64,000 bases of DNA from Desulfallas thermosapovorans DSM 6562 (GTDB taxonomy: Bacteria; Bacillota; Desulfotomaculia; Desulfotomaculales; Desulfallaceae): positions 100,915-164,914 of the forward strand of contig NZ_VNHM01000007.1 of NCBI RefSeq assembly GCF_008124625.1. Reading direction: 5' to 3'. The notes beneath the pieces are model-generated. The model worked only from the letters and a program-made list of their open reading frames with translations, had not been told where the DNA came from and searched no databases. Position numbers and translations under genes: made by a program. Shown in pieces: positions 1 through 64,000 of this stretch. The first letter of the stretch is position 1. Each line of letters starts with the position of its first letter.

Positions 1-102
1 CCGGGTGCGCAGGTAAATGCTGTGTTTAACCGTGCCGTCCTCACCGGTGAGCACCAGGTTCGTGCTCACCGAGCCTACATCTATTCCCAGGTAACAATAC
101 AT
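1..102 (-). CDS. Acyl-CoA dehydratase activase (N-terminal part)
   Basis: Only the first 34 codons lie in the window. They begin with ATG at 102 and read MYCYLGIDVGSVSTNLVL, the phosphate-1 loop of the BadF/BadG/HgdC ATPase family (acetate/sugar kinase/Hsp70 fold). These activases use ATP to drive an electron from a [4Fe-4S] cluster into 2-hydroxyacyl-CoA dehydratases. It follows directly (1-nt gap) the dehydratase-like gene ending at 104, so the two are probably co-transcribed and functionally paired. The rest of the protein lies beyond position 1, so domain content and substrate cannot be judged. Confidence 0.8.
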   Translation of the reverse strand, partial: MYCYLGIDVGSVSTNLVLTGEDGTVKHSIYLRTR

Positions 103-103
103 T

Positions 104-1201
104 TTAAGCCAATACCTCCCCGGTTTGTTTCTTTCTGGCCAGCAGGTCCACAAATGCTTCCAGCCTGGTGACAAGCCCGGCTTCTCCGGATTGCTCATCA
201 ACTATTAAGGTCATGGTGGGAATGCCCGTTTCTGTGCTTACCCGGGGCAAGATACTCTGGGCCACTATTTCCGGCATGCAGGTAAAGGGCAACATTTGAA
301 TCACCCCGTCATAACCCTGCTCGGCGTACAGCACGGTGTTACCCACAGTTTCCAGACCATGCCCGCCCACAAAATGCCCTAGATATTTTACGGCCTTTTC
401 CCTGGCTGTTTTGCTGCTGCGCTTGTTTTTTACCAACCCTAAAAAAAGGTGTTCATTAATCCATTCACTAAGGTAAATGGAGCGATCCACTTCCACCCCC
501 ATACCGCCCAGCTTGCGCTCGATATCCTGGTTGGTAAATGGCTCCAACAGGGTGTAGATTTCCCCCACCAACCCAATACGCAGCACAGGCCTTAATCTAT
601 CCACCGGCACAGAACGCATAATTTCAAACGCTCTTTTTCTGGCCGCCGGAAGTTTTTCCGGCGTATCCGCAGCGATTACTTCCTTCAGGGCAGCCTGCAG
701 CGCCCGGTCGGTAGTGCCCGGCTTGATTTCCCGGGGCCGGCAATAATTAGCTGTTTTCTCCAGTTCATCCACCGCCTCGGCCTTATGATAACCGAAACGA
801 ATACCATTGATTACTTTCCGCCATGACTGGTGGCCGGTGATGTGTTTAATCTTACCCAAAAGCTCGCCGATGTGCTTCTGCGGCGGCTCCAGCACCACCA
901 GTTGGTACTGGTAACCCAAATCCCGCAGTATGGCGTGTTCCACATGGGCATAATAACCAAACCGGCAAGGGCCGCACCCGCCGGCCATCACCATGGTATC
1001 CGCACCCAGCTCAGCGGCTTCCATAAAATTACCAAGGTTTAATTTTAATGGCATACAGGCAAATTCGGGGGCGTGCTTTACACCCAGCAGCAATGTTTTT
1101 TTACTGGAGGGCGGCGGCACCACCACCTCCACGTCCAGGTATTCCAGCATAGCCTTGATACATATCCACATATAGCCCATGTGGGGGTAAACTATCTTCA
1201 A
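104..1201 (-). CDS. 2-hydroxyacyl-CoA dehydratase-like protein (activase-associated, DUF2229 type)
   Basis: A 365-residue protein of the family that accompanies CoA-substrate-specific activases. The N-terminus (MKIVYPHMGY) is followed by conserved cysteine-containing segments: FACMPLKLNLGN near residues 47-58, GGCGPCRFGYYAH near 74-86 and MLPFTCMPE near 303-311. These resemble the cluster-ligating Cys regions of HgdB/BcrC-type dehydratase subunits. The start is TTG at 1201 with AAAGGTG upstream. It is followed 1 nt later by the activase gene and preceded by a second related protein. The real substrate cannot be told; these genes are widespread in sulfate-reducing clostridia. Confidence 0.75.
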   Translation of the reverse strand: MKIVYPHMGYMWICIKAMLEYLDVEVVVPPPSSKKTLLLGVKHAPEFACMPLKLNLGNFMEAAELGADTMVMAGGCGPCRFGYYAHVEHAILRDLGYQYQLVVLEPPQKHIGELLGKIKHITGHQSWRKVINGIRFGYHKAEAVDELEKTANYCRPREIKPGTTDRALQAALKEVIAADTPEKLPAARKRAFEIMRSVPVDRLRPVLRIGLVGEIYTLLEPFTNQDIERKLGGMGVEVDRSIYLSEWINEHLFLGLVKNKRSSKTAREKAVKYLGHFVGGHGLETVGNTVLYAEQGYDGVIQMLPFTCMPEIVAQSILPRVSTETGIPTMTLIVDEQSGEAGLVTRLEAFVDLLARKKQTGEVLA

Positions 1202-1317
1202 TGGTATCTACACCTTTCCAAACGTGCGTGATGATTTAACCAAACCAAAGCCACGGCTTGTCCTGCCCTTGTGCATGACAAGGGTAACAAGGGGGATGAC
1301 ACAGGGGTTAAGCAAGG

Positions 1318-1332
1318 GAACCGTCCCCGTGC
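1318..1332. repeat. Short dispersed repeat, GAACCGTCCCCGTGC type
   Basis: The 15-base word gaaccgtccccgtgc lies between the two dehydratase-family genes. It recurs at 10956-10970, where it forms one arm of a hairpin after xerD. It looks like a fragment of a REP-type intergenic element. Confidence 0.5.
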
Positions 1333-1344
1333 TTCCGGCTTCCT

Positions 1345-2319
1345 CTATAATGAAGCCGCCACGTTATCCAGATTAAGACGCCACCTGACCATGTCCATGA
1401 ACGCCTCAAGACGCGTAACCATACCGGCCTCGCCGGTGTGTTCATCAATGGTTAAGCTGAGCAGCGGCTTGCGCGAGCAGCGGCGGGCAAATCTTTCAAT
1501 CAACTCCCCGGTCATTGAATCGGGTCCGCAGCCGAAAGAAGCCACATGGATCAAACCGTCCACCTCCGGGCGGTTAAAATAGTAAAAGGCGGCACCCACC
1601 ATGCGCTGGTTTAATGTCCAAAACAACTGCTTGGGCAATTTTTCAGCTTCGGCACGTAAAACATATTCCGGCAAGTTATCCGCAGTGACCACTCTGGCGC
1701 CATAATCCCGTAGACGTTTTAGCATATTCATACTGATATAGCGGTCGTAAATATTATAGGGGTGCCCGATAACCGCAATGGTTACATCACATTCTTTCCG
1801 GTTGTGCTTGTCCCCCGTTTCCACCGGTAGCTGCCCCGCCTCCATATCCCGGTAATGGCTGTGCAGCGATTTAAGGGATGCCTGGTAAGCCATATATATG
1901 CGGGCCGGGTTGCGGGTGAAATATCTACCTACTGCGTAAAATAAATTGTACATACTGCTACCTTTGCGATATAAGTCCATCTTGTAATCAAGCAGCGGCG
2001 GCAGGTTATCGATATTATTACGCACCATGTCGGGAAAGCCCAGAAATTTGGGGCAGATATATTCCCGCCGGGCGGTACTGACTATACGCGGCAAAAATAT
2101 ATAGTCCACCCTGTCTTTAAGATCCAGCACGTGACCTACAGCCAGTTTGACCGGCAAGCAAGCTTCATCAACGGTTGATTTTAAACCTTTTTCCAATAAA
2201 CCCCGGGTGGTTTCCCGGGAAACCAGGGTTTTTACCCCCAGGCGGTTAAAAAAAGTTTCCCACTGGGGGTAGTAATAATAATAGAGCAGTGCTCTGGGTA
2301 TGCCCACTGTAACGGACAT
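1345..2319 (-). CDS. Acyl-CoA dehydratase activase-related protein (DUF2229)
   Basis: The ATG at 2319 is preferred over an upstream in-frame start because AGGAGG lies 9 nt before it. The protein begins MSVTVGIPRALLYYYYYPQW, the typical opening of DUF2229 proteins, often annotated as activase-related or part of BcrC/BadD/HgdB assemblies. Motifs include DEACLPVKLAVGH, IFLPRIVS.....CPKFLGFPD and SFGCGPDS, with cysteines at positions used for Fe-S binding in the family. The C-terminus (SLTIDEHTGEAGMVTRLEAF) matches that of the next gene, so the two are paralogues. About 140 nt with a short repeat separates them. Substrate unknown. Confidence 0.75.
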   Translation of the reverse strand: MSVTVGIPRALLYYYYYPQWETFFNRLGVKTLVSRETTRGLLEKGLKSTVDEACLPVKLAVGHVLDLKDRVDYIFLPRIVSTARREYICPKFLGFPDMVRNNIDNLPPLLDYKMDLYRKGSSMYNLFYAVGRYFTRNPARIYMAYQASLKSLHSHYRDMEAGQLPVETGDKHNRKECDVTIAVIGHPYNIYDRYISMNMLKRLRDYGARVVTADNLPEYVLRAEAEKLPKQLFWTLNQRMVGAAFYYFNRPEVDGLIHVASFGCGPDSMTGELIERFARRCSRKPLLSLTIDEHTGEAGMVTRLEAFMDMVRWRLNLDNVAASL

Positions 2320-2435
2320 GTCAAAAGGCCTCCTGTTAAACGTTCTTTTCCACATTAAGATATTATGAACTAAAAGATAAATTGGTATACTTTATAGCTC
2401 CAAAGATATGCCCTGCTATTTGACCAAAGGTAAAT

Positions 2436-2499
2436 AATGATAAAGGACAAGTAAAAAACCTGGCGCAAACCAGGTTTTTCACTTGTCCTTTTTATCATT
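2436..2499 (-). terminator. Rho-independent terminator overlapping the spoVAF stop
   Basis: A near-perfect inverted repeat: the arm at 2470-2499 pairs with 2436-2463 around a 6-nt loop and includes the complementary words ACCTGG/CCAGGT and AAGGACAAGT/ACTTGTCCTT. On the minus strand it reads through the last six codons of spoVAF (NDKKDK) and the TGA stop at 2481-2479, then ends in TTTATCATT. The stem is long and stable. The coding/terminator overlap is visible directly. Confidence 0.75.
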
Positions 2500-4008
2500 C
2501 CCTTTATCCGGTTTGCGGGCCGGTACCGGTACCCCCTGCCGGTCAACATCCCGGGTTTTCAATATACTGGGCCGCACGTTGCTCACCGGCACCGGGCGGC
2601 GTACAATGGTATTGTATAGTGCCCTGGCGTTGAAGGGGATTAGCGGCCACATGTAGGGCACTCCGAAGGACCGGGTGAATATCAAAAGTGCCATCACCAA
2701 TACCAGACCTATCAGCAGCCCGGGCAAACGGAAGAATCCCACCATCACCAGCAAGAACAGGCGTATCAACCGGTTGGCAAAGGCCAACTCGTAACTGGGA
2801 GTAAGGTAGTTACCCACCACCGCCGCCGCTGTGTACATGATCACTTCCGCATTGAACAGCCCCACCGTCACTGCCAGATCACCTATAAGCAGTGCGGCAA
2901 TCAAACCCACCGCAGTGGCCAGTGCCGTGGGAGTGTGAATGGTGGCCATGCGCACCATATCCACTGCAACTTCGGCCAGTAAAAACTGAACAAATACCGG
3001 TATTTTGCCTATTTCATCCGGACCGATGAATTTCAAAGCAGGGGGAAGTATACCTGGCTGCAAAACCGCCAGCAACCACAAGGGCAATAAAAATACTGAA
3101 ATAAATATCCCCATATAGCGGACCAAGCGCATGAATACCCCTGCAGTTGGGTTTTGGCGATATTCCTCGGCATGCTGCAGGTGGTGGAAAAGGGTGGTGG
3201 GGGTAATAATAACGCTGGGTGAAGTATCCACCAGCACCAGTACATGCCCCTCCAACAAGTGAATGGCGGCTACGTCCGGCCTTTCGGTATAACGCACCCT
3301 GGGCAACGGGTTCCAGTAATTCCCGGGGGTGATAAGCTCTTCCACAGCCTTTTCCGCCATCGGCAGCCCGTCTATGTTAATGGCACCTATTTTCTCCCGG
3401 ATACTGTCCACCAAATCTTCGTTGGCAATATCTTCAATATAACAGATGACTATATCGGTCTTGGAACGGTTTCCGGCCTGGACATATTCCATGCGCAGTT
3501 TGGGATCCCTTATGCGCCGCCTGATCAGCGCGGTATTAAAGACCAGCGTTTCAGTGAAACCGTCCCGGGATCCCCGCACCACCTTTTCCAAATCGGGCTC
3601 CTGGGGACTCCGAGCGGGATAAGTTCTTACATCCAGCAATATAGCCTTATCCAGGCCATCAACAATAAGGGCCAGGGGACCGGAAAGCATCTTTTCAATC
3701 AAATCCTCAATATACTCCGTAGGCTGCACTTCAACATAATTGATGTGTTTCAAGAACAGTTTTTGAAACGCATCCACTGACAGTTCTTCCCGTTCCAATT
3801 GATGCAAGTTGCCCAAGATTTCAGTCATCAATTCGGCATTGGCAAAGGCATCCACAAACAACATCATAATTTTGCGGCCGCCAATGATCATTTCCCGCCT
3901 TACAATATCAAAGTTTTTATCAAAGGCTAATTTTTCAGCCAGCAAATCCATATTGATATCAAGCTGTTTCTTTAACCTGGTTTTGTCCTCAATGGCAGCG
4001 GGGGCCAT
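2479..4008 (-). CDS. spoVAF: Stage V sporulation protein AF (GerA-family germination membrane protein)
   Basis: A 509-residue GerA-type protein with a soluble N-terminal half (about 1-290) and several hydrophobic helices after residue 300 (YMGIFISVFLLPLWLLAVL, LIAALLIGDLAVTVGL, LLIGLVLVMALLIF). The C-terminal tail is charged. In Bacillus, SpoVAF sits in the inner spore membrane and helps germinant signalling. The ATG at 4008 is chosen because GGAG lies 8 nt upstream; a GTG at 4017 has no spacing to an RBS. It overlaps spoVAEA by 20 nt, indicating translational coupling, the same order as in B. subtilis. The stop codon is inside the terminator stem. Confidence 0.9.
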   Translation of the reverse strand: MAPAAIEDKTRLKKQLDINMDLLAEKLAFDKNFDIVRREMIIGGRKIMMLFVDAFANAELMTEILGNLHQLEREELSVDAFQKLFLKHINYVEVQPTEYIEDLIEKMLSGPLALIVDGLDKAILLDVRTYPARSPQEPDLEKVVRGSRDGFTETLVFNTALIRRRIRDPKLRMEYVQAGNRSKTDIVICYIEDIANEDLVDSIREKIGAINIDGLPMAEKAVEELITPGNYWNPLPRVRYTERPDVAAIHLLEGHVLVLVDTSPSVIITPTTLFHHLQHAEEYRQNPTAGVFMRLVRYMGIFISVFLLPLWLLAVLQPGILPPALKFIGPDEIGKIPVFVQFLLAEVAVDMVRMATIHTPTALATAVGLIAALLIGDLAVTVGLFNAEVIMYTAAAVVGNYLTPSYELAFANRLIRLFLLVMVGFFRLPGLLIGLVLVMALLIFTRSFGVPYMWPLIPFNARALYNTIVRRPVPVSNVRPSILKTRDVDRQGVPVPARKPDKGNDKKDK

Positions 4009-4573
4009 CGTATCCACTCCTCTTGATTATTTCCTGCAGTGCTTTGGTGGTTACCGGTGCACCATAAGCATAGTGATCGGCATAATTCATTTTACCCACA
4101 TCGCCAATACCGATAATTACCGGCAGGTTTAATTCATCCAGTACTTCCACAGTATCCCCGCAAAGCGCCTCACCGTTGCACCCAATTGCTTGACCCAGTT
4201 TATTCACCGGTCCATCCACCAAATTACCATGGCAGTCCACCGATAAATCCACATGTGTACCCTGGGTAAATTCGGTATTGGAAGCTACCGCCAGGGCGCC
4301 CAAAATGCGTATATCCGGGTGCCGGGCCAGGTAAGCCAACGCCGTTTCCCCGGCCCCCATGCCATGCTTGCCCTTATCATCCAGCATGACTACCACAGGC
4401 TCATGGGCTGCCTGTTTGATCAAATACACCAATTGTTCTCCTGTTAAAGGGGTGGGATTGCCTGCAGATGCGGATATACAGCGGGCTCCGATGTTGCGCG
4501 CCGCTGTTTCAACGGTTTTTTGGGCTATTTTATCACCGTCTGTAACCACTATTACGCTGATTGGTTTCCCCAC
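3989..4573 (-). CDS. spoVAEA: Stage V sporulation protein AE, soluble form (SpoVAEa)
   Basis: 194 residues, no membrane segment, close to the roughly 200 residues usual for SpoVAEa. Recognisable stretches are VIVVTDGDKIAQKTVE at the N-terminus, VVVMLDDKGKHGMGAGE in the middle and IGIGDVGKMNYAD near the end. The start is GTG at 4573 with AAGGGG 9 nt upstream. In bacilli this gene lies between spoVAEB and spoVAF. Here it is the first spoVA gene after sigF, so spoVAA-AEB are absent at this locus. Its function in germination is not well defined in any species. Confidence 0.85.
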   Translation of the reverse strand: MGKPISVIVVTDGDKIAQKTVETAARNIGARCISASAGNPTPLTGEQLVYLIKQAAHEPVVVMLDDKGKHGMGAGETALAYLARHPDIRILGALAVASNTEFTQGTHVDLSVDCHGNLVDGPVNKLGQAIGCNGEALCGDTVEVLDELNLPVIIGIGDVGKMNYADHYAYGAPVTTKALQEIIKRSGYDGPRCH

Positions 4574-4643
4574 ATATTTACGCCCCTTATCTGTCCATTA
4601 ACTATCGCCCTTTGGTCGGGTTTGTTTTTAGGACCAGTTATTA

Positions 4644-4671
4644 AAATTTAGGGACACCTTTGGCGGTGTCC
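4644..4671 (-). terminator. Terminator after dodecin
   Basis: The perfect 7-bp stem GGACACC/GGTGTCC (4671-4665 with 4658-4652) has a 6-nt loop and lies just after the dodecin stop at 4678. The minus-strand tail is AT-rich (CTAAATTTTAA). The opposite strand has TTTTCTTTAA, so it could work in both directions. Confidence 0.6.
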
Positions 4672-4677
4672 TTTTCT

Positions 4678-4872
4678 TTAAATGGTGTGGGCTACTTTCA
4701 GGTTGGCTTTATACTCGACAACCCTGCCGTTTTCCACATTGGCGGTAAAATTAACCACTTCTACGCCAACAATGTTGTTCGTTGTTTTGGAGGCCTCGGT
4801 AATAGCGGACTGTACCGCGCTGCGCCAACCTTCGGTGGATTCCCCTACCATTTCCATGACCTTGATATGCAT
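4678..4872 (-). CDS. Dodecin family flavin-binding protein
   Basis: A 64-residue protein beginning MHIKVMEMVGES with the dodecin pattern STEGWRSAVQSAITEASKT and ending NGRVVEYKANLKVAHTI. Dodecins form hollow dodecamers that sequester flavins and protect against flavin-driven photochemistry. The ATG at 4872 has GGAGG 8 nt upstream, so the longer in-frame reading from 4908 is not needed. The gene sits between sigF and spoVAEA with its own terminators on both sides (around 5000 and 4650), so it is probably a separate insertion in the sporulation cluster. Confidence 0.85.
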   Translation of the reverse strand: MHIKVMEMVGESTEGWRSAVQSAITEASKTTNNIVGVEVVNFTANVENGRVVEYKANLKVAHTI

Positions 4873-4989
4873 AATAACATCCTCCTTTAAATTTAATTCC
4901 ATTGGCAATTGTATTATTTGTTCTGTATCGTTTTTTATGCAGTAAAGAGCCGTGCTTTAATATCATTTATTCTTTCAGTCCCTTAAAAT

Positions 4990-5031
4990 TTTTATAAAAA
5001 AAGAAAGAGCTTGTCCGCTCTCTCCCTGTAT
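4990..5031 (-). terminator. Terminator after sigF
   Basis: On the minus strand AGAGAGC-GGACAA-GCTCTTT is followed by CTTTTTTTATAAAAA, 40-60 nt after the sigF stop. A 7-bp stem with a run of T is a standard intrinsic terminator and would separate the spoIIA operon from the dodecin gene. Confidence 0.7.
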
Positions 5032-5074
5032 AAAGTGTTTTTTATGCATACCATGTAAATATAGTAAAAAACAA

Positions 5075-5851
5075 TTACTGGGCACTCTCCATCATATCCC
5101 TCAGTCTTTGCAAAGCCTGGCGCTCCAACCTGGAAACCTGCACTTGGGAAAGCCCCAACCGGTCGGCAATTTCCCCCTGGGTTTTGTCACCAAAAAAGCG
5201 CCACAGTAGAATAAGACGGTCTCTGTCCGGCAGCCTTTTCAGCACCTCTTTCACTGCAATATTATCCAGCCATGGCGTTGTCTCACCATCGTCTTCACTT
5301 AGCTGATCCAATAGATAAATAGGATCGCCATCATCCTGGTGCAGTGTTTCATAAATGGAGGCGGGAGATTGGGATGCCTCCAGTGCGGTAACCACTTCCT
5401 CCCTGGGTATATTCAATTCAACGGCAATTTCATTGACAGTGGGTTCCCGCCCCAATTTGGCCACCAGTAAATCCCTAGTCTGCTGTACTTTATAAGCAGT
5501 TTCCTTTATGGAGCGGCTCACCTTGATGGGATTATCATCCCGTAAAAACCGCCTGATCTCCCCCACGATCATGGGCACGGCATAGGTGGAGAAACGTACA
5601 TTATAGCCCGTATCAAACTTGTCAATGGCCTTCATTAATCCAATACAGCCGATTTGGAACAGGTCCTCCAGTTCATACCCCCGGTTTTGAAACCGCTTGA
5701 CCAGGTTGAATACCAGTTTTAAATTACAGTTGACCAGGCGCTCCCTGGCCTGCTCGTCCCCCGCTTGGGCTCGGGACAACAACTCCTTCATTTCGGTATC
5801 CTTTAACAGGGGGAAGCGGGGCAGGTTCATTTCCATTAACCGGTTACTCAT
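5075..5851 (-). CDS. sigF: RNA polymerase sporulation sigma factor F
   Basis: 258 residues with full sigma-70 architecture. Region 2 contains DLFQIGCIGLMKAIDKFD and FSTYAVPMIVGEIRRFLRD (core binding and -10 recognition). Region 3 includes REPTVNEIAVELNIPREEV, and region 4 is a helix-turn-helix, QGEIADRLGLSQVQVSRLE. SigF is the first forespore-specific sigma factor; SpoIIAB holds it inactive and SpoIIAA releases it. The order spoIIAA-spoIIAB-sigF with 10-40 nt gaps is conserved. Start ATG 5851, 10 nt after the spoIIAB stop. Confidence 0.95.
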   Translation of the reverse strand: MSNRLMEMNLPRFPLLKDTEMKELLSRAQAGDEQARERLVNCNLKLVFNLVKRFQNRGYELEDLFQIGCIGLMKAIDKFDTGYNVRFSTYAVPMIVGEIRRFLRDDNPIKVSRSIKETAYKVQQTRDLLVAKLGREPTVNEIAVELNIPREEVVTALEASQSPASIYETLHQDDGDPIYLLDQLSEDDGETTPWLDNIAVKEVLKRLPDRDRLILLWRFFGDKTQGEIADRLGLSQVQVSRLERQALQRLRDMMESAQ

Positions 5852-5861
5852 GGTATTCCCC

Positions 5862-6302
5862 CTACTGTTCAGGCACAGCCTGGCGCCCGGGTGTCCCTGC
5901 CCTTCTGCCCATTTTCACCCGGGTGCCCTTACCGGGAATGGAGGACACCTCAAATTTTTCCATAAACGACTGCATAAAGGCAAAACCCAGGCCCATTCGT
6001 TCGGGATCAGTGGAATAGGCCGGTTCCAACGCCTTGTTGATATCTTTGATTCCCTTGCCGTGATCAATTACTTCAATTCCTATATATTCTTCGGCAATCT
6101 TTATTTCCACCCGGACTATACGATCCGGTTGGTTTTCGTATCCGTGAATAATGGCATTGGTCACCGCTTCGGATACTGCCACCTTTATTTCGTCCAAATC
6201 GGATAAAGTAAAATCCAACTGAGCGGCCAAGGCGGCCACCGCCACCCGGGCGAAGGCCACATTTTCGGGGCGGCTGGAAAATTCCAGTACAGCCTTGTTC
6301 AA
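5862..6302 (-). CDS. spoIIAB: Anti-sigma F factor / serine kinase
   Basis: 146 residues of the GHKL ATPase family: N-box EAVTNAIIHGYE near residues 45-56, G1 box DHGKGI near 92-97 and GMGLGFAFMQSF near 114-125. It binds and inhibits SigF and phosphorylates SpoIIAA. The start is TTG at 6302 with GAGGAGG 9 nt upstream; no ATG is better placed. It ends with a basic stretch (MGRRAGTPGRQAVPEQ). Confidence 0.93.
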   Translation of the reverse strand: MNKAVLEFSSRPENVAFARVAVAALAAQLDFTLSDLDEIKVAVSEAVTNAIIHGYENQPDRIVRVEIKIAEEYIGIEVIDHGKGIKDINKALEPAYSTDPERMGLGFAFMQSFMEKFEVSSIPGKGTRVKMGRRAGTPGRQAVPEQ

Positions 6303-6342
6303 TTCGCGAAACCTCCTCTTTTCAGGCTACCTGCAATATCAT

Positions 6343-6681
6343 CTAACCAATTTTGTCCAGCAAAAGGTGAACCGAAGGGTGGGTCTCCATCAATCGCGGC
6401 AGACCGGACAAGTCCAACACCTTTTTTACCTGGGGCTTGGCCCCCGCCAGGTAAACTTTCCCTCCCCTGGCGGCGATCCTTTTATACCGGCCCAGAATAA
6501 CCCCCAACCCGGCGCTGTCCACGAAATCCACTTCCGTCAGGTCAAAAATTAGCTGGTTGACACCGTAGTCCTCCAGTGCCTGATCCACATCATCACGCAG
6601 TGAATCTGTCAAACTGATATCTATTTCACCTATAACAGATACTATCAAATAGTTGTTTTCCCTTTTAATTGTATAGTTCAC
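6343..6681 (-). CDS. spoIIAA: Anti-sigma F factor antagonist
   Basis: A STAS-domain protein of about 112 residues. The phosphorylatable serine is Ser56 in VDFVDSAGLG (numbered from the GTG at 6681). This GTG is preferred over an upstream TTG at 6696 because GGGGTGG lies 6 nt before it and the resulting N-terminus (MNYTIKRENNYLIV) fits the family. Dephosphorylated SpoIIAA frees SigF from SpoIIAB. It is the first gene of the spoIIA operon, with a sigma-A-like promoter about 45 nt upstream. Confidence 0.93.
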   Translation of the reverse strand: MNYTIKRENNYLIVSVIGEIDISLTDSLRDDVDQALEDYGVNQLIFDLTEVDFVDSAGLGVILGRYKRIAARGGKVYLAGAKPQVKKVLDLSGLPRLMETHPSVHLLLDKIG

Positions 6682-6724
6682 AATCAACCACCCCAAATCC
6701 GGTGTTTTATTATTACACTGTTAC

Positions 6725-6753
6725 ATTTTACCATATAAGGTAACTAATATCAA
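6725..6753 (-). promoter_or_regulatory. Sigma-A-like promoter of the spoIIA operon
   Basis: On the minus strand TTGATA (6753-6748), a 17-nt spacer and TAAAAT (6730-6725) lie about 45 nt before spoIIAA. The match is 5/6 for each box. A sigma-H pattern (AGGAnnT then GAAT), which drives spoIIA in B. subtilis, was looked for in this interval and not seen. Confidence 0.6.
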
Positions 6754-6833
6754 CAAGGTAGAGATGCAGTGTGTATGATACGGAATTAAAACTAATGGTT
6801 TTATGACAGAGCACGCTCTTGTGACAAAACTTT

Positions 6834-6970
6834 GGTGCCGGTGTTAAAAGATTGACAATCTTTCAACACCCGGCACCACCGGAAAGATAGTGGCATTACC
6901 GGTAGCATTACCGGAAGGAAGCAGTACCATCGAAAGAAAACGGCACCACCTTCCCCGGTGGCGCCACCGT
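6834..6970. repeat. Palindromic repeat cluster between dacF and spoIIAA
   Basis: It contains an imperfect inverted repeat at 6834-6877 (ggtgccgg-tgtt/aacacccggcacc), the direct repeat gcattaccgg twice (6891-6914) and the 14-base palindrome cggtggcgccaccg (6956-6969), close behind the dacF stop. The ggtgccgggtgttgaaag word is shared with repeats near 26.4, 54.5, 56.85 and 60.1 kb. It could act as a terminator or mRNA stabiliser for dacF, though no T run follows. Confidence 0.65.
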
Positions 6971-6975
6971 TTATG

Positions 6976-8214
6976 TTAAAACACATGATCAAGGGCTTTG
7001 TGCATTTGCCGGAGCAGCAAAGCCCGGCTAACCTGGTTCTGGGCCAGCAAGGGCACCCGGAGTACTTCCTTCTCCCCTTCCAATACCACAAAATCCCCCA
7101 ACCGTTGTCCTTTTTTCACCGGAGCCGTGATTTCTTCGGGTAACAGTGCTTTACCCCGGTAATTTTCTTTCTGTCCTTTGGGCACGGCCATGGCTATATC
7201 AGCACCTGCTACAACCCCCACTTGGTCGATGGTACCCTTGCCCACCTTGATATTTTTAACCCTTTCACCCCGCTGGGCGAATTGCACAGCCTCATAACGG
7301 GCAAAGCCGTAATTGAAAATTTTCATGGTTTCGCGGAAATGGCTGCGGGGTTCGGGTGTGCCCAGTACCACTGAAATCAACCGCAAACCATCCCGTTTAG
7401 CCGTGGCCGCCAGGCAGTATTTGGCTTCGTTGGTCCAGCCTGTTTTGCCTGCATCCACTCCCTGGTACCATTTGAGCAATTTATTGGTGTTCCATAAAAC
7501 AAAATCCCCGCCCCGGATATCATACCTGTAGATGGAAGATATTTTGATAAAATGCGGGTGTGTCAGTGCCTGCCGCATAATAACCGCCATATCGTAGGCG
7601 GAGGTATAGTGGTTTTCAGCCGGCAAACCGGTGGGATTGGCAAACCTGGTATGTTTGCAGCCCAATTCCGCAGCCCGCTTGTTCATCATTTCCACAAAGG
7701 CTTCCTCAGAACCGGCAATATGCTCGGCCACTGCCACGCTGGCGTCATTGGCGGAACCCACGGCTACCGAAATCAACATATCATGCATGCTCATTTCCTC
7801 GCCGGGTTCCAGATAAATTTGTGAGCCTCCCATACTCCAGGCATTTTCTGAAACCGTTACCCGGTCATCAAGGCTGATTTTGCCCTGTTCCAGTGCCTCA
7901 CAGGCCAGCAGCAGGGTCATGATCTTTGTGACACTGGCCATGGGCAGTGATTTGTCCTGCTCCTTGGCCCAGAGCACCTTGCCTGTGGCGGCATCCATCA
8001 GCACTGCTGCTTCGGCAGTGGTTTCCAGCGCTGCCGCGGCCGCCTCCGCGGAGGTTTTTTCCGCCCCGGTGCCGTCGCCGGTAACCGCCTGGGCCTCATT
8101 CACCGGTGCCGCAGCAGGTAACTGTGCATCGACCGCCGCCAACGCCAGTCCAGCCTGGACGGTTAATAACAGCAGCACGACCGTTATAATCACGCCCCAA
8201 TATCTGTTCTTCAT
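6976..8214 (-). CDS. dacF: D-alanyl-D-alanine carboxypeptidase DacF (PBP5 family)
   Basis: A peptidase S11 enzyme trimming D-Ala from peptidoglycan stems, here most likely in forespore cortex maturation. It has a signal peptide/anchor (VIITVVLLLLTVQAGLALA) and an Ala-rich linker to about residue 70. The catalytic motifs are SVTK (Ser94-Lys97 from the ATG at 8214), SAN (154-156) and KTG (257-259), followed by a C-terminal beta domain. The ATG at 8214 has GGGGGG 7 nt upstream; a GTG one codon earlier is less well spaced. Location before spoIIA and the forespore-type promoter upstream support the dacF name. Confidence 0.92.
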   Translation of the reverse strand: MKNRYWGVIITVVLLLLTVQAGLALAAVDAQLPAAAPVNEAQAVTGDGTGAEKTSAEAAAAALETTAEAAVLMDAATGKVLWAKEQDKSLPMASVTKIMTLLLACEALEQGKISLDDRVTVSENAWSMGGSQIYLEPGEEMSMHDMLISVAVGSANDASVAVAEHIAGSEEAFVEMMNKRAAELGCKHTRFANPTGLPAENHYTSAYDMAVIMRQALTHPHFIKISSIYRYDIRGGDFVLWNTNKLLKWYQGVDAGKTGWTNEAKYCLAATAKRDGLRLISVVLGTPEPRSHFRETMKIFNYGFARYEAVQFAQRGERVKNIKVGKGTIDQVGVVAGADIAMAVPKGQKENYRGKALLPEEITAPVKKGQRLGDFVVLEGEKEVLRVPLLAQNQVSRALLLRQMHKALDHVF

Positions 8215-8246
8215 CACACTTCCCCCCTGTTTTATTCAGCTCAAAA

Positions 8247-8276
8247 TATTATGTGAAGCTGAGTAAAAGTTATACA
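8247..8276 (-). promoter_or_regulatory. Sigma-G/F-type forespore promoter of dacF
   Basis: On the minus strand TGTATA (8276-8271), 17 nt, CATAATA (8253-8247). This fits the sigma-G consensus (TGAATA-17/18-CATACTA) with one mismatch per box. It lies about 33 nt before the dacF start, at the right distance. DacF is forespore-expressed in Bacillus, which agrees. Confidence 0.65.
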
Positions 8277-8317
8277 GGCGGAAAATGTTATTGCACCGGT
8301 CAACGCACTTATTTTAA

Positions 8318-9622
8318 TCATTCGATAACATCGTAAACAACGGGCAATTCTTCAGGCCGTTGGGTACCTATGATAAAGGATTCGCTCAACATGGTCATAG
8401 CCCGGGGGGTTATTTCACGGTTGCTGTGCAAGTAAGCCAGCACTTCCCCGTATTCCACCTTATCCCCCACCTTTTTCTGCAATGTTATGCCGGCGGCATG
8501 ATCAATTGGTTCGTTTTTCGTTTTTCTTCCGGCACCCAGTAACATAGCCGCGGTGCCCACCTGTTCGGCGACTATACTTTGCACATAACCGGCCGCGGGC
8601 GATTTTAATTGTGCTTGGTACCTGGCCCGGGGCAATAGCTCCCCGGGATTATCCACCACCGCCGGGTTACCTCCCTGGGCCTGGATAAATTGTTTAAACT
8701 TGGTCAAGGCCCGGCCGCTTTGCAGCACCCCGGCCAGGGCGGCATATGCCTGGTCAAAACCGGCATAAATGCCCCCGGCCACCGTCATATGGGCGGCCAC
8801 TGTTAAACAAACTCTGGTTAAACCCGCCTCCCCCCGGCCGCCAAGCACCTGCACAGCCTCCATAACCTCATTGGCATTGCCCACCGCATAGCCCAGTGGT
8901 TGATTCATGTCCGTTATCACAGCAATGGTTTTTTTATTCACGCCCTTACCGATCCGCACCATAGTTTCAGCCAGTTCCCGGGCTGCGGGCAAAGACTTCA
9001 TAAAGGCACCGGAACCCACTTTAACATCCAGCACAACCGCGTCGGCCCCGGAAGCGATTTTTTTACTCATAATGGAACTGGCAATCAAGGGAATCGAACT
9101 CACCGTTGCAGTAACATCCCGCAGCGCGTACAGTTTTTTGTCAGCGGGAGTTAAATTACCGGTCTGGCTTACAATGGCTATTTTATGTTCATTAACCTGG
9201 TTGACAAACTCCTTTTCCGTCAGTTCCACATTAAAACCTGCGATGGATTCCAGCTTGTCTATGGTGCCGCCGGTATGCCCCAATCCGCGACCTGACATTT
9301 TAGCCACGGGCACACCCACTGCGGCCACCAGCGGCCCCACAATCAAACTGGTTTTATCTCCCACGCCGCCGGTGGAATGCTTATCCACCTTGACACCCCG
9401 TATGCCGGACAAATCCATGACATCCCCGGAGTTAACCATGGCCATGGTCAAACTTGTGGTTTCCTCTGCATCCATCCCTTGAAAATACACCGCCATTAAA
9501 AAAGCTGACATTTGATAATCGGGTATTGACCCGCCGGTGAACCCCTCAATAATAAAATCAATTTCTTCTTTGGCCAGAGGGTGGCCGTCACGTTTTTTTT
9601 GTATTAAGTCGACCATTCTCAT
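8318..9622 (-). CDS. pdp: Pyrimidine-nucleoside phosphorylase
   Basis: 434 residues. The family signature [23 protein letters not shown] (about residues 79-101) binds phosphate, followed by [16 protein letters not shown], a three-domain alpha/beta architecture, and a C-terminal barrel-sandwich segment with [15 protein letters not shown]. The enzyme splits uridine or thymidine (and deoxyuridine) into base and (deoxy)ribose-1-phosphate. It follows deoB by 58 nt, which converts that product to the 5-phosphate. ATG 9622 with GGGGG 8 nt upstream. Confidence 0.93.
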
Positions 9623-9680
9623 ACCAGGGTCCCCCTTTTAGGACTACTCAATATGTACATGCGGGCAATTCATCTCGCTG

Positions 9681-10865
9681 TTAGGCATCAGTGATGACAC
9701 TGGCAAATTCCTCGCCGGTATCGTAACTGAGCTGGAAAAGCCTGGCCACCGTGGCCGCAACATCGCTGAAACTTTTCCGGGTGCCCAGATTAACCCCTTT
9801 TTTTATCTTCTGCCCGGTTACCAAAAGCGGCACATACTCCCGGGAGTGGTCGGTACTTGAGGTGGTGGGGTCGCAACCGTGGTCAGCTGTTATGATGAGT
9901 ACATCCCCGGGACCCAGGGCGCTCAATATCTCCGGCACCCGCCGGTCAAATTCCTCCAGGGCGCCGGCGTAACCCCGGGGATCGTTGCGGTGCCCGTACT
10001 GCTGGTCAAAATCCACCAGGTTGGTAAAAATTAGACCGCTGAAGTTTTCCTTCATCAATGCCAGGGTCTTGTCCACCCCATCCATGTTACCGCTGGTATG
10101 TACCGACCGGGAAATACCCTGGCCGGCAAAAATATCATTAATTTTTCCCACTGCGGCCACAGTGAATCCATGGTCACGCAACAAGTTCAATACCGTGGGC
10201 CTGGGCGGGACAATGGAATAGTCGTGACGGTTGGCGGTACGTTTGAATGAGCCGGGAGAACCCACAAAGGGCCTGGCGATTACCCGGCCCACCGCATATT
10301 CCCCGGTGAGCAGTTCCCGGGCCGTCTGGCACATCCGGTACAATTCCGCCAGGGGAATAACCTCTTCATGGGCGGCAATCTGAAACACACTATCCGCCGA
10401 CGTGTATACAATGGGGTAACCTGTTTGCATATGCAGCGGGCCCAGTTCCTCGATAATTGCTGTCCCCGAGGCCGCCTTGTTGCCCAGTATATCCCTGCCG
10501 ATACGCTGTTTGAATGGCTCAATTATTTCGGGGGGAAAGCCATCGGGGAAAAGTGGAAAGGGCCGGTCCAGTATAATTCCGGCAATTTCCCAATGCCCGG
10601 TGGTGGTATCCTTACCCGGGGAACGCTCGGCCATTATACCGTAGCAGGCGGTGGGGTTGTCCACCGGGGGCACGCCCTTGATTTCGGTCAACAGCCCCAG
10701 GCCCATTTGCCCCAGGTGTGGCATTTTCAGGCCTTCCACGGCCAGGGAACAATTGCCCAGCGTGTTACAATGGGTGTCACCGTAAAGGTGAGCGTCCTGC
10801 AATGCACCCACTCCGACACTGTCCAGTACTATAATGATTACTTTTCTATTAATTGTAAGTGGCAT
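9681..10865 (-). CDS. deoB: Phosphopentomutase
   Basis: 394 residues of the alkaline phosphatase-like metalloenzyme superfamily. The N-terminal metal site is [16 protein letters not shown] (Asp near 15). [13 protein letters not shown] carries the phosphothreonine region near 92-96. C-terminal metal residues are in [12 protein letters not shown] and [25 protein letters not shown]. It interconverts (deoxy)ribose 1- and 5-phosphate. It forms a nucleoside salvage pair with pdp downstream. xerD-deoB-pdp-dacF is the usual Bacillales/Clostridia order. Confidence 0.95.
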
Positions 10866-10936
10866 TAATTTACCCTCCTCATGGACGCTAATAAAACGTT
10901 AAGCAAATGCAATGCCGCCATCCTGAGCCCCGGCGA

Positions 10937-10970
10937 CGGGTCTCCGGAAACAGGAGAACCGTCCCCGTGC
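10937..10970. repeat. REP-like hairpin downstream of xerD
   Basis: gacgggtctcc and ggagaaccgtc form an interrupted hairpin around ggaaaca; the right arm continues into ccccgtgc, shared with the repeat at 1318. It sits between xerD (stop 10988) and deoB. No T run follows, so it is better read as a dispersed palindromic repeat than a terminator. Confidence 0.6.
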
Positions 10971-10987
10971 ATCCTCCGTACTTTAAG

Positions 10988-11875
10988 CTATGCCCGGGGA
11001 TGATGTTTGTCATATGTTTCCCGTAATTTGTTTTCAGTTAAATGGGTATATATCTGGGTAGTGGTGATATCGGCATGACCAAGCATTTCCTGCAGGGCAC
11101 GCAGGTCGGCGCCGTTTTCCAAAAGGTGCGTGGCAAAGGAATGCCGTAAAGTATGCGGTGTAATTTCTCTGGCTATACCGGCCTGGCGAGCATATTTTTT
11201 GATAATTTTCCAGAATCCCTGCCTGGTGAGCCGGTTGCCCCGCATGTTTAAAAAAAGAGCTTTTTCACCTTTATTTGCTTTTATTTTAGCCCTGCCCCAA
11301 CGCAGGTATTCCGATAAAAAATTTCTGGCCACCGAGCCCACCGGGATGATGCGTTCCTTGGACCCTTTCCCCAGGCAGCGCACGTAACCATGTTCACAGT
11401 CCACCTGGTCCAAATCAAGGGTTAATAGTTCCGATACCCGCATGCCGGTAGCATACATCAATTCCAGCATGGCCTTGTCTCTAAGGCCGCCCGGATTACC
11501 GACCCGGGGCTGTTCCAATAATTTTTGCACTTCTTCCTGGGCCAGCACACCGGGCAATTTTTTTGGTAAACCCGGTGATTCCAGATTGGCCATGGGGTCG
11601 CTGCCCAGCACCTGCTCATCCACCAGAAACCGGCAAAAGGCCTTTAATGCCGCCATGTGCCTGGCTATGGTGGCAGAGGAGCGGCCGGATTTCTTCAGTT
11701 CCAGGATATAATTCAACACTACATTGCGCGTAATCTCCCCGGCCTTTGACACCTGCCGGCGCCGGCAAAAGTTTTTGAACTGCTTTAAATCCAAAGCATA
11801 GGAAGAAATGGTGTTTTGGGCCAGGCCCCTTTCCACCGCCAGGTAATTCAAAAAATGCCTTGTATTTATTTCCAT
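10988..11875 (-). CDS. xerD: Site-specific tyrosine recombinase XerD
   Basis: 295 residues with an N-terminal SAM-like core-binding domain (1-105) and C-terminal catalytic domain. All active-site residues are visible: Arg146 (ATGMRVSELL), Lys170, His241 and Arg244 (TPHTLRHSFATH), His267 (LGHADI) and nucleophile Tyr276 (QIYTH). Works with XerC at dif to resolve chromosome dimers. The length and the neighbourhood with deoB mark it as the chromosomal XerD rather than a phage integrase. Confidence 0.93.
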   Translation of the reverse strand: MEINTRHFLNYLAVERGLAQNTISSYALDLKQFKNFCRRRQVSKAGEITRNVVLNYILELKKSGRSSATIARHMAALKAFCRFLVDEQVLGSDPMANLESPGLPKKLPGVLAQEEVQKLLEQPRVGNPGGLRDKAMLELMYATGMRVSELLTLDLDQVDCEHGYVRCLGKGSKERIIPVGSVARNFLSEYLRWGRAKIKANKGEKALFLNMRGNRLTRQGFWKIIKKYARQAGIAREITPHTLRHSFATHLLENGADLRALQEMLGHADITTTQIYTHLTENKLRETYDKHHPRA

Positions 11876-11936
11876 ATTTTAACACCACCATTTTATACTC
11901 AGCTATTCCACACCGAGGCGGATAATCCTTTTTTTC

Positions 11937-12143
11937 CTAATATTTTAGACAAAAAAATGCCGCCGGGGCATGGTGTTGTTCCACCCGTAGCGGATCACTG
12001 GTTGTTTTGTCATGTTCAATTACGCTGGTTTTAAGAATCCCGTATAACTGTGCAATCAATATACACAATATACATATTACCAGTACCAGGCGTGCAAATA
12101 ACAATATCTTGTCCTTGACCCGGGAAACCACTATGAAAAACAT
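11937..12143 (-). CDS. Small membrane protein, YqzK/DUF4227-like
   Basis: 68 residues with one N-terminal transmembrane helix (ILLFARLVLVICILCILIAQLYG) followed by a short polar tail. ATG 12143 has GGGGG 8 nt upstream. It occupies exactly the place of yqzK between spoIIM/fur and xerD in Bacillus, and the topology fits that family. Sequence identity is too low to be certain by eye, so the name rests mainly on synteny. Function unknown in all species. Confidence 0.6.
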   Translation of the reverse strand: MFFIVVSRVKDKILLFARLVLVICILCILIAQLYGILKTSVIEHDKTTSDPLRVEQHHAPAAFFCLKY

Positions 12144-12297
12144 CAAGCGCGCCCCCTTTGGTTATTGTTTATGGCCGGTAATACTAGACGGTTAAATCCG
12201 GCACAGCGCCGTAATATTTTACTCACCTACCATATCATGTATATTAATAGCATTTAAGGTAAGTTACATTTTGCATACCTTTACCGGTTGGGAACAT

Positions 12298-12930
12298 TTA
12301 CCGCCCCCCGATCAGGGCTGCCGAGAGGGCAGTCAACTCCGGTGAAACATACCCTTCGGCCAGAGCGGCCAAAGCAAAGGCAACCATGCAACCGGCCATG
12401 ATCAATGAATAACCGATAAACTGGGGTCCAATGCGAATATGGGAGTTGTTGAATCTTTTAACCAACAGTATGGAAAAGGAAAGTGAAGCTGTACCACCAA
12501 TAATTAGCGCAGGAATGAAAAGTATATTTTGCGGCAGCATGGAGACAAGGATTACAATGAACTCCCGCCAATCGGGGTGCGCAGTTAAAAAGCCCACGGT
12601 AAAACCCAGTACAAATCCCCGAAAAAAGATTAGCGCAAGCACCAGAGGCAGGCAAATAATAGTTAAACCCAAAATATACATTACCAACCCCACCAGCAGG
12701 TTGTCGTACAGCGCTCCCTTGACCATCTGGATCCGGTCCACATCTATTTCAGCCGCTCGGGCTAAAAATGATTGCAAGTAACGCTGCAGTTCTATGGTTT
12801 GCTCCTCTGACAATGTATTGACCCCCAGCGAGCCCAGCAGTATGCCCAAACCGAAGATAACCATGACAATCAGGTAAAGGGGCCAGCTTTGCTGGAGGGA
12901 GGCGGTTATTACCCGTCCCATGAAACCCAT
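12298..12930 (-). CDS. spoIIM: Stage II sporulation protein M
   Basis: 210-residue integral membrane protein with about five hydrophobic helices (LYLIVMVIFGLGILLGSL near 18-35, LLVGLVMYILGLTIICLPLVLALIFF, LPQNILFIPALIIGG, YSLIMAGCMVAFALAALA). SpoIIM is part of the SpoIID-SpoIIM-SpoIIP machine that dissolves septal peptidoglycan and drives engulfment. ATG 12930 with GGGAG 7 nt upstream. A sigma-E-type promoter lies 35-65 nt upstream. Confidence 0.9.
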   Translation of the reverse strand: MGFMGRVITASLQQSWPLYLIVMVIFGLGILLGSLGVNTLSEEQTIELQRYLQSFLARAAEIDVDRIQMVKGALYDNLLVGLVMYILGLTIICLPLVLALIFFRGFVLGFTVGFLTAHPDWREFIVILVSMLPQNILFIPALIIGGTASLSFSILLVKRFNNSHIRIGPQFIGYSLIMAGCMVAFALAALAEGYVSPELTALSAALIGGR

Positions 12931-12964
12931 AGCACCGCTCCCTTAATATAACCTGTCCATGTCT

Positions 12965-12995
12965 ATATATATGAGCGGCACGGTGTGGATTATGC
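12965..12995 (-). promoter_or_regulatory. Sigma-E-type (mother cell) promoter of spoIIM
   Basis: On the minus strand GCATAAT (12995-12989), 15 nt, CATATATAT (12973-12965). This resembles the sigma-E consensus KMATATT-N13/15-CATACAHT, with one to two mismatches. spoIIM is a sigma-E gene in Bacillus. Confidence 0.5.
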
Positions 12996-13115
12996 CAAAT
13001 TAATCCGGCAGGTGTGCTGTACTTAATTTTGTTCCAGCGCTCCGCCAGGGGTAGTTACCCGGCCGTTCCATACGCCACTGGCTATTGGTAGTAAAAGCGC
13101 CGGGTGCATATCATC

Positions 13116-13784
13116 TTAACGTAAATATTCTTCAATAATGGCCCGGGTGATATACTCCGCCGCCAAAACGTCTTCCAATGAATTGCCGCTGGCGGCCACT
13201 ACGGTGATTCCCGTATCCAGCGCCCGGGCTTTTTGGATAGCCCGGGCGGCAGCCGTGCGGGCCGGTGCCGCACCCTTTTGGTGCATGGTCCTGGCCACAG
13301 TGCCGGTGAGCACCGCCGGTGCCCCGGCATTGACGGCGGCATCATAGGCCACTCCCCCGGTAGCAGTGGCTGCTATCACCACTTGATTTTGCAAATCACA
13401 CAGTTTTGGCGTTTCAGCACCGATGTTGGGCAAAACGGCCTTTATGACAGCCCCGGCCCGGGCAAGGCCGCGACTTAGGCCTTTAACCCGGACCAGGCGG
13501 TCATCATCGGAACCCACCCGGGGTTCGGTTACCACAACCACCCCGGTGTTTTTTTCCCGGGCCAACCGCCCGGCCAGTAAACCAACGGCGACGGGATCAA
13601 TGGCCACCGGCGGCGCAGCACCGTCGGGAGCAGCCCCGAATACTGCACAGGCACCGGCGTCCAATGCAGCCTCCAGAGTGGTGGACATGTCAATAACATC
13701 CACGATCACCACCACGTCTCCCTCTCTGGCAGCGGCAGCCGCCCCGCTGGCATTAACAGTCATTTTAACCACGGGTACTTTCAT
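13116..13784 (-). CDS. Conserved protein with ComB-like (2-phosphosulfolactate phosphatase-like) features
   Basis: 222 residues, rich in Ala/Val/Gly. The N-terminal stretch VVVIVDVIDMSTTLEAALDAGACAVFGAAPDG resembles the DVLRxSTT..AL..GA opening of ComB proteins. GNSLEDVLAAEYITRAI near the end resembles their C-terminal EDxLAAG motif. ComB makes a coenzyme M precursor in methanogens; bacterial relatives have unknown roles. Here the key Arg of DVLR is replaced (DVID), so the ComB activity should not be assumed. ATG 13784 with GGAGG 7 nt upstream. It lies between spoIIM and a DUF3866 gene. Confidence 0.5.
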   Translation of the reverse strand: MKVPVVKMTVNASGAAAAAREGDVVVIVDVIDMSTTLEAALDAGACAVFGAAPDGAAPPVAIDPVAVGLLAGRLAREKNTGVVVVTEPRVGSDDDRLVRVKGLSRGLARAGAVIKAVLPNIGAETPKLCDLQNQVVIAATATGGVAYDAAVNAGAPAVLTGTVARTMHQKGAAPARTAAARAIQKARALDTGITVVAASGNSLEDVLAAEYITRAIIEEYLR

Positions 13785-13797
13785 ATTGTTTCCTCCG

Positions 13798-13826
13798 GTA
13801 TATTCAGCAATCTAACGCATAATATT
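13798..13826 (+). promoter_or_regulatory. Possible sigma-E/K-type promoter before a small ORF
   Basis: GTATATT (13798-13804), 13 nt, CATAATATT (13818-13826). It is close to mother-cell sigma-E patterns and 22 nt before a strong RBS. Similar sequences arise easily in AT-rich spacers, so this is tentative. Confidence 0.35.
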
Positions 13827-13862
13827 ATGGTATATTTTGGATTCACCAAGGAGGTTGGTCAA

Positions 13863-13991
13863 TTGCGTTTATTTATATCCAGAGACGGTTTATGTTTCTC
13901 GGGCAAAGTCAGGGAGTTGCGAAAGATAATTCGTCCCTGGTCCCAATCCAGTGCCACATTGCGGGAGTTTATCACTTCAGCACTACATTGA
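13863..13991 (+). CDS. Small protein of 42 residues, unknown function
   Basis: Begins with TTG at 13863 behind a perfect AAGGAGG (13848-13854, 8-nt spacing) and stops at TGA 13989-13991. The product starts MRLFISRDGLCFSGKVRELR and is basic (many Arg/Lys) with no membrane segment. It is one of only four plus-strand genes in the window and lies in the divergent gap between the ComB-like and DUF3866 genes. No family recognised. The RBS quality and upstream sigma-E-like promoter are the support; without homologues it remains a candidate. Confidence 0.5.
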   Translation: MRLFISRDGLCFSGKVRELRKIIRPWSQSSATLREFITSALH

Positions 13992-14109
13992 AGCTATAAT
14001 TCATTACATGCAGGGGTTAAACAGTTGAAAAACCAAACCCAGGGACACAGAACCTTAAAAAGGCATTATTATCGTTTTATCGTAAACAACCATACTGGCT
14101 TCAAGTGCT

Positions 14110-15219
14110 TTACTGGTTCCCTTTGTTGGAAGCGGTGCCAACAGCTAACTTGGCTGCGTATATGCCGGCGGCCCCTGCGGACAGGAAAAAGGCCGGGTCG
14201 TCCTTCGGTGTGCGCCCCATGGAAGTGACCTTGATTTCCCGGCGTTTTAATTCAGCCAGGGCGGGGTGTCCGTCCTCCAGGGCTTGCCGGTGTTTATCCC
14301 CGGGCCAGGCGTGGCTGAGCTGCTCCAGTATCAGGGTGTTCTGTTCGGGGTCCCGTAACCGGGGCAGCACCACCGTGCAAGGTGTCAGGGCAATTTTGCC
14401 CAGGGCGGTCACAGTGTGGTGGCTGAGACCCCGGTGTCTTTCCCGGGGATCAGCAAAACTGATGCGGGGAATCGCCACCGGCTGGCCGCCCAGTATATTC
14501 ACGGCGTTAATTATTTCCCCCTGTTCCACACCGGTGAAGCCCAGCGGGGAACCGGTACCCACAATCCCCGGTCCCATGGCCACAATGATGACATCCGCCC
14601 GGGCCACTGCCTTTGCCGTCAACAGCGCAGTATAAATATTGATACACTCCCAATCACCGCCAAAGGCATGGCCGCAGGTTATGGTAGCATCCACCAGTCC
14701 CTTTTCCCGCAGTTCACGGACCAGATTGCTAAGGGGCAATGGCAGAGCCGCGCCGTCCGTCATCACATACACCACCCGGGCCCGGCCACCGGTAACTGCC
14801 TTGGCCCCAGCCGCCGCGGGAGCCAGCATACTGTGCAGCGTACCCACCACCACAGGCACACCGTCCAGGGACGTTGTATTTTTGATTATTTCCGCGTCAG
14901 GGCTGTCCGGCTCTTCGGCAGCCAGCACCTTGACCTGACAGGGACTGTAGCGCAATTTCATTATATGCCCGGGCTCCCGGGCCTCCCTCGGGGGGATGGT
15001 GACATTGGCCATGACAAAATGGGCACCCCCCGTGCCCAGGTTCTTGGACACGGCGGTGGTGTTAAGCACCACGGTGTCTCCGGTTTTCACCGGTCCGGTG
15101 AGTAAATCATAGTTGTACGCCTTCCCTTCTGGCTCCCCCGGTATTTGCACCGTTATTTCCGTTATATCCCCCCGCCTGGCTTTGACGCCCGTCACCCGGC
15201 CTTGCCTTATTCTGATCAA
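14110..15219 (-). CDS. DUF3866 family protein
   Basis: 369 residues. An N-terminal beta-rich part (ITEITVQIPGEPEGKAYNYD...GDTVVLNTTAVSKNLGTGGAHFVMAN) is followed by Rossmann-like alternation with glycine-rich GTLHSMLAPAAAG, YVMTDGAALPLPLS and VAMGPGIVGTGSPLGFTG. This is the DUF3866 architecture found next to peptidase genes in clostridia. No enzyme activity is known. TTG start at 15219 with GGGAGAA about 8 nt upstream. It starts 5 nt after the stop of the M20-type peptidase and is probably translated in one operon with it. Confidence 0.8.
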   Translation of the reverse strand: MIRIRQGRVTGVKARRGDITEITVQIPGEPEGKAYNYDLLTGPVKTGDTVVLNTTAVSKNLGTGGAHFVMANVTIPPREAREPGHIMKLRYSPCQVKVLAAEEPDSPDAEIIKNTTSLDGVPVVVGTLHSMLAPAAAGAKAVTGGRARVVYVMTDGAALPLPLSNLVRELREKGLVDATITCGHAFGGDWECINIYTALLTAKAVARADVIIVAMGPGIVGTGSPLGFTGVEQGEIINAVNILGGQPVAIPRISFADPRERHRGLSHHTVTALGKIALTPCTVVLPRLRDPEQNTLILEQLSHAWPGDKHRQALEDGHPALAELKRREIKVTSMGRTPKDDPAFFLSAGAAGIYAAKLAVGTASNKGNQ

Positions 15220-15224
15220 AATAA

Positions 15225-16361
15225 CTATTCTCCCTTCCCGGCCCCGCAGGTTACCGCCGCTTTGATGATGGCCAGTACATACGAAGCATCCATTACCAGG
15301 TCATCCACATTGATAAATTCGCCGGTGGTGTGCACATTTTGCATGGCAATGCCCAGGTTCACCGCTTCAATACCATGCTCATTAAAAATATGGGTGTCGC
15401 TGCCCCCGCCCGTGCCTTTGACCACGGGCTCTAGACCTATGTCCAATGCCGCATTGCGGGCTAACTCAACCACCGGCGCATCGCCGGGTACATCCATGGC
15501 CGGATAAACCGTTTCCACTTTTATCTGCACCCGGGCTCCACCTTCCCGGGCCGCCCTCTCCAGCGCCTCGCAAATAGCCCGGGTTTGCTTGATCCGTTTA
15601 TCTTCCTGCAGGCTTCTGGTTTCACCTTTAATAGTTACTTTCTCGGGCACAATATTAATGGCCGTACCACCGGAAATAATGCCGATATTGGCGGTGGTTT
15701 CGTGATCTATGCGGCCCAATTGCATGGCTGCTATGGCCCGGGATGCCACCTGAATGGCATTCACTCCATCTTCGGGGTTAATACCGGCGTGGGCTGCGGT
15801 GCCAAGCATTTCAGCATATATCTCGTCCTGGGAAGGACCACGTGTGATAATGGTGCCCGCCGGGCCGTTGCTGTCCAGTACATAGCCCATCCGGGCCGTC
15901 AGGCGGGAAAAATCCAGGTACTTGACGCCCGATAATCCCACTTCTTCACACACGGTAAAAACCAGTTCCAGGTCACCAAAGGGTAATTTTTGTTCCTGCA
16001 GCACCCGTACCGCCTCCAGTATGGCAGCTATACCCGCTTTGTCATCGGCACCCAGAACGGTATCTCCCGCCGAGCGGATGACGCCGTTTTCTTCCACGGG
16101 TTTAATGCCGCAGCCCGGAGTTACCGTGTCCATGTGGGCCGAGAACATCAGGGCCGGTGCTTGGGCATTGCCGGCCAGACGGGCAATGAGATTACCCGTG
16201 TCCGATCCGGTTCGGGAACCGGCCTCATCTACATGGACGGTAAATCCCAACCTTTGTAGTTTTTCCTTAAGCAGTGCGGCCATTTGTCCCTCCCGGCGGC
16301 TTTCACTGTCCACCTGTACCATTTCCATAAACTCGGCCACCAGCCGCTCCCTGTTTATCAA
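15225..16361 (-). CDS. M20/M42-family metallopeptidase (PepT-like)
   Basis: 378 residues of the dizinc aminopeptidase/deacylase fold. Metal ligands are expected in MFSAHMDTVTPG (His/Asp near 75-77), GADDKAGIAAILEAV (Asp near 109), VFTVCEEVGLSGVKYLD (Glu-Glu near 142) and a late His in DTHIFNEHGIEAVNLGIAMQNVHTTGE. A dimerisation insert lies about 180-290. Annotated in relatives as PepT-like or tripeptidase. TTG at 16361 with GGTGGGG upstream. A terminator before it separates it from the vor operon. Confidence 0.85.
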   Translation of the reverse strand: MINRERLVAEFMEMVQVDSESRREGQMAALLKEKLQRLGFTVHVDEAGSRTGSDTGNLIARLAGNAQAPALMFSAHMDTVTPGCGIKPVEENGVIRSAGDTVLGADDKAGIAAILEAVRVLQEQKLPFGDLELVFTVCEEVGLSGVKYLDFSRLTARMGYVLDSNGPAGTIITRGPSQDEIYAEMLGTAAHAGINPEDGVNAIQVASRAIAAMQLGRIDHETTANIGIISGGTAINIVPEKVTIKGETRSLQEDKRIKQTRAICEALERAAREGGARVQIKVETVYPAMDVPGDAPVVELARNAALDIGLEPVVKGTGGGSDTHIFNEHGIEAVNLGIAMQNVHTTGEFINVDDLVMDASYVLAIIKAAVTCGAGKGE

Positions 16362-16397
16362 TCCAACCCCACCTTTGCAAACTATTGTTGTTAATAT

Positions 16398-16444
16398 AAT
16401 AACCGCCGGAAGCCCGGCTGTAAAACCGGCTTTCGGCGGTTATT
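16398..16444 (-). terminator. Hairpin terminator after the 2-oxoacid oxidoreductase operon
   Basis: The inverted repeat AATAACCGCC(G)AAAGCCGG / CCGGGCTTCCGGCGGTTATT (16444-16426 with 16417-16398) lies about 55 nt after the gamma-subunit stop. The tail is ATATTAACAAC, only weakly T-rich, so termination may be inefficient. The arm symmetry would work on either strand. Confidence 0.55.
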
Positions 16445-16491
16445 ATGGATTTGTTTATATTTATTTATTACGATATTGCAGTTGCTTTAAT

Positions 16492-16510
16492 AAACTTTAA
16501 GCCTGACCCC
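16492..16510. repeat. Repeat word supplying the 3-prime end of the oxidoreductase gamma gene
   Basis: aaactttaagcctgacccc, identical over 19 bases to 56970-56988. It encodes GQA* at the end of the gamma subunit. Confidence 0.65.
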
Positions 16511-17042
16511 TGGCCAGCTCGCGGCCCTTTTCCAGGGCTTCGCCGTTTAAGGGGATTAGATTGTGGTGTTTGGGCGGCAGCACCTTTTTCAGCGATTCCA
16601 GTACGCCTTCGTTGGATACTACGCCGGTTAGTTCCAGTAAAGCTCCCAGGATAATATTGTTGGCCACTTTGCCGTTGCCCAACTCCTCGGCCATGTCGTT
16701 AGCCGGCACATATACGGTGCGCACATCGGTGCGCTGGGTTTTAATATCAATCAACGAGCTGTTTACCAGAATCAAACCGCCCGGTACCACCGTGGGTTCA
16801 AATTTTTCCAGGGAAGGCCGGTTCATGGCAATCAGCACGGTGGGTTCGCTGACCACCGGTGAGCTAATGGGTTCAGTGGAAATGGTTATGCCGCAGTTAG
16901 CCGTACCGCCGCGCATCTCCGGGCCATAGGAGGGAATCCAGGCCACATGTTTATCCTCGATCATTCCGGCGTAGGCCAGCAGCTGTCCGGTGGATAAAAC
17001 ACCTTGCCCCCCGAAACCCGCGATTAAGATACCTTCAAACAT
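16497..17042 (-). CDS. 2-oxoacid:ferredoxin oxidoreductase, gamma subunit
   Basis: 181 residues of the POR gamma family: AGFGGQGVLSTGQLLAYAG near residues 8-26 and IPSYGPEMRGGTANCGITIS near 36-55, the CoA/domain contact motifs. Last of four genes in a D-B-A-C type operon, overlapping the TPP subunit by one nucleotide (ATG/TAA at 17042). The final codons and stop (GQA*) come from a dispersed repeat word shared with pmbA and the P-loop gene. Confidence 0.88.
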   Translation of the reverse strand: MFEGILIAGFGGQGVLSTGQLLAYAGMIEDKHVAWIPSYGPEMRGGTANCGITISTEPISSPVVSEPTVLIAMNRPSLEKFEPTVVPGGLILVNSSLIDIKTQRTDVRTVYVPANDMAEELGNGKVANNIILGALLELTGVVSNEGVLESLKKVLPPKHHNLIPLNGEALEKGRELARGQA

Positions 17043-17794
17043 TATATCTGCACCTCCTCCGCCGGAGTTTTGTGTTCACCAAGCGGGTAGTAAGGAATCA
17101 TATTCTCTTCCAGCCACTTCAGTGCCTCCAGAGGGGGCAGGCCCCAGTTGGTGGGGCAAGAACCCAGTATTTCCACCAGGGTAAAGCCGTCTCCGCGCAT
17201 TTGTACTTCAAAAGCTTTGCGTATGGCCTTTTTGGCCTGGGCTATATGCTTGGGGTTGTGCAGAGATACCCGGGCCAGGTAAGCACTGCCATCCAGCGGG
17301 GCCAGCATTTCACAAACCTTTACGGGCATACCATTGGCATCCTTATCCCGCCCGTAGGGAGTGGTGGTGGTTTTCTGGCCCAATAACGTGGTGGGGGCCA
17401 TCTGGCCGCCGGTCATGGCGTAAACCGCATTGTTGACGAAAATAACGGTTATCTTTTCGCCCCGGGCCGCCGCGTGCACCAGCTCGCCCGTGCCGATGGC
17501 CGCCGCGTCGCCGTCACCCTGGTAGGTAAACACCAGCCGGTCGGGCAGCACCCGCTTGATGCCCGTACCCACCGCCGGTGCCCGGCCGTGGGCGGCCTGG
17601 TACATATCTATATCCAGGTAATTATAAATAAATACGGAACAGCCCACCGGTGCTATACCCAGGGCGCGCTCGTATATACCCATTTCATCAATAACTTCGG
17701 CCACCAAACGGTGGGCAATGCCATGGGTGCAGCCCGGACAGTAATGGAATGGTAAATCAGCCAGCGCCTCCGGCCTGGTAAAAACTTTTTTCAT
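17042..17794 (-). CDS. 2-oxoacid:ferredoxin oxidoreductase, TPP-binding (beta) subunit
   Basis: 250 residues. It has the CPGC motif ([12 protein letters not shown], residues 18-29) and the TPP-binding motif [32 protein letters not shown] (GDG...NN, about 90-121). It catalyses decarboxylation of a 2-oxoacid and, with CoA, transfers electrons to ferredoxin. Substrate could be 2-oxoglutarate or branched-chain 2-oxoacids; the sequence alone does not settle it. Confidence 0.9.
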
Positions 17795-18858
17795 TATACC
17801 GCACCCCCGTTGTACAGTTTTTTAACCTCCGCCAGCACATCCCGGGCCACGGGCAGCATACCGCCCACCCGGCCATAGAAATGCACCGGCTTTTTACCCG
17901 CCACCGCCAGCCGCACGTCTTCCACCATTTGGCCCATGTTCATTTCCACCGTCAGGAACTGTTCAGCCGTCTCCCGTAAACGGGCTATCACTCCGGCAGG
18001 GAAGGGCCAAACTGTAATGGGGCGGATCAAACCAACCGCCAGGCCCTCCTGCCGGGCACGATCAACCACAGCCTTGCAGATTCTGGCACAGGTGCCAAAG
18101 GCTACAATGATCATTTTAGCGTCATGCACCTGGTATTCTTCCCAGCGCTGTTCTTCTTTGGTTATGGCCGCATATTTTTGGGACAGCCTGATATTGTGCT
18201 TCTCGCATTCTTCAGGCACGATATATAACGAGTTGATTAATCGTTTGGGGCCGCCTTTTTTACGCCCGGTAGCCGCCCATTCTTTTTCCGGCGGTTGCAC
18301 CAGTTTCTCCTCACCCAGGTCCACCGGTTCCATCATCTGGCCCAATACACCATCGGCCAGCAGCATCACCGGGTTACGGTATTTATCCGCCAAGTCAAAG
18401 GCATCCGCCATCAAGTCAATAATCTCCTGCACCGATGCCGGGGCCAGGCAAATCACCCGGTAATCGCCATGACCGCCGCCATTGACGGCCTGGAAATAAT
18501 CGGACTGGGCCGGGGCAATGTTACCCAGGCCGGGACCGCCCCGCATCATGTTCACTATTACACAGGGCAGCTCGGCACCGGCCAAGTAGGATATACCTTC
18601 CTGCATCAAGCTAATACCGGGGCCCGAGGATGAAGTCATTACCCGGGCACCGGCCCCGGCGGCGCCAAAGACCATATTGGCCGCCGCTGTTTCACTCTCC
18701 GATTGCAAATACACACCGCCCACCTCGGGCATACGCTTGGCCAGGTAGTGTGGCAATTCACTCTGCGGGGTAATGGGGTAACCGAAGAAATAGCGACAAC
18801 CGGCCCGCACGGCACCTTCTCCGATGGCCTCATTACCTTTCATCAATATTTTAGCCAA
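17794..18858 (-). CDS. vorB: 2-oxoacid:ferredoxin oxidoreductase, alpha subunit (VorB-like)
   Basis: 354 residues from TTG at 18858, chosen because AAAGGAGG lies 9 nt upstream and the N-terminus becomes [20 protein letters not shown], the usual VorB opening. An upstream in-frame reading from 18885 adds an atypical basic tail. The pyrimidine-binding domain has [20 protein letters not shown] and [36 protein letters not shown]. The start overlaps the ferredoxin gene stop (18851). VorB is the usual name in clostridial genomes for 3-methyl-2-oxobutanoate enzymes, but Kor-type specificity is equally possible. Confidence 0.88.
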
Positions 18859-19072
18859 CCTTTTTTTCCTCCTTTGCCACTTCAATTACCAGGTCCGGAC
18901 ACATGCGGGCACACAGTGCACACCCGGTGCATTTTTCAGGTTCTTCCACGGTAGCCGGGTGAAATCCCATGACATTGATATGCCCGGCCATTTTAATTAA
19001 TTGTTTGGGACACACCGCTGCGCATAATTGACAACCTTTGCAGCGCTCTTCCCGAAATGTTATTTGCGCCAA
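18851..19072 (-). CDS. 2-oxoacid:ferredoxin oxidoreductase, delta subunit (2x[4Fe-4S] ferredoxin)
   Basis: 73 residues with two Cx2Cx2Cx3C motifs: CKGCQLCAAVCP (11-22) and CTGCALCARMCP (48-59). It passes electrons from the TPP subunit to ferredoxin. First gene of the operon; TTG start at 19072 with GGAGG 7 nt upstream. Its 3-prime end carries the RBS and start of the alpha subunit, so translation is coupled. Confidence 0.9.
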   Translation of the reverse strand: MAQITFREERCKGCQLCAAVCPKQLIKMAGHINVMGFHPATVEEPEKCTGCALCARMCPDLVIEVAKEEKKVG

Positions 19073-19210
19073 AAAGAGCCCTCCTTAATACCTGGATAAT
19101 GTATAGATAAAATTGATAGTAGCTATTAGTGTCGCACATTTGTCACCGGTTAAACTAGCTATTTGGTTATCTTGAGCGTTGGCCAATGATCTTTGGCGTC
19201 CCCGTGTTTT

Positions 19211-19906
19211 CTAAAATAAGCCTGACCCCTTGGCCCAGGGAGGCATCATGTTTTTTTCAATGGGGAATAGCGGTATACCCGGTATGCGCCCGGTTATCTC
19301 CCGGGCCAGTGGGCTGTGCACGGCTACAAAGGCTACCGGTAGTCCCAGCTGCCGCGCCGCATCCTCAATGATGGCATGGCCATTTAAAACCGTATCCGGG
19401 TCAGTGGCGGAGCCCAGATTGGTATTGCTCACCAGAGCGGTTACCTGCAGGCGGGATGCCTTTTCCACCGACCGCAACATTTTAATTATTCCCTCTGCCG
19501 TACCGGTAAAGGGACGACAAGCATTGGCCACAAAATACATGTTATAAGACCCGGCGGGCAAGTAATGTTTAAACCGGCCCAGGGCAACAGCACCGATATC
19601 ATCGCCGCCGACATCAAAAACGCCCATGCACCGTTCATCTTCCAAAACACCTATAATAGACGGTGGCAGGGCGGGCACATCGGCACCCGCCAGTTCGCCC
19701 GGCGGGCATATCACGCGCAAACCCGTTTTCTCCAGTTCATCACGCATCAACCTGGTACGAAAATAAGGATTAATAATATCTAAATCCACAATACCAACCC
19801 GTGGGTATTGTCCTTTCAGCCACAGGGCAAAGTTTATAGACAGCTCGGTCTTGCCGCTGCCTAAATTGCCTGTAAATAAAGTAATTCTTTTGAAATCGCT
19901 CAGCAA
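19211..19906 (-). CDS. P-loop NTPase (CobQ/MinD-like)
   Basis: 231 residues: Walker A FTGNLGSGKTELSIN (about 11-25), VGIVDLDIINPYFRTR (SIMIBI switch region) and FDVGGDD near 97-103. Not a clear MinD: no membrane-targeting helix at the C-terminus. The gene precedes the vor operon by about 140 nt; a role in its maturation is conceivable but unproven. TTG start at 19906 with AGGAG upstream. The last residues (GSGLF*) are encoded by the ggggtcaggctta repeat, suggesting the original 3-prime end was replaced. Confidence 0.75.
   Translation of the reverse strand: MLSDFKRITLFTGNLGSGKTELSINFALWLKGQYPRVGIVDLDIINPYFRTRLMRDELEKTGLRVICPPGELAGADVPALPPSIIGVLEDERCMGVFDVGGDDIGAVALGRFKHYLPAGSYNMYFVANACRPFTGTAEGIIKMLRSVEKASRLQVTALVSNTNLGSATDPDTVLNGHAIIEDAARQLGLPVAFVAVHSPLAREITGRIPGIPLFPIEKNMMPPWAKGSGLF
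19217..19229. repeat. Shorter copy of the taagcctgacccc repeat
   Basis: taagcctgacccc at the 3-prime end of the P-loop NTPase gene, read in another frame (GSGLF*). Confidence 0.5.
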
Positions 19907-19950
19907 TTGAATACACTCCTAATTCGTGACCAACAAGTAATTATTCGACA

Positions 19951-20805
19951 TTATTTCTCAGGTTCCTTCTCCCGGCCCAACATATCCAGATAATTCAGTA
20001 TAATGTTTCGGGAAATAATTTGGGTCAGGGAATATTTTTCTGTAATTATATGCAGTATTACCAGCACCGTCAGGTAACCGGTACGGTAATAACCCTCCAG
20101 GGATACAGCTGCTGTTAATCCAATGACTATACCCAGCGTGTTGGACCCGGCATCCCCCATCATGGCCCTGGCTTTAAGATCCGCCGGCAAAAAGGCCAGC
20201 AGTGTACCCAGCACCATGGTGGCCAAAACGGCCTCGGGACCACCCAGCGCCGCGGGCAGCAAAACTGCGTACAGCAGCACGAATACTTTGCCGGCGCGAC
20301 CGGGTCGCAGGTCAAACAAATTGACCAGGTTAACCGACAGGGCTATGATCAGAGTGCTGTCCAGTACACGCCTAATATCACCGTGGTATACCTGCACCGC
20401 TAGAAAAAGCGCCAGTATGCCACCTCCCAGCGCTTTGACGGCCCCGGTGGTTAAACGTCCCCGGGCCAGGGCTTTAAAGTGACCTATTAATCCACTGGCG
20501 TCACGGCTGCCCCAAAAATCATCCATGAGCCCCAAAAAGGTGGCTCCGGCCATGGCCAGTAAATAAATCAACGCAATAGCACGTAATCCTGCCGGCCAGA
20601 AATAAAACAAGGGTAGTACTGCTGTTAACGTAGAAATAAAAAAAACAACCCCTGCGGCCAGAGGTATCTTTTCTCCCTTGAAATTCGGTCGCACAAATTC
20701 AGCCCGGACAATCATATCCAAAATTTTTTCCCTGATGAACAAAGCAATAAAAAAAGCCAGTCCCAAACCCACCGGCAAATAAAATAATTCCGGCTGCCAG
20801 TTCAA
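19951..20805 (-). CDS. MraY/WecA-like glycosyltransferase family 4 membrane protein
   Basis: A polytopic membrane protein (about 284 residues from TTG 20805, which has GAGGTGA upstream; the longer reading to 20865 overlaps the preceding gene). The family features are LMDDFWGSRD (the DD motif of polyprenyl-phosphate sugar-1-phosphate transferases), VNLVNLFDLRPGRAGK and MMGDAGSNTLGIVIGL, with at least eight hydrophobic segments. It probably transfers a sugar-1-phosphate to undecaprenyl phosphate. It sits between a GT2 gene and a P-loop gene in a set that includes a MctB-like protein and SteA, a combination seen in actinobacteria and clostridia near cell division functions. Confidence 0.8.
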   Translation of the reverse strand: MNWQPELFYLPVGLGLAFFIALFIREKILDMIVRAEFVRPNFKGEKIPLAAGVVFFISTLTAVLPLFYFWPAGLRAIALIYLLAMAGATFLGLMDDFWGSRDASGLIGHFKALARGRLTTGAVKALGGGILALFLAVQVYHGDIRRVLDSTLIIALSVNLVNLFDLRPGRAGKVFVLLYAVLLPAALGGPEAVLATMVLGTLLAFLPADLKARAMMGDAGSNTLGIVIGLTAAVSLEGYYRTGYLTVLVILHIITEKYSLTQIISRNIILNYLDMLGREKEPEK

Positions 20806-20822
20806 TGATTTCACCTCGAAAC

Positions 20823-21497
20823 TTATTTCACAGCGGCTCTGGCCAGTACCAGGGCCACGTGACAAAACTGTCTGCCCCGGTGCCAGAAACCCTTCAAGTC
20901 ACGACCGGTTTCAGCATGGGTCATTTGCACCGGCACTTCCAGCACCTTAAACCCCGCCCGGACCGCCTTAATGGTCAGGCCAACCTCCACCCCGTAGCCC
21001 GAGGCAAAGGGTAGCAATTTTTCCATTACCTGACGGGTCATCACCCGCTGGCCTGATAAGGGGGATTGCATTTCCAACCCGGTGTAAAATTTAATACCTT
21101 TCCTGGCCAATCCTTTAACCAGGCCGAAGCCCCCTTTGCGCCGGGGCGGCGGAAACCGGGCCACGGTCATATCCGCCTGACCCGCCAGTACCGGTTCCAG
21201 TAACCACCGGGCTTCCCTGGCTGTCTCGCCCAAATCACCATCCAGCAGCATGATCACACCGGCATTAATATCCGCGCTGCCCCGGTTCAAAGCAGCACCT
21301 TTGCCGCTGTTCCGGGGCATGCTGATCACCCTGGCCCCCGCGGCAGCAGCCAGCTGTGCCGTACGGTCGGTGGACGCATCATCCACCACCACAATTTCGT
21401 TGACTTCAGGCAGCGCGGCCAGCGAGGCCACGGTGGCGCCGATATATTTTTCTTCATTAAATGCCGGTATGAGAGCCACAACCCGCTTTAACGACAT
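20823..21497 (-). CDS. Glycosyltransferase family 2 protein
   Basis: 224 residues of the GT-A fold: VVALIPAFNEEKYIGATVASL at the N-terminus, EIVVVDDASTDRTAQLA (nucleotide binding) and IMLLDGDLGETAREA (metal-binding DGD at about 87-89). No transmembrane segment, so it resembles soluble DPM/GpgS-type enzymes. It likely works with the MraY-like membrane protein downstream, which begins 18 nt before the end of this ORF if TTG 20805 is used. ATG 21497 with GAGGG upstream. Confidence 0.82.
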   Translation of the reverse strand: MSLKRVVALIPAFNEEKYIGATVASLAALPEVNEIVVVDDASTDRTAQLAAAAGARVISMPRNSGKGAALNRGSADINAGVIMLLDGDLGETAREARWLLEPVLAGQADMTVARFPPPRRKGGFGLVKGLARKGIKFYTGLEMQSPLSGQRVMTRQVMEKLLPFASGYGVEVGLTIKAVRAGFKVLEVPVQMTHAETGRDLKGFWHRGRQFCHVALVLARAAVK

Positions 21498-21527
21498 TTA
21501 CACCCTCGTTCCTTTCCTAAACCAAAT

Positions 21528-22400
21528 CTACTGAACCGGTAAATCGGGCAGCAGCCTTTGGGCCGTGGATTTAATACCATAGTGGCCGGGTTGGCCGCTT
21601 AGTGCCAGCACCATAGCAAATTGACCCGGTACGGTATCAATATTATCCACTGTGCTAATGTGTTTGCGCTGGTATTCTTTCATTGATGACAAAGTGACAT
21701 CGGTTTCCTCCACGCCCACCACCGGTATGTTTAACTCGTTGAAATAATCTATTAAAGAGATATCAATTTGCATGTTGCGGTTGATATCATTGTAACTGCC
21801 GCCGACAATGATGATACCATCTACCGGGTTACCATACTGGCCGCTGGTTTTAAGCAATTCTTTTTCCACCAGGTGCCCGATCACCAACGTATTTTCACCG
21901 GTATTTATATTGTTAGCTATTTCCATTGCCAGCCTTTTATATAATTCATCAGTGGTATTAACGGGCCAACCGAGTTCCTGCTGCAAAGCCTCGATGGTTT
22001 TCTGCTCATCGCCAATGGCGTTGACTGAAGTAACTGAAATAATACTGCCCCCGGCGGCTTCTATTACCCCGGCAACTTCCGGGGGAAAACCAAAGTTATT
22101 TAACTCCACCAGGGCATAATTTTTACCGGCCAGTTTACCCGCCGCCAAAACCGGCAGCACTTGTTTTTCAAATTGTTTATGCATATTGGAGTCGGTTTCC
22201 AGTGTATTGGCCCGGGCTTGAATGGTTTCATTGGTTTCCCGTAATGACTGCAACTGGCTTTCCAACCTGTCTGTAACCTGTTTCTGGTAATCAATCAGCG
22301 CGTCATTACCCAGTAAAGTACTGCCGATTAAAATGCCGATACCCAAAGCCAAAAACACCGCCACCAGCGATGCAATATGGTATTTGTAATCAATAATCAT
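21528..22400 (-). CDS. Copper transporter (MctB/DUF3186) family protein
   Basis: 290 residues: one N-terminal membrane helix (YHIASLVAVFLALGIGILIGSTLLG), a coiled-coil stretch about 40-75 (DYQKQVTDRLESQLQSLRETNETIQARANTLE) and an alpha/beta extracellular domain. The opening MIIDYKYHIASLVAVFLALGIGI is the signature of MctB, an outer membrane protein in mycobacteria. Clostridia lack that membrane, so the name does not establish copper export. It adjoins steA, as in actinobacteria. Confidence 0.82.
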   Translation of the reverse strand: MIIDYKYHIASLVAVFLALGIGILIGSTLLGNDALIDYQKQVTDRLESQLQSLRETNETIQARANTLETDSNMHKQFEKQVLPVLAAGKLAGKNYALVELNNFGFPPEVAGVIEAAGGSIISVTSVNAIGDEQKTIEALQQELGWPVNTTDELYKRLAMEIANNINTGENTLVIGHLVEKELLKTSGQYGNPVDGIIIVGGSYNDINRNMQIDISLIDYFNELNIPVVGVEETDVTLSSMKEYQRKHISTVDNIDTVPGQFAMVLALSGQPGHYGIKSTAQRLLPDLPVQ

Positions 22401-22422
22401 TAATTATCACCTTGGTTTCCCG

Positions 22423-23544
22423 TTAGATTCCCACCAGCAGTCGAAATTGAATAAACAAAAGCCGCAACAATTCCCTGGTTGAAGGAGAAATCACCGCCAC
22501 AGCGGCCACAGGCAGCATCGCGGCAACAAAAATGGGGGCCAGGTGTTTGGCACGCAGTCTGCTTTTATACAGTTTGCTGACCCCTTTGGCATCAATTAAC
22601 ACCGAACCCACCTTGGCCCGCACCAAAAAAGTACTGGCCATGCCTTTACGGCCTTTTTCCAGAAAATCTATCATATTGGAATGGGTACCAACCGCCACAA
22701 TCAGCTCGGCCCCCTTTTCGTAGGCAATTAGCATCGCTATATCCTCGCTGGTGCCCGGCGCGGCGAAGGTTATCGCCGGCAAGCCCATTTCCTGTAACCG
22801 GGCCATGCCGGGTGCCCGGCCGTCCGGGTAGGCATGCACCACCAGTTCGGCACCGCATTGCAGCGTTTTATCGCTGACGCTATCCATATCACCCACTATA
22901 ACATCAGGCTTCAATCCAAACTCCATTAAAGCGTCGGCCCCACCGTCAACACCTATCAGCACAGGCTTTATTTCGTATATATAGGACTTTATTGCCCGCA
23001 GGTCTTCTTTATAATTTTTGCCGCGCACTACTATCAAGGCGTGCTTGTCCTTAAAGGTGGTTTTAACATCGGGAACTTTATACTGGCCGCAAATCAGGCC
23101 AATTTCATTTTGGGCATAATCCATGGTATTTTGTACAAAACTGGACAATACGCTTTCCAAATTGGCCTTGGTGGCCTCCATTTTTTGTTTTATAATATCA
23201 ACGGTCAACTCTTCACCACTACACAGTACCCGGCCCGCGTGAATTATCTGGCCGTTCTTTACTTCAATTTCCTGGCCTTCCGTCAATATTGAAAATAAAT
23301 CACTCTCCGGGCAGTCCACCAGTTTAATACCGGCTTCCACAATGGTCAAAGGCCCGCAATTGGGATAAACTTCACTCATGGATGAACTGACATTGACCAC
23401 CGCTTTTACATGGGCTTCCACAAGGGCATTGGCGGCCACTTCGTCCAGATCGCGGTGATCTATTACGGCAATATCTCCATGCTGCAAGCGTTTAACCAGA
23501 TGCTTGGTTTTTTTATCGAGCCGGACTGTGCCTTTGATGGCCAC
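22423..23544 (-). CDS. steA: Putative cytokinetic ring protein SteA (TPP kinase-like domain)
   Basis: 373 residues. The middle region carries thiamin pyrophosphokinase-like motifs (LIGVDGGADALMEFGLKPDVIVGDMDSVSD near 197-226), followed by VGTHSNMIDFLEKGRKGMASTFLVRAKVGSVLIDAKGVS and a C-terminal membrane helix (APIFVAAMLPVAAVAVISP). This is the SteA arrangement; with SteB in corynebacteria it acts at the division site. GTG at 23544 with AAGGTGG upstream. The neighbouring MctB-like protein could be the SteB counterpart. Confidence 0.8.
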   Translation of the reverse strand: MAIKGTVRLDKKTKHLVKRLQHGDIAVIDHRDLDEVAANALVEAHVKAVVNVSSSMSEVYPNCGPLTIVEAGIKLVDCPESDLFSILTEGQEIEVKNGQIIHAGRVLCSGEELTVDIIKQKMEATKANLESVLSSFVQNTMDYAQNEIGLICGQYKVPDVKTTFKDKHALIVVRGKNYKEDLRAIKSYIYEIKPVLIGVDGGADALMEFGLKPDVIVGDMDSVSDKTLQCGAELVVHAYPDGRAPGMARLQEMGLPAITFAAPGTSEDIAMLIAYEKGAELIVAVGTHSNMIDFLEKGRKGMASTFLVRAKVGSVLIDAKGVSKLYKSRLRAKHLAPIFVAAMLPVAAVAVISPSTRELLRLLFIQFRLLVGI

Positions 23545-23631
23545 ATTATCACCACCTTAATTTTCTCATTTTACAGTTTTTGCTTATTGCCGTCAAGACC
23601 GCACCGGTGCCAAAATAAGTAAATTTATATT

Positions 23632-23664
23632 ATATATGTTATGATTCCAATATATGTTATGATT
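23632..23664. repeat. Tandem direct repeat upstream of steA
   Basis: The 15-base word atatatgttatgatt occurs at 23632-23646 and again at 23650-23664, with an 18-bp period (just under two helical turns), 90-120 nt before steA. It could be a pair of regulator sites or a promoter duplication. The 277-nt gap to spo0A otherwise holds only the spo0A terminator. Confidence 0.5.
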
Positions 23665-23699
23665 TCACGACACAAACCTTTCACATTATATATCATAAA

Positions 23700-23758
23700 C
23701 CAAAATAAAAACACCGCCAATTTATTGTCTTTAGAAAAACTAATAAATTATTGGTGTT
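23700..23758 (-). terminator. spo0A terminator
   Basis: The minus-strand stem AACACCAATAATTTATT/AATAAATTGGCGGTGTT (23758-23742 with 23725-23709, with a small internal mismatch) is followed by TTTATTTTGG, about 65 nt after the spo0A stop. Confidence 0.7.
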
Positions 23759-23821
23759 AGAAATTTGCATTTTAAAATCGTAAGTAGTAATTCTCATTTT
23801 TTTAAATATGAAGATTTTATA

Positions 23822-24583
23822 CTAGCTGACTTTGGCTTCAATGCGCAATTTGTCGGCTACCATGGCAATGAACTCGGAATTGGTAGGTTTACCGCGCTGA
23901 AGGTTAATGGTATAACCGAAAAATTTGGTCATCATTTCAATGTTACCCCTATCCCAGGCCAGCTCGATAGCATGCCGTATAGCCCTTTCCACCCTGCTGG
24001 GAGTGGTTTGATATTTATGGGCGATCATGGGGTACAATTCTTTAGTTACCGCCCCAAGCAAATTTACATCTTCGATAACCTGTAAAATGGCGTCCCGCAG
24101 GTAATGATAACCTTTTATATGGGCGGGCACACCCATCTCATGGATAATATTTGTAACCGCAACATCAAGATTTTTGGGCTTGGCCACCGAAATATACTGG
24201 GCTACCTTAAATCCCCCGGCCAACTGTTTTATTCTGGTGGCCAGCACCGAAAAATCAAAGGGTTTTAATATATAATAATCTGCCCCCAATTCAACAGCCC
24301 TCTGGGTTATACTTTCCTGGCCAAAGGCAGTCAGCATGATCACCCGGGGTCGATGTTGAAATTCATTTAATTTTTCCAGCACACCGATACCATCCAAATG
24401 GGGCATGATCAGGTCCAGCACCAAAATATCGGGTTCTTCTTCCTGGATTAAATCCAGTGCTTCCAAACCGTTTTGGGCGATACCCACCAGGTTCAAGTCT
24501 TCCTGTTCCTGCAGAAATTCCTTTAATAATTCACAAAATTCACGATTATCATCAGCTATTATAATTTTAATTACCTTTCTCAT
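23822..24583 (-). CDS. spo0A: Sporulation transcription factor Spo0A
   Basis: 253 residues. Receiver domain 1-120 with acidic pocket Asp11/Asp12, phosphoacceptor Asp57 ([11 protein letters not shown]) and Lys107 (ILKPFD). The C-terminal effector domain has the highly conserved [35 protein letters not shown] (DNA recognition) and [14 protein letters not shown]. It is the master regulator of sporulation. The gene follows spoIVB, the standard order, 130 nt apart. ATG 24583 with GGAGG upstream. Confidence 0.97.
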
Positions 24584-24713
24584 TGATTTCCCGCCTCCTA
24601 AAAACTTCTTTTTTATCTCTGAGTATTTACTTTCGACGTGGAGGGGGGAATACCTTTATTTTTTTTTAACTTTTTTGTTAAATTTTTACTATTTTATTTC
24701 TACACGTTAATAA

Positions 24714-26051
24714 TTATCCCGCTATCCTTTCCGCATGCTCTATATTTAACAGATTTGCTTCTTTTAACATATTTTCTGCCAGAACACCATACCCTTTGGC
24801 AGGATCATTGATAAAAACATGGGTTACCGCCCCCACCAGCCTGCCGTTTTGTATAATGGGACTGCCGCTCATGCCCTGGATAATGCCGCCGGTACGGTCC
24901 AATAATCTTTTATCGATAACTTTGATTACCATTCCCTTACCCTGGTTATCCGCGGGCAAAATATCCTCAATTTCTATATTAAATCTTTCTATTTTATTTT
25001 CGTCAAGAACCGTTAATATTTCGGCCGGGCCCTTTTTAATTTGATATTTCATGGCCACGGGTACGGGCTGGTTATAATAAGGGTTACGGATACCCTTTTG
25101 CAATTTACCAAAAATGCCGCAGGTGGTATTCTTTTCAATGTCTCCGATTATATCGCTACTGCCTTTAAATACACCCAGCTTTTCTCCCGGAGCACCCTTT
25201 TTGCCCGGGTGCAGCCCTTTAACGGCGGCCTCCACTATCTTACCGTTCACCGGGTTTAATCTATGGCCGCTTTCAAAATCAGTGATCATATGGCCCAGCG
25301 CTCCGTAGGTTTTTGTTCTTGGTTCATAAAAGGTCAGTGTCCCTACACCGGCAGTGCTGTTTTTAATAAACAGCCCAATGCGATAACGGCCAGTTTTGTC
25401 ACACAGGATAGGTTCAATCCTGGCCAGCCTGTTTTTATTTCCCTGTTTAACCAGTAAAGATATTTTTTTTCCTTGTTTCCCGTATTTATCAACAAGTTCC
25501 TGTAATTGATTTTCACTGGTAATTTTTGCGCCGTTGATCTGTAAAATCAAGTCGCCCACTGAAATACCGGCTGCCCTTGCCGGGTAGTATGTTTGACCGT
25601 CCTTCTCCACAGCGGCTTCCCCCACTACCATGACACCCTCGGTATGCAATAAAACACCAATGGATTGCCCCCCTGGAATGACATGTGGGGGATCCACCAC
25701 ATTTACCACCATGCGATGAATGGGCAGCAAACCAAAAAGCTTCATCTGCATTTCCATTTGCCCCGTTTTTAAAGCTACGGGCAGTATTTCTTCAGGATTA
25801 TAAGTAAATTCCCGGTATTGGTTACCGTCAACTGAAAATATTTCAGACGCCGCACGCAGGTTCAAACTTACGTTTTGAATAAAAATCTCCGGCAGTTCAA
25901 TGCCCGTTGCAATTCTATCACCCACATTGATATACTGCCGGGTGGGTAGAAAATAAAGCCAGTAAGAATTAAGGGTAATAAAAGTTGCCATCAGAGCAAA
26001 TACTAGTACAAACAGGGTTCCCAGTGATCTGTGATGATTGCTGCGTTTCAG
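24714..26051 (-). CDS. spoIVB: SpoIVB peptidase (S55 family)
   Basis: A forespore serine protease that signals activation of pro-sigma-K. It has an N-terminal membrane anchor (LGTLFVLVFALMATFITL), a PDZ domain around 140-215 (ARAAGISVGDLILQINGAKITS) and a catalytic domain with GALGHMITD (His/Asp) and GMSGSPII (Ser). Start is unusual: the only well-placed RBS (AAGGGGG) points to a CTG at 26051, 8 nt downstream. An in-frame TTG at 26072 lies before the RBS and so is less likely. recN-spoIVB-spo0A is the conserved order. Confidence 0.93.
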   Translation of the reverse strand: MKRSNHHRSLGTLFVLVFALMATFITLNSYWLYFLPTRQYINVGDRIATGIELPEIFIQNVSLNLRAASEIFSVDGNQYREFTYNPEEILPVALKTGQMEMQMKLFGLLPIHRMVVNVVDPPHVIPGGQSIGVLLHTEGVMVVGEAAVEKDGQTYYPARAAGISVGDLILQINGAKITSENQLQELVDKYGKQGKKISLLVKQGNKNRLARIEPILCDKTGRYRIGLFIKNSTAGVGTLTFYEPRTKTYGALGHMITDFESGHRLNPVNGKIVEAAVKGLHPGKKGAPGEKLGVFKGSSDIIGDIEKNTTCGIFGKLQKGIRNPYYNQPVPVAMKYQIKKGPAEILTVLDENKIERFNIEIEDILPADNQGKGMVIKVIDKRLLDRTGGIIQGMSGSPIIQNGRLVGAVTHVFINDPAKGYGVLAENMLKEANLLNIEHAERIAG

Positions 26052-26259
26052 ACAACATTCCCCCTTATGCAAAATGTTTTACTTTTAATAAAAAATGGTC
26101 AAAAAAAATCACCGCCCTTCCCTTTCGCAGTGTAAAAAAATTTGTGTAATTAAATTGGCCCGGTTCATGTCCATTTATTCCGCCCTTTTGTACCTCTCTT
26201 TGGAAAGGCCTGCAGTCATGCCGTCCCCTTTTGTTCTGTAACATATTGATAACGGGCAC

Positions 26260-26297
26260 AAAAAAAATGGTTGGCATATTTTTCGAAGTTGCCAACC
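26260..26297 (-). terminator. Intrinsic terminator after recN
   Basis: The perfect 8-bp stem GGTTGGCA/TGCCAACC (26297-26290 with 26276-26269) is followed by ATTTTTTTTG, a textbook terminator on the minus strand about 150 nt after recN. The 390-nt spacer between recN and spoIVB holds this, the long repeat copy at 26337-26421 and an AT-rich region before spoIVB. Confidence 0.85.
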
Positions 26298-26336
26298 AAT
26301 TAGTTCCAATTGGCGCCTGGTGTTGCAAGATAAGCT

Positions 26337-26421
26337 AAAAAGCTTTTAACCTTATATGCATGCCTTTCCAGGGCGCAAAACGTTATGAAAGAATTTCTTT
26401 CAGACTTTCAACACCCGGCAC
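26337..26421 (-). repeat. Dispersed repeat of about 85 bp, copy 1
   Basis: Read on the minus strand it runs gtgccgggtgttgaaag, then tctgaaagaaattctttcataacg, then ttttgcgccctggaaagg and catgcatataaggtt. Copy 2 on the plus strand at 56849-56930 matches over the whole length with about ten differences. It contains no gene. The first 17 bases are the same word that forms palindromes near 6.85 and 54.5 kb. Confidence 0.75.
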
Positions 26422-26443
26422 TAAAGCTAGATTCGCCAATCTT

Positions 26444-28135
26444 TTAATTTTCGGAACTGCGCAGCAAAAGATTACGCGCGTGGTGATAAAGAGCTGTGGA
26501 TTCCCGATCGCCCCCTAGCATGCGGCTTAATTCTTTGATACGTTCCTCGTTCTCCAATAATGATATTGTTGTCACAGTTTTTTGGCTATCTGCCAGTTTG
26601 TTGATTAAAAAATGTTTGTTCGCGCAAGCTGCAACAGCAGCTGCGTGGGTTACACAGAGTATTTGCTTGGCCTGGCTTAACTGGTCCAGTTTGCCGGCCA
26701 CCGCCTGTAATGTTCGCCCCCCGATACCGGCATCCACTTCGTCAAAAACCAGGGTATTGATTTCGTCAGCGGCTGCCAGTATTGATTTAAGGGCCAGCAT
26801 GACCCGGGACAATTCGCCGCCCGAGGCGCTCTTGGACAGCGGGCGCAGCGGTTCCCCCGGGTTGGGGGAGATCAGGAATTCCACTGCGTTTTGGCCCCGG
26901 GGACCGGGTTCGGAGGTGGTCAGGCGCACCGCAAACTGCACATTGCTCATGGCCAAATCCTTTAGTTCCCGCTCGATGGCCTGCTCCAAACCGGTGGCTG
27001 CTTTTTGCCTGCCCGCCTCAAGTTGCCGGGCCAGGGTAAAATACTGGTCGGCACTTTTGTTCACCTGTTCATCGATACCGGCCGCATCAGTTTCCATGGC
27101 CTTTAGTTGCTCCAGTTCAACGGCAATCTGCTCTCTGTGGTCCAGTATATCGGGTATGCTGGCCCCGTATTTCTTTTTTAACCGGTCAATTAAGGCCAGC
27201 CTTTCTTCAATATAATTCAACTCCCGGGGGTCTATTTCCAGGTTTTCCTGGTAACTGGCCAATTCCCGGGCGGTTTCTTCCACCAGGCAAAGGGCTGAAA
27301 AAATATTTTCCCGGGCACTTGTTAAACCGGGTATGTAGCGGCAAAGCTCATCCAGGCTGTTTTTGGCCTCGCCCAATAGGTCAACTGCCGCCGGGGTGCG
27401 GTTGGCACCTTTGTGTATACTCACCAGTACCTGCTCAGTGAGAGATGATATTCTTTCGGCATTGGCCAGCATATCACGGCGCTGTCTCAGTTCTTCCTCG
27501 TCCTCACCGGACAGGCGGGCCGCGTCTATTTCTTCCATTTGATACTTGATCATATCCATGCGCTGTTGTCTTTCCCGCCCGCCGCTAGTTATCTTTTCCT
27601 TGAGGTGCAGGTATTTACGCCACTGCCGGTAAGCTTTTTCGGTATCCCGGAGCAAATCAAGCACACCGGCACCGCCGTACCTGTCCAGCATCTGCATTTG
27701 TTTATCCGCCAGAAGTAAGGATTGTTGATCGTGCTGGCCGTGCAAGTCAACCAGTAAACCGGCTATTTCCCGGTAAACGCCCAGGTTGACAATCCTGCCG
27801 TTAACCCGGCAGGGGTTGCGACCCTGGCGGTTTATTTCCCGGCTTAGAATGAGCAAATCAGGTTCATCCTCACCGGTTTCCAAACCGTATTGCAGCATAC
27901 GGTCCCGCACGCCCGGTAGCCGGGCAATATCAAATGTAGCCTGAACCAGTGCCCGGTCCCGGCCGGTGCGAATTAATTCTGTCTGTACACGAAAGCCCAG
28001 GGCAACTTGCAGGGCTTCCAGCACGATGGATTTACCCGCCCCGGTTTCACCGGTAAGGACATTCAAACCCGGTCCAAAGACTATTTCCGCCTCATCAATC
28101 AGTCCGAAATGTTTTATGTATAATGAAATCAGCAC
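26444..28135 (-). CDS. recN: DNA repair protein RecN
   Basis: 563 residues, SMC-like. Walker A GETGAGKS lies about 29-36 (numbered from GTG 28135); a central coiled coil (about 150-370) is followed by the ABC signature LSKSASGGELSRVMLALK and Walker B NTLVFDEVDAGIGGR. It acts early in double-strand break repair. GTG at 28135 is preferred (GGAGG 8 nt upstream) over GTG 28144. It overlaps the argR stop region, so the two are coupled. Confidence 0.95.
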   Translation of the reverse strand: MLISLYIKHFGLIDEAEIVFGPGLNVLTGETGAGKSIVLEALQVALGFRVQTELIRTGRDRALVQATFDIARLPGVRDRMLQYGLETGEDEPDLLILSREINRQGRNPCRVNGRIVNLGVYREIAGLLVDLHGQHDQQSLLLADKQMQMLDRYGGAGVLDLLRDTEKAYRQWRKYLHLKEKITSGGRERQQRMDMIKYQMEEIDAARLSGEDEEELRQRRDMLANAERISSLTEQVLVSIHKGANRTPAAVDLLGEAKNSLDELCRYIPGLTSARENIFSALCLVEETARELASYQENLEIDPRELNYIEERLALIDRLKKKYGASIPDILDHREQIAVELEQLKAMETDAAGIDEQVNKSADQYFTLARQLEAGRQKAATGLEQAIERELKDLAMSNVQFAVRLTTSEPGPRGQNAVEFLISPNPGEPLRPLSKSASGGELSRVMLALKSILAAADEINTLVFDEVDAGIGGRTLQAVAGKLDQLSQAKQILCVTHAAAVAACANKHFLINKLADSQKTVTTISLLENEERIKELSRMLGGDRESTALYHHARNLLLRSSEN

Positions 28136-28140
28136 ACCAT

Positions 28141-28596
28141 TCACCTCCCGGTGAGAGCAAAGAATTTCTTCATGGTGGCATGGGTCAATTTCTTGGGCTT
28201 TACAACAACTAATATGGTGTCATCCCCGGCAACCGTACCGATTACTTCGGGCCAACCGGCATTATCGATGGTAGAGGCCACTCCCTGGGCCTCACCGGGT
28301 AAAGTTTTGATGATAATAAGGTTTTCACTGTAGTCCAGACAGACCACCGAATCTCTGAACAACCTTTTCATCCTGTCTTCATTTCTTGGGTTCAGGGATT
28401 CCCCCGGCACTGTATAGCGGGATATGCCGGAACTGCCGGGTACTTTGATCAAGCCCAATTCTTTAATATCCCTTGATACGGTAGCCTGGGTCACTGAAAA
28501 CCCGGCTTTTTGCAGAACATCAACCAGATCTTCCTGGGTACTGATTTCCTGTTCACTGATTAATTCCAATATTTTTTTATGGCGCCAGGTTTTCAA
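28141..28596 (-). CDS. argR: Arginine repressor ArgR/AhrC
   Basis: 151 residues. The N-terminal winged helix (RHKKILELISEQEISTQEDLVDVLQKAGFSVTQATVSRDIKELGLIKV) is followed by a C-terminal oligomerisation/arginine-binding domain with GTVAGDDTILVVVK. Regulates arginine metabolism; in Bacillus AhrC has the same position upstream of recN. TTG at 28596, inside the end of the methyltransferase gene (stop 28577). Confidence 0.93.
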   Translation of the reverse strand: MKTWRHKKILELISEQEISTQEDLVDVLQKAGFSVTQATVSRDIKELGLIKVPGSSGISRYTVPGESLNPRNEDRMKRLFRDSVVCLDYSENLIIIKTLPGEAQGVASTIDNAGWPEVIGTVAGDDTILVVVKPKKLTHATMKKFFALTGR

Positions 28597-29194
28597 TTCC
28601 TTTTTTCACCCTTTCTATAAAGATTAAAAAGGGAGCCGAAACCGACCTGTTGATAAAGGTAACCTTAAGCACTCCAAAGCGACGGGGATCAAGATTAGCC
28701 GCGGTTTCCTCCACAGCCCGGCTTTCATCCGCGGCACCGGGATGGCCGGTATAAACCACCACGCTGATCCGCCCGCCCGGTTTTAGAAGTTCCAGGGCAA
28801 TCTGTAACGCCCTGACCGTGGTATGGGCACGGGTTATTCTGTCGTGATCGCCGCCGGGCAAGTAGCCCAAATTGAATATAAAGGCATCCACAGGAGTATC
28901 AATATATAAATCCATTTTTTCATGCCCGTCATGAATTAAAGTTACGCCGCTGTCCAAGCCGAACTGTTTTAGCCTCCGGGCTGTAATATCAAGGGCCTCC
29001 CGTTGGATGTCGAAGGCATAAACCCTGCCGCCCGCACCCACCGCATTGGCTAAAAAAAGGGTATCGTAACCATTGCCCGCTGTGGCGTCCACCGCCACAC
29101 TGCCTTTTTGCAACACTTCACCTACAAACTGCTGCCCCAACAGCACCGCATTTCCCCGTACACCGGCAAAATTAACGGGCCTTTTGTTAGACAC
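28577..29194 (-). CDS. mnmM: tRNA 5-aminomethyl-2-thiouridine methyltransferase-like (MnmM/YtqB family)
   Basis: 205 residues, class I SAM methyltransferase: SVAVDATAGNGYDTLFLAN is motif I (about 33-51), VYAFDIQREALDITARRL motif II, and DAFIFNLGYLPGGDH is typical of the rRNA_methylase/YtqB family, recently linked to mnm5s2U formation in tRNA. GTG 29194; overlaps nadK (29187). Part of the dxs-tlyA-nadK-mnmM-argR-recN run. Confidence 0.85.
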   Translation of the reverse strand: MSNKRPVNFAGVRGNAVLLGQQFVGEVLQKGSVAVDATAGNGYDTLFLANAVGAGGRVYAFDIQREALDITARRLKQFGLDSGVTLIHDGHEKMDLYIDTPVDAFIFNLGYLPGGDHDRITRAHTTVRALQIALELLKPGGRISVVVYTGHPGAADESRAVEETAANLDPRRFGVLKVTFINRSVSAPFLIFIERVKKGIENLAP

Positions 29195-30053
29195 CGGCCC
29201 CGTCTCCCTCTTTTAATTTTTCCTTAAGAATATCGAAAAAAGTGCGGTTATTCAGTTTAATAAATTTAGCCCGGTGAGAAGCTCTGCGCACAATCACCGA
29301 GTCTCCGCACTGCAATCGCATACCGTGTTGACCATCCATGGTTAGCATAACCTCACCTTGTTTGGAACGTAATGTTACCTGCACCTCACTGTCCGCAGCA
29401 ATGACCAGCGGCCTTGCCCACAGGGCGTGGGGACAAATTGGTGTTACCAGCATAAGTTCCAATTTAGGCACCACCAGCGGACCCCCCGCTGAAAGCGAGT
29501 AGGCTGTTGACCCGGTAGGGGTGGATATAATTACTCCGTCGGCATGATAAGTATTAAAAAGGTGCCCGTCCACCATGGCATCAAAAACAATCATGCGGGC
29601 AAAGGCGCCTTTGGCAATTACAGCATCGTTCAAGCCATTTATCGGGGCGCAGGTGAGCCCGTCCCGCACAACGCTGGCTTTAAGCATCATCCGCTCCTCA
29701 ATGGTATACTTTCCAGCCAGCAGGCATTCCATGGCCTCGTACAGCCGGGGGATGTCCACCTCGGTGAGGAACCCCAAGCGCCCCAGGTTGACGCCAAAAA
29801 TAGGCACTCCTGCCGGTGCAGCCAGGCGAGCGCTATGCAGCAACGTGCCGTCTCCTCCCAGCACCACCAGGCACTCCACCTGCCGCACCATTTCCCGGCG
29901 GTTAAAACCGGCCAGGGGTCTGCCTATACGGGTAGCAGTTTCATCGTCCAGCAATAAAGCAACCCCCCGGTTGCACAACCAATTCTCGATGTCGTTGACC
30001 AGGTTTATAATTTTACCCTTATCTAAATTGGACAACAGGCCGATGGTATTCAA
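29187..30053 (-). CDS. nadK: NAD kinase
   Basis: 288 residues with the GGDGT motif (CLVVLGGDGTLLHSAR, about 67-82) and the NAD-binding region TPTGSTAYSLSAGGPLV (about 181-197). Phosphorylates NAD to NADP. TTG at 30053 with GGAGG 9 nt upstream, overlapping the tlyA stop by 4 nt. The usual clostridial position downstream of tlyA. Confidence 0.95.
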   Translation of the reverse strand: MNTIGLLSNLDKGKIINLVNDIENWLCNRGVALLLDDETATRIGRPLAGFNRREMVRQVECLVVLGGDGTLLHSARLAAPAGVPIFGVNLGRLGFLTEVDIPRLYEAMECLLAGKYTIEERMMLKASVVRDGLTCAPINGLNDAVIAKGAFARMIVFDAMVDGHLFNTYHADGVIISTPTGSTAYSLSAGGPLVVPKLELMLVTPICPHALWARPLVIAADSEVQVTLRSKQGEVMLTMDGQHGMRLQCGDSVIVRRASHRAKFIKLNNRTFFDILKEKLKEGDGAGV

Positions 30054-30871
30054 TGTTCCGATCCTCCGGATAAGTTACGGTGCGCCTCGGACACCGCCCG
30101 AACAATCAATTCATTTAACCCGCCCGGGGCAGAGGCGGGCTTTTTGAAATGCAGCAAGTACTCGATGTTACCCTCGGGCCCCTTGATGGGGGAATAGTCA
30201 ATACCCAGCACTGCAATACCCAAGCCACCGGCCGATTGCACCACTTTTTGCAGTACCTCCCGGTGTACCCCGGGGTCTTTGACCACTCCCTTTTTGCCCA
30301 CCACCCCGCGGCCCGCCTCAAACTGCGGTTTCACCAAAGCCACACCTTCGTATTTGTCCAGCAGGTAATCCAGCCGGGGTAGCACCAGGGTGAGGGAAAT
30401 AAATGAAACATCAATGGTAACCAAATCGGGCATACCCTTTATGAACACGTCCCTTTCCATATAACGGATATTGGTCCGTTCCAGCACGGTTACCCGGGGA
30501 TCGGAGCGCAACGACCAGGCCATCTGGCCGTAGCCAACGTCCACTGCATAAACCGCTGCGGCACCGTTCTGTAATGCACAATCTGTGAATCCCCCGGTGG
30601 AGGCACCAATATCCAGGACCACTTTACCCGGCATATCAATGGGGAAAACTTGTAGTGCCCGGGCCAGTTTATAGCCACCCCGGCTAACATAAGGCATTTT
30701 TGGTTTTACAATAATGTTGGTTTGGTGGGCGTCCACCCTTTGCCCCGGCTTATCCGCCAGCTGGCCGTTGACCATAACCTCCCCGGCCATTAATGCGGCC
30801 CGGGCCTTTTCTCTGCTATCAAAAAACCCCTTTTCAACCAACAGCACGTCAATCCTTTTCTTTTCCGCCAC
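30050..30871 (-). CDS. tlyA: TlyA-family rRNA (cytidine-2-O)-methyltransferase
   Basis: 273 residues: an N-terminal S4 RNA-binding domain (RIDVLLVEKGFFDSREKARAALMAGEVMVNGQ, about 5-36) followed by an FtsJ-like SAM methyltransferase domain (VVLDIGASTGGFTDCALQNGA). Called YqxC in Bacillus. It acts on rRNA; some homologues are described as haemolysins, which is probably indirect. GTG start 30871, 6 nt after the dxs stop. Confidence 0.92.
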   Translation of the reverse strand: MAEKKRIDVLLVEKGFFDSREKARAALMAGEVMVNGQLADKPGQRVDAHQTNIIVKPKMPYVSRGGYKLARALQVFPIDMPGKVVLDIGASTGGFTDCALQNGAAAVYAVDVGYGQMAWSLRSDPRVTVLERTNIRYMERDVFIKGMPDLVTIDVSFISLTLVLPRLDYLLDKYEGVALVKPQFEAGRGVVGKKGVVKDPGVHREVLQKVVQSAGGLGIAVLGIDYSPIKGPEGNIEYLLHFKKPASAPGGLNELIVRAVSEAHRNLSGGSEH

Positions 30872-30877
30872 GATTAT

Positions 30878-32797
30878 TTACGCGCCTCCGCCCAGGCCAA
30901 TAATTTTACCGCCTTTGACTTTCTGTGAGCTAATCATGTGCAACGCCTGGTTAACTATGTTTTCCGCCGTTAACCCGTATTTTTCGCGCAAAATTAACTG
31001 GCTGCCGTGTTCCAAAAACATATCCGCAATACCCAGACATTTAACCTGCATACCGGTAATATCCTTTGCTGCAAACAATTCCAAAACGGCCGATCCAAAA
31101 CCACCGGGTAATGTATTTTCCTCCACGGTTATCAAACGACCGGTACGAATAGCCCACCGGGTGATACAATCCTCATCCAGCGGCTTAATAAACCTGGCAT
31201 TGATAACAGTGGCCAGCACGCCACGTTCTTTCAGCAGAGCCGCTGCGCGACGGGCCACCGGCACCATATTGCCCACAGCCAGCAGTGTGATATCCTTGCC
31301 CTCGGCCAACACTTCGGCCCGGCCCACCGGTAGTACGCGACTGTGCCGGTCCAAAGCCACCCCCAAACCGGTCCCCCGGGGGTAACGCACTGCACAGGGA
31401 CCGTTTAACTGCAGTGCGGTATGCAGCATATGCTGCAATTCATTTTCATCGGCCGGAGCCATTACAGTCATATTGGGAGAGCTACGCAGGTAAGAAATAT
31501 CAAACAAACCGTGGTGTGTCGGGCCGTCATCTCCCACTATACCACTGCGGTCCACAGCAAACACCACCGGCAGTTGCTGCAGGCATACATCGTGGATAAT
31601 TTGGTCATAGGCTCGCTGTAAAAAAGTAGAGTAAATTGCCACCACCGGTTTTAACCCCTGGCTGGCCAACCCGGCCGCCAGGGTAACTGCGTGCTGTTCG
31701 GCAATACCAACATCAAAAAACCGGCGTGGGAACTTTTTGGCAAATTCGCCCAGGCCGGTGCCGCTGCACATAGCCGCAGTAATACCAACAATAGCGGGAT
31801 CCAGCTCCGCCAGTTTAACCAGTGTACGCCCGAATACTTCGGTGTATGTGCTGGTATCACTTTTTTTCAAGCAGTTGCCCGAGCTGATATCAAAGGGCCC
31901 GATACCGTGAAATTTGTCGGCCTTTTCCACCGCAGGCGCGTACCCGCGCCCCTTTTCCGTGATCACATGGACCAGTACCGGGCCACCCAGCGTTCTGGCC
32001 TGTTCAAGGGTGTTCAACAGGGAAGAAAAATTATGCCCGTCAATAGGTCCCAGGTAAGTGAAACCCATTTCTTCAAACAGCATTCCCGGAACAACCAGAT
32101 ATTTAAAACTGTCCTTGAGTCGCTCGGCCACCTTTACCACGGTGGAGCCAATGGAAGGAATGCGGCGCAGTATCTGTTCAATTTCGTCCTTACCCCGGGA
32201 GTATTTGGGGTCGGTACGCAGGCGGTTTAAATAACCGGACATGGCGCCTACATTGGCCGATATACTCATCTCGTTGTCGTTTAAAACCACAATAAGATCC
32301 TTTTTCAAGTGCCCGGCGTGGTTCAGGGCCTCGTAAGCCATACCTCCGGTCATGGACCCGTCACCGATCACGGCCACCACGGCATACCGGTCACCTTTTA
32401 AATCTCTGGCCAGTGCCATACCCAGGGCAGCGGATATGGAAGTGCTGCTGTGACCTGTTCCGAAGGCATCGTGCTCGCTTTCATCCGGGCGGGGAAAGCC
32501 GCTTAGCCCCCCGTAAGTGCGCAGCGTGGCAAATTGCTCCCTCCGGCCTGTAATTAACTTATGCACATAGCACTGGTGCCCCACATCCCAAATGATCTTA
32601 TCCCGGGGAGTGCAAAAGATGCGGTGCAGCGCCAGGGTCAATTCAACTACCCCAAGGTTGGGGGCCAGGTGCCCACCGTTTTTGGCCACCGTGCTAATGA
32701 TCTCTTCTCTTATTTCCCCGGCCAGCTGTTCCAATTGGGTAATGCTAAGCTCCCGCACGTCCCGGGGTGAATTTATTTGCTCCAAATACCTGCCCAA
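30878..32797 (-). CDS. dxs: 1-deoxy-D-xylulose-5-phosphate synthase
   Basis: 639 residues, a transketolase-type TPP enzyme: [14 protein letters not shown] and [16 protein letters not shown] near 70-125, TPP motif [33 protein letters not shown] (about 147-179), and the second domain with [18 protein letters not shown]. First enzyme of the MEP isoprenoid pathway, condensing pyruvate and glyceraldehyde-3-phosphate. TTG 32797 with AGGTGAAACC upstream. It lies between the OLE/OapA locus and tlyA. Confidence 0.96.
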
Positions 32798-32836
32798 GGT
32801 TTCACCTTCACCTCAATTTTGTTGTCAGGAGTAAGT

Positions 32837-33412
32837 TTATTTTTTTACTAAACTTATACCCGTTATACTACTGAAGGCGGCCATAATCCTGCCTACGCCA
32901 AAAATAACCTTGTTGGAGTTGCTAAGGGCGATTTTTTTACCATAGGCTTTACCACCCACTGTAAAGGCGGCAATCAGTGCCGTTATTAACATATTCAATA
33001 TAAACCGGTTTAGATCCTCCCTGAGGCTCATGATCTGCAACACCAGGGCTATGCCCAGGGCGCCGCTGACCGTGCCGGCTATGTCACCTATTACATCATT
33101 GGCTATATTGGCTACCCGGTCCGCATTGCGGATTAAAAATACGCCTTCCCGGGCCCCGGCCACTTTCTTGGCGGCCATGGCGTGGAAAGGGGCAACATCT
33201 GCTGCGGCCACCGAGGTTCCAATAATATCCGCCGTTATACCGAATAAAATAATCAATATCAACAACACAAAGGAAAAAGTCAAATTATTTATGGTTTCGG
33301 ATAAAAACTGGGATAATAAAAAGAAAACCGCCGCCAGGACAAAAGAAATTAAACCGACAAACAGCACAAATTTACCGGAAACCGTAGATTTGTTACTTTT
33401 CAAACTCTTCAC
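32837..33412 (-). CDS. oapA: OLE-associated protein OapA-like (DUF21-type membrane protein)
   Basis: About 190 residues with hydrophobic helices at 14-36 (FVLFVGLISFVLAAVFFLLS), 46-66 (FSFVLLILIILFGITADIIG), near 113-127 and near 135-152. The region ADVAPFHAMAAKKVAGAREGVFLIRNADRVANIANDVIGDIAG resembles DUF21 (CNNM/CorC-type) membrane domains but is short and has no CBS domains. OapA binds OLE RNA and localises it to the membrane in alkaliphilic bacilli; the gene lies directly downstream of OLE. GTG 33412 opens the frame; TTG 33403 has a better-spaced GGAG. Assignment rests on the DUF21 look plus position. Confidence 0.8.
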   Translation of the reverse strand: MKSLKSNKSTVSGKFVLFVGLISFVLAAVFFLLSQFLSETINNLTFSFVLLILIILFGITADIIGTSVAAADVAPFHAMAAKKVAGAREGVFLIRNADRVANIANDVIGDIAGTVSGALGIALVLQIMSLREDLNRFILNMLITALIAAFTVGGKAYGKKIALSNSNKVIFGVGRIMAAFSSITGISLVKK

Positions 33413-33426
33413 TCCATTTAATTTGT

Positions 33427-34094
33427 GCCGGTCTAAGCGGCCTTACCCCAATGGTTCCATCCGGTTGGGGGATGTGCGTATGTACAGGAACAAGTGACAA
33501 CGTTACGGGTAAATATTGTGGCTTAGGTCCAGCAGGTTTTCCCAATTTCGTACCGGCTGTCACCATACCGGCGGTTTCCCATTAAACGAAATTCCAAAAG
33601 TTAATTTTGGGGCTGGATTACCACTTAGTCCACACTGCAATCCCCGTACCGTCCCGGACAACCGGACAGCCTAGAAGTTTTCCTTAAACGGGAGTACCTT
33701 ATCCTAGCCTCTTTTGCAACAGCGGTTTAAACCCACAGCACATAACGCATGGGCCCAAGCGTTGTGTGCCGCTTTACAGGCCTCCACCGGCATCACTCAA
33801 GGCAGGCTACACTGCACGCAGCTTTCCCCACGTGCAGGTTTACCCCCAAGCCATAGCAGTTGCCGTTAACAAACTGCCACGCACTTGGGTCTCCACGGGG
33901 GCAGGGTCAACGCCCACATGCCATTGCAGGTCGCCCCGCCCCCTTAACTCCCAGCACCAACCCCCGACTGGGCGTCGGCAGCCAGCACCAGGAACTTCAT
34001 CGATGTGCCCTTGACGGATTTTTAGGCCCGCCTTCAGATAAGGGTTCCCGACTAGGATACTGCGTCACTTGTTCGCAGCATAAATACTTTCAAT
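33427..34094 (-). ncRNA. ole: OLE RNA (ornate, large, extremophilic RNA)
   Basis: A stretch of about 670 nt without a plausible gene on either strand, between ispA and the OapA-like gene, the position known for OLE RNAs in anaerobic and extremophilic Firmicutes. It has its own promoter (34100-34129). The 11-base words 34064-34074 and 33488-33498 are perfectly complementary and would close a domain of about 590 nt, close to the usual size of roughly 600 nt. Inside are many hairpins: 33543-33593 (8 bp), one around 33815-33840 (CTGCACG/CGTGCAG), one around 33748-33775 (GCACA..AACGC/GCGTT..TGTGC), one around 33855-33890 (GGCAGTT/AACTGCT) and a 3-prime one at 33447-33470. It forms a membrane-bound RNP with OapA/OapB and is linked to cold, alcohol and Mg stress. 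Ends are estimates. Confidence 0.85.
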
Positions 34095-34099
34095 CTATT

Positions 34100-34129
34100 A
34101 TTATAACACGATGTTTGCCGGAACGACAA
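34100..34129 (-). promoter_or_regulatory. Sigma-A promoter of the OLE RNA
   Basis: On the minus strand TTGTCG (34129-34124), 18-nt spacer, TATAAT (34105-34100); a perfect -10 box. Transcription would start near 34094. It lies 145-170 nt after the ispA stop, so OLE can be made apart from the xseB-ispA operon. Confidence 0.7.
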
Positions 34130-34272
34130 ACACTCATTCCCGCCGCAGCTCGACAATATGGACCGAATGTCGTCGATTTATAACCCCGCGCAACACCGCG
34201 TTCGGCTTTGGCCGGTATTAGGATAGTTATCCATATAATTTGAACTGTGCAACGAATAGCCGGTTGAATTGC

Positions 34273-35163
34273 TCAATTTTCCCTGTTCAGTACAAATCCA
34301 ACCAGTCCGCGTAAAAAACCGGCCTCAGCGCCAAAGGAAGCCAGGGCACCGGTGGCATGTTCCGCCGCCTGTCGCGCCATGTCCTTGGCGGCTGCCAGGC
34401 CGTACAGCGCAGGATAGGTAGCCTTTTGGTTTTTGGTATCACTGCCCACCGGCTTACCCAGCTTTTGCTCGTCCCCTTCTATGTCCAATATATCATCCAC
34501 AATCTGGAAAGCCAGCCCCAGGTTTTCAGCATAAAGGGTGAGTTTATCCAATTGTTCCGGGGTGGCACCGGATAGCATGGCCCCCGCCCGCACAGAAGCT
34601 TTGTACAGAGCACCGGTTTTACGGCTGTGGATGTAATCCAGCACCTGTCTATCGATTAATTTATCGCTGGAAAGAATATCCACCACCTGGCCGCCGATTA
34701 ACCCCATAGTCCCGGCCGCCACGGCCACCTCGTGAATTACCCGCAGTATCCTGCCGGTATCGACCGATCCGCTCCGGGATAAACCGGCCAGTATCTCAAA
34801 GGCCAGGGTTAGCAGGGCGTCACCAACCAGCACAGCCATGGCTTCGCCATATATTTTGTGGCTGGTGGGACGGCCCCGGCGTAAATCGTCGTTATCCATG
34901 GCCGGTAAATCATCGTGCACCAGCGAGTAAGTGTGCAGCAGTTCTATGGCACAGGCGGCCGGCAGTACGAATTGATATCCTCCCCCCACCGCCCGGGCCG
35001 AGGCCAGCACCAGGGCGGGACGTAGCCGCTTGCCGCCGGCAAATACGCTGTAGCGCATGGCTTCGTGAATTAAGGACGGGTAATTACTTGCCGAAGGAAG
35101 GTATTCATCAAGGGCTTTGTCCACCATGGCGGCGTATCCGGCCAATTCCTCTTTAAAAGCCAT
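34273..35163 (-). CDS. ispA: Polyprenyl synthetase (farnesyl diphosphate synthase type)
   Basis: 296 residues. First aspartate-rich motif DDLPAMD (Asp84, Asp85, Asp90) and second DDILD (Asp223, Asp224, Asp227), with GGKRLRP at 43-49 and the chain-length-determining region LLHTYSLVHDD. The two residues inserted in the first motif are typical of bacterial FPP synthases. ATG 35163 with GAGGAG upstream, 2 nt after xseB. Makes farnesyl diphosphate for polyprenyl carriers and quinones. Confidence 0.95.
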   Translation of the reverse strand: MAFKEELAGYAAMVDKALDEYLPSASNYPSLIHEAMRYSVFAGGKRLRPALVLASARAVGGGYQFVLPAACAIELLHTYSLVHDDLPAMDNDDLRRGRPTSHKIYGEAMAVLVGDALLTLAFEILAGLSRSGSVDTGRILRVIHEVAVAAGTMGLIGGQVVDILSSDKLIDRQVLDYIHSRKTGALYKASVRAGAMLSGATPEQLDKLTLYAENLGLAFQIVDDILDIEGDEQKLGKPVGSDTKNQKATYPALYGLAAAKDMARQAAEHATGALASFGAEAGFLRGLVGFVLNREN

Positions 35164-35165
35164 AT

Positions 35166-35393
35166 TTACAGCTCCTCTTCCCTAATTACAGACTGTCCTT
35201 GATCATCCTCCAACAGTATGCTGATTTGCTTTTCAGCCTGTTCCAAATGCTTATTGCATTTTTTGGTGAGACTGATGCCTTCGGCAAACAGTTTAAGCGA
35301 TTCCTCCAGGGGCAGGTTGCCCTCTTCCAGGCGGTTGACCAGCTCTTCCAGCCGGGCCAGCGCTTCTTCAAAGCTTATAGCATCATTATTCAT
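35166..35393 (-). CDS. xseB: Exodeoxyribonuclease VII small subunit
   Basis: 75 residues, SFEEALARLEELVNRLEEGNLPLEESLKLFAEGISLTKKC being the XseB fold (two long helices). ATG 35393 with GGAGG upstream. Separated from xseA by folD, fchA and a terminator (35601-35632), so the two subunits belong to different transcription units here, unlike the common adjacent xseA-xseB arrangement. Confidence 0.93.
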   Translation of the reverse strand: MNNDAISFEEALARLEELVNRLEEGNLPLEESLKLFAEGISLTKKCNKHLEQAEKQISILLEDDQGQSVIREEEL

Positions 35394-35600
35394 TATTGCC
35401 CTAAAACCTCCAATTTAATGGATTATCCCCTTTCATTTAAATTATATATCAATTGACTGACCAAAACCACCGCCCAAATTCTTTAAGACTCTTGGAAAGT
35501 CAGCGCGAGACCCGCTTATATCATTTTTGCGGCAGCCAGCCCTTACGGTGTTACACAGGTGCCAAAACCAGCGATTAGAACAAACTCTATAAAGAATGGT

Positions 35601-35632
35601 AAAAAAAAAAAGAGGGGCTTTTTTACAGCCCC
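35601..35632 (-). terminator. Terminator after fchA
   Basis: The minus-strand stem GGGGCT/AGCCCC (35632-35627 with 35619-35614) is followed by TCTTTTTTTTTTT. It lies 16 nt after the fchA stop and ends the xseA-folD-fchA unit. The remaining roughly 200 nt before xseB hold no gene; an AT-rich stretch there probably carries the xseB promoter. Confidence 0.9.
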
Positions 35633-35647
35633 AAGTACAAAAATATA

Positions 35648-36280
35648 TTACTTCATCCTCTCCCGAACTTCCGCCACTGCCTTTTCTTTTAATTCTGCGG
35701 CCTTTTTAACCAGCTGCTCTTTCTCCGCCAGTATATTCTTTACGTACTCCTCATCTTTAACCATGGGAATATTGATATCAGCACTTAAAAGCACGGCGTT
35801 GAGGGCCGCCTCACACACATATGCCGCCACACCGGCATCACTGATGGCCATTTTGTTACCAATTTTGGCCAGCCGGTCGGTTATTTCCAGTGCTTCCAGC
35901 AGGGTGCGGGCTATCTCCATGGGTGTATCGGTGGCGGTTTTAAGCGCCTTTTGCATCATTTCTTCCCGCTTGGCCTTTTCCTCATCGGTGTTCTTGGGCA
36001 TGCGGAAAACGTCCATAAACTTGCCAAAGGCGGCTATATCCGCGGCCACCAGTTTTTCCAGCTTATTTATGATAAAGTAAGCAGCACCGGTGATTTCCTT
36101 AACTTCGGGTTCAACATCCTTGAACTTGGGCTTGCCCACAGTAAGGTTACCCACCATGGCGGTCATGGCAACGCCCAGAGTACCCACCAGAGCCGATACG
36201 CTGCCGCCGCCGGGGGTGGGAGCGTCAGAGGCCGATACTGCCACTACTTTGCGGAACGGAAAATCATAAATTTCGCTCAC
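35648..36280 (-). CDS. fchA: Cyclodeaminase/cyclohydrolase family protein (FchA-like)
   Basis: 210 residues: SDAPTPGGGSVSALVGTLGVAMTAMVGNLT near 20-50 is the FTCD_C signature. In acetogens FchA is a methenyltetrahydrofolate cyclohydrolase; in other contexts a formimino-THF cyclodeaminase. Adjacent folD points to one-carbon folate metabolism. GTG 36280 has GAGGTGACTCAA upstream and is preferred over GTG 36289. Confidence 0.88.
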   Translation of the reverse strand: MSEIYDFPFRKVVAVSASDAPTPGGGSVSALVGTLGVAMTAMVGNLTVGKPKFKDVEPEVKEITGAAYFIINKLEKLVAADIAAFGKFMDVFRMPKNTDEEKAKREEMMQKALKTATDTPMEIARTLLEALEITDRLAKIGNKMAISDAGVAAYVCEAALNAVLLSADINIPMVKDEEYVKNILAEKEQLVKKAAELKEKAVAEVRERMK

Positions 36281-36310
36281 TTGAGTCACCTCATCAATAA
36301 AAATTTGGAA

Positions 36311-37162
36311 TTAAGCCAAACCCTGCAGTTTGATAGCCTTGAGCACGTTTTTCTGAATCAGTACGGTGGTCAGGCTGCCCACGCCGCCCGGCACGGGGGT
36401 GATGGCACCCGCCACTTCCTTGGCGTTTTCAAAGTCAACGTCGCCGCAGATACCGCCGCCCTCGGCGGGGTTAATACCGGCGTCAACCACGACGGCACCG
36501 GGTTTGATCATATCAGCAGTGATCATTTTTGCCCGGCCCACCGCCGCGATAAGGATATCGGCCTGTTTGGTATGATAAGCCAGGTCGGCGGTTTTGGTGT
36601 GACAAACGGTTACAGTGGCGTTTTGATTGAGCATCATAAATACCAGCGGTTTGCCCACAGTTTCACCGCGGCCTACGATAACGGCGTTTTTGCCTTTGAT
36701 TTCAATGCCGCTACGAAGCATAACTTCAATGCAGCTCTGGGGGGTAGCCGGGAACAGGCCCTCGCCGCCGCTTAAAATGTAACCCCGGTTGATGGGATGG
36801 GAGCCGTCCACGTCCTTTTTGGGGTCAACGGATTCCAAAACAACTTTTTTATCCATGCCCTTGGGCAGGGGCAGTTCGATCATAATACCGTGTACACTGG
36901 TATCCTTATTCCATGCGTCAATGACAGCCAGCACTTCCTCAAGGGTGGAGGAACCGGTCATGGTTTTCAATTCGAAGTCGATACCCACGTTGGCGCAGGA
37001 TTTCTCCTTGGAGCGGGCGTATACCACCGAAGCGGGATCATCACCAACAAGTAATACATTCAGCTTGGGCACAATGCCCTTTTCCCGCAGTTGTGCCACT
37101 TCAGCCTTCACTTCTTCTCTGATGGTCGCTGCAATCGCTTTGCCATCAATAAGGGTCGCCAT
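36311..37162 (-). CDS. folD: Bifunctional methylenetetrahydrofolate dehydrogenase / methenyltetrahydrofolate cyclohydrolase
   Basis: 283 residues. VYARSKEKSCANVGIDFE contains the catalytic YxxxK. VDGSHPINRGYILSGG and AVIVGRGETVGKPLVFMMLNQNATVTVCHT form the NAD(P) site, and GAVVVDAGINPAEGG with TPVPGGVGSLTT completes it. Interconverts methylene-, methenyl- and formyl-THF. Next to fchA it may be redundant for the cyclohydrolase step or work in the Wood-Ljungdahl methyl branch. ATG 37162 with GGGAGG upstream. Confidence 0.95.
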   Translation of the reverse strand: MATLIDGKAIAATIREEVKAEVAQLREKGIVPKLNVLLVGDDPASVVYARSKEKSCANVGIDFELKTMTGSSTLEEVLAVIDAWNKDTSVHGIMIELPLPKGMDKKVVLESVDPKKDVDGSHPINRGYILSGGEGLFPATPQSCIEVMLRSGIEIKGKNAVIVGRGETVGKPLVFMMLNQNATVTVCHTKTADLAYHTKQADILIAAVGRAKMITADMIKPGAVVVDAGINPAEGGGICGDVDFENAKEVAGAITPVPGGVGSLTTVLIQKNVLKAIKLQGLA

Positions 37163-37189
37163 TATAGTTTTCCTCCCTAAACAAATATT

Positions 37190-38386
37190 TTATTTAATCT
37201 CTTTGACCAGGCACTCTATCATTCCCCGGTGTAAATGCACCTGCACCTGGTCGCCAGCTTGTACCTGCCGGCTGTCCCGCAATACCGCACCGTCCGGGCA
37301 AAGGGTATAACTGTATCCCCTCGCCAGTGTGGCCAGCGGGCTGAGGGCATCAAGCCGCCCCGCCAGCAGAGCCAGGCGACCGGCCAAACCGTTCACACCG
37401 GTCCTGGCCAGCCCGGCCAGCTGTTTTTCCAACATATCCACAGCCTGGCGCCGCTGCTCCACCAGTTTATCCAGGGGCCTGGCCAGCACCCGGCTCCGGG
37501 CGCAGTGGCTTAACCGCTGCCGGTAGCCGATTATCTGCTGTTCCAAAGAACGGGTTAGCCGCGCGGCTTGCATGTCCACCAGCCTTTTCGTTTCCAACCG
37601 GTCGGGCACCGCCAATTCCGCCGCCGCCGAAGGGGTGGGAGCACGCAAATCTGCGGCCATATCGGCCAGGGTGAAATCAGTTTCGTGCCCCACCGCCGAT
37701 ATAACCGGTATGCGAGAGGCCGCGATACTTCTAACCACCTGCTCGGTGTTAAAGGCCCAAAGCTCCTCAAGGGATCCTCCCCCCCGGCCTACAATGATTA
37801 AATCCACACTATTCAGCCTATTTAGCTGTTCCAAAGCCCGGGAAACCTCCCGGGGAGCTGCTTCTCCCTGTACCGCCACAGGGGCCAGTATTATTTTAAC
37901 CTGGGGCCAGCGGCGGCGCAATATTTGCATAACATCCCGCACCGCCGCACCCGTCCGGGATGTCACAATACCAACACAGCGGGGAAAACGGGGTAGTCTT
38001 TTCTTGCGGCTGTGATCAAATAACCCTTCGGCAGCCAGTTCCTGTTTGAGATTTTCCAGGGCGGCAAAGAGCGCCCCGGTACCATCGGGTTCCAACTGCT
38101 CGGCATATAACTGGTACTGGCCGTCCCGGTCATAAACGGTCACGTAACCCCTTACCCGAACGGCCATACCGTTCCCCGGGCTGCATTTTAAATTTCTGGC
38201 CCGGGAACGAAACATGACTACTCTGATACAGGAATAATTGTCTTTCAAGGTAAAGTAAATATGCCCGGATGTAGCTTTTTTATAGTTGGAAACCTCACCC
38301 TTGACCCACAGATTAATCAACTGCCGATCATTTTCCAACAGATTTTTGATATGTCCGGTTAATTGCTGCACGGTAAAAATCTGCAT
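37190..38386 (-). CDS. xseA: Exodeoxyribonuclease VII large subunit
   Basis: 398 residues. OB-fold domain 1-100 (FTVQQLTGHIKNLLENDRQLINLWVKGEVSNYK) followed by the catalytic core (GIVTSRTGAAVRDVMQILRRRWP, IIVGRGGGSLEELWAFN, ISAVGHETDFTLADMAADLRAPTPSAAAE), then a coiled-coil and a C-terminal segment with LATLARGYSYTLCPDG. Degrades single-stranded DNA with XseB. ATG 38386; first gene of the xseA-folD-fchA unit, with a candidate Spo0A box 35 nt upstream. Confidence 0.95.
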   Translation of the reverse strand: MQIFTVQQLTGHIKNLLENDRQLINLWVKGEVSNYKKATSGHIYFTLKDNYSCIRVVMFRSRARNLKCSPGNGMAVRVRGYVTVYDRDGQYQLYAEQLEPDGTGALFAALENLKQELAAEGLFDHSRKKRLPRFPRCVGIVTSRTGAAVRDVMQILRRRWPQVKIILAPVAVQGEAAPREVSRALEQLNRLNSVDLIIVGRGGGSLEELWAFNTEQVVRSIAASRIPVISAVGHETDFTLADMAADLRAPTPSAAAELAVPDRLETKRLVDMQAARLTRSLEQQIIGYRQRLSHCARSRVLARPLDKLVEQRRQAVDMLEKQLAGLARTGVNGLAGRLALLAGRLDALSPLATLARGYSYTLCPDGAVLRDSRQVQAGDQVQVHLHRGMIECLVKEIK

Positions 38387-38420
38387 CGATCAGTTCCTTT
38401 TCCATAGCAAGTTAACTAAA

Positions 38421-38428
38421 TTCGACAA
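38421..38428 (-). promoter_or_regulatory. Candidate Spo0A box upstream of xseA
   Basis: Minus strand TTGTCGAA, containing the core TGTCGAA, 35 nt before xseA. A single 7-base match is expected by chance about once per few kb; support is positional only. Confidence 0.25.
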
Positions 38429-38468
38429 TATCCGGTTATCCATCCCTTATTAAAACAGCAATGATCAC

Positions 38469-38484
38469 TTCCAGCCGGCTGGAA
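38469..38484. promoter_or_regulatory. Perfect 16-bp palindrome in the xseA upstream region
   Basis: ttccagccggctggaa, 83 nt upstream of xseA and 88 nt after the end of the NfnB-like gene. Perfect dyad symmetry without loop fits an operator better than a terminator. No regulator is identified. Confidence 0.35.
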
Positions 38485-38571
38485 ATATGCCGCCGTGCTG
38501 ATGATTTTTTAAATTTGATTTATCCTGCCCTAAGTTTATCATTGGTGCCGGGCAGTTGTGAACCAGCGAAA

Positions 38572-39984
38572 TTATTTACTGGTCAAATAGGCGTGAATCG
38601 ATTTGGCCGCCGTGCGCCCGGCACCCATGGCCAGGATAACGGTGGCCGCACCGGTAACCACGTCGCCGCCGGCAAACACGCCGGGCTTGGAAGTAGCGCC
38701 GGTTTCCGGGTCCGCTACGATGTTTCCTCTGCTAGTTAATTCCAGGCCTTTGGTAGTCCTTGGCACCAGCGGGTTGGGGCCCTGGCCGATGGCCACCACC
38801 ACGGTATCCACATCCATAATATATTCGGAGCCTTCAATGGGAACGGGGCGGCGTCTTCCTGAAGCATCGGGCTCGCCCAGTTCATATTTGATGCATTTCA
38901 TGCCGGTTACCCAGCCTTCTTCGTTGCTGAGTATTTCCACCGGGCTGGTCAAAAAGGCAAACTTGACGCCCTCTTCCTCGGCATGTTCAACCTCTTCCTT
39001 GCGGGCCGGCAGTTCCTCATGGGAACGGCGGTACACGATCCAGGATTCCTCGGCGCCCAAACGCAGCGCAGTGCGGGCACCGTCCATGGCTACGTTACCG
39101 CCGCCCAGCACGGCGACCTTTTTACCGATTTTAATGGGTGTATCCCAATCGGGGAATTGGTAGGCCTTCATCAGGTTGGTACGGGTTAAAAATTCGTTGG
39201 CGGAGTAAACACCACAGGCATTTTCCCCGGGAATTTTCATAAAATAGGGCAGGCCGGCACCGGTGCCGATAAATATTGCGTCATAACCCTCGTTTTCCAT
39301 TAATTCATCAACAGTGGTAAACTTGCCCACCACCGAGTTAACTTCAATTTTAACGCCCAGTTTCTTCAGGTTTTCCACTTCGGCCTGCACTACGGCCTTG
39401 GGCAGACGAAATTCGGGAATACCATACATCAACACACCGCCCGCCACGTGCAAGGCCTCGTATACAGTTACATCATGACCCAGCTTGGCTAAATCGGAAG
39501 CGCAGGTCAAACCCGCCGGCCCGGAACCAACCACGGCCACCTTTTTACCGGTGGGCGGAGCTACCTCGGGCAAGGTCACACCCTTTTGCAATTCCCGGTC
39601 GGCGCAGAAGCGTTCAATACGGCCGATACCAACGGCTTCATATTTTTTAGCCAAAGTACAGTATTTTTCGCACTGGTTTTCCTGGGGGCACACCCGGCCG
39701 CAGACCGCCGGCAAAGCGTTCTTCTCTTTTATCTTTTTAATAGCCCCGTCAAAATCCCGTTCGGCCACCAGCTTGATAAAGGCGGGAATATCCACCTCCA
39801 CCGGGCAACCTTGCCGGCAGGGCTCATTTTTACACTGCAGGCAACGCTGGGCTTCAGCAACTACAGTTTCCTCATCGTAGCCCAGGGCCACTTCATTGAA
39901 ATTCCGGGCCCTTTCCAGGGGATCCTGGGCCGGCATGGGGTTCTTATTGGGTATAATTTTTTTCTTGGTTTTTTGTTCAGCCAT
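38572..39984 (-). CDS. nfnB: NADPH-dependent glutamate synthase-type flavoprotein (NfnB-like)
   Basis: 470 residues (ATG 39984; GGAGG 9 nt upstream; overlaps the NfnA stop as TAATG). An N-terminal Fe-S domain has CLQCKNEPCRQGCP and CGRVCPQENQCEKYC near 48-120. Two Rossmann domains follow: VAVVGSGPAGLTCASDLAKLGHDVTVYEA (FAD) and KVAVLGGGNVAMDGARTALRLG (NADPH). The pair with the downstream-coded partner is the electron-bifurcating NADH-dependent reduced ferredoxin:NADP oxidoreductase; glutamate synthase small subunit is the alternative, but no large subunit is nearby. Confidence 0.85.
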   Translation of the reverse strand: MAEQKTKKKIIPNKNPMPAQDPLERARNFNEVALGYDEETVVAEAQRCLQCKNEPCRQGCPVEVDIPAFIKLVAERDFDGAIKKIKEKNALPAVCGRVCPQENQCEKYCTLAKKYEAVGIGRIERFCADRELQKGVTLPEVAPPTGKKVAVVGSGPAGLTCASDLAKLGHDVTVYEALHVAGGVLMYGIPEFRLPKAVVQAEVENLKKLGVKIEVNSVVGKFTTVDELMENEGYDAIFIGTGAGLPYFMKIPGENACGVYSANEFLTRTNLMKAYQFPDWDTPIKIGKKVAVLGGGNVAMDGARTALRLGAEESWIVYRRSHEELPARKEEVEHAEEEGVKFAFLTSPVEILSNEEGWVTGMKCIKYELGEPDASGRRRPVPIEGSEYIMDVDTVVVAIGQGPNPLVPRTTKGLELTSRGNIVADPETGATSKPGVFAGGDVVTGAATVILAMGAGRTAAKSIHAYLTSK

Positions 39985-40835
39985 TATTTGCCACCTCCAC
40001 ATCCGCACTTGCATTCATGATGTTCCAGGGCTTTTTGCTCTTCCGCTTTAAAGTAAACCTGGCGGCGGGATAACTCGGCCCAGTCCACCTGGTGCCCGTC
40101 AAAGTCCGGTCCGTCAACGCAGACAAACTTGGTTTCATTGCCCACGGAAACCCGGCAACAGCCGCACATACCCGTACCGTCCACCATCAGAGCATTCAGG
40201 CTGACTATTGTTTTTATGCCGTATTCTTTGGTCATGTTACATACCGCCCGCATCATTGGCTGTGGCCCGATGGCAATAACCAGAGGAATATTTTCTTTAC
40301 CTTTACTTTCAATGACCTCTTTTAATACGTCGGTGACAAAACCCTTACGCACATAAGAACCGTCATCGGTGGTAACCAGCAATTCCGAGCAGGCCGCCCG
40401 CATGTGGTCTTCCCAGAACATAAGCTCCTTATTCCTGGCTCCCATAATACCAATTACATGGTTGCCTGCTTCTTTAAAGGCCCGGGCAATGGGATGCACC
40501 GGCGCAACACCAACACCGCCACCTACGCAAACCACGTTGCCCACGTTTTCAATGTGGGTGGGCTCGCCCAGCGGTCCTACAAAATCTTTGATGTAATCTC
40601 CGGCTTCCATGGCACCCAGTTGTTTAGTGGTTTTACCCACTTCCTGGAATACTATGGTTACGGTGCCCTTTTCCCGGTCAAAGTCAGCAATGGTCAAGGG
40701 AATCCTTTCCCCTTCTTCATGGATGCGTAAAATAATGAATTGACCGGCCTGGCAGCTTTTGGCCACCTTGGGCGCATCGATCACAAATAGTTTGATTATT
40801 GGTGAAAAAACCTGCTTTTCTAGTATTTTGAACAC
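39984..40835 (-). CDS. nfnA: FAD/NAD(P)- and [2Fe-2S]-binding oxidoreductase subunit (NfnA-like)
   Basis: About 283 residues of the PyrK/SudB/NfnA type: FAD domain (IPLTIADFDREKGTVTIVFQEVGKTTKQL), NAD-binding VVCVGGGVGVAPVHPIARAF and a C-terminal cysteine cluster (DGTGMCGCCRVS...CVDGPDFDGH) for [2Fe-2S]. GTG 40835 gives the usual MFKILEK start, 11 nt after GGGAGGGG; a longer frame reaches 40868. C-terminus has an unusual Cys/Gly tail (HHECKCGCGGGK). With NfnB it balances NADH, NADPH and ferredoxin. Confidence 0.85.
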   Translation of the reverse strand: MFKILEKQVFSPIIKLFVIDAPKVAKSCQAGQFIILRIHEEGERIPLTIADFDREKGTVTIVFQEVGKTTKQLGAMEAGDYIKDFVGPLGEPTHIENVGNVVCVGGGVGVAPVHPIARAFKEAGNHVIGIMGARNKELMFWEDHMRAACSELLVTTDDGSYVRKGFVTDVLKEVIESKGKENIPLVIAIGPQPMMRAVCNMTKEYGIKTIVSLNALMVDGTGMCGCCRVSVGNETKFVCVDGPDFDGHQVDWAELSRRQVYFKAEEQKALEHHECKCGCGGGK

Positions 40836-40962
40836 GTCTCTCCATTCCCCTCCCTCATTTTTTTTCATCCAGAAAACTTATCCTTAATATTTCTAGGCTA
40901 AATGCTTGATTCCTGCCATCACGCCAGGCATTAAACAAAATTTTGCGAAAAAAGCGCCAATA

Positions 40963-41004
40963 CAAAAAAAACAAGGTTGAAATCAGAGATTTTCAACCTT
41001 TAAA
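40963..41004 (-). terminator. Terminator after nusB
   Basis: The minus-strand stem AAGGTTGAAAA/TTTTCAACCTT-type (41004-40994 with 40985-40975) is followed by GTTTTTTTTGTA, about 30-60 nt after the nusB stop. The spacer also contains ccggcacca, a fragment of the dispersed repeat. Confidence 0.75.
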
Positions 41005-41031
41005 AACCGGCACCAAAGTTATGTCAACTGT

Positions 41032-41445
41032 TCAAGCCCGGGTTTCCCCAACCCGGCGGGCAAAGGCACCCAAAATACCGTTGATAAACTTGCCTGAATC
41101 CTTACCACCAAACCTTTTGGCCAGTTCCACAGCCTCGTTGATAGATACGCCGTGTGGTATATCATCGACATACAGCATTTCATACATAGCCAACCGGAGA
41201 ATATTTCTATCCACGGCCGCCATCCGCTCCAACTGCCATTCCCGGCTGTACCCGGCAATGGTTTTATCCAACTCCTCCATTTTTTCCAGGGTCCCGTATA
41301 CCAGTTGGCTGGCAAATTCAAAATCTGATTCGGCAAGCACAAAGTTTTCCTGAATATTTCGCAGTGCCTCATCCACGGCCATTTTGCCCACATCCACCTG
41401 GTATAGCACCTGCATAGCCGATTCCCTGGATTGTCTTCTGCCCAT
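41032..41445 (-). CDS. nusB: Transcription antitermination factor NusB
   Basis: 137 residues, all-alpha RNA-binding NusB fold (MGRRQSRESAMQVLYQVDVGK at the start; ILRLAMYEMLYVDDIPHGVSINEAVELAKRFGGKDSGKFINGILGAFAR at the end). Works in rRNA antitermination with NusE. Last gene of the accB-accC-asp23-amaP-DUF2273-nusB run; terminator directly after. Confidence 0.95.
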   Translation of the reverse strand: MGRRQSRESAMQVLYQVDVGKMAVDEALRNIQENFVLAESDFEFASQLVYGTLEKMEELDKTIAGYSREWQLERMAAVDRNILRLAMYEMLYVDDIPHGVSINEAVELAKRFGGKDSGKFINGILGAFARRVGETRA

Positions 41446-41454
41446 TGATTTGTG

Positions 41455-41676
41455 TCACCTTTCCCCCAGCAAGCGTAACAGCCGGTCTTTAATATCCACC
41501 TGGTCGTCCAATTGTTTTCCCCCCAGGTAGCCCAATACAACGCATACTACAATAAAAAGGGTCTTTAAAACCCCCCAAAAAATCACGGACAAGCTTAGCA
41601 ACAGGCCTATTAACACACCAATTATTTTTCCCCGGTGCATGATAATCCATTCCAGAATATATTCCAGGTAATCCAT
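41455..41676 (-). CDS. DUF2273 family small membrane protein
   Basis: 73 residues, one to two hydrophobic helices (IIGVLIGLLLSLSVIFWGVLKTLFIVVCVVLGYLGG) and a charged tail (VDIKDRLLRLLGER). DUF2273 proteins are encoded with Asp23 and AmaP. ATG 41676 with GGGGAG 7 nt upstream is preferred to the upstream ATG 41691 that overlaps the amaP stop. Probably part of an envelope stress-sensing complex. Confidence 0.85.
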   Translation of the reverse strand: MDYLEYILEWIIMHRGKIIGVLIGLLLSLSVIFWGVLKTLFIVVCVVLGYLGGKQLDDQVDIKDRLLRLLGER

Positions 41677-41690
41677 AAGGCCACTCCCCA

Positions 41691-42224
41691 TTATTCAACC
41701 CTGGGTTTGGCTGTTTTGAAACTCTCCACAGCCACCCGCACCTCGGATACGGTTACCCCCACCACGTTATATATACTATCCTTTACCTTCTTTTGTATAT
41801 CTTCCGATACAGCGGGAATATTAATATCCGGAGCAGTGATTAATTTTAAATGCATGGCTATCCCCCGGGGCGATGACTCTACTTTGGCCTTTACTTCTTT
41901 AATACCAGGTACGTCGGCTACCGCCTTTTCCGCCAGGGTTTCGACAGCGGCCAGAGAAACCCGCACCTGACCCAGGCCGCCTTCGTGCACCACTGCTTGC
42001 TTCCTGCGCTCGGGCTTTAAGCTTTTCCACAACAGTCGCAGGCCCATAATAACATATACCACCACTAAGGTCCATAATATTTCGTAATTGGAGGAGGTAT
42101 TGATCTCCCCCCAAAGCCGCTTTGCCGGATCCGGCCAACCGGCCAGGAAGACGCCCAGGGCCATAAAAAGCAATGTTAAAGTTGTAGTGTACAACAAAAG
42201 TATGCCGCGGTCAAAGGGCCCCAT
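41691..42224 (-). CDS. amaP: Alkaline shock response membrane anchor protein AmaP
   Basis: About 177 residues with two N-terminal transmembrane helices (ILLLYTTTLTLLFMALGVFLAGW; YEILWTLVVVYVIMGLRLLW) and an Asp23-like C-terminal domain (GLGQVRVSLAAVETLAEKAV). In staphylococci AmaP anchors Asp23 to the membrane. ATG 42224 has GGAGG 9 nt upstream; an ATG at 42230 is too close to the RBS. Confidence 0.9.
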   Translation of the reverse strand: MGPFDRGILLLYTTTLTLLFMALGVFLAGWPDPAKRLWGEINTSSNYEILWTLVVVYVIMGLRLLWKSLKPERRKQAVVHEGGLGQVRVSLAAVETLAEKAVADVPGIKEVKAKVESSPRGIAMHLKLITAPDINIPAVSEDIQKKVKDSIYNVVGVTVSEVRVAVESFKTAKPRVE

Positions 42225-42242
42225 GTGCATTATCCTCCAGTT

Positions 42243-42647
42243 TTATTTTACCCGGTTACTGTGTTCCTCTTCACCTGGTTCATTGGCGAAGGCCACTCCC
42301 TGCACATTGACATTTACCTCCACCACCACAAGGCCCGTCATTTTTTCAATGGCGTTCTTTACAACGTCTTGTATTTTAGCCGCTACATCGGGGATGCGGG
42401 AACCATACTCCACCACAATAAATAAATCCACCGCCGCTTCCTTTTCTCCCACTTCCACCTTGACGCCCTTGGAAAGATTTTTGCGGCCCAATTTTTCTGT
42501 GATACCGCCCACCACACCGCCGCTCATTCCAACCACGCCGGGTACTTCGGTGGCGGCCAGCCCGGCAATAATGCGCACAACATCATCGGCAATGCGGATG
42601 GTCCCCAGACTGTTTTTCTCTTCACGAACCATGTCTTGCTGCTCCAC
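42243..42647 (-). CDS. Asp23/Gls24 family envelope stress response protein
   Basis: 134 residues: LGTIRIADDVVRIIAGLAATEVPGVVGMSGGVVGGITEKLGRKNLSKGVKVEVGEKEAAVDLFIVVEYG is the Asp23 pattern. A cytoplasmic partner of AmaP. GTG 42647 with GAGGGGG upstream. The gene follows the accC terminator (42693-42722), so Asp23-AmaP-DUF2273-nusB may be a separate unit. Confidence 0.9.
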   Translation of the reverse strand: MEQQDMVREEKNSLGTIRIADDVVRIIAGLAATEVPGVVGMSGGVVGGITEKLGRKNLSKGVKVEVGEKEAAVDLFIVVEYGSRIPDVAAKIQDVVKNAIEKMTGLVVVEVNVNVQGVAFANEPGEEEHSNRVK

Positions 42648-42692
42648 TTTGCAACCCCCTCACATCCAAGATTTAAGTTATTATACCAAAGG

Positions 42693-42722
42693 AGGAAAAA
42701 TACCGCAATTAACCCTGCGGTA
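42693..42722 (-). terminator. Terminator overlapping the accC stop codon
   Basis: The minus-strand stem TACCGCA/TGCGGTA (42722-42716 with 42707-42701) is followed by TTTTTCC. The accC stop TAA (42711-42709) is in the loop. A short but clean terminator. Confidence 0.65.
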
Positions 42723-44058
42723 TTATTCTACGCTGAATAAAATTGGTATATATCTCTCCCCTGCGGAAGAAAGCGTTGCGCAATATGCGCCGGTGGAAGG
42801 GGATAATGGTCTTGACCCCGTTTATGGCCAGTTCATCCAGGGCACGCTGCATGCGCGTAACCGCTTCACTGCGATCCCGCCCCCAGACAATCAGCTTGCC
42901 CAGCATGGAATCGTAATGGGGAGGTACCTCCCACCCGGCGAAGATGGCACTGTCCAGGCGCACCCCGGGACCTCCGGGGGGCTGAAAGGAGGTAATTTTA
43001 CCCGGACAGGCCATGAAATTCCGATCCGGGTCCTCGGCGTTGATGCGGCATTCGATGGCCCAGCCGGAAAACCGGATATCCTCCTGCCGGTAGCCCAACT
43101 CCTCCCCGGAAGCAATGCGTATTTGCTCTTTAATTAAATCAATGCCGGTTACCATCTCAGTCACCGGGTGTTCCACCTGAATGCGGGTGTTCATTTCGAT
43201 AAAATAAAAATTACCGTGTTTATCCAATAAAAATTCCACCGTACCAGCGCTACGGTAGCCCACTACCCGGGCAGCAGCCACCGCCGCCTCACTCAAACGG
43301 CGGCGCAGTTCTTCGTCCACCGCCGACGAAGGTGACTCTTCAATAATTTTCTGGTTGCGCCGCTGAATGGAGCAATCCCGCTCACCCAGGTGCACAATGT
43401 TACCGTAATTGTCGGCCAGCAGCTGTATTTCAATGTGTCGGGGTTCTTCCACGTATTTCTCCAGATAAATATCCCCGCTGCCAAAGGCGGCTGTAGCTTC
43501 AGAGCGGGCGGTTAATATACCCCGGGCCACTTCTTCCTCACACTGGGCCACCCGCATGCCCTTGCCGCCGCCGCCCGATGAAGCCTTGATCAGCACCGGG
43601 TAGCCAATTTCAGCGGCAACCTGCAGCGCCTGCCCGGCATCGCTGATCACGCCCCGGGAACCGGGCACCACAGGCACCCCGGAGGCCAGCATGGTTTCCC
43701 GGGCCTGCACTTTGTTGCCCATCAGGCGCATGGCCTCGGCCGGGGGGCCGATAAAAATCAACCCGTTGGCAGCACATATTTCAGCAAACTTATCATTTTC
43801 CGATAAAAAACCGTACCCCGGGTGTATCGCATCGGCTCGAGTTATAAGGGCGGCGCTGATGACGTTGGAAATGTTAAGATAACTGCGGCCCGGAGGCGGC
43901 GGGCCAATACATACCGCCTCATCGGCCATGCGCACGTGCAGGCTGTCCCTGTCCGACTCCGAGTAAACCGCCACGCTGGCTATGTTCATTTCCCGGCAAG
44001 CCCGGATAATTCGCACCGCTATTTCGCCCCGGTTGGCAATTAGTATTTTGCTGATCAT
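42709..44058 (-). CDS. accC: Biotin carboxylase (AccC/PycA-type)
   Basis: 449 residues, with [24 protein letters not shown] at the start, ATP-grasp [15 protein letters not shown] (about 158-172), [19 protein letters not shown] and [15 protein letters not shown], all typical. Carboxylates biotin on a carrier. ATG 44058 has AGGTG 6 nt upstream; GTG 44067 is less likely. It lies directly after the carboxyltransferase-BCCP fusion, so the pair could form a two-subunit pyruvate carboxylase. It could equally serve acetyl-CoA carboxylase through the embedded AccB-like module. Confidence 0.93.
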
Positions 44059-44067
44059 GGTTATCAC

Positions 44068-46047
44068 CTAGTCCTCTTTAATTACCATCAGCGGCTGGCC
44101 GTATTCCACGGCCTGGGCGTTCTCCACCAAAATCTGCACCACGGTGCCCGAAACCTCGGCTTCAATTTCATTCATCAGTTTCATGGCCTCCAGTATACAA
44201 AGGGTCTGACCCTTTTCCACCCGGGTGCCCACTTCCACGAAGGGATCGGCATCCGGGGCCGGGGCACGGTAAAAGGTGCCCACCATGGGCGCTTTAATTA
44301 CGGCACCTTCCGGTACTGCTACGGCTGCGGGAGGTTGGCAAGAGCCGGCTTTGCCGGCGTCCTTTACCACGCCCGGGGCTAAGGCAGTAGCTGCCGCCTT
44401 ACCGGCGGTGCAGGGGTCCGGTCCGGGCAAGGGGGAGCCCTCCCCACTCACTTCCGGCATAATTCCACCACTGCCGCAGGCACCGGTTTTTCTAATGGAC
44501 AGACTCACGTCCTGGCTCGCAAATGAAAACTCGGCGATATCAGTTTGATTTATTACATTGATTAATTCTTTAATCTGCTGAACATCCATATCATTAACCT
44601 CCCTGGTATTATCGAACGGTTTTGCTGTACCGGTTGCGGGTACCTGCCCGCCGCCATTTGGCAGCTTCGCTCCACCGCCGGTATTGGCGTTACCGGCGGC
44701 AGCACCGGCGACAGCATTATTATTGCGAGTTTCCCAAAACTTCCTGGTTATTTGGGGGAACAGGGAATAGCAAAGAATATCCTCATCTGATTTGGCGAGC
44801 CCCCTGGTTTCCAGTTTTATTTTCTCCAACTGGGGTTCCAGTAAATCGGCAGGGCGACAAGTAACCGGCTCTTGATCGCCCAGTACCCGGCGGGCCACCG
44901 CCTCGTCCAGGGGAGCCGGCGGACGGCCGTAGAGGCCCTGGATATAAGCTTTAACTTCACCGGGAATCAATTTATACCGTTCTCCGGTAAGCACGTTAAG
45001 CACGGCCTGGGTACCAACGATCTGGCTGGTGGGCGTCACCAGGGGCGGGTAACCCAGTTCCCGGCGCACCCTGGGAATCTCCTCCAGCACCCTGGGCAGC
45101 AGGTGGACCGATTTTTGTTCCCTGAGCTGGGAGACCAGGTTGGTGATCATACCACCGGGGACCTGGTGCTCGAACACCCGCATGTCGTTGATCCGGGTCA
45201 CGCCCCGGTCATACCCCTTTCGCTCCCGTAATTCCTCAAAATACCCTGCGATTTCAAACAGCAGTCCCATATCCAGCCCGGTATCGTACGGAGTGCCCTG
45301 CAGCGCCCGCACCACGGTTTCCACCGGAGGCTGGGAAGCCCCAAAGGCCAGGGGTACCGCCGCGGTATCAATTACATCCACCCCGGCCTCCACCGCCTTC
45401 AGGTAAGTGGCCAGGGCCAGGCCGCCGATATAGTGGCTGTGCAGTTGCACCGGCAGTCCCGGGCTTTGCTTTAGTTTACCCACCAAATCATAGGCCTGGT
45501 AGGGGGTTAACAGGCCGGCCATATCCTTGACACAAATGGAGTCAGCCCCCATTTCCGCCAGCTTTTCGGCGGTTTCCAAATAATGCCCGGTGGTATGTAC
45601 CGGGCTCACCGTATATACCACCGAGGCCTGAACGCGGGCACCCGCCCTTTTGCCTGCCCGCACCGCCGTTTCCATATTACGTATATCGTTCAAGGCATCA
45701 AAAACCCGGATGATGTCGATGCCGTTTTCCACCATCTTGAAAACGAATGCCTCCACCACATCATCCGGGTAATGCTGGTAACCTACCAGCGACTGTCCCC
45801 GCAGCAGCATTTGTAATGGCGTTCGTTTTATATATTTTTTTAAAGTACGCAGCCTTTCCCAGGGATCTTCATTGAGATAACGCAAACAAACATCAAAGGT
45901 AGCGCCGCCCCAGACCTCCAGCGAGTGGTAACCCACCGTGTCCAGCTTTTCTACAATGGGCAGCATATCCTCGATGCTCATCCTGGTGGCCCATAAACTT
46001 TGATGACCATCCCGCAGTGTTGTGTCGGTAATTTTTACCACAGCCAT
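44068..46047 (-). CDS. Fused carboxyltransferase (OadA/PycB/5S-like) and biotin carboxyl carrier protein
   Basis: 659 residues. Residues 1-470 are a PYC/OadA carboxyltransferase: [47 protein letters not shown] and [29 protein letters not shown]. Residues about 487-659 are a complete AccB-type carrier, [17 protein letters not shown], with an Ala/Pro linker and the biotinyl motif EAMKLM (Lys near 623). A GGGAGG and ATG (44589) lie in frame at the junction. ATG 46047 (GGAGGAG) is preferred over 46062. No OadB/OadG pump subunits are near, so pyruvate carboxylation or transcarboxylation is likelier than a sodium-pumping decarboxylase. Confidence 0.88.
44589..44603 (-). promoter_or_regulatory. accB: Internal RBS and ATG for the AccB-like part
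   Basis: GGGAGGT (44603-44597) lies 7-8 nt before ATG 44589, in frame with the fusion. It would produce a separate 173-residue biotin carrier, the normal AccB size. It may be functional or a relic of an earlier gene border. Confidence 0.55.
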
Positions 46048-46175
46048 TAAAATCTCCTCCATAAAAAAGACAGGCTGCCGTCAGTTAACAACCTGATTCA
46101 TGAAATAAATTATATATCTGCATATGGAAAAATAAAATAGATTCAGCCCAAGTATACAATATATAAGCAAATTAC

Positions 46176-46187
46176 ACTGTATACAGT
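46176..46187. promoter_or_regulatory. 12-bp palindrome upstream of the carboxylase operon
   Basis: actgtatacagt, about 130 nt before the carboxyltransferase gene. Perfect dyad in an AT-rich spacer, similar in form to GntR-type operators. No regulator is seen nearby. Confidence 0.3.
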
Positions 46188-46235
46188 ACAATATATGCTC
46201 CGTGCCGGGACAAAGGGGGCACGGCGGCAAGCAAA

Positions 46236-46292
46236 ACAATGGGACGTTGAGTTTGTCTTGTCAAAATAAAACAAACGGAACGTCCCTGTGTC
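46236..46292. repeat. Short inverted-repeat element after spoIIIAH
   Basis: gggacgtt and aacgtccc (46242-46284 region) flank an inner pair gtttgt/acaaac around cttgtcaaaataaa. It lies between spoIIIAH (stop 46302) and the carboxylase genes. Looks like another REP-type unit; without a T run, terminator function is uncertain. Confidence 0.55.
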
Positions 46293-46301
46293 TTGCTATT
46301 G

Positions 46302-46907
46302 CTAGTTAGCCCTGGTTATTACAATGACGCCTTCTTCGGGGACACCGGTGGTTTTGGACACCAGCCCCGCAATGGTGGTGTTATCCGTATCAATAGCCAT
46401 ATCTTTGCCGGGTCGCAGTATCACCGTAACGGTATCGCTATCTAAAAACACGGCAGCATCCTGGTAGCCCTTGGCCCGAATCAAATTTTCCAACTCCATT
46501 TCCTGGGATATCTTGCTGCTCAGCATCATCAATCTCTCCTGGGCAGTTTTCCGAACCTCTTCATCCGCCTCCGAAGCCAGCACTTCCCGCAGGGTTTCCA
46601 TCTCTTTACCCCGGGCCTGTTCCAGGCTCATGCGGGCTTCGACAAAGTAAGAGCTGCCTGTTGTGTTATCAACATCATTCATAATTGTCTGGTCAACAAC
46701 CTGTGCTTCACCGGGCCCCATATCCCCTGCCTCATCATCGCTTTCAGGATGGGAAAGGGTTACTGTGGCAGCGGTGGAGGGCTTATCCTCCAAACCCAAC
46801 ATTTTTTCGGCCAGGCCGCTAAAACCCGCCACGCATAAAATAATACCCACCAGCAAAAGAACCGCCAGCAATATTTTATTGCGATCCAACTTTATTATTG
46901 TAATCAC
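46302..46907 (-). CDS. spoIIIAH: Stage III sporulation protein AH
   Basis: 201 residues: an N-terminal membrane helix (ILLAVLLLVGIILCVAGFSG) and a secreted domain (about 85-201) of the ring-building-motif/YscJ-like fold (EMETLREVLASEADEEVRKTAQERLMMLSS, TVTVILRP). In the mother-cell membrane it pairs with forespore SpoIIQ to form the feeding-tube channel. No spoIIQ is in the window. GTG 46907 with GGAGG 9 nt upstream. Last gene of spoIIIA. Confidence 0.9.
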   Translation of the reverse strand: MITIIKLDRNKILLAVLLLVGIILCVAGFSGLAEKMLGLEDKPSTAATVTLSHPESDDEAGDMGPGEAQVVDQTIMNDVDNTTGSSYFVEARMSLEQARGKEMETLREVLASEADEEVRKTAQERLMMLSSKISQEMELENLIRAKGYQDAAVFLDSDTVTVILRPGKDMAIDTDNTTIAGLVSKTTGVPEEGVIVITRAN

Positions 46908-46963
46908 TGTTAAAAACCTCCTCCCGGGACATGTGCTGTCCTGCTTTACTCACCAACGTGCAC

Positions 46964-47569
46964 CTATGCCCCCTTTTTCATGGGCAGCACGATAATTTTA
47001 TGCGGTTCCACACCCAGCGCCACCTGTACCGCCCGGAACAAATCGGCCTTCACTCGGGGGATACCCGCCCCCTGGGCCACCACCATGATACCGGCCACAT
47101 CAGGGGCCACTTGTTTTTTCACCACGGGTTCTTCCAGTCCCTGATTCCCCCTGGCCATCACCACTGTGCTGGTGTCGGTATTTTCGGTAATCTGCCGGGA
47201 ACCGCCGCTCTGGTCATTCTCCCGGGTAGTCTTAAGCCCGGTGGTGGTGTTGATGGCATAATCGTGGTTGGTAGAGGCGGCCAGTTGTACAGTTACTTCC
47301 ACCCGACCGGCTCCGGCCACCTGTTCCAGCATTTGGCGCAGTTCACCGGCCAATTCCTTTTCTTCCCTGGTCATGAGGGAACTTGTAATGGCACCGGGTT
47401 CACCGGTGCCAGCCGTCGCACCGGTATCCGGCGGGTTTTTCCCGGCACCGGATTTAATGCTGTCGCTGTCGCAACTACCCACCAAGATCAACATAACACC
47501 CAGCATAAATAACAAAGCCATTAACCCGAATTTTTTATGCTTGGGATGAAAAATATCCGGTATGTTCAT
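46964..47569 (-). CDS. spoIIIAG: Stage III sporulation protein AG
   Basis: 201 residues: an N-terminal membrane helix (FGLMALLFMLGVMLILVGS) and a periplasm-facing ring domain with EKELAGELRQMLEQVAGAGRVEVTVQLAASTNHDYAINTTTGLKTTREND. The domain forms a 30-mer ring in Bacillus. ATG 47569. Starts 21 nt after spoIIIAF. Confidence 0.9.
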   Translation of the reverse strand: MNIPDIFHPKHKKFGLMALLFMLGVMLILVGSCDSDSIKSGAGKNPPDTGATAGTGEPGAITSSLMTREEKELAGELRQMLEQVAGAGRVEVTVQLAASTNHDYAINTTTGLKTTRENDQSGGSRQITENTDTSTVVMARGNQGLEEPVVKKQVAPDVAGIMVVAQGAGIPRVKADLFRAVQVALGVEPHKIIVLPMKKGA

Positions 47570-47590
47570 ATCATCACCTCGCCATGGTAA

Positions 47591-48262
47591 TTAAAGATCC
47601 CGAAACTCATATTTGACCTGATCCCGCCGCAGGTTATAGAATTCAGCCACCATCGCGGCTTGACCGGCAGCCGCCCTTTCCTGTTCAGGTGTAACCGCCG
47701 GGGCGGGAGACTCTTTACCCGCAACATCTCCTCCCTTTATATCAACCACCACGGGCTGCACCCCTAAATCTCCACCCGCGTCCTGGTCCGCTTGACGTGC
47801 TCCGTCGCCGGCGCTTTGGCTGGAAGGCGTGTTGTCTCCATCCGCGGCGGCAAAAACAATGTTTATTTCCTCTATGGCGCTGTTCTCATCAACCGTCACC
47901 CGGGCGTCCAGCACCTGCAGTTCCCCATTCATCCGGGCCAGTGCAAGCACCTGACCGGAAAGGGCCTTGCTATACTGCTGCACCGCCAGCTCCCGGTCTT
48001 CCCGCGCCAACCCTTGTCCGGCGGCCATAATATCATCCAGGGGAGGCGCACCGCTGTCCACAGCGGTAACCGCGGGTATGTCCCGCACAAGATCGCTATG
48101 AATCACCCCGGCTGCCGCCTGCATCACCGCCATGATGATCAAAAGCCCCATGACCATCTTGACATAACGGCGCATGTCACCGCCGGGCAGCAGCATTTCC
48201 ACCAGCACGGCCAGCACCACAATAACGATAATGGTTTGTATCAATTCCCGCAGTACATCCAT
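47591..48262 (-). CDS. spoIIIAF: Stage III sporulation protein AF
   Basis: 223 residues, two N-terminal membrane helices (LIQTIIVIVVLAVLVEMLL; MVMGLLIIMAVMQAAAGV) and a soluble C-terminal part with an Asp/Ala/Gly-rich low-complexity linker (ADGDNTPSSQSAGDGARQADQDAGGDLG). Family member by position and topology; longer than usual because of the linker. Confidence 0.87.
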   Translation of the reverse strand: MDVLRELIQTIIVIVVLAVLVEMLLPGGDMRRYVKMVMGLLIIMAVMQAAAGVIHSDLVRDIPAVTAVDSGAPPLDDIMAAGQGLAREDRELAVQQYSKALSGQVLALARMNGELQVLDARVTVDENSAIEEINIVFAAADGDNTPSSQSAGDGARQADQDAGGDLGVQPVVVDIKGGDVAGKESPAPAVTPEQERAAAGQAAMVAEFYNLRRDQVKYEFRDL

Positions 48263-48282
48263 GCTACCGGCCCCTTTCCCGC

Positions 48283-49473
48283 TTAATGCAGCATGACCGT
48301 TATATTACCCAGGCCCACCACTATGGCCAGGGCAAAAAAGAACAGCAATCCCACCATGGCCACGGCGGCAAAAACGGTAATCAAGCTGTTGCCCAGGCCG
48401 TTCAGACAGTCGCTGATTCTTTCCTCACCAACGGGTTGAATAACCGCCCCGGCCAGTTTATAAATAAAGGCGATGGTGATTATTTTTACCAGGGGGATGA
48501 CCAGTATCATGATGATAATAAGCACCCCGGCAATGCCCACCGCGTTTTTGATCAGCAGCGAAGAGCGAATCACCGCCCCCAGCGCATCACTGAAAACACC
48601 GCCCACCACGGGTATAAAGGTGTCGGTGGCAAACTTGGCCGTGCGGAAGGTTACACTGTCCCCCACAGCTCCGGCCACCCCCTGAATAGCCATGATACCA
48701 AGGAATATGGTACTTAAAAGCCCCATTAAACCCATGGCGGCTCCTTTGAGCAGCCCGGCCAACCTGGAGACCTGAAATTGTTTGGACAACCCGCTAACTA
48801 TCTCCAGCACTGCTGAAAAAAATATCAGAGGTAAGATGACATTCTTGATTACGGTGCCGAAGGTGGCGATGGTGATAAAAATAAGGGGGTGAAATATGGC
48901 GGCCGAGGCAATGCCCCCCACGGCCACCAGCAGCGTCAGCAAAAGCGGCAGCAGGGCCTGCATAAAGGTGACCATTTTATCCACCACTTCCCGGCCCAAT
49001 TGGATGGTCATGGTAAAGGAGCCCACGGCAATGGTGACCAGAACCAGATAAGCCACCATATGGGTCAGTTGCCCGGTGGTACCCTTTTCGAAGGCGCCGG
49101 TAATATTCTGCAACACCGCGCAAATTACAGCCAGCACCACCAGCTTGCCCAGCAGCGCGGAATTGGCCACTACTTCGCGAAATATATAACTAATACACCG
49201 GTTAAATACCTCGGTGGGTTGCAGTGATATTTGGCCCGTGGCCAGACCCGTAACCAGTGCCTTAAAATCAGTCTCGGGCAGCGCGCTTTGCAAATCATGA
49301 TCCATCCGGTTTACAAACTGTTGAATCTCTTCCATGTCCAGCCTGCCCGCCTGCTCGTCCAGTCCCCCGGGGATATCCGGCGCGGCCCAGGCAGCCAGGG
49401 GCAGGGCCAAGGCCAGAAAAATATGCAGTATGAACAACAAAAGCGTGCACCGGATGCGGCATATCAAGCTCAA
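48283..49473 (-). CDS. spoIIIAE: Stage III sporulation protein AE
   Basis: About 396 residues with a signal-like N-terminus (LLLFILHIFLALALPLAAWA) and seven to eight transmembrane helices (LLGKLVVLAVICAVLQNITG, MVAYLVLVTIAVGSFTMTI, LLPLLLTLLVAVGGIAS, FAAVAMVGLLFFFALAIVVGL). The largest membrane subunit of the SpoIIIA channel. The first ATG (49479) abuts GGGGGG without a gap, so TTG 49473 is the more likely start. Confidence 0.92.
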   Translation of the reverse strand: MSLICRIRCTLLLFILHIFLALALPLAAWAAPDIPGGLDEQAGRLDMEEIQQFVNRMDHDLQSALPETDFKALVTGLATGQISLQPTEVFNRCISYIFREVVANSALLGKLVVLAVICAVLQNITGAFEKGTTGQLTHMVAYLVLVTIAVGSFTMTIQLGREVVDKMVTFMQALLPLLLTLLVAVGGIASAAIFHPLIFITIATFGTVIKNVILPLIFFSAVLEIVSGLSKQFQVSRLAGLLKGAAMGLMGLLSTIFLGIMAIQGVAGAVGDSVTFRTAKFATDTFIPVVGGVFSDALGAVIRSSLLIKNAVGIAGVLIIIMILVIPLVKIITIAFIYKLAGAVIQPVGEERISDCLNGLGNSLITVFAAVAMVGLLFFFALAIVVGLGNITVMLH

Positions 49474-49485
49474 TCTCATCCCCCC

Positions 49486-49872
49486 TTACGGTATCAACCT
49501 CAGCAGGGCCTGCAGCACCGCCACCATGATCGGTACCGCCAACACCAGCACCAACACTTTGGCGGCCAATTCCACTTTGGTGGCAAAGGCTCCTTGATCG
49601 GCGTCCCGGCATATCTGGGCGATAAAATCGGCGATATAAGCGATACCGATGATTTTCAACAATGTACCCAGGTATACCGAGCTAATGTCCGCCCTGTCGG
49701 ACAACTGTTTCAGCACGTCCACAACCGCGCCTATTTTGCCCAGCACCAGCAGGAATATGACCACACCCACCGCAATACTGAGCAGCACTGCCATGGGCGG
49801 TGACTTTTGCTTCAGCACCACGGCCAGCACCGCACCGGTCAGGGCGATACCGGATACCTGCAAAATATCCAT
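49486..49872 (-). CDS. spoIIIAD: Stage III sporulation protein AD
   Basis: 128 residues, three to four membrane helices (GIALTGAVLAVVLK, MAVLLSIAVGVVIFLLVLGKIGAVV, VLVLVLAVPIMVAVLQALLRLI). Typical length and place in the operon. ATG 49872. Confidence 0.92.
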   Translation of the reverse strand: MDILQVSGIALTGAVLAVVLKQKSPPMAVLLSIAVGVVIFLLVLGKIGAVVDVLKQLSDRADISSVYLGTLLKIIGIAYIADFIAQICRDADQGAFATKVELAAKVLVLVLAVPIMVAVLQALLRLIP

Positions 49873-49883
49873 AGCACCACCGC

Positions 49884-50087
49884 CTAGAATAATTTAAAAA
49901 CTGTCTTTACCTCGTCGAAAAGGGTGCCCAGCATTTGGATCACCATGATCAACACCACTGCAATACCCGTAAGGGTCACTGCAAAACCATAGTCCTCTTT
50001 GCCGGAATTTTTCAGCACCATATGCGCCACGGCCACCAGTATACCAATACCGGCAATTTTAAATATTAAATCTATGTTGGCACCCAA
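49884..50087 (-). CDS. spoIIIAC: Stage III sporulation protein AC
   Basis: 67 residues with two hydrophobic helices (DLIFKIAGIGILVAVAHMVL; FAVTLTGIAVVLIMVIQMLG). TTG 50087 with GGAGG 8 nt upstream gives the family-size product starting MGANIDLIFK. A longer frame to 50123 overlaps spoIIIAB and lacks an RBS. Confidence 0.9.
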   Translation of the reverse strand: MGANIDLIFKIAGIGILVAVAHMVLKNSGKEDYGFAVTLTGIAVVLIMVIQMLGTLFDEVKTVFKLF

Positions 50088-50103
50088 TGAACACTCCTCC
50101 TTT

Positions 50104-50622
50104 TTAGTAAAGGGCCAGAACAATAATTAACCCGCCCAGCAAACCCAAATAGTTCCACATTCTAACATTTTTAGCCGCTGCGTCATCCGCCGCCACCAGG
50201 GCGGTTTTTAACTGCTCCGCAGCCAGTCGCAGGTGTTTACCCTGGTCTTCCCGGTCGGAAATGCCAATGCTGTTGCCCAGACCTCCCAGTACAGCCAAGT
50301 CACCGGAACTCAGGGCGCTGCCGGGGCCATGGGTCCTTAAAGCGGCGTGCCAGGCTTCCCTGGCGGAACAACCCGTGTGGGCACCGAGAGCACCGGATAC
50401 CTGCCGGAAGAAAGAGGCTGCCGGGGACCCCACCTGTTCCGCCACCCTGCCCAGCGCCTCGGGCAGCGGCGTAGCGGCATAGGTAATTTCGGTTTCCAAT
50501 AGCTGCAAAGCTGCGATAAACTGCCGCAGTTCCACCGGGCGGCGGGCATATCCCCTGGACACCCACCACCCGGCCAACCCGCTGCTGGCCACCACCAGCA
50601 GCCCCCCAATTAGTTTCAGCAC
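50104..50622 (-). CDS. spoIIIAB: Stage III sporulation protein AB
   Basis: 172 residues: membrane helices at both ends (LIGGLLVVASSGLAGWWVSR; YLGLLGGLIIVLALY) and a cytoplasmic GspF-like helical domain (RPVELRQFIAALQLLETEITYAATPLPEALGRVAEQVG). GTG 50622, overlapping spoIIIAA by 7 nt. Confidence 0.92.
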   Translation of the reverse strand: MLKLIGGLLVVASSGLAGWWVSRGYARRPVELRQFIAALQLLETEITYAATPLPEALGRVAEQVGSPAASFFRQVSGALGAHTGCSAREAWHAALRTHGPGSALSSGDLAVLGGLGNSIGISDREDQGKHLRLAAEQLKTALVAADDAAAKNVRMWNYLGLLGGLIIVLALY

Positions 50623-51653
50623 GTATTCACCCCCATCTTGGGCAGATCCGCACCGCTGAAAATCTTCTCCACCGTGCCCACACCCCGGGAACGGCCTAAA
50701 AGCACAAAACGTTCAATAACATTAAGCTGAAGAAGGTATTTTAATGCCGGGCGGTTGGCCAATTCCCGCAGTGATGAACCGTGTATGGTAACAATGACGC
50801 GCACCCCGGCGTTAAACACCTCTTCCAGCGCGTGAATATCCTCCATGCGTCCAATTTCGTCGGTAACAATCACATCCGGCGACATGGCCCGCAGCAGCAT
50901 CATCATCCCCTGGGCTTTGGGACAACCGTCCAGCACATCGGTTCTCACCCCCACATCCATCTGGGGTACCCCGCGGTGGCACCCGGCAATTTCTGAACGC
51001 TCGTCCACCACACCCACGGTGCGCCCGGCAAAATGCAAACCCGGTGAACCGTTGCTTACCTGGCGCACCAGGTCCCGCAGCAGGGTTGTTTTGCCGCACC
51101 GGGGCGGTGAAAAAATAACGGTATGATAAACATTGTTTACTTTACGGTCAATCAAATGTTTAAATAATCCATCGGCCACCCCTTTTATCTCCCTGCAGAC
51201 ACGAATGTTCAGCCCCGAAAGATATTTCAGTGTTTTTACCCGGCCTTTATCCAGCACGGCCTTTCCCGTTAAACCAACTCTGTGGCCGCCGGGCAAAGTA
51301 ACATAACCGTTTCTCAGTTCCTCCTCCAATGCATACATGGAGGAACCGCTGATATTGTGCAGCACCCTTTCCAGGTCGGCCGCATTAACCGTGTAAGCCC
51401 CGGATGGCACCGTTACCGGCGCACCGTCCTGCCGTATAAAATAATCACATCCCTCCACTCCCAGCATTAAAGGCCTGTCCCGCCGCAGCCTGATTTCCTC
51501 CAACCCGGCCAGGTAACGGGACGGAACCTGGCCGATCATTCTGGCCAGATTGGGTGGGAGAACAGGCATTATTTGCCGCCACGCCCCGGCACCGGCTGTG
51601 CACCGGGCGGGTCCGGCGGGGCCGGGAATTGTTCTGGTTATTGTATTACTCAC
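50616..51653 (-). CDS. spoIIIAA: Stage III sporulation protein AA (ATPase)
   Basis: About 345 residues. P-loop ATPase: Walker A TVIFSPPRCGKTTLLRDLVRQ (about 186-206 from GTG), GVVDERSEIAGCHRGVPQMDVGVRTDVLDGCPKAQGMMMLLRAMSPDVIVTDEIG as Walker B and sensor. It is thought to power the channel. GTG 51653 lies 10 nt after GGAGG; ATG 51662 directly abuts it. First gene of the operon. GCATATT at 51743-51737 matches a sigma-E -35 box, but its -10 partner is poor. Confidence 0.92.
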   Translation of the reverse strand: MSNTITRTIPGPAGPARCTAGAGAWRQIMPVLPPNLARMIGQVPSRYLAGLEEIRLRRDRPLMLGVEGCDYFIRQDGAPVTVPSGAYTVNAADLERVLHNISGSSMYALEEELRNGYVTLPGGHRVGLTGKAVLDKGRVKTLKYLSGLNIRVCREIKGVADGLFKHLIDRKVNNVYHTVIFSPPRCGKTTLLRDLVRQVSNGSPGLHFAGRTVGVVDERSEIAGCHRGVPQMDVGVRTDVLDGCPKAQGMMMLLRAMSPDVIVTDEIGRMEDIHALEEVFNAGVRVIVTIHGSSLRELANRPALKYLLQLNVIERFVLLGRSRGVGTVEKIFSGADLPKMGVNTC

Positions 51654-51754
51654 TTTTCGCATCCCTCCAGGTTGCTGTCATATATAAACCACAGCCCGTC
51701 CCCGGTTATTTAATAATTTATTTACGGCATTGGAAAAATATGCCCTGAAAACAC

Positions 51755-51800
51755 AAAAAACAGGTCGCTGTTCATAAGCCAAAACAGCAACCTGTCTTTT
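51755..51800 (-). terminator. Hairpin terminator, effectively bidirectional
   Basis: ACAGGT(C)GCTGTT pairs with AACAGC(A)ACCTGT (51760-51772, 51783-51795). T runs follow on both strands (TTTTTTG on minus, CTTTTTAG on plus). It ends the flavoprotein gene about 80 nt upstream and protects the spoIIIA operon from read-through. Confidence 0.85.
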
Positions 51801-51878
51801 TAGTTTGTAAAAATTTTATAGAGCGTTAATTCATTTACTTCATGACAACAGTTTTACATACACACCCGGCGGCCGGGC

Positions 51879-53567
51879 TTACAGGTCGTAGGGCCAGGCT
51901 TGCAGGCCGCCCTCCACGTATTTGACATCTTTAAACCCGGCACCCTTAAGGGTACGCAATGCTTCATAGCTGCGGGTACCCAGGGCACAAACCGCCACGA
52001 TTTCCTTATCCCGGGGAATCTCTTCTATTCTTTCGCGCAAATCGCCCAGTACCACCAGTTTGACCCGGTCATCCTTGAGGCGGCGCATTTTAAACTGGGG
52101 CTCGGTGCGCACATCCAAAATGACCATATCGTCGCCTCGGTCCATTTTCTGCTTCAGCTCTTGCACCGTAATGGTCTCCGCCAGCCCGGCCAATTTGTTG
52201 CGGATAATATTGGCGGTGTGCATGCTCACATCAATGGGAGTGGCAAAGGGCGGCGCGTAACCGAGGTCGACATCAAATAACTGCTCCACGGTGGCGCCCA
52301 TGGTGATGGCCGTGGCCACCACATCGATGCGCTTGACGGCGTCCCCCTGGCCCAGCGCCTGGGCACCCAGGATCTTACCCGTATCTTTTTCGGTAACCAT
52401 CTTCATCAGCACCATGCCGTGCCCGGGATGGTAGTGGGTGCGGTCAAAGCCATGGTATATGGCGGTTACCACCTGGTAGCCCAAATCCCGGGCCTGTTTT
52501 TCGCTCAGTCCGGTGCGGCCGATGTTAAAGCCCATGGTATGCAGCACCCCGGTGGCCAGAATACCCCGGAAAACCTCATTGCCCCCGGCCACATTGTCGC
52601 CCACTACACGGCCCTGCCGGTTGGCATAGGTGGCCAGCGGCACAAATACCTTTTTGCCGCTTACCAGGTGGGTATTTTCCACACAATCGCCCAGGGCGTA
52701 AATATCCGGGTCGCTGGTCTGCATATGGTCATTGACGGCAATGGCACCGGTTTCGCCAATGGTCAGGCCGGCATCCCTGGCCAGCTGCACGTTGGGACGC
52801 ACGCCAACGGAAACCACCACCAGCTCGGTATCAATGGTGCCCTGGTCGGTAACCACCGAGGTTACCCGGCCCTCTTCGTCCCCTTCCAGTTTTAAAACCT
52901 TGTGCCCCAGATAAAATTCCAGGCCCTGGTCCGTTAATTTTTTAGCCAGTACCTCGGCCATATCCTTGTCCAGCACGCCGGGTAAAATCTGGTCCTGCAG
53001 TTCCACCACAGAGCAGAACATATGTAGCTTCATCAGGGCGTCCGCTGTTTCCATACCGATAAAACCGGCACCGATGATAACAGCCTCGCCGCCTTCCATC
53101 TCACCCAGGTACTCCTTGATTTGACGGGCATCGTCGGGATGGTTCAGCTTGTACACACCCTTCAGGTTCAGGCCTTCTATGGGCGGCACAAAGGGCTGGG
53201 CACCGGTGGCCAGCACCAGCTTGTCATAGGGAACGGTGTATTTCTCACCGGTCTCCAGGTTTTCCACATGTACTTCTTTTTTATCCCGGTCTATGGATTT
53301 GGCTTCGGTGCGGGTAATTACACGAACACCCTTTTCACGCCAGAAGTATTCTTCGTCTCTGATTACACCATAAGTGGTTTCAAACAAGTGGTCGAATTTA
53401 TGCACTTCACCGGCTAAATAAAAAGGCATACCACATCCCGCGTAGGAAATTAGTTTGCCTTTCTCTATAATGGTAATTTCTGCATCGGGGTTAACTCTAC
53501 GGGCCCTGGCGGCTGCTTTGGGACCTGCGGCCACGCCGCCAATAATCACTATTTTCTGAGCGCTCAT
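51879..53567 (-). CDS. CoA-disulfide/persulfide reductase with C-terminal rhodanese domain
   Basis: 562 residues. FAD-binding IVIIGGVAAGPKAAARARR at the start, the active-site Cys45 in SYAGCGMPFYL (CoADR type), NAD-binding EAVIIGAGFIGMETADALM, a dimerisation domain, then a rhodanese domain from about 460 with Cys527 in VCALGTRSYEA. Such fusions (NADH-dependent persulfide reductase, Npsr) reduce polysulfide or CoA persulfides, fitting a sulfur-metabolising anaerobe. Monocistronic: terminator after it; about 320 nt with an AT-rich spacer before it. Confidence 0.88.
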   Translation of the reverse strand: MSAQKIVIIGGVAAGPKAAARARRVNPDAEITIIEKGKLISYAGCGMPFYLAGEVHKFDHLFETTYGVIRDEEYFWREKGVRVITRTEAKSIDRDKKEVHVENLETGEKYTVPYDKLVLATGAQPFVPPIEGLNLKGVYKLNHPDDARQIKEYLGEMEGGEAVIIGAGFIGMETADALMKLHMFCSVVELQDQILPGVLDKDMAEVLAKKLTDQGLEFYLGHKVLKLEGDEEGRVTSVVTDQGTIDTELVVVSVGVRPNVQLARDAGLTIGETGAIAVNDHMQTSDPDIYALGDCVENTHLVSGKKVFVPLATYANRQGRVVGDNVAGGNEVFRGILATGVLHTMGFNIGRTGLSEKQARDLGYQVVTAIYHGFDRTHYHPGHGMVLMKMVTEKDTGKILGAQALGQGDAVKRIDVVATAITMGATVEQLFDVDLGYAPPFATPIDVSMHTANIIRNKLAGLAETITVQELKQKMDRGDDMVILDVRTEPQFKMRRLKDDRVKLVVLGDLRERIEEIPRDKEIVAVCALGTRSYEALRTLKGAGFKDVKYVEGGLQAWPYDL

Positions 53568-53817
53568 TATTATCCACCTGCCTGTAATTTTTTAATCGGG
53601 GTCGGCCCCAGAAAGCACCGGCCCAACTGTAAACACTTATATTTTTTTCATAAAATACCTGGCACTATTGTAATTGGGACAGACAGGTAAGTCAAGGAGC
53701 GGGTTGCGGCGGCACCCGCCAAAATAACCGGTAAAAGGCAACTGGGACCACTATTTACCTAATAAAATAATCTCTATATCCAAATATTTTTATATCTCAA
53801 CTACTCCAGGACATATA

Positions 53818-53850
53818 AAAAAGCCGCCTTTGCCCAAGCAAAAGCAGCTA
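53818..53850 (-). terminator. Terminator after the CD1247-like gene
   Basis: The minus-strand stem AGCTGCTTTTGC/GCAAAGGCGGCT (12 bp with G-T pairs; 53849-53838 with 53833-53822) has a 4-nt loop and is followed by TTTTTTATA. The gap 53568-53890 holds this plus an AT-rich region with no gene. Confidence 0.85.
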
Positions 53851-53890
53851 TGTGCATTACTGTCGTTCTTCACCTGTTGCTATATGCCGG

Positions 53891-54325
53891 CTATATATCT
53901 TCCTCAATCGCTGAGTTCCGGCTATGCAATATTTCAGGTTCATCTGCAGTTTCATAACCATCGTCGTTTACGAAAACCACCTCATCGCAATTGGGACAGG
54001 TAACCTCAATGATATCCTCATCCTCTACAATATCGGAATCAAAAAGTACCGTTTCCCCGCAGCGTGGGCAGTCCACCTCCATATATTCTTCCAGTTCCTC
54101 CTCGCCGTGCATATCATTCTCCAGGGTATATAAATCTTCATCCAGGGTTTCCACATACTCTTCCAGTTGCTCCTGAGATTCCTCCAGTTCGGAAAATGAG
54201 TCGGCAAATTCGTCTAAAACGTCAATGATACCACCCAGCAGCTTGCCTTCTTTGCTATCGGCCTCCATATTCATACCATTGGCCAGTCCCTGCAAGTAAG
54301 CCACCTTTGACTTAAGATCAGACAC
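53891..54325 (-). CDS. CD1247-like protein with coiled coil and zinc ribbon
   Basis: 144 residues from GTG 54325 (GGGGG 7 nt upstream): SDLKSKVAYLQGLANGMN is the N-terminal domain named after C. difficile CD1247. An acidic coiled coil follows (ELEESQEQLEEYVETLDEDLYTLE), then a CPRCGE...CPNCDE zinc ribbon (about 86-124). Very acidic. Widespread in clostridia next to efp; function unknown. Confidence 0.82.
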   Translation of the reverse strand: MSDLKSKVAYLQGLANGMNMEADSKEGKLLGGIIDVLDEFADSFSELEESQEQLEEYVETLDEDLYTLENDMHGEEELEEYMEVDCPRCGETVLFDSDIVEDEDIIEVTCPNCDEVVFVNDDGYETADEPEILHSRNSAIEEDI

Positions 54326-54449
54326 AAAAATACCCCCTTTGTGGTTACGTATCAAAAATAGTATCTCCGTTCAGGGGGTTTTTAAACATTTGTTTCCTTA
54401 TTAAGGTAACAAACTACACTCAAAAACGCACAAACCATCCCTCTTTGAC

Positions 54450-54507
54450 GGTGCCGGGTGTTGAAAGGTTAAAAGTTTTTACTTTCAACCTTTCAACACC
54501 CGGCACC
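54450..54507. repeat. Long perfect palindromic repeat after efp
   Basis: ggtgccgggtgttgaaagg plus its complement ctttcaacacccggcacc form a stem of at least 21 bp around a T-rich loop. It starts 4 nt after the efp stop. Same word as in the repeats at 6.85, 26.4, 56.85 and 60.1 kb. It would fold strongly in the mRNA, but no T tail follows on the minus strand. Confidence 0.75.
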
Positions 54508-54511
54508 AATA

Positions 54512-55069
54512 CTAAGCCCTTTTAATATAGTGACCGGTACGGGTATCTATCTGCAGTATATCCCCGGTGTTTATAAAAAACGGTACCTGTACAACATAGC
54601 CTGTTTCCAACGTAGCCGGTTTGGAGCCACCGGATGCGGTATCGCCCTTGATACCCGGTGCTGTTTCCACCACTTCCAGTTCCACAACATTTGGCAAATC
54701 CACACCAATGGTACGTCCCTGAAACATCATAACTGTAATGGTCATGTTCTCTTTGAGAAATTTAATGGCGTCGCCCAGCTGATCGTTATTAAGACTGAAC
54801 TGGTCAAAACTTTCCATATCCATAAAATGATAATCGGATCCGTCATTGTACAGATACTGGGCCTCCCGGCGATCTATCCGGGCCCTGGGCATTTTTTCCC
54901 CGGCGTTAAAGGTTTTGTCCACCACTGCACCGGTACGCAGGTTTTTCAGTTTGGACCGTACGAAGGCCGCACCTTTACCCGGCTTAACATGCTGAAATTC
55001 CACCACCTGGTAAACATCGCCTTCCAGCTCTATGGTCAGGCCGGTACGAAAATCATTAGTTGAAACCAA
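54512..55069 (-). CDS. efp: Translation elongation factor P
   Basis: 185 residues with three beta-barrel domains. The modification-loop region is [26 protein letters not shown], with Lys at the loop tip (PGKGAA). Rescues ribosomes stalled at polyproline. TTG 55069 with AAGGAGG 8 nt upstream. aroQ-pepP-efp is the conserved order. Confidence 0.96.
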
Positions 55070-55141
55070 ATTCTACGCCTCCTTGAAATATCCCAATTTA
55101 TTATTAGCGGCACAACCAGGATTCATCACAAAGCTGCACAA

Positions 55142-56212
55142 TCAAAGCTCTATAAGCCTGTCCTTGGGTGATTTGGTAAGCCTGCGACAGCCGTATTTCT
55201 CAACCACCACACTATCCTCGATACGCACCCCCCCGGTGCCTGGCAGGTAAATACCCGGTTCTATAGTGACCACCATGCCTTCTTGCAAAATGGTGTCATC
55301 TCTCATGGAAAGCCGCGGCCCCTCATGCACTGCCAGCCCCACACCATGCCCGGTGCTATGTCCGAAATATTCGCCGTACCCGTGGGAAGCGATAATATCC
55401 CGGGCAGCCTTGTCCACGCTACTTGCCGCCACACCGGCTTTTACCGCGGCGAGGCCTGCCAGTTGGGCCTCCAACACAATATCATATATTTGTCTGATTA
55501 ACGCACCGGGTGAACCCAGGGATACCGTCCTGGTCATATCCGAATTATAATTATCCACCACCACGCCGAAATCTATGGTTATAATATCGCCGTGGTTAAT
55601 GGTTTTCGCCGAGGCCTCACCGTGGGGCAATGCAGCCCGGGGACCTGAAGCCACAATGAAGGGAAATGCTATTCTTTCAGCACCCCGCCGGCGCATAAAC
55701 ATCTCCAGTTCCAGGGCTATCTCCCTTTCAGTAACACCAGGTTTGATTAAGTTGCAGATATGCTCAAAACCTTCATCTAAGAGGCCCATAGCCCTCTCAA
55801 TGGTAGCCAGTTCGGATTTATTTTTGACCAGGCGGAATTGTTCAACGATACCCTCCACCGGGCGCAGTGACACTTGCTGCAGTTTCTCCTGCAGTGTGTC
55901 GTAAAACTTGTAACTTATGTAATCGGACTCAAATCCCAGAACGTGTAAACCCAGCCGGCTGATCAATTCCACCAGCGCCTCTGCCAGGGTGGTTTCCATT
56001 TTTTTTATTTCCAGGTGCGGGCTTTGTTCTTTCGCCTGCTGAGTGTACCGGAAGTCGGTTATTAAAAAGGATGTCCCGGCTGTAATAAGCAGTGCACCTG
56101 TATCACCGGTGAATCCGCTTAAGTAATACCGGTTTTCGGGTTGTAGTACCAGCAACGCGTCCAGGGCATTTTCCTTTAAGGCTGCGGCCACTTTGTTTAT
56201 GCGGGTTTTCAT
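55142..56212 (-). CDS. Xaa-Pro aminopeptidase (M24 family)
   Basis: 356 residues: a creatinase-like N-terminal domain (1-130) and a pita-bread domain with metal ligands in ITIDFGVVVDNYNSDMTRTV (Asp, Asp), STGHGVGLAVHEGP (His), MVVTIEPGIYLPGTGGVRIEDSV (Glu, Glu). ATG 56212 has GGAGG 7 nt upstream; ATG 56218 is too close. Removes N-terminal residues before proline. Often called PepP/YqhT in this cluster. Confidence 0.92.
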   Translation of the reverse strand: MKTRINKVAAALKENALDALLVLQPENRYYLSGFTGDTGALLITAGTSFLITDFRYTQQAKEQSPHLEIKKMETTLAEALVELISRLGLHVLGFESDYISYKFYDTLQEKLQQVSLRPVEGIVEQFRLVKNKSELATIERAMGLLDEGFEHICNLIKPGVTEREIALELEMFMRRRGAERIAFPFIVASGPRAALPHGEASAKTINHGDIITIDFGVVVDNYNSDMTRTVSLGSPGALIRQIYDIVLEAQLAGLAAVKAGVAASSVDKAARDIIASHGYGEYFGHSTGHGVGLAVHEGPRLSMRDDTILQEGMVVTIEPGIYLPGTGGVRIEDSVVVEKYGCRRLTKSPKDRLIEL

Positions 56213-56214
56213 TT

Positions 56215-56664
56215 TCATTCCTCCGTCCAGGGTACCCGGGCCATTTCCACCACCGCCCGTAAGGCCAACCGGTACCCCAGCGCGCCAAAGCCGGATATCT
56301 GCCCCGCCGCCACGGGAGCAATCACCGAATAACGACGAAAATCCTCCCGGGCATGGATATTGGAAATATGCACTTCAACCACCGGTATGGCAATGGCGGC
56401 CACCGCGTCACGCAAGGCATAACTGTAGTGGGTCAAGGCACCCGGGTTCAATATTACAGCGTCGTAATCATCAACAGCGGTATGCAGGCTATCTATCAGC
56501 ACCCCTTCATGATTGGACTGGATAAAATCAATGTCCACTGCCAGTTCCCGGGCCAGCTCCTCCAGGGACGCGTTTATGTCCCCCAGTGACCCGGTACCAT
56601 ACACACCGGGTTCCCTTTTGCCCAGCATATTCAGATTCGGGCCGTGCAGCACCAGTATTTTCAC
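56215..56664 (-). CDS. aroQ: 3-dehydroquinate dehydratase, type II
   Basis: About 149 residues: [22 protein letters not shown] (catalytic Tyr near 23), [34 protein letters not shown] and [19 protein letters not shown] (His-Arg active site). Shikimate pathway. GTG 56664 with GAGGTGA upstream fits; GTG 56673 is the alternative. Overlaps the peptidase start by a few bases at most. Confidence 0.95.
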
Positions 56665-56848
56665 CCAAATCACCTCAAAAAAGATGGGAATATTTTAACA
56701 TAAATGACCCTGGTTGCATAGTCCCGACCATATTTCACGAATCCCGTTAAACAACCCGGTTTATCTTTTCTTAAAGAGGCTGTTCCCAAAGCCCGCGCCA
56801 GATACACCTGTGAGCTCTACGCTGGCTGGCTTTTATAGTGCTTACGCA

Positions 56849-56930
56849 GGTGCCGGGTATTGAAGTCTAAAAGAAATTTTTCATAACGTTTTGTGCCCTG
56901 GAAAGGCATGTATATATGGTTGGAAGAGCA
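56849..56930 (+). repeat. Dispersed repeat of about 85 bp, copy 2
   Basis: Same sequence as the reverse complement of 26337-26421: gtgccgggtattgaa, then taaaagaaatttttcataacg, ttttgtgccctggaaagg, catgtatatatggttgg. About ten differences over 80 bases. The 300-nt gap 56674-56974 holds this and an AT-rich tail; no gene is seen. Confidence 0.75.
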
Positions 56931-56969
56931 CCAAAGGCTACTTTTGAACAAACTCTTAAAGTTTTTAAA

Positions 56970-56988
56970 AAACTTTAAGCCTGACCCC
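56970..56988. repeat. Repeat word supplying the pmbA 3-prime end
   Basis: aaactttaagcctgacccc, identical to 16492-16510; a shorter form is at 19217-19229. On the minus strand GGTCAGGCTTAA gives the last codons GQA and the stop of pmbA. Confidence 0.65.
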
Positions 56989-58327
56989 CGCCGCTTATAC
57001 TCATGCGGGAAACTCTGATGGTGGGGGCACCCCGGGTACCGAAGAATTGCAGGTCGCTACCCACCGCGTCAACCCGACCCAGCATTTCCATAATGTTGCC
57101 GGCAATGGCCAGGCCCCGCACCGGATAGGCCAATTGTCCATTTTCAATCCACAGCCCGCTTGCCCCCAGGGAGAAGTCACCCGATATGGGATTGGCAGTA
57201 TGCAACCCCATCACCTCGGTTACATACAGGCCGCTTTTTATATCACCAATGATTTGTTCAGGAGTTTGACTGCCCGGTTCAATGAAAAAGTTGGTGGTAC
57301 CCACCTCGGGAGTGCCTTTAAAGGACCCGCGCGTGCCGTTGCCCGTGGATAACACCCCGTCCCTGGCAGCTGTATACACGTTGTGTAAAAATCCCTGCAG
57401 CAGGCCGCCCTGAACCAGTACCGTCCTGGACATGGGCACCCCTTCCCCGTCAAAGGGCGCCGAAGCGATGCCCCCGGGCAAAGTACCGTCATCAATAATG
57501 TTGATTTGATCCGAGGCCACCTGTTGGCCCACTTTACCTGCGAACAGTGAACGCCCCTTTTGCACCGCTTCAGCGGACAGGGCCGGTGCCAGCACGCCTA
57601 AAAACCCCGTGGCGACATAGGGCTCCAGCACCACCGGTGCCTGCCGGGAAGCCACAGGCCTGGCCCCCAGCATACGTACCGCCCGGCTTGCGGCCTCCCG
57701 GCCCAGGGCTGCGGGGTCCAGATCAGCATAGCGCAGGCCATATTTCATGGCAAACCCGGTCTGGCTTTCCTCTCCCTGACCCGCTACCAGGGTGATATAC
57801 ATGCCGCAATAAGCTACTCCGTACTGCAGGGAAATGCCATGGGAGTTCACCAATATAACCTCGGCTTCGCCATCGTGGTAGGTGGAGCTTTCAATTATAC
57901 TGATCCGCTTATCAGCAGCCCGGGCTTCCTTTTCCATAGTACGGGCCATGTCGATTTTTTCCTCGACAGTGGCAGCCCGGATAGCCGTGTCGTATAAATC
58001 CATTTCCGGGTAGCTTGGGGCAGGCCGGGGCAACAGGCGGTATTCATCGGGCTCAGAGAGCCGGGCGTTGGCCAGAGCCTGTCTTACCGCCTCATCTATG
58101 GCACCATCGCTCAGGTCGGTGGTGAAGGCAAAACCGTTTTTACCATCCTGAAACACCCGGATGCCCATGCCTCGATCTTCCGCTAGTTTCATTGTATCCA
58201 CAGCCTGCTCTCGCACTTCAATCTCCAGTTCCTTACTGCTGCTGATATATGCCTCGGCCATGGATGCACCTGATCGCAAAGCTTTATGCACCGCATTTTC
58301 CGCATATTTTTTGTATTGGGAATCCAT
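56975..58327 (-). CDS. pmbA: TldE/PmbA family metallopeptidase subunit
   Basis: 450 residues of the TldD/PmbA fold; lacks the HExxxH motif, as expected for TldE. Family stretches: NSHGISLQYGVAYCGMYITLVAGQGEESQTGF, VVLEPYVATGFLGVLAPALSAEAVQKGRSLFAGKVGQQVAS, APFDGEGVPMSRTVLV, GLHTANPISGDFSLGASGLWIENG. Works as a heterodimer with TldD (60132-61526), three genes upstream. ATG 58327. Confidence 0.92.
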   Translation of the reverse strand: MDSQYKKYAENAVHKALRSGASMAEAYISSSKELEIEVREQAVDTMKLAEDRGMGIRVFQDGKNGFAFTTDLSDGAIDEAVRQALANARLSEPDEYRLLPRPAPSYPEMDLYDTAIRAATVEEKIDMARTMEKEARAADKRISIIESSTYHDGEAEVILVNSHGISLQYGVAYCGMYITLVAGQGEESQTGFAMKYGLRYADLDPAALGREAASRAVRMLGARPVASRQAPVVLEPYVATGFLGVLAPALSAEAVQKGRSLFAGKVGQQVASDQINIIDDGTLPGGIASAPFDGEGVPMSRTVLVQGGLLQGFLHNVYTAARDGVLSTGNGTRGSFKGTPEVGTTNFFIEPGSQTPEQIIGDIKSGLYVTEVMGLHTANPISGDFSLGASGLWIENGQLAYPVRGLAIAGNIMEMLGRVDAVGSDLQFFGTRGAPTIRVSRMSISGGGQA

Positions 58328-58429
58328 GATGCTCGTGATCGCTCCTTTCAGTTAAGTTATTATAATTCAATGGAAAATAAACTATTCCTTTCCGTACCAA
58401 ACACAAATCAGAAACGTACTATTTTTAGG

Positions 58430-58456
58430 GACAAAAAAAAACCACCTGATGGCAGT
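58430..58456 (-). terminator. Terminator after the YabG-like gene
   Basis: A weak minus-strand hairpin ACTGCC-ATCA-GGTGGT directly after the stop (58456) is followed by TTTTTTTTTGTCCC. Confidence 0.65.
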
Positions 58457-58671
58457 TAATGCATAAAAAAAGAATTGGCCGTCAAGGCAATCAAATCTTT
58501 AAACGTAACCGGCGCCAGTTCCTGGACGGAGACCTGAACCACAAAATTGGGATCCAGCATTGCCACTATGGCGACCTTTTGCCCGGTTTGCTGGTCGGTG
58601 TAAAAACCAATTACACAAAACTGGGCCTCCTCCCCGGCTACTTTCCTGGTGACAATATCGCCTATTTTCAT
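58456..58671 (-). CDS. Small protein resembling the N-terminus of YabG
   Basis: 71 residues, MKIGDIVTRKVAGEEAQFCVIGFYTDQQTGQKVAIVAMLDPNFVVQVSVQELAPV. A beta-rich SH3/KOW-like module similar to the opening (KIGDIVARKSY) of the sporulation peptidase YabG, but without a peptidase part. ATG 58671 with AGGGGG upstream, own terminator. A stand-alone domain rather than a truncation, as RBS and stop are clean. Function unknown. Confidence 0.65.
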   Translation of the reverse strand: MKIGDIVTRKVAGEEAQFCVIGFYTDQQTGQKVAIVAMLDPNFVVQVSVQELAPVTFKDLIALTANSFFMH

Positions 58672-58946
58672 TAAATATGCCCCCTAAAGGAAGTAAACAC
58701 CGCAGGATCAAGTTCCTTGCATCGGCATTTGGTACAATACCAAAGTAGCATTATATGCACTTATAATACAGCATATGCGCCGCTATCAACGGTTGTGCCA
58801 TATGAAAAATTTCCCCCTCAGTACAATAATGGATGATGATGAAAATTATTACTTATTTATATGCATAACTTTCAAATGGCCGTGTGAAAATAAAAAAAGA
58901 ATTTGGTTACATAATAAAACTATAAATACAAGGAGGGGTGTTAATC

Positions 58947-59210
58947 ATGGACTTCAATTTTCGTCAAAACGTCAACACCGATTGGCCAACCTGGAAGAAT
59001 TATTTAAAGAACGCTATGGAGTTTGCCGAGGAACTTGGCATTGCAAGGGAGAAAATTAATTCACTGGCTTACCAGGTGGGAGACCTGCTGGCTCAAAGCG
59101 TGCCCCCGTCTAACCCGGAACAGCAGGCCATCAAGGAGTTGTGGCAGGTAGCTGACCCCAACGAGCGACAAGTCCTGGCCCGTTTAATGACCAAAGTGGT
59201 CAGCCAGTAA
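58947..59210 (+). CDS. DUF3243 family protein
   Basis: 87 residues: MDFNFRQNVNTDWPTWKNYLKNAMEFAEELGIAREKINSLAYQVGDLLAQSVPPSNPEQQAIKELWQVADPNERQVLARLMTKVV. The DUF3243 pattern (helical, ends in LxxLMxK). ATG 58947 with GGAGGGG 8 nt upstream. Plus strand, monocistronic, with a strong terminator behind. Function unknown; often in spore formers. Confidence 0.85.
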   Translation: MDFNFRQNVNTDWPTWKNYLKNAMEFAEELGIAREKINSLAYQVGDLLAQSVPPSNPEQQAIKELWQVADPNERQVLARLMTKVVSQ

Positions 59211-59240
59211 CCGTCACACAGCGGGCTACCCAATTTATGT

Positions 59241-59279
59241 AAAGCATAGCGCCCGGAGCCGGAGCGCTATGCTTTTAGC
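59241..59279 (+). terminator. Terminator after the DUF3243 gene
   Basis: The perfect 12-bp stem AAAGCATAGCGC/GCGCTATGCTTT (59241-59252, 59264-59275) has a short T run (TTTT). It also works for the converging prepilin peptidase gene (AAAGC... on minus), though without a T tail. Confidence 0.8.
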
Positions 59280-59301
59280 AGTGTAACTGTCAATTAATGA
59301 T

Positions 59302-60057
59302 CTATAGACCGGAAATACTCCAGTACCATTTAATTATCCAATCAGCGCCAAAGGCTGCCACCACACCGCCCAGGGCCAGGTAAGGTCCAAAGGGCACGGC
59401 ATCTTTTCTGCCCTTTTGTCCCAGAGCCATGAGCATAATCCCCGACAGGCCGCCTACCAAAAAGGAGATAAAAAGTGCCACCAGGATGTCAGGCCAGCCC
59501 AAAAATAACCCCATTAAAGCGCTTAATTTAATGTCTCCTCCGCCCATACCACCCTTTGACACCAGGGCAATGATCAAGAACAGCACTCCGGCCCCCAAAA
59601 AGCCGATTAAACCGTCAATTAATTTACCTGTCCCCGACAAATACACCAGGGGCAGGCCCAGTACCAGACCCGTTATGATGAGCTCGTCGGGAATAATTTT
59701 ATGCCGGTAATCGATCAGTGCCGCAGCCAGCAGCACGGCAAAAAACACCCACATGGAAACCGACTGCCACTGCCAACCCCAGAATTGATAAACAGCCCCG
59801 AAAAACACCGCTGCGGTCGATTCCACCAGGGGATACCGGGCCGGTATTCTTGTTCCGCAATAACGGCAGCGTCCCCTGAGCAGTATATAGCTAAGCAAAG
59901 GCACCAAATCAAGCGCCTTAAGCCTGTGGCCACAGCCGGGGCAATGGGATGGATTATAAACCACCGATTGCCCCAGGGGCAGGCGGTGGATGCATACATT
60001 GAGGAAGCTGCCAATGCAGGCACCCAATATAAACACTATAATATCATCAAGAAACAT
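59302..60057 (-). CDS. Prepilin peptidase (A24 family)
   Basis: About 251 residues. Two CxxC pairs in the cytoplasmic loop (CPGCGH, CRYCGT), about eight membrane helices, catalytic aspartates in ALIDYRHKIIPD and the GxGD motif GGGDIKLSALMG. Cleaves and N-methylates type IV prepilins or competence pseudopilins. ATG 60057 has TGGAG 6 nt upstream. An in-frame extension to 60120 would read through the dispersed repeat (60102-60120), so it is not real. Confidence 0.92.
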   Translation of the reverse strand: MFLDDIIVFILGACIGSFLNVCIHRLPLGQSVVYNPSHCPGCGHRLKALDLVPLLSYILLRGRCRYCGTRIPARYPLVESTAAVFFGAVYQFWGWQWQSVSMWVFFAVLLAAALIDYRHKIIPDELIITGLVLGLPLVYLSGTGKLIDGLIGFLGAGVLFLIIALVSKGGMGGGDIKLSALMGLFLGWPDILVALFISFLVGGLSGIMLMALGQKGRKDAVPFGPYLALGGVVAAFGADWIIKWYWSISGL

Positions 60058-60101
60058 ATTATTCTCCATAGTATAATACATATCTTGCAAAAGCCAAAAC
60101 C

Positions 60102-60120
60102 TTTCAACACCCGGCACCAA
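60102..60120. repeat. Dispersed repeat word between tldD and the prepilin peptidase
   Basis: ctttcaacacccggcacca, one arm of the family seen at 54450-54507. Falls 12 nt after the tldD stop. Confidence 0.6.
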
Positions 60121-60131
60121 TTTTGTGCATT

Positions 60132-61526
60132 TTATTCCCCGTGGCCCGTACCGCCAACCACCAGCTCTTTAATTCTAATGGTGGGCTGGGCATCGCTCAC
60201 CGGAACGCCCTGGCCGTCTTTACCACAGGTACCGATGGTGAAGCCCAGGTCACCGCCCACCGCCTCAATAATCCGGAGTACCTCGGGGCCGTTGCCGGTC
60301 AACGTGGCACCCCGTACCATGGGGCCAACCTCACCGTTTTCAATGAGATAACCTTCGGCCACATCAAAAACAAAGTCCCCGGTGGTGGTGTTAACCTGCC
60401 CGCCGCCCATTTTTTTCACCAGCAAACCGTTGCCGGTCTCGCGGATAATTTGCTGCGGGTCGTCTTTGCCTGGTGCAATATAGGTATTACCCATGCGGGG
60501 GATGGGTTTATGCTGGTAGGATTCCCGGCGACCGTGACCGTTGGGCTCAACACCGTCCCGTTTGGCAGTGAGCCGGTCATACATAAAATCTTTTAATATA
60601 CCATTCTCGATTAAAACCACTTTGCGGGAGGGCACACCCTCATCGTCAAAGCTGTAGGAACCATAGCGTTCCGGCAGGGTGGCATCATCCACAACGGTAA
60701 CACATTCCGCCGCCACTTGCTGGCCCTTTTTACCGGCGTATACCGAAAGGCCCTTTTGTACCAGGTCGGCTTCCAATCCATGGCCGCAGGCCTCATGTAC
60801 CATGGTGCCGCCGGCCTCTCCCGCCAGCACCACCGGCATTTTCCCGGCCGGTGCCGGCTTGGCGGCCAGCATCTGCACCGCCCGCCGGGCTGCGGCGACC
60901 CCCACTTCCCGGGGATTGTTGCGTTCCAGTAGTTCAAAGCCGCCGTGTCCGCCCACCGCTTCAAAGCCCGTTTGGATTACCGATCCTTCTGTAGCCACCG
61001 CCTGAACCATCAGCCGGGTGCGCACCCTTTCATCTTCCACATAATCACCGTCACTATTGGCCACAATCACATGCTGTACCACATCGCCATAACCAACCAT
61101 CACCTGTTTAATTTTTTCTTTGTCCACCGCCCGGGCGGCTTCATCCGCCGCCTTTACCGCCTTGACCTTATCCTCGGTGGACACCTGATCCGGCCTTTGC
61201 AGTACCGTAAAGCTAACCGGGGACTCCACCCGGCGCAGTTCAAAGGATACATCCCCGCCCTGGCCCGCCACGGCGTGGCTTACAATACGGGCCGCTTCCA
61301 GCAAGCCCTCCCTGCTCAAATCATTGGTATAAGCATAAGATGTATGGTCGCCGGACAATACCCTAATCCCCGCCCCGGATTCGATGCCCGAGTGGATACG
61401 CTCAATTTTGCCGTCCTCACACCCGATACCGGTCACCTTTTTGTATTCCACGTAAACATCGGCAAAATCACCGCCATGGGCAAGGGCGGCAGCAATTACT
61501 TCTTTTAAAGTGTCCTTATCAAGCAT
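60132..61526 (-). CDS. tldD: TldD family metallopeptidase
   Basis: 464 residues; zinc motif HEACGHGLEAD (HExxxH, about 250-260), VVDDATLPERYGSYSFDDEGVPSRKVVLIENG, AKRDGVEPNGHGRRESYQHKPIPRMGNTYI, and TTTGDFVFDVAEGYLIENGEVGPMVRGATL are all TldD hallmarks. With TldE it degrades unfolded peptides and matures peptide antibiotics in enterobacteria. ATG 61526; a longer frame to 61607 lacks an RBS. Confidence 0.93.
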   Translation of the reverse strand: MLDKDTLKEVIAAALAHGGDFADVYVEYKKVTGIGCEDGKIERIHSGIESGAGIRVLSGDHTSYAYTNDLSREGLLEAARIVSHAVAGQGGDVSFELRRVESPVSFTVLQRPDQVSTEDKVKAVKAADEAARAVDKEKIKQVMVGYGDVVQHVIVANSDGDYVEDERVRTRLMVQAVATEGSVIQTGFEAVGGHGGFELLERNNPREVGVAAARRAVQMLAAKPAPAGKMPVVLAGEAGGTMVHEACGHGLEADLVQKGLSVYAGKKGQQVAAECVTVVDDATLPERYGSYSFDDEGVPSRKVVLIENGILKDFMYDRLTAKRDGVEPNGHGRRESYQHKPIPRMGNTYIAPGKDDPQQIIRETGNGLLVKKMGGGQVNTTTGDFVFDVAEGYLIENGEVGPMVRGATLTGNGPEVLRIIEAVGGDLGFTIGTCGKDGQGVPVSDAQPTIRIKELVVGGTGHGE

Positions 61527-61667
61527 GCAATTCACCATCCAGTTCGGTTTGATAAAAATGCTCCAAAAACCACCAAATAAATGACTATACCGGTCAAGAA
61601 GATACAATGCTGTGCTGTTTTGGTGCTACCTTTATTTTACTCCGGGGGCGTTACTTTTATTTGCTCT

Positions 61668-62087
61668 CTATATTAGATCATTGAAAAAGGACTTGATCAT
61701 TGGTTGATAATCAAAGTATTCTCGCCAGGTTTTTTCTAAAAAATCAAATCTGGTTTTTTCATCCCGGCTGAATAGAATTTTGCCTCTGGTAACGTGATAA
61801 CGTAACGCTATGGGGGCAAAATTCAATACCATTACGTCAACGGGTATACCGGCATGATCCTCCAGGTATAGGGAAAGTTCGACTTCGTATTCCCACTGTT
61901 TTTGTGGCATTACCTTATCATCAAGGTATACCGCAACATCAACATCACCGCAGGAGGTCGGCAATAAAAAAGAACCGTGCAGGTAAGCAAATAAAATCTC
62001 CGCTCGTTGAGATAATTTGCTTTTCAGCAGTTTTTCCACAGATTCTTTTTCCAGTGATGTAAGAAGATATTTTTTTTTATTGCTCAT
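61668..62087 (-). CDS. MntA-type nucleotidyltransferase (antitoxin of HepT)
   Basis: About 139 residues. The minimal nucleotidyltransferase signature is LHGSFLLPTSCGDVDVAVY, with Gly-Ser followed by Asp48 and Asp50 (numbered from ATG 62087). MntA antitoxins AMPylate their HepT partner. ATG 62087 has GGGG 9 nt upstream; ATG 62096 would give a 4-nt overlap with hepT instead. Lower GC than neighbours, which suggests acquisition. Confidence 0.8.
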   Translation of the reverse strand: MSNKKKYLLTSLEKESVEKLLKSKLSQRAEILFAYLHGSFLLPTSCGDVDVAVYLDDKVMPQKQWEYEVELSLYLEDHAGIPVDVMVLNFAPIALRYHVTRGKILFSRDEKTRFDFLEKTWREYFDYQPMIKSFFNDLI

Positions 62088-62092
62088 TTCAC

Positions 62093-62539
62093 TCATCCCC
62101 GGGCGGAGGATATAAATAGTTTGATCTCTTTTGTATAGGTGATTAAATCTACTATATTATGCTTCAATATATCAAGCACAATTGAATTATCCACTTTACC
62201 GTATTGGTTGGCCAATAAATTTCTAAACCTGGCCATGGAAACGAGCTTTTGGACCAAATCGCGGGACAGGATACCGTTATCACCCAAAATGCGAAAACAG
62301 TCCGCATAGCTTCGGGGGGCTTCTTTGGCTATCCTGGCAGCCAGGTGATTACAAATGCTTTGGGCTGCTTCAATGGATAGAATTAGTTGATACTTGGCGC
62401 CGGAAACAAGAATCTCGTCCTTGTAAAATTTCTGCGGCTCAACTTGCCCAATGGTGTTTAACAAAGCCACTGATTTCTTGATATCAGCCAGTTTATCAGT
62501 AATTAATTCGTAGTTGATATATAAATTATTTTCGGTCAT
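62093..62539 (-). CDS. HepT-like protein (DUF86), catalytic His replaced
   Basis: 148 residues from ATG 62539 (GGGG 8 nt upstream), all-alpha. HepT toxins are RNases with an R-x4-H-x-Y motif. Here the motif reads R106-NLLA-N111-Q-Y113, so the histidine is Asn while the Arg and the AMPylated Tyr remain (codon AAC in SARFRNLLANQYGK). Partner nucleotidyltransferase overlaps/adjoins. Probably inactive as an RNase or altered, but still a recognisable pair. Confidence 0.8.
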   Translation of the reverse strand: MTENNLYINYELITDKLADIKKSVALLNTIGQVEPQKFYKDEILVSGAKYQLILSIEAAQSICNHLAARIAKEAPRSYADCFRILGDNGILSRDLVQKLVSMARFRNLLANQYGKVDNSIVLDILKHNIVDLITYTKEIKLFISSARG

Positions 62540-62581
62540 TGTGTAAACCCCATTTCCCTTTACCATGGATTGGTTATACCC

Positions 62582-62590
62582 ATTATACCA
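62582..62590 (-). promoter_or_regulatory. Extended -10 promoter of the hepT-mntA pair
   Basis: Minus strand TGGTATAAT (TG-n-TATAAT), 43 nt before hepT. No good -35 box is present, as is usual for extended -10 promoters. Confidence 0.5.
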
Positions 62591-62783
62591 AACTCGCCCT
62601 CCCGTTTGCATTATCTATAAACGAATTGTAAAATTATTCCCTTATCATTAGTATGTACAATAATACATAATAGCCTTAAAGATATTGTTCAAAAAGCAGG
62701 TTTTGGTGTCAACATAGAAATTATAAGTGGATCTCACACATGCTTTCAAATAGCTTTTAAAGCTAACCTTTCGAATTATCCCC

Positions 62784-62811
62784 TTAGCAAGTAAAACTTC
62801 CATGGTATAAT
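62784..62811 (+). promoter_or_regulatory. Promoter of the repeat-protein gene
   Basis: TTAGCA (62784-62789), 16 nt, TATAAT (62806-62811) with an extended TGG before the -10. Start of translation at 62843, RBS AAGGGG. Confidence 0.55.
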
Positions 62812-62842
62812 GGGTTTAACTAACACTTAAGGGGTTTATTTT

Positions 62843-63706
62843 ATGTGTACAAAAATGATTTTTAATAAATATAAATTTTTTATGGTATGTATGCTGGCCA
62901 TGCTGTTTTGGGGAGGACCTGATGTATCTACTGCCCGGGCTGCCCTTGATTGGACAGTGCATGTGGAGCGCACGGTTGGGAACAAACAAACCGACCGGGG
63001 CTTCTTCATCCAACCAACAAACGATGGCGGGTATATTATTGTGGGGGAAACCCAAAGTGGCCAGGATTACGATCTCTACCTGGTTAAACTCAGTGCAAAG
63101 GGCTACTTCCAGTGGCACAAGACATTTGGTGGCAGTAAAAACGAACGAGGGTACTCGGTGCGGCAAACCGGTGACGGAGGATATATTATCGCCGGCAACA
63201 CGCAACCAGTATTCGGGCGGGGGGACTATAACGTCTATCTGGTCAAGACAGACGCCTCCGGCCGCCAACAGTGGAATAGGGAGTTCGGCGGCACCAGTGA
63301 AGATACAGGGACTTGTGTATTACAAACCAGCGATGGAGGCTACATCATCGCCGGCACCACCAATTCAACCGGTGCCGGTGCTTCCGACGCCTACCTGATA
63401 AAAACAGATGCCGCAGGCAAGAAAGAATGGGAAAAAACTTTCGGCGGAAAAGAAACGGATTCCGCCACGGTGGTCCGGCAAACCAGTGACGGCGGGTTCA
63501 TTGTGGCCGGGCAGACCTACTCCTTCGGGGCCGGTGGTTATGACGTATACCTGGTGAAAACAGACGCTTCGGGCAATGAAACTTGGACCCAAACCTTCGG
63601 CGGAGTTAACTGGGATACCGCTGCCTCGGTAGAGCAAACCAGCGACGGCGGGTATATAGTGGTTGGCCAAACGTCATCCTTCGGTATCGGCAACAATGAT
63701 ATTTAG
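62843..63706 (+). CDS. Secreted delta-60/beta-propeller-type repeat protein, truncated by an IS
   Basis: 287 residues. Signal peptide MCTKMIFNKYKFFMVCMLAM... with a likely cleavage after STARA (about residue 33). Then five tandem units of about 50 residues, each containing (Q)TSDGGYIIAGxT and a YLVKTDASGxxxWxxTFGG stretch, typical of delta-60 repeats. Ends abruptly at NNDI-TAG where the IS begins (63707), so the C-terminus (more repeats and perhaps a cell-wall anchor) is lost. RBS AAGGGG 8 nt upstream. Confidence 0.75.
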   Translation: MCTKMIFNKYKFFMVCMLAMLFWGGPDVSTARAALDWTVHVERTVGNKQTDRGFFIQPTNDGGYIIVGETQSGQDYDLYLVKLSAKGYFQWHKTFGGSKNERGYSVRQTGDGGYIIAGNTQPVFGRGDYNVYLVKTDASGRQQWNREFGGTSEDTGTCVLQTSDGGYIIAGTTNSTGAGASDAYLIKTDAAGKKEWEKTFGGKETDSATVVRQTSDGGFIVAGQTYSFGAGGYDVYLVKTDASGNETWTQTFGGVNWDTAASVEQTSDGGYIVVGQTSSFGIGNNDI

Positions 63707-64000
63707 GGCTTGCTGAACGAAACAAAAACCCAACAAAATCAAGGATTCAGGAACATATTTGTCGAAATAAAATGCATGGAAAATGCGGTAAATGTTGCAA
63801 AAACCGTGCACTTGGAGGCAAAATATGTTCCGCAGGATAGAAAATCAATATTACCTCGAAGAATTTAATTTGCCCTTTGAAGGCAAATTAAGAGCCGATA
63901 ACCGCTGGGTAAAACTAGCTAAAATGATCCCCTGGGACAAAATCGAAGCACGCTATGCCAATCTCTTTCCCAGCAACCGTGGTCAGGTGGCCAAACCTGT
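63707..64000 (+). mobile_element. Insertion sequence, left end (IS5/IS1182-like)
   Basis: The interrupted reading frame of the repeat protein ends exactly where gggcttgctgaacg begins. A typical left-end leader of about 118 nt and a transposase start follow. The right end is beyond 64000, so family, length and target duplication cannot be read. Confidence 0.7.
63825..64000 (+). CDS. Transposase, N-terminal part
   Basis: ATG 63825 with GGAGG 6 nt upstream; 58 codons in the window read MFRRIENQYYLEEFNLPFEG...LRADNRWVKLAKMIPWDKIEARYANLFPSN, the opening of IS1182/IS5-type DDE transposases. The catalytic residues lie outside the window. Confidence 0.8.
   Translation, partial: MFRRIENQYYLEEFNLPFEGKLRADNRWVKLAKMIPWDKIEARYANLFPSNRGQVAKP

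Follow-up and report, generated by a model that had tools for sequence, protein, structure and literature searches.

A full-length OLE RNA between ispA and oapA in Desulfallas thermosapovorans, and a second OLE type among its relatives

Introduction

The OLE RNA family, whose task has been sought since 2006, is likely to help cells withstand stress. Cryo-EM work describes OLE dimer contacts formed by A-A pairs in L4, a bridge between L5, L6 and L7, and the palindromic loop L9.3 (PMC12286853), the contact between L5 and L6 being intermolecular (PMC12265935, PMC12286853). P13 is part of the reported OapB site (PMC9723947), and ArgR has been named as an unpublished OLE partner (PMC12265935). Fernando and Breaker (2024) describe two variants of the same family, variant 1 of the TANB77 clade and variant 2 of the RF39 clade (PMC11332333). 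GOLLD and ROOL share with OLE a large, ornate build and the formation of homo-oligomers (PMC12286853), but they constitute other Rfam families.

The window analysed here is a 64,000-nt stretch of the genome of D. thermosapovorans DSM 6562. It carries a true, intact and ordinary full-length OLE RNA, a member of a family already known. Like the OLE of Halalkalibacterium halodurans, which it matches in sequence and structure over the whole model, it has an adjoining oapA and a predicted promoter of its own, in a genome that encodes OapB, OapC and bS21, as well as ArgR. It differs from the H. halodurans RNA in its host group and in P6, which is without the reported CCUCC(U) anti-Shine-Dalgarno mimic. 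The mimic is missing in 113/127 OLEs; as CCUCC occurs in the P6 3' strand of only 14/127, such mimicry was rejected as a general OLE feature. Nor is the window RNA variant 1 or 2, because long P7 (45 nt), P8 (26 nt) and P9 (95 nt), all of full length, are present together with the P13 region.

Taken alone, this RNA is one more well-kept member of a large family. Its relatives matter more, since their order offers natural experiments, among them a second OLE type, here termed OLE-2, which shows the parts of the RNA that evolution reduces and those that it keeps.

The OLE locus of the window

The preliminary description of this DNA took the element for an OLE RNA, and an Infernal search with Rfam model RF01071 bears this out. 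The model matched at 34084-33478 on the minus strand, scoring 516.6 bits where the gathering score is 50 (E = 1.2e-148), and the cmscan match runs end to end, over all 616 model positions (1-616). The match is unique in its own genome, and the same search of 14 control genomes gave zero matches. Between 33000 and 34600, OLE is the sole Rfam family matched at E<=1, and another RNA family, GOLLD and ROOL included, was rejected on that ground. The element is an OLE RNA (Table 1); the interval first proposed, 33427-34094, captured the right element while overshooting its 3' end by 51 nt and its 5' end by 10 nt.

Table 1. Features of the OLE locus, in window coordinates
Feature	Coordinates	Strand	Remarks
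argR, same gene row as OLE	28141..28596	-	TIGR01529, 154.7 vs cut-off 130.45
dxs	30878..32797	-	TIGR00204, 869.1 vs cut-off 465.95
oapA, 191 aa from GTG	32837..33412	-	
OLE RNA (RF01071), full length, 607 nt	33478..34084	-	cmscan
P1 3' strand	33488..33498	-	same covariation test as P1 5' strand, 127 OLEs
P13 hairpin	33552..33571	-	from sequence
P2 3' strand	33666..33674	-	two-sided change in 4/9 P2 pairs, 127 OLEs
P3/P3.1 3' strand	33690..33703	-	11/12 P3 pairs form in window
P9 arch	33708..33802	-	palindromic tip GGGCCC at 33751-33756 (bridge B3)
GGC of loop L6 (AAUGGC)	33920..33922	-	complementary to GCC of L5
L5 loop GCCCA (bridge B2)	33969..33973	-	
J4a/5, one side of k-turn reported to bind OapC	33995..34008	-	other side 33890-33901
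P4 with A-rich loop CCUAAAAA	34013..34032	-	dimer bridge B1 in cryo-EM papers (PMC12286853)
P3/P3.1 5' strand	34037..34049	-	pairs with 33690-33703; two-sided changes in 12/12 pairs, 127 OLEs
P2 5' strand	34052..34063	-	pairs with 33666-33674; 99.9% standard pairs, 127 OLEs
P1 5' strand	34064..34074	-	pairs with 33488-33498; two-sided changes in 11/11 pairs, 127 OLEs
Predicted own promoter, TTGTCG-18 nt-TATAAT, TG before -10	34100..34129	-	10/12 matches
ispA (farnesyl diphosphate synthase)	34273..35163	-	NF045485, 373.1 vs cut-off 275

The gene order on the minus strand is xseA, folD, a cyclodeaminase gene (fchA), xseB, ispA, the gap, a gene for a 191-aa membrane protein, dxs, tlyA, nadK, mnmM, argR and recN; the names xseA, folD, nadK and recN are our presumptive ones, given on recognition of the listed ORFs. 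The earlier view that this is the known OLE locus is borne out by the neighbouring genes, by OapA and by the remaining partner genes. The gap, described beforehand as about 860 nt long and devoid of a credible ORF, measures 860 nt from the ispA stop (34273) to the first possible oapA start (33412), and no minus-strand ORF of at least 60 aa is listed between the two genes. On the plus strand, antisense ORFs of 107, 82 and 155 aa lie over parts of the gap, as they might if it encoded an unrecognised protein. This reading has next to no probability: a Pfam search with the three ORFs gave zero matches at E<=0.1, and two-sided changes occur in 128/155 Rfam pairs within the set of 127 OLEs, amounting to 3281 cells against 858 and 895 in two slid controls.

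The protein encoded beside the RNA is an OapA relative with a CNNM-like predicted membrane fold. The label 'DUF21-like OapA' therefore holds for the predicted fold but not at the level of Pfam, where there is no CNNM/DUF21 match at E<=0.1; a sequence search of the PDB with this protein likewise gave no match at E<=10. The listed GTG start of oapA (33412) overlaps the likely ribosome site GGAG, and the start may instead be the TTG at 33403, which fits the N-termini of relatives better and leaves room for that site. Elsewhere in the genome, an OapB homologue matches the solved OapB structure 7k9b (E = 8.3e-9) and sits between map and infA, as read from the ORFs, although it is not listed by the KOW Pfam model at E<=0.1. 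OapC/YbxF, an L7Ae-type k-turn binder, is encoded at the rpoC-rpsL locus (match to 3v7e, E = 7.6e-15).

Conserved structure and dimer elements

Comparison with other OLEs was based on 123 distinct full-length sequences, aligned with MAFFT and without structural fitting. There were 161 full-length hits before duplicates were removed, and split or N-bearing OLEs were left out; four more sequences bring the set to 127. Apparent insertions inside the OLEs of L005 and L075 are runs of N and were discarded as assembly gaps. The window RNA matches 230 of the 249 upper-case consensus positions, and standard pairs could form in 145 of the 155 Rfam pairs with both bases present. The letters GCACAUCGAUGAAG of J4a/5 are identical in 101/127 OLEs.

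Helices P1-P3 are absent from the Rfam structure model. Strong covariation outside that structure among the 123 OLEs includes P1 (11-21/587-597), P2 (22-33/411-419) and P3/P3.1 (36-48/382-395). All 11 P1 pairs can form in the window, and at least 10 P3 pairs are formed by 102/123 OLEs. Across the 127 OLEs, P3 has 440 two-sided cells against 66-215 when slid by 1-3, a control that is lenient for P1-P3 because the pairs were picked from nearly the same alignment. P3 has been proposed as a membrane-spanning helix of fixed length (PMC12265935). Its 5' strand is 13 nt long in 92/123 OLEs and its 3' strand 14 nt in only 58/123 (range 13-18); the lengths of P7 and P9 vary widely (standard deviations 8.7 and 12.9 nt), and the core segments P2 and P1 are even more constant than P3. 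The P3 strand lengths may thus be called compatible with a fixed membrane-spanning length, which is not proof of it.

The letters of the putative dimer contacts are all present in the window, namely the P4 A-loop CUAAAAAU, the GCCCA/AAUGGC pair of loops and the GGGCCC tip. In the 123-OLE alignment the six tip positions of P9 are palindromic in 84 sequences, while 15 have no letters there, and the outer two letters of the tip covary.

These features also bear on whether the RNA could be a decayed copy without function. Departures from the consensus at 19/249 positions, one P3 mismatch (A-C) and a score slightly under those of six congeners (516.6 vs 522.9-544 bits) are what might be cited for decay. 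Set against them are the end-to-end model match, an intact promoter and oapA, and the retained dimer loops, and decay is given almost no credence.

Promoter and proposed function

TATAAT lies upstream of OLE at 16/16 loci of the window's family, the window included. At 11 of these 16, TTGNNN accompanies an extended -10, in a pattern that requires a spacer of at least 18; at the remaining five, TTG is found at 17 by eye. In a set of 122 OLEs from all groups, the best promoter-like score found upstream has a mean of 9.6/12, compared with 7.9 for shuffles. Because oapA comes directly after the element on the same strand, the element might instead be a long cis-acting leader of oapA-dxs and no independent RNA. 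The conserved promoter predicted for it argues against this, as does the RNA of about 630 nt reported in H. halodurans (PMC9723947). Furthermore, in five genomes of one family (G019, G044, G052, G062 and G063) oapA follows ispA with no OLE between them and OLE is located elsewhere, so that OLE would have to act in trans there. The leader reading is accordingly held to be very improbable.

Identity and gene order are established here, as are the conserved elements and the occurrence of genes for the reported partners. The working of the RNA may be proposed by analogy with the OLE RNAs of other species, from which we infer its transcription, folding, dimerisation, membrane docking and role in ion handling. 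The OLE RNA would be transcribed from its own predicted promoter, would fold and likely dimerise through its conserved loops, and would likely dock on OapA, the membrane protein whose gene is the next one downstream; the docked RNA would then likely control OapA-linked divalent-ion handling under stress. As a whole, the account of a full-length OLE with its own promoter, fold and dimer, OapA docking and stress ion control is the best explanation of the locus and is considered probable. The specific mechanism, in which a membrane-docked OLE dimer would control OapA-linked ion handling ('RNA-gated OapA ion transport'), is put forward tentatively, at somewhat below even chances.

It has also been proposed that OLE might be a ribozyme or a small-molecule synthase, for example of c-di-AMP (PMC11332333), in which case this would be its chief role and OapA merely an anchor. 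The size and conservation of OLE resemble those of known ribozymes. On the other hand, catalysis is not among the OLE findings reported in the portions of the literature covered, and P9 is under 75 nt in 17/127 OLEs; therefore any active site must be outside P9. Catalysis as the chief role is judged unlikely, at about one chance in four, and control of OapA-linked ion handling by a docked OLE dimer is retained as the working mechanism.

A second OLE lineage

In 50/54 relatives that have both genes, no more than 400 nt separate OLE from oapA; in G019, G025, G044 and G052 the two are apart. In one genome, G034, the search matched two OLEs of full length, at 517.8 and 407.2 bits (L108 and L144). 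They are 66.3% identical to each other, and the genome has a single oapA. The second type, OLE-2, is present in all 8 genomes found for the family of G034, whereas the first type is also present only in G034. Its carriers are this one family (8 genomes) and one neighbour, and the related loci are L108/L144 (G034), L153, L155, L157, L159, L183, L184, L188 and L189. OapA was found in 6/8 genomes of the family; in the other two, G060 and G061, the oapA locus may be unassembled because a dxs match at E<=1e-100 is also missing. Presumed rplU and/or rpmA genes, recognised by eye in the fetched stretch, stand near OLE-2 in 6/8 family members, and what we take by eye to be an aminotransferase-like ORF of 868-882 aa in five. 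The fetched OLE-2 stretch of G052 has neither.

In a tree of 72 OLEs (633 columns), the nine OLE-2 RNAs form one clade with 100% ultrafast bootstrap support and a long branch, while the other OLE of G034 groups, with weak support, among full-length OLEs. The L5 loop GCCA is found in 9/127 OLEs, and these are only the nine not beside oapA, G025 included. P9 of OLE-2 is 54-61 nt long in 7/9 and 81-82 nt in two, shorter than the 95 nt of the window RNA. A short P9 is not in itself distinctive, OLE-2 accounting for 7 of the 17 OLEs with P9 under 75 nt. The GGGCCC tip is found in 0/9, but P9 of the G062 and G063 OLE-2 has other palindromes (UGAUCA, CCGG); therefore a different kissing tip is possible there. 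OLE-2 resembles variant 1 in its shorter P7 and P9 and differs from it in keeping P8 and P13; the k-turn letters and the L6 GGC are also retained, whereas the arch and the usual kissing tip are reduced. A co-change of L5 and L6 that would make OLE and OLE-2 orthogonal dimers was considered and dropped, as OLEs with GCCCA in L5 show free variation in the letter that precedes GGC in L6.

This pattern is best explained by one ancient duplication, after which the first copy was lost. The copy would have left oapA, lost or rebuilt the P9 arch and GGGCCC tip, changed L5 and replaced the original in most descendants, a sequence of events that is favoured with moderate confidence. The rival account is a transfer from some lineage outside the sample, and the long OLE-2 branch could mislead the tree. 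If the duplication reading is true, OLE acts in trans and can do without the full arch, and the same cell can contain two OLE dimers, or a mixed one, that compete for a single OapA. A partial literature search, including a word search of PMC11332333, gave no report of a genome with two OLEs. OLE-2, together with the genome G053 described below, yields testable predictions on dimerisation, trans action and Mg2+ handling.

Distribution and losses

The preliminary description placed value on an OLE outside the alkaliphilic bacilli. This was overstated, as 2,822 Bacillota hits had already been reported (PMC11332333), and rarity there is also contradicted by the occurrence of OLE in 55/60 relatives (its own genome included) and in 223/299 genomes drawn across the phylum, a survey in which 3 candidates were scored per genome and G034 was not among the genomes listed. 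OapA was found in 54/60 relatives, the odd one of the tally being G018 (84% complete). Its fragmentary OLE is truncated by the contig end, and the fragment was not taken as a sign of decay.

OLE and OapA are both missing in G030 (57% complete), in G040, G049 and G057, which belong to one genus, and in G053; a laxer repeat search of these five found no OLE at E<=1. No dxs match at E<=1e-100 was found in G040, G049 and G057 either; the entire locus may have been lost there or may be missing from the assemblies, or these genomes may possibly use another isoprenoid route. In G053, ispA and dxs are 184 nt apart (L202 1308-1491), with no OLE and no oapA match, and the interval holds GGGAGATTTGCCC...TGCTATGATTAC, which resembles the OLE promoter of its congener G035. 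G053 is read as having lost OLE and oapA together, with an apparent OLE-type promoter left behind. It is also the only genome of 60 without an OapB match; as the assembly is 97% complete, the OapB gene may have fallen into a gap.

An anticorrelation between MpfA and OLE has been reported from a comparison of 2,822 OLE-bearing genomes and 14,433 that lack OLE (Fernando and Breaker, PMC11332333). It was not seen in this order: CNNM proteins, counted as MpfA-like by length alone, exceed the Pfam cut-off in 20/55 OLE genomes, including the window's own and G035, and in 0/5 OLE-less ones, the latter being too few among the 60 relatives to overturn the published relationship. No CNNM/MpfA-type protein was found in G053 at the Pfam cut-off, and this genome is an exception to the replacement of OLE by MpfA, against a simple rule in this group.

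Among the 299 genomes of the phylum survey, more than one OLE match was recorded in each of G174, G231, G261, G279 and G306; with weak best E-values of 1e-54 to 1e-76, these are likely split hits. In G028 (L161 1903-2447), the oapA that adjoins an intact OLE was matched as two pieces that overlap and lie in different frames, through either a frameshift or a sequencing error. OapA-like genes in Virgibacillus (L064 7001-7528) and in a record named Roseburia (L065 7001-7486) lack both an OLE within 7 kb and all of the usual neighbours; they are possible OapA relatives that work without OLE nearby.

Phage records gave no blastn match to the window OLE. An OLE of 399.8 bits lies on Pusillibacter faecalis pMM59_01 (L205, 195853-205969), a replicon of 504 kb that is classed as a conjugative plasmid, where the gene annotated as a CNNM domain-containing protein is that of OapA. 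As this OLE stands with oapA, dxs, tlyA, NAD kinase and argR, a mobile OLE was rejected and pMM59_01 is better read as a chromosome-like replicon.
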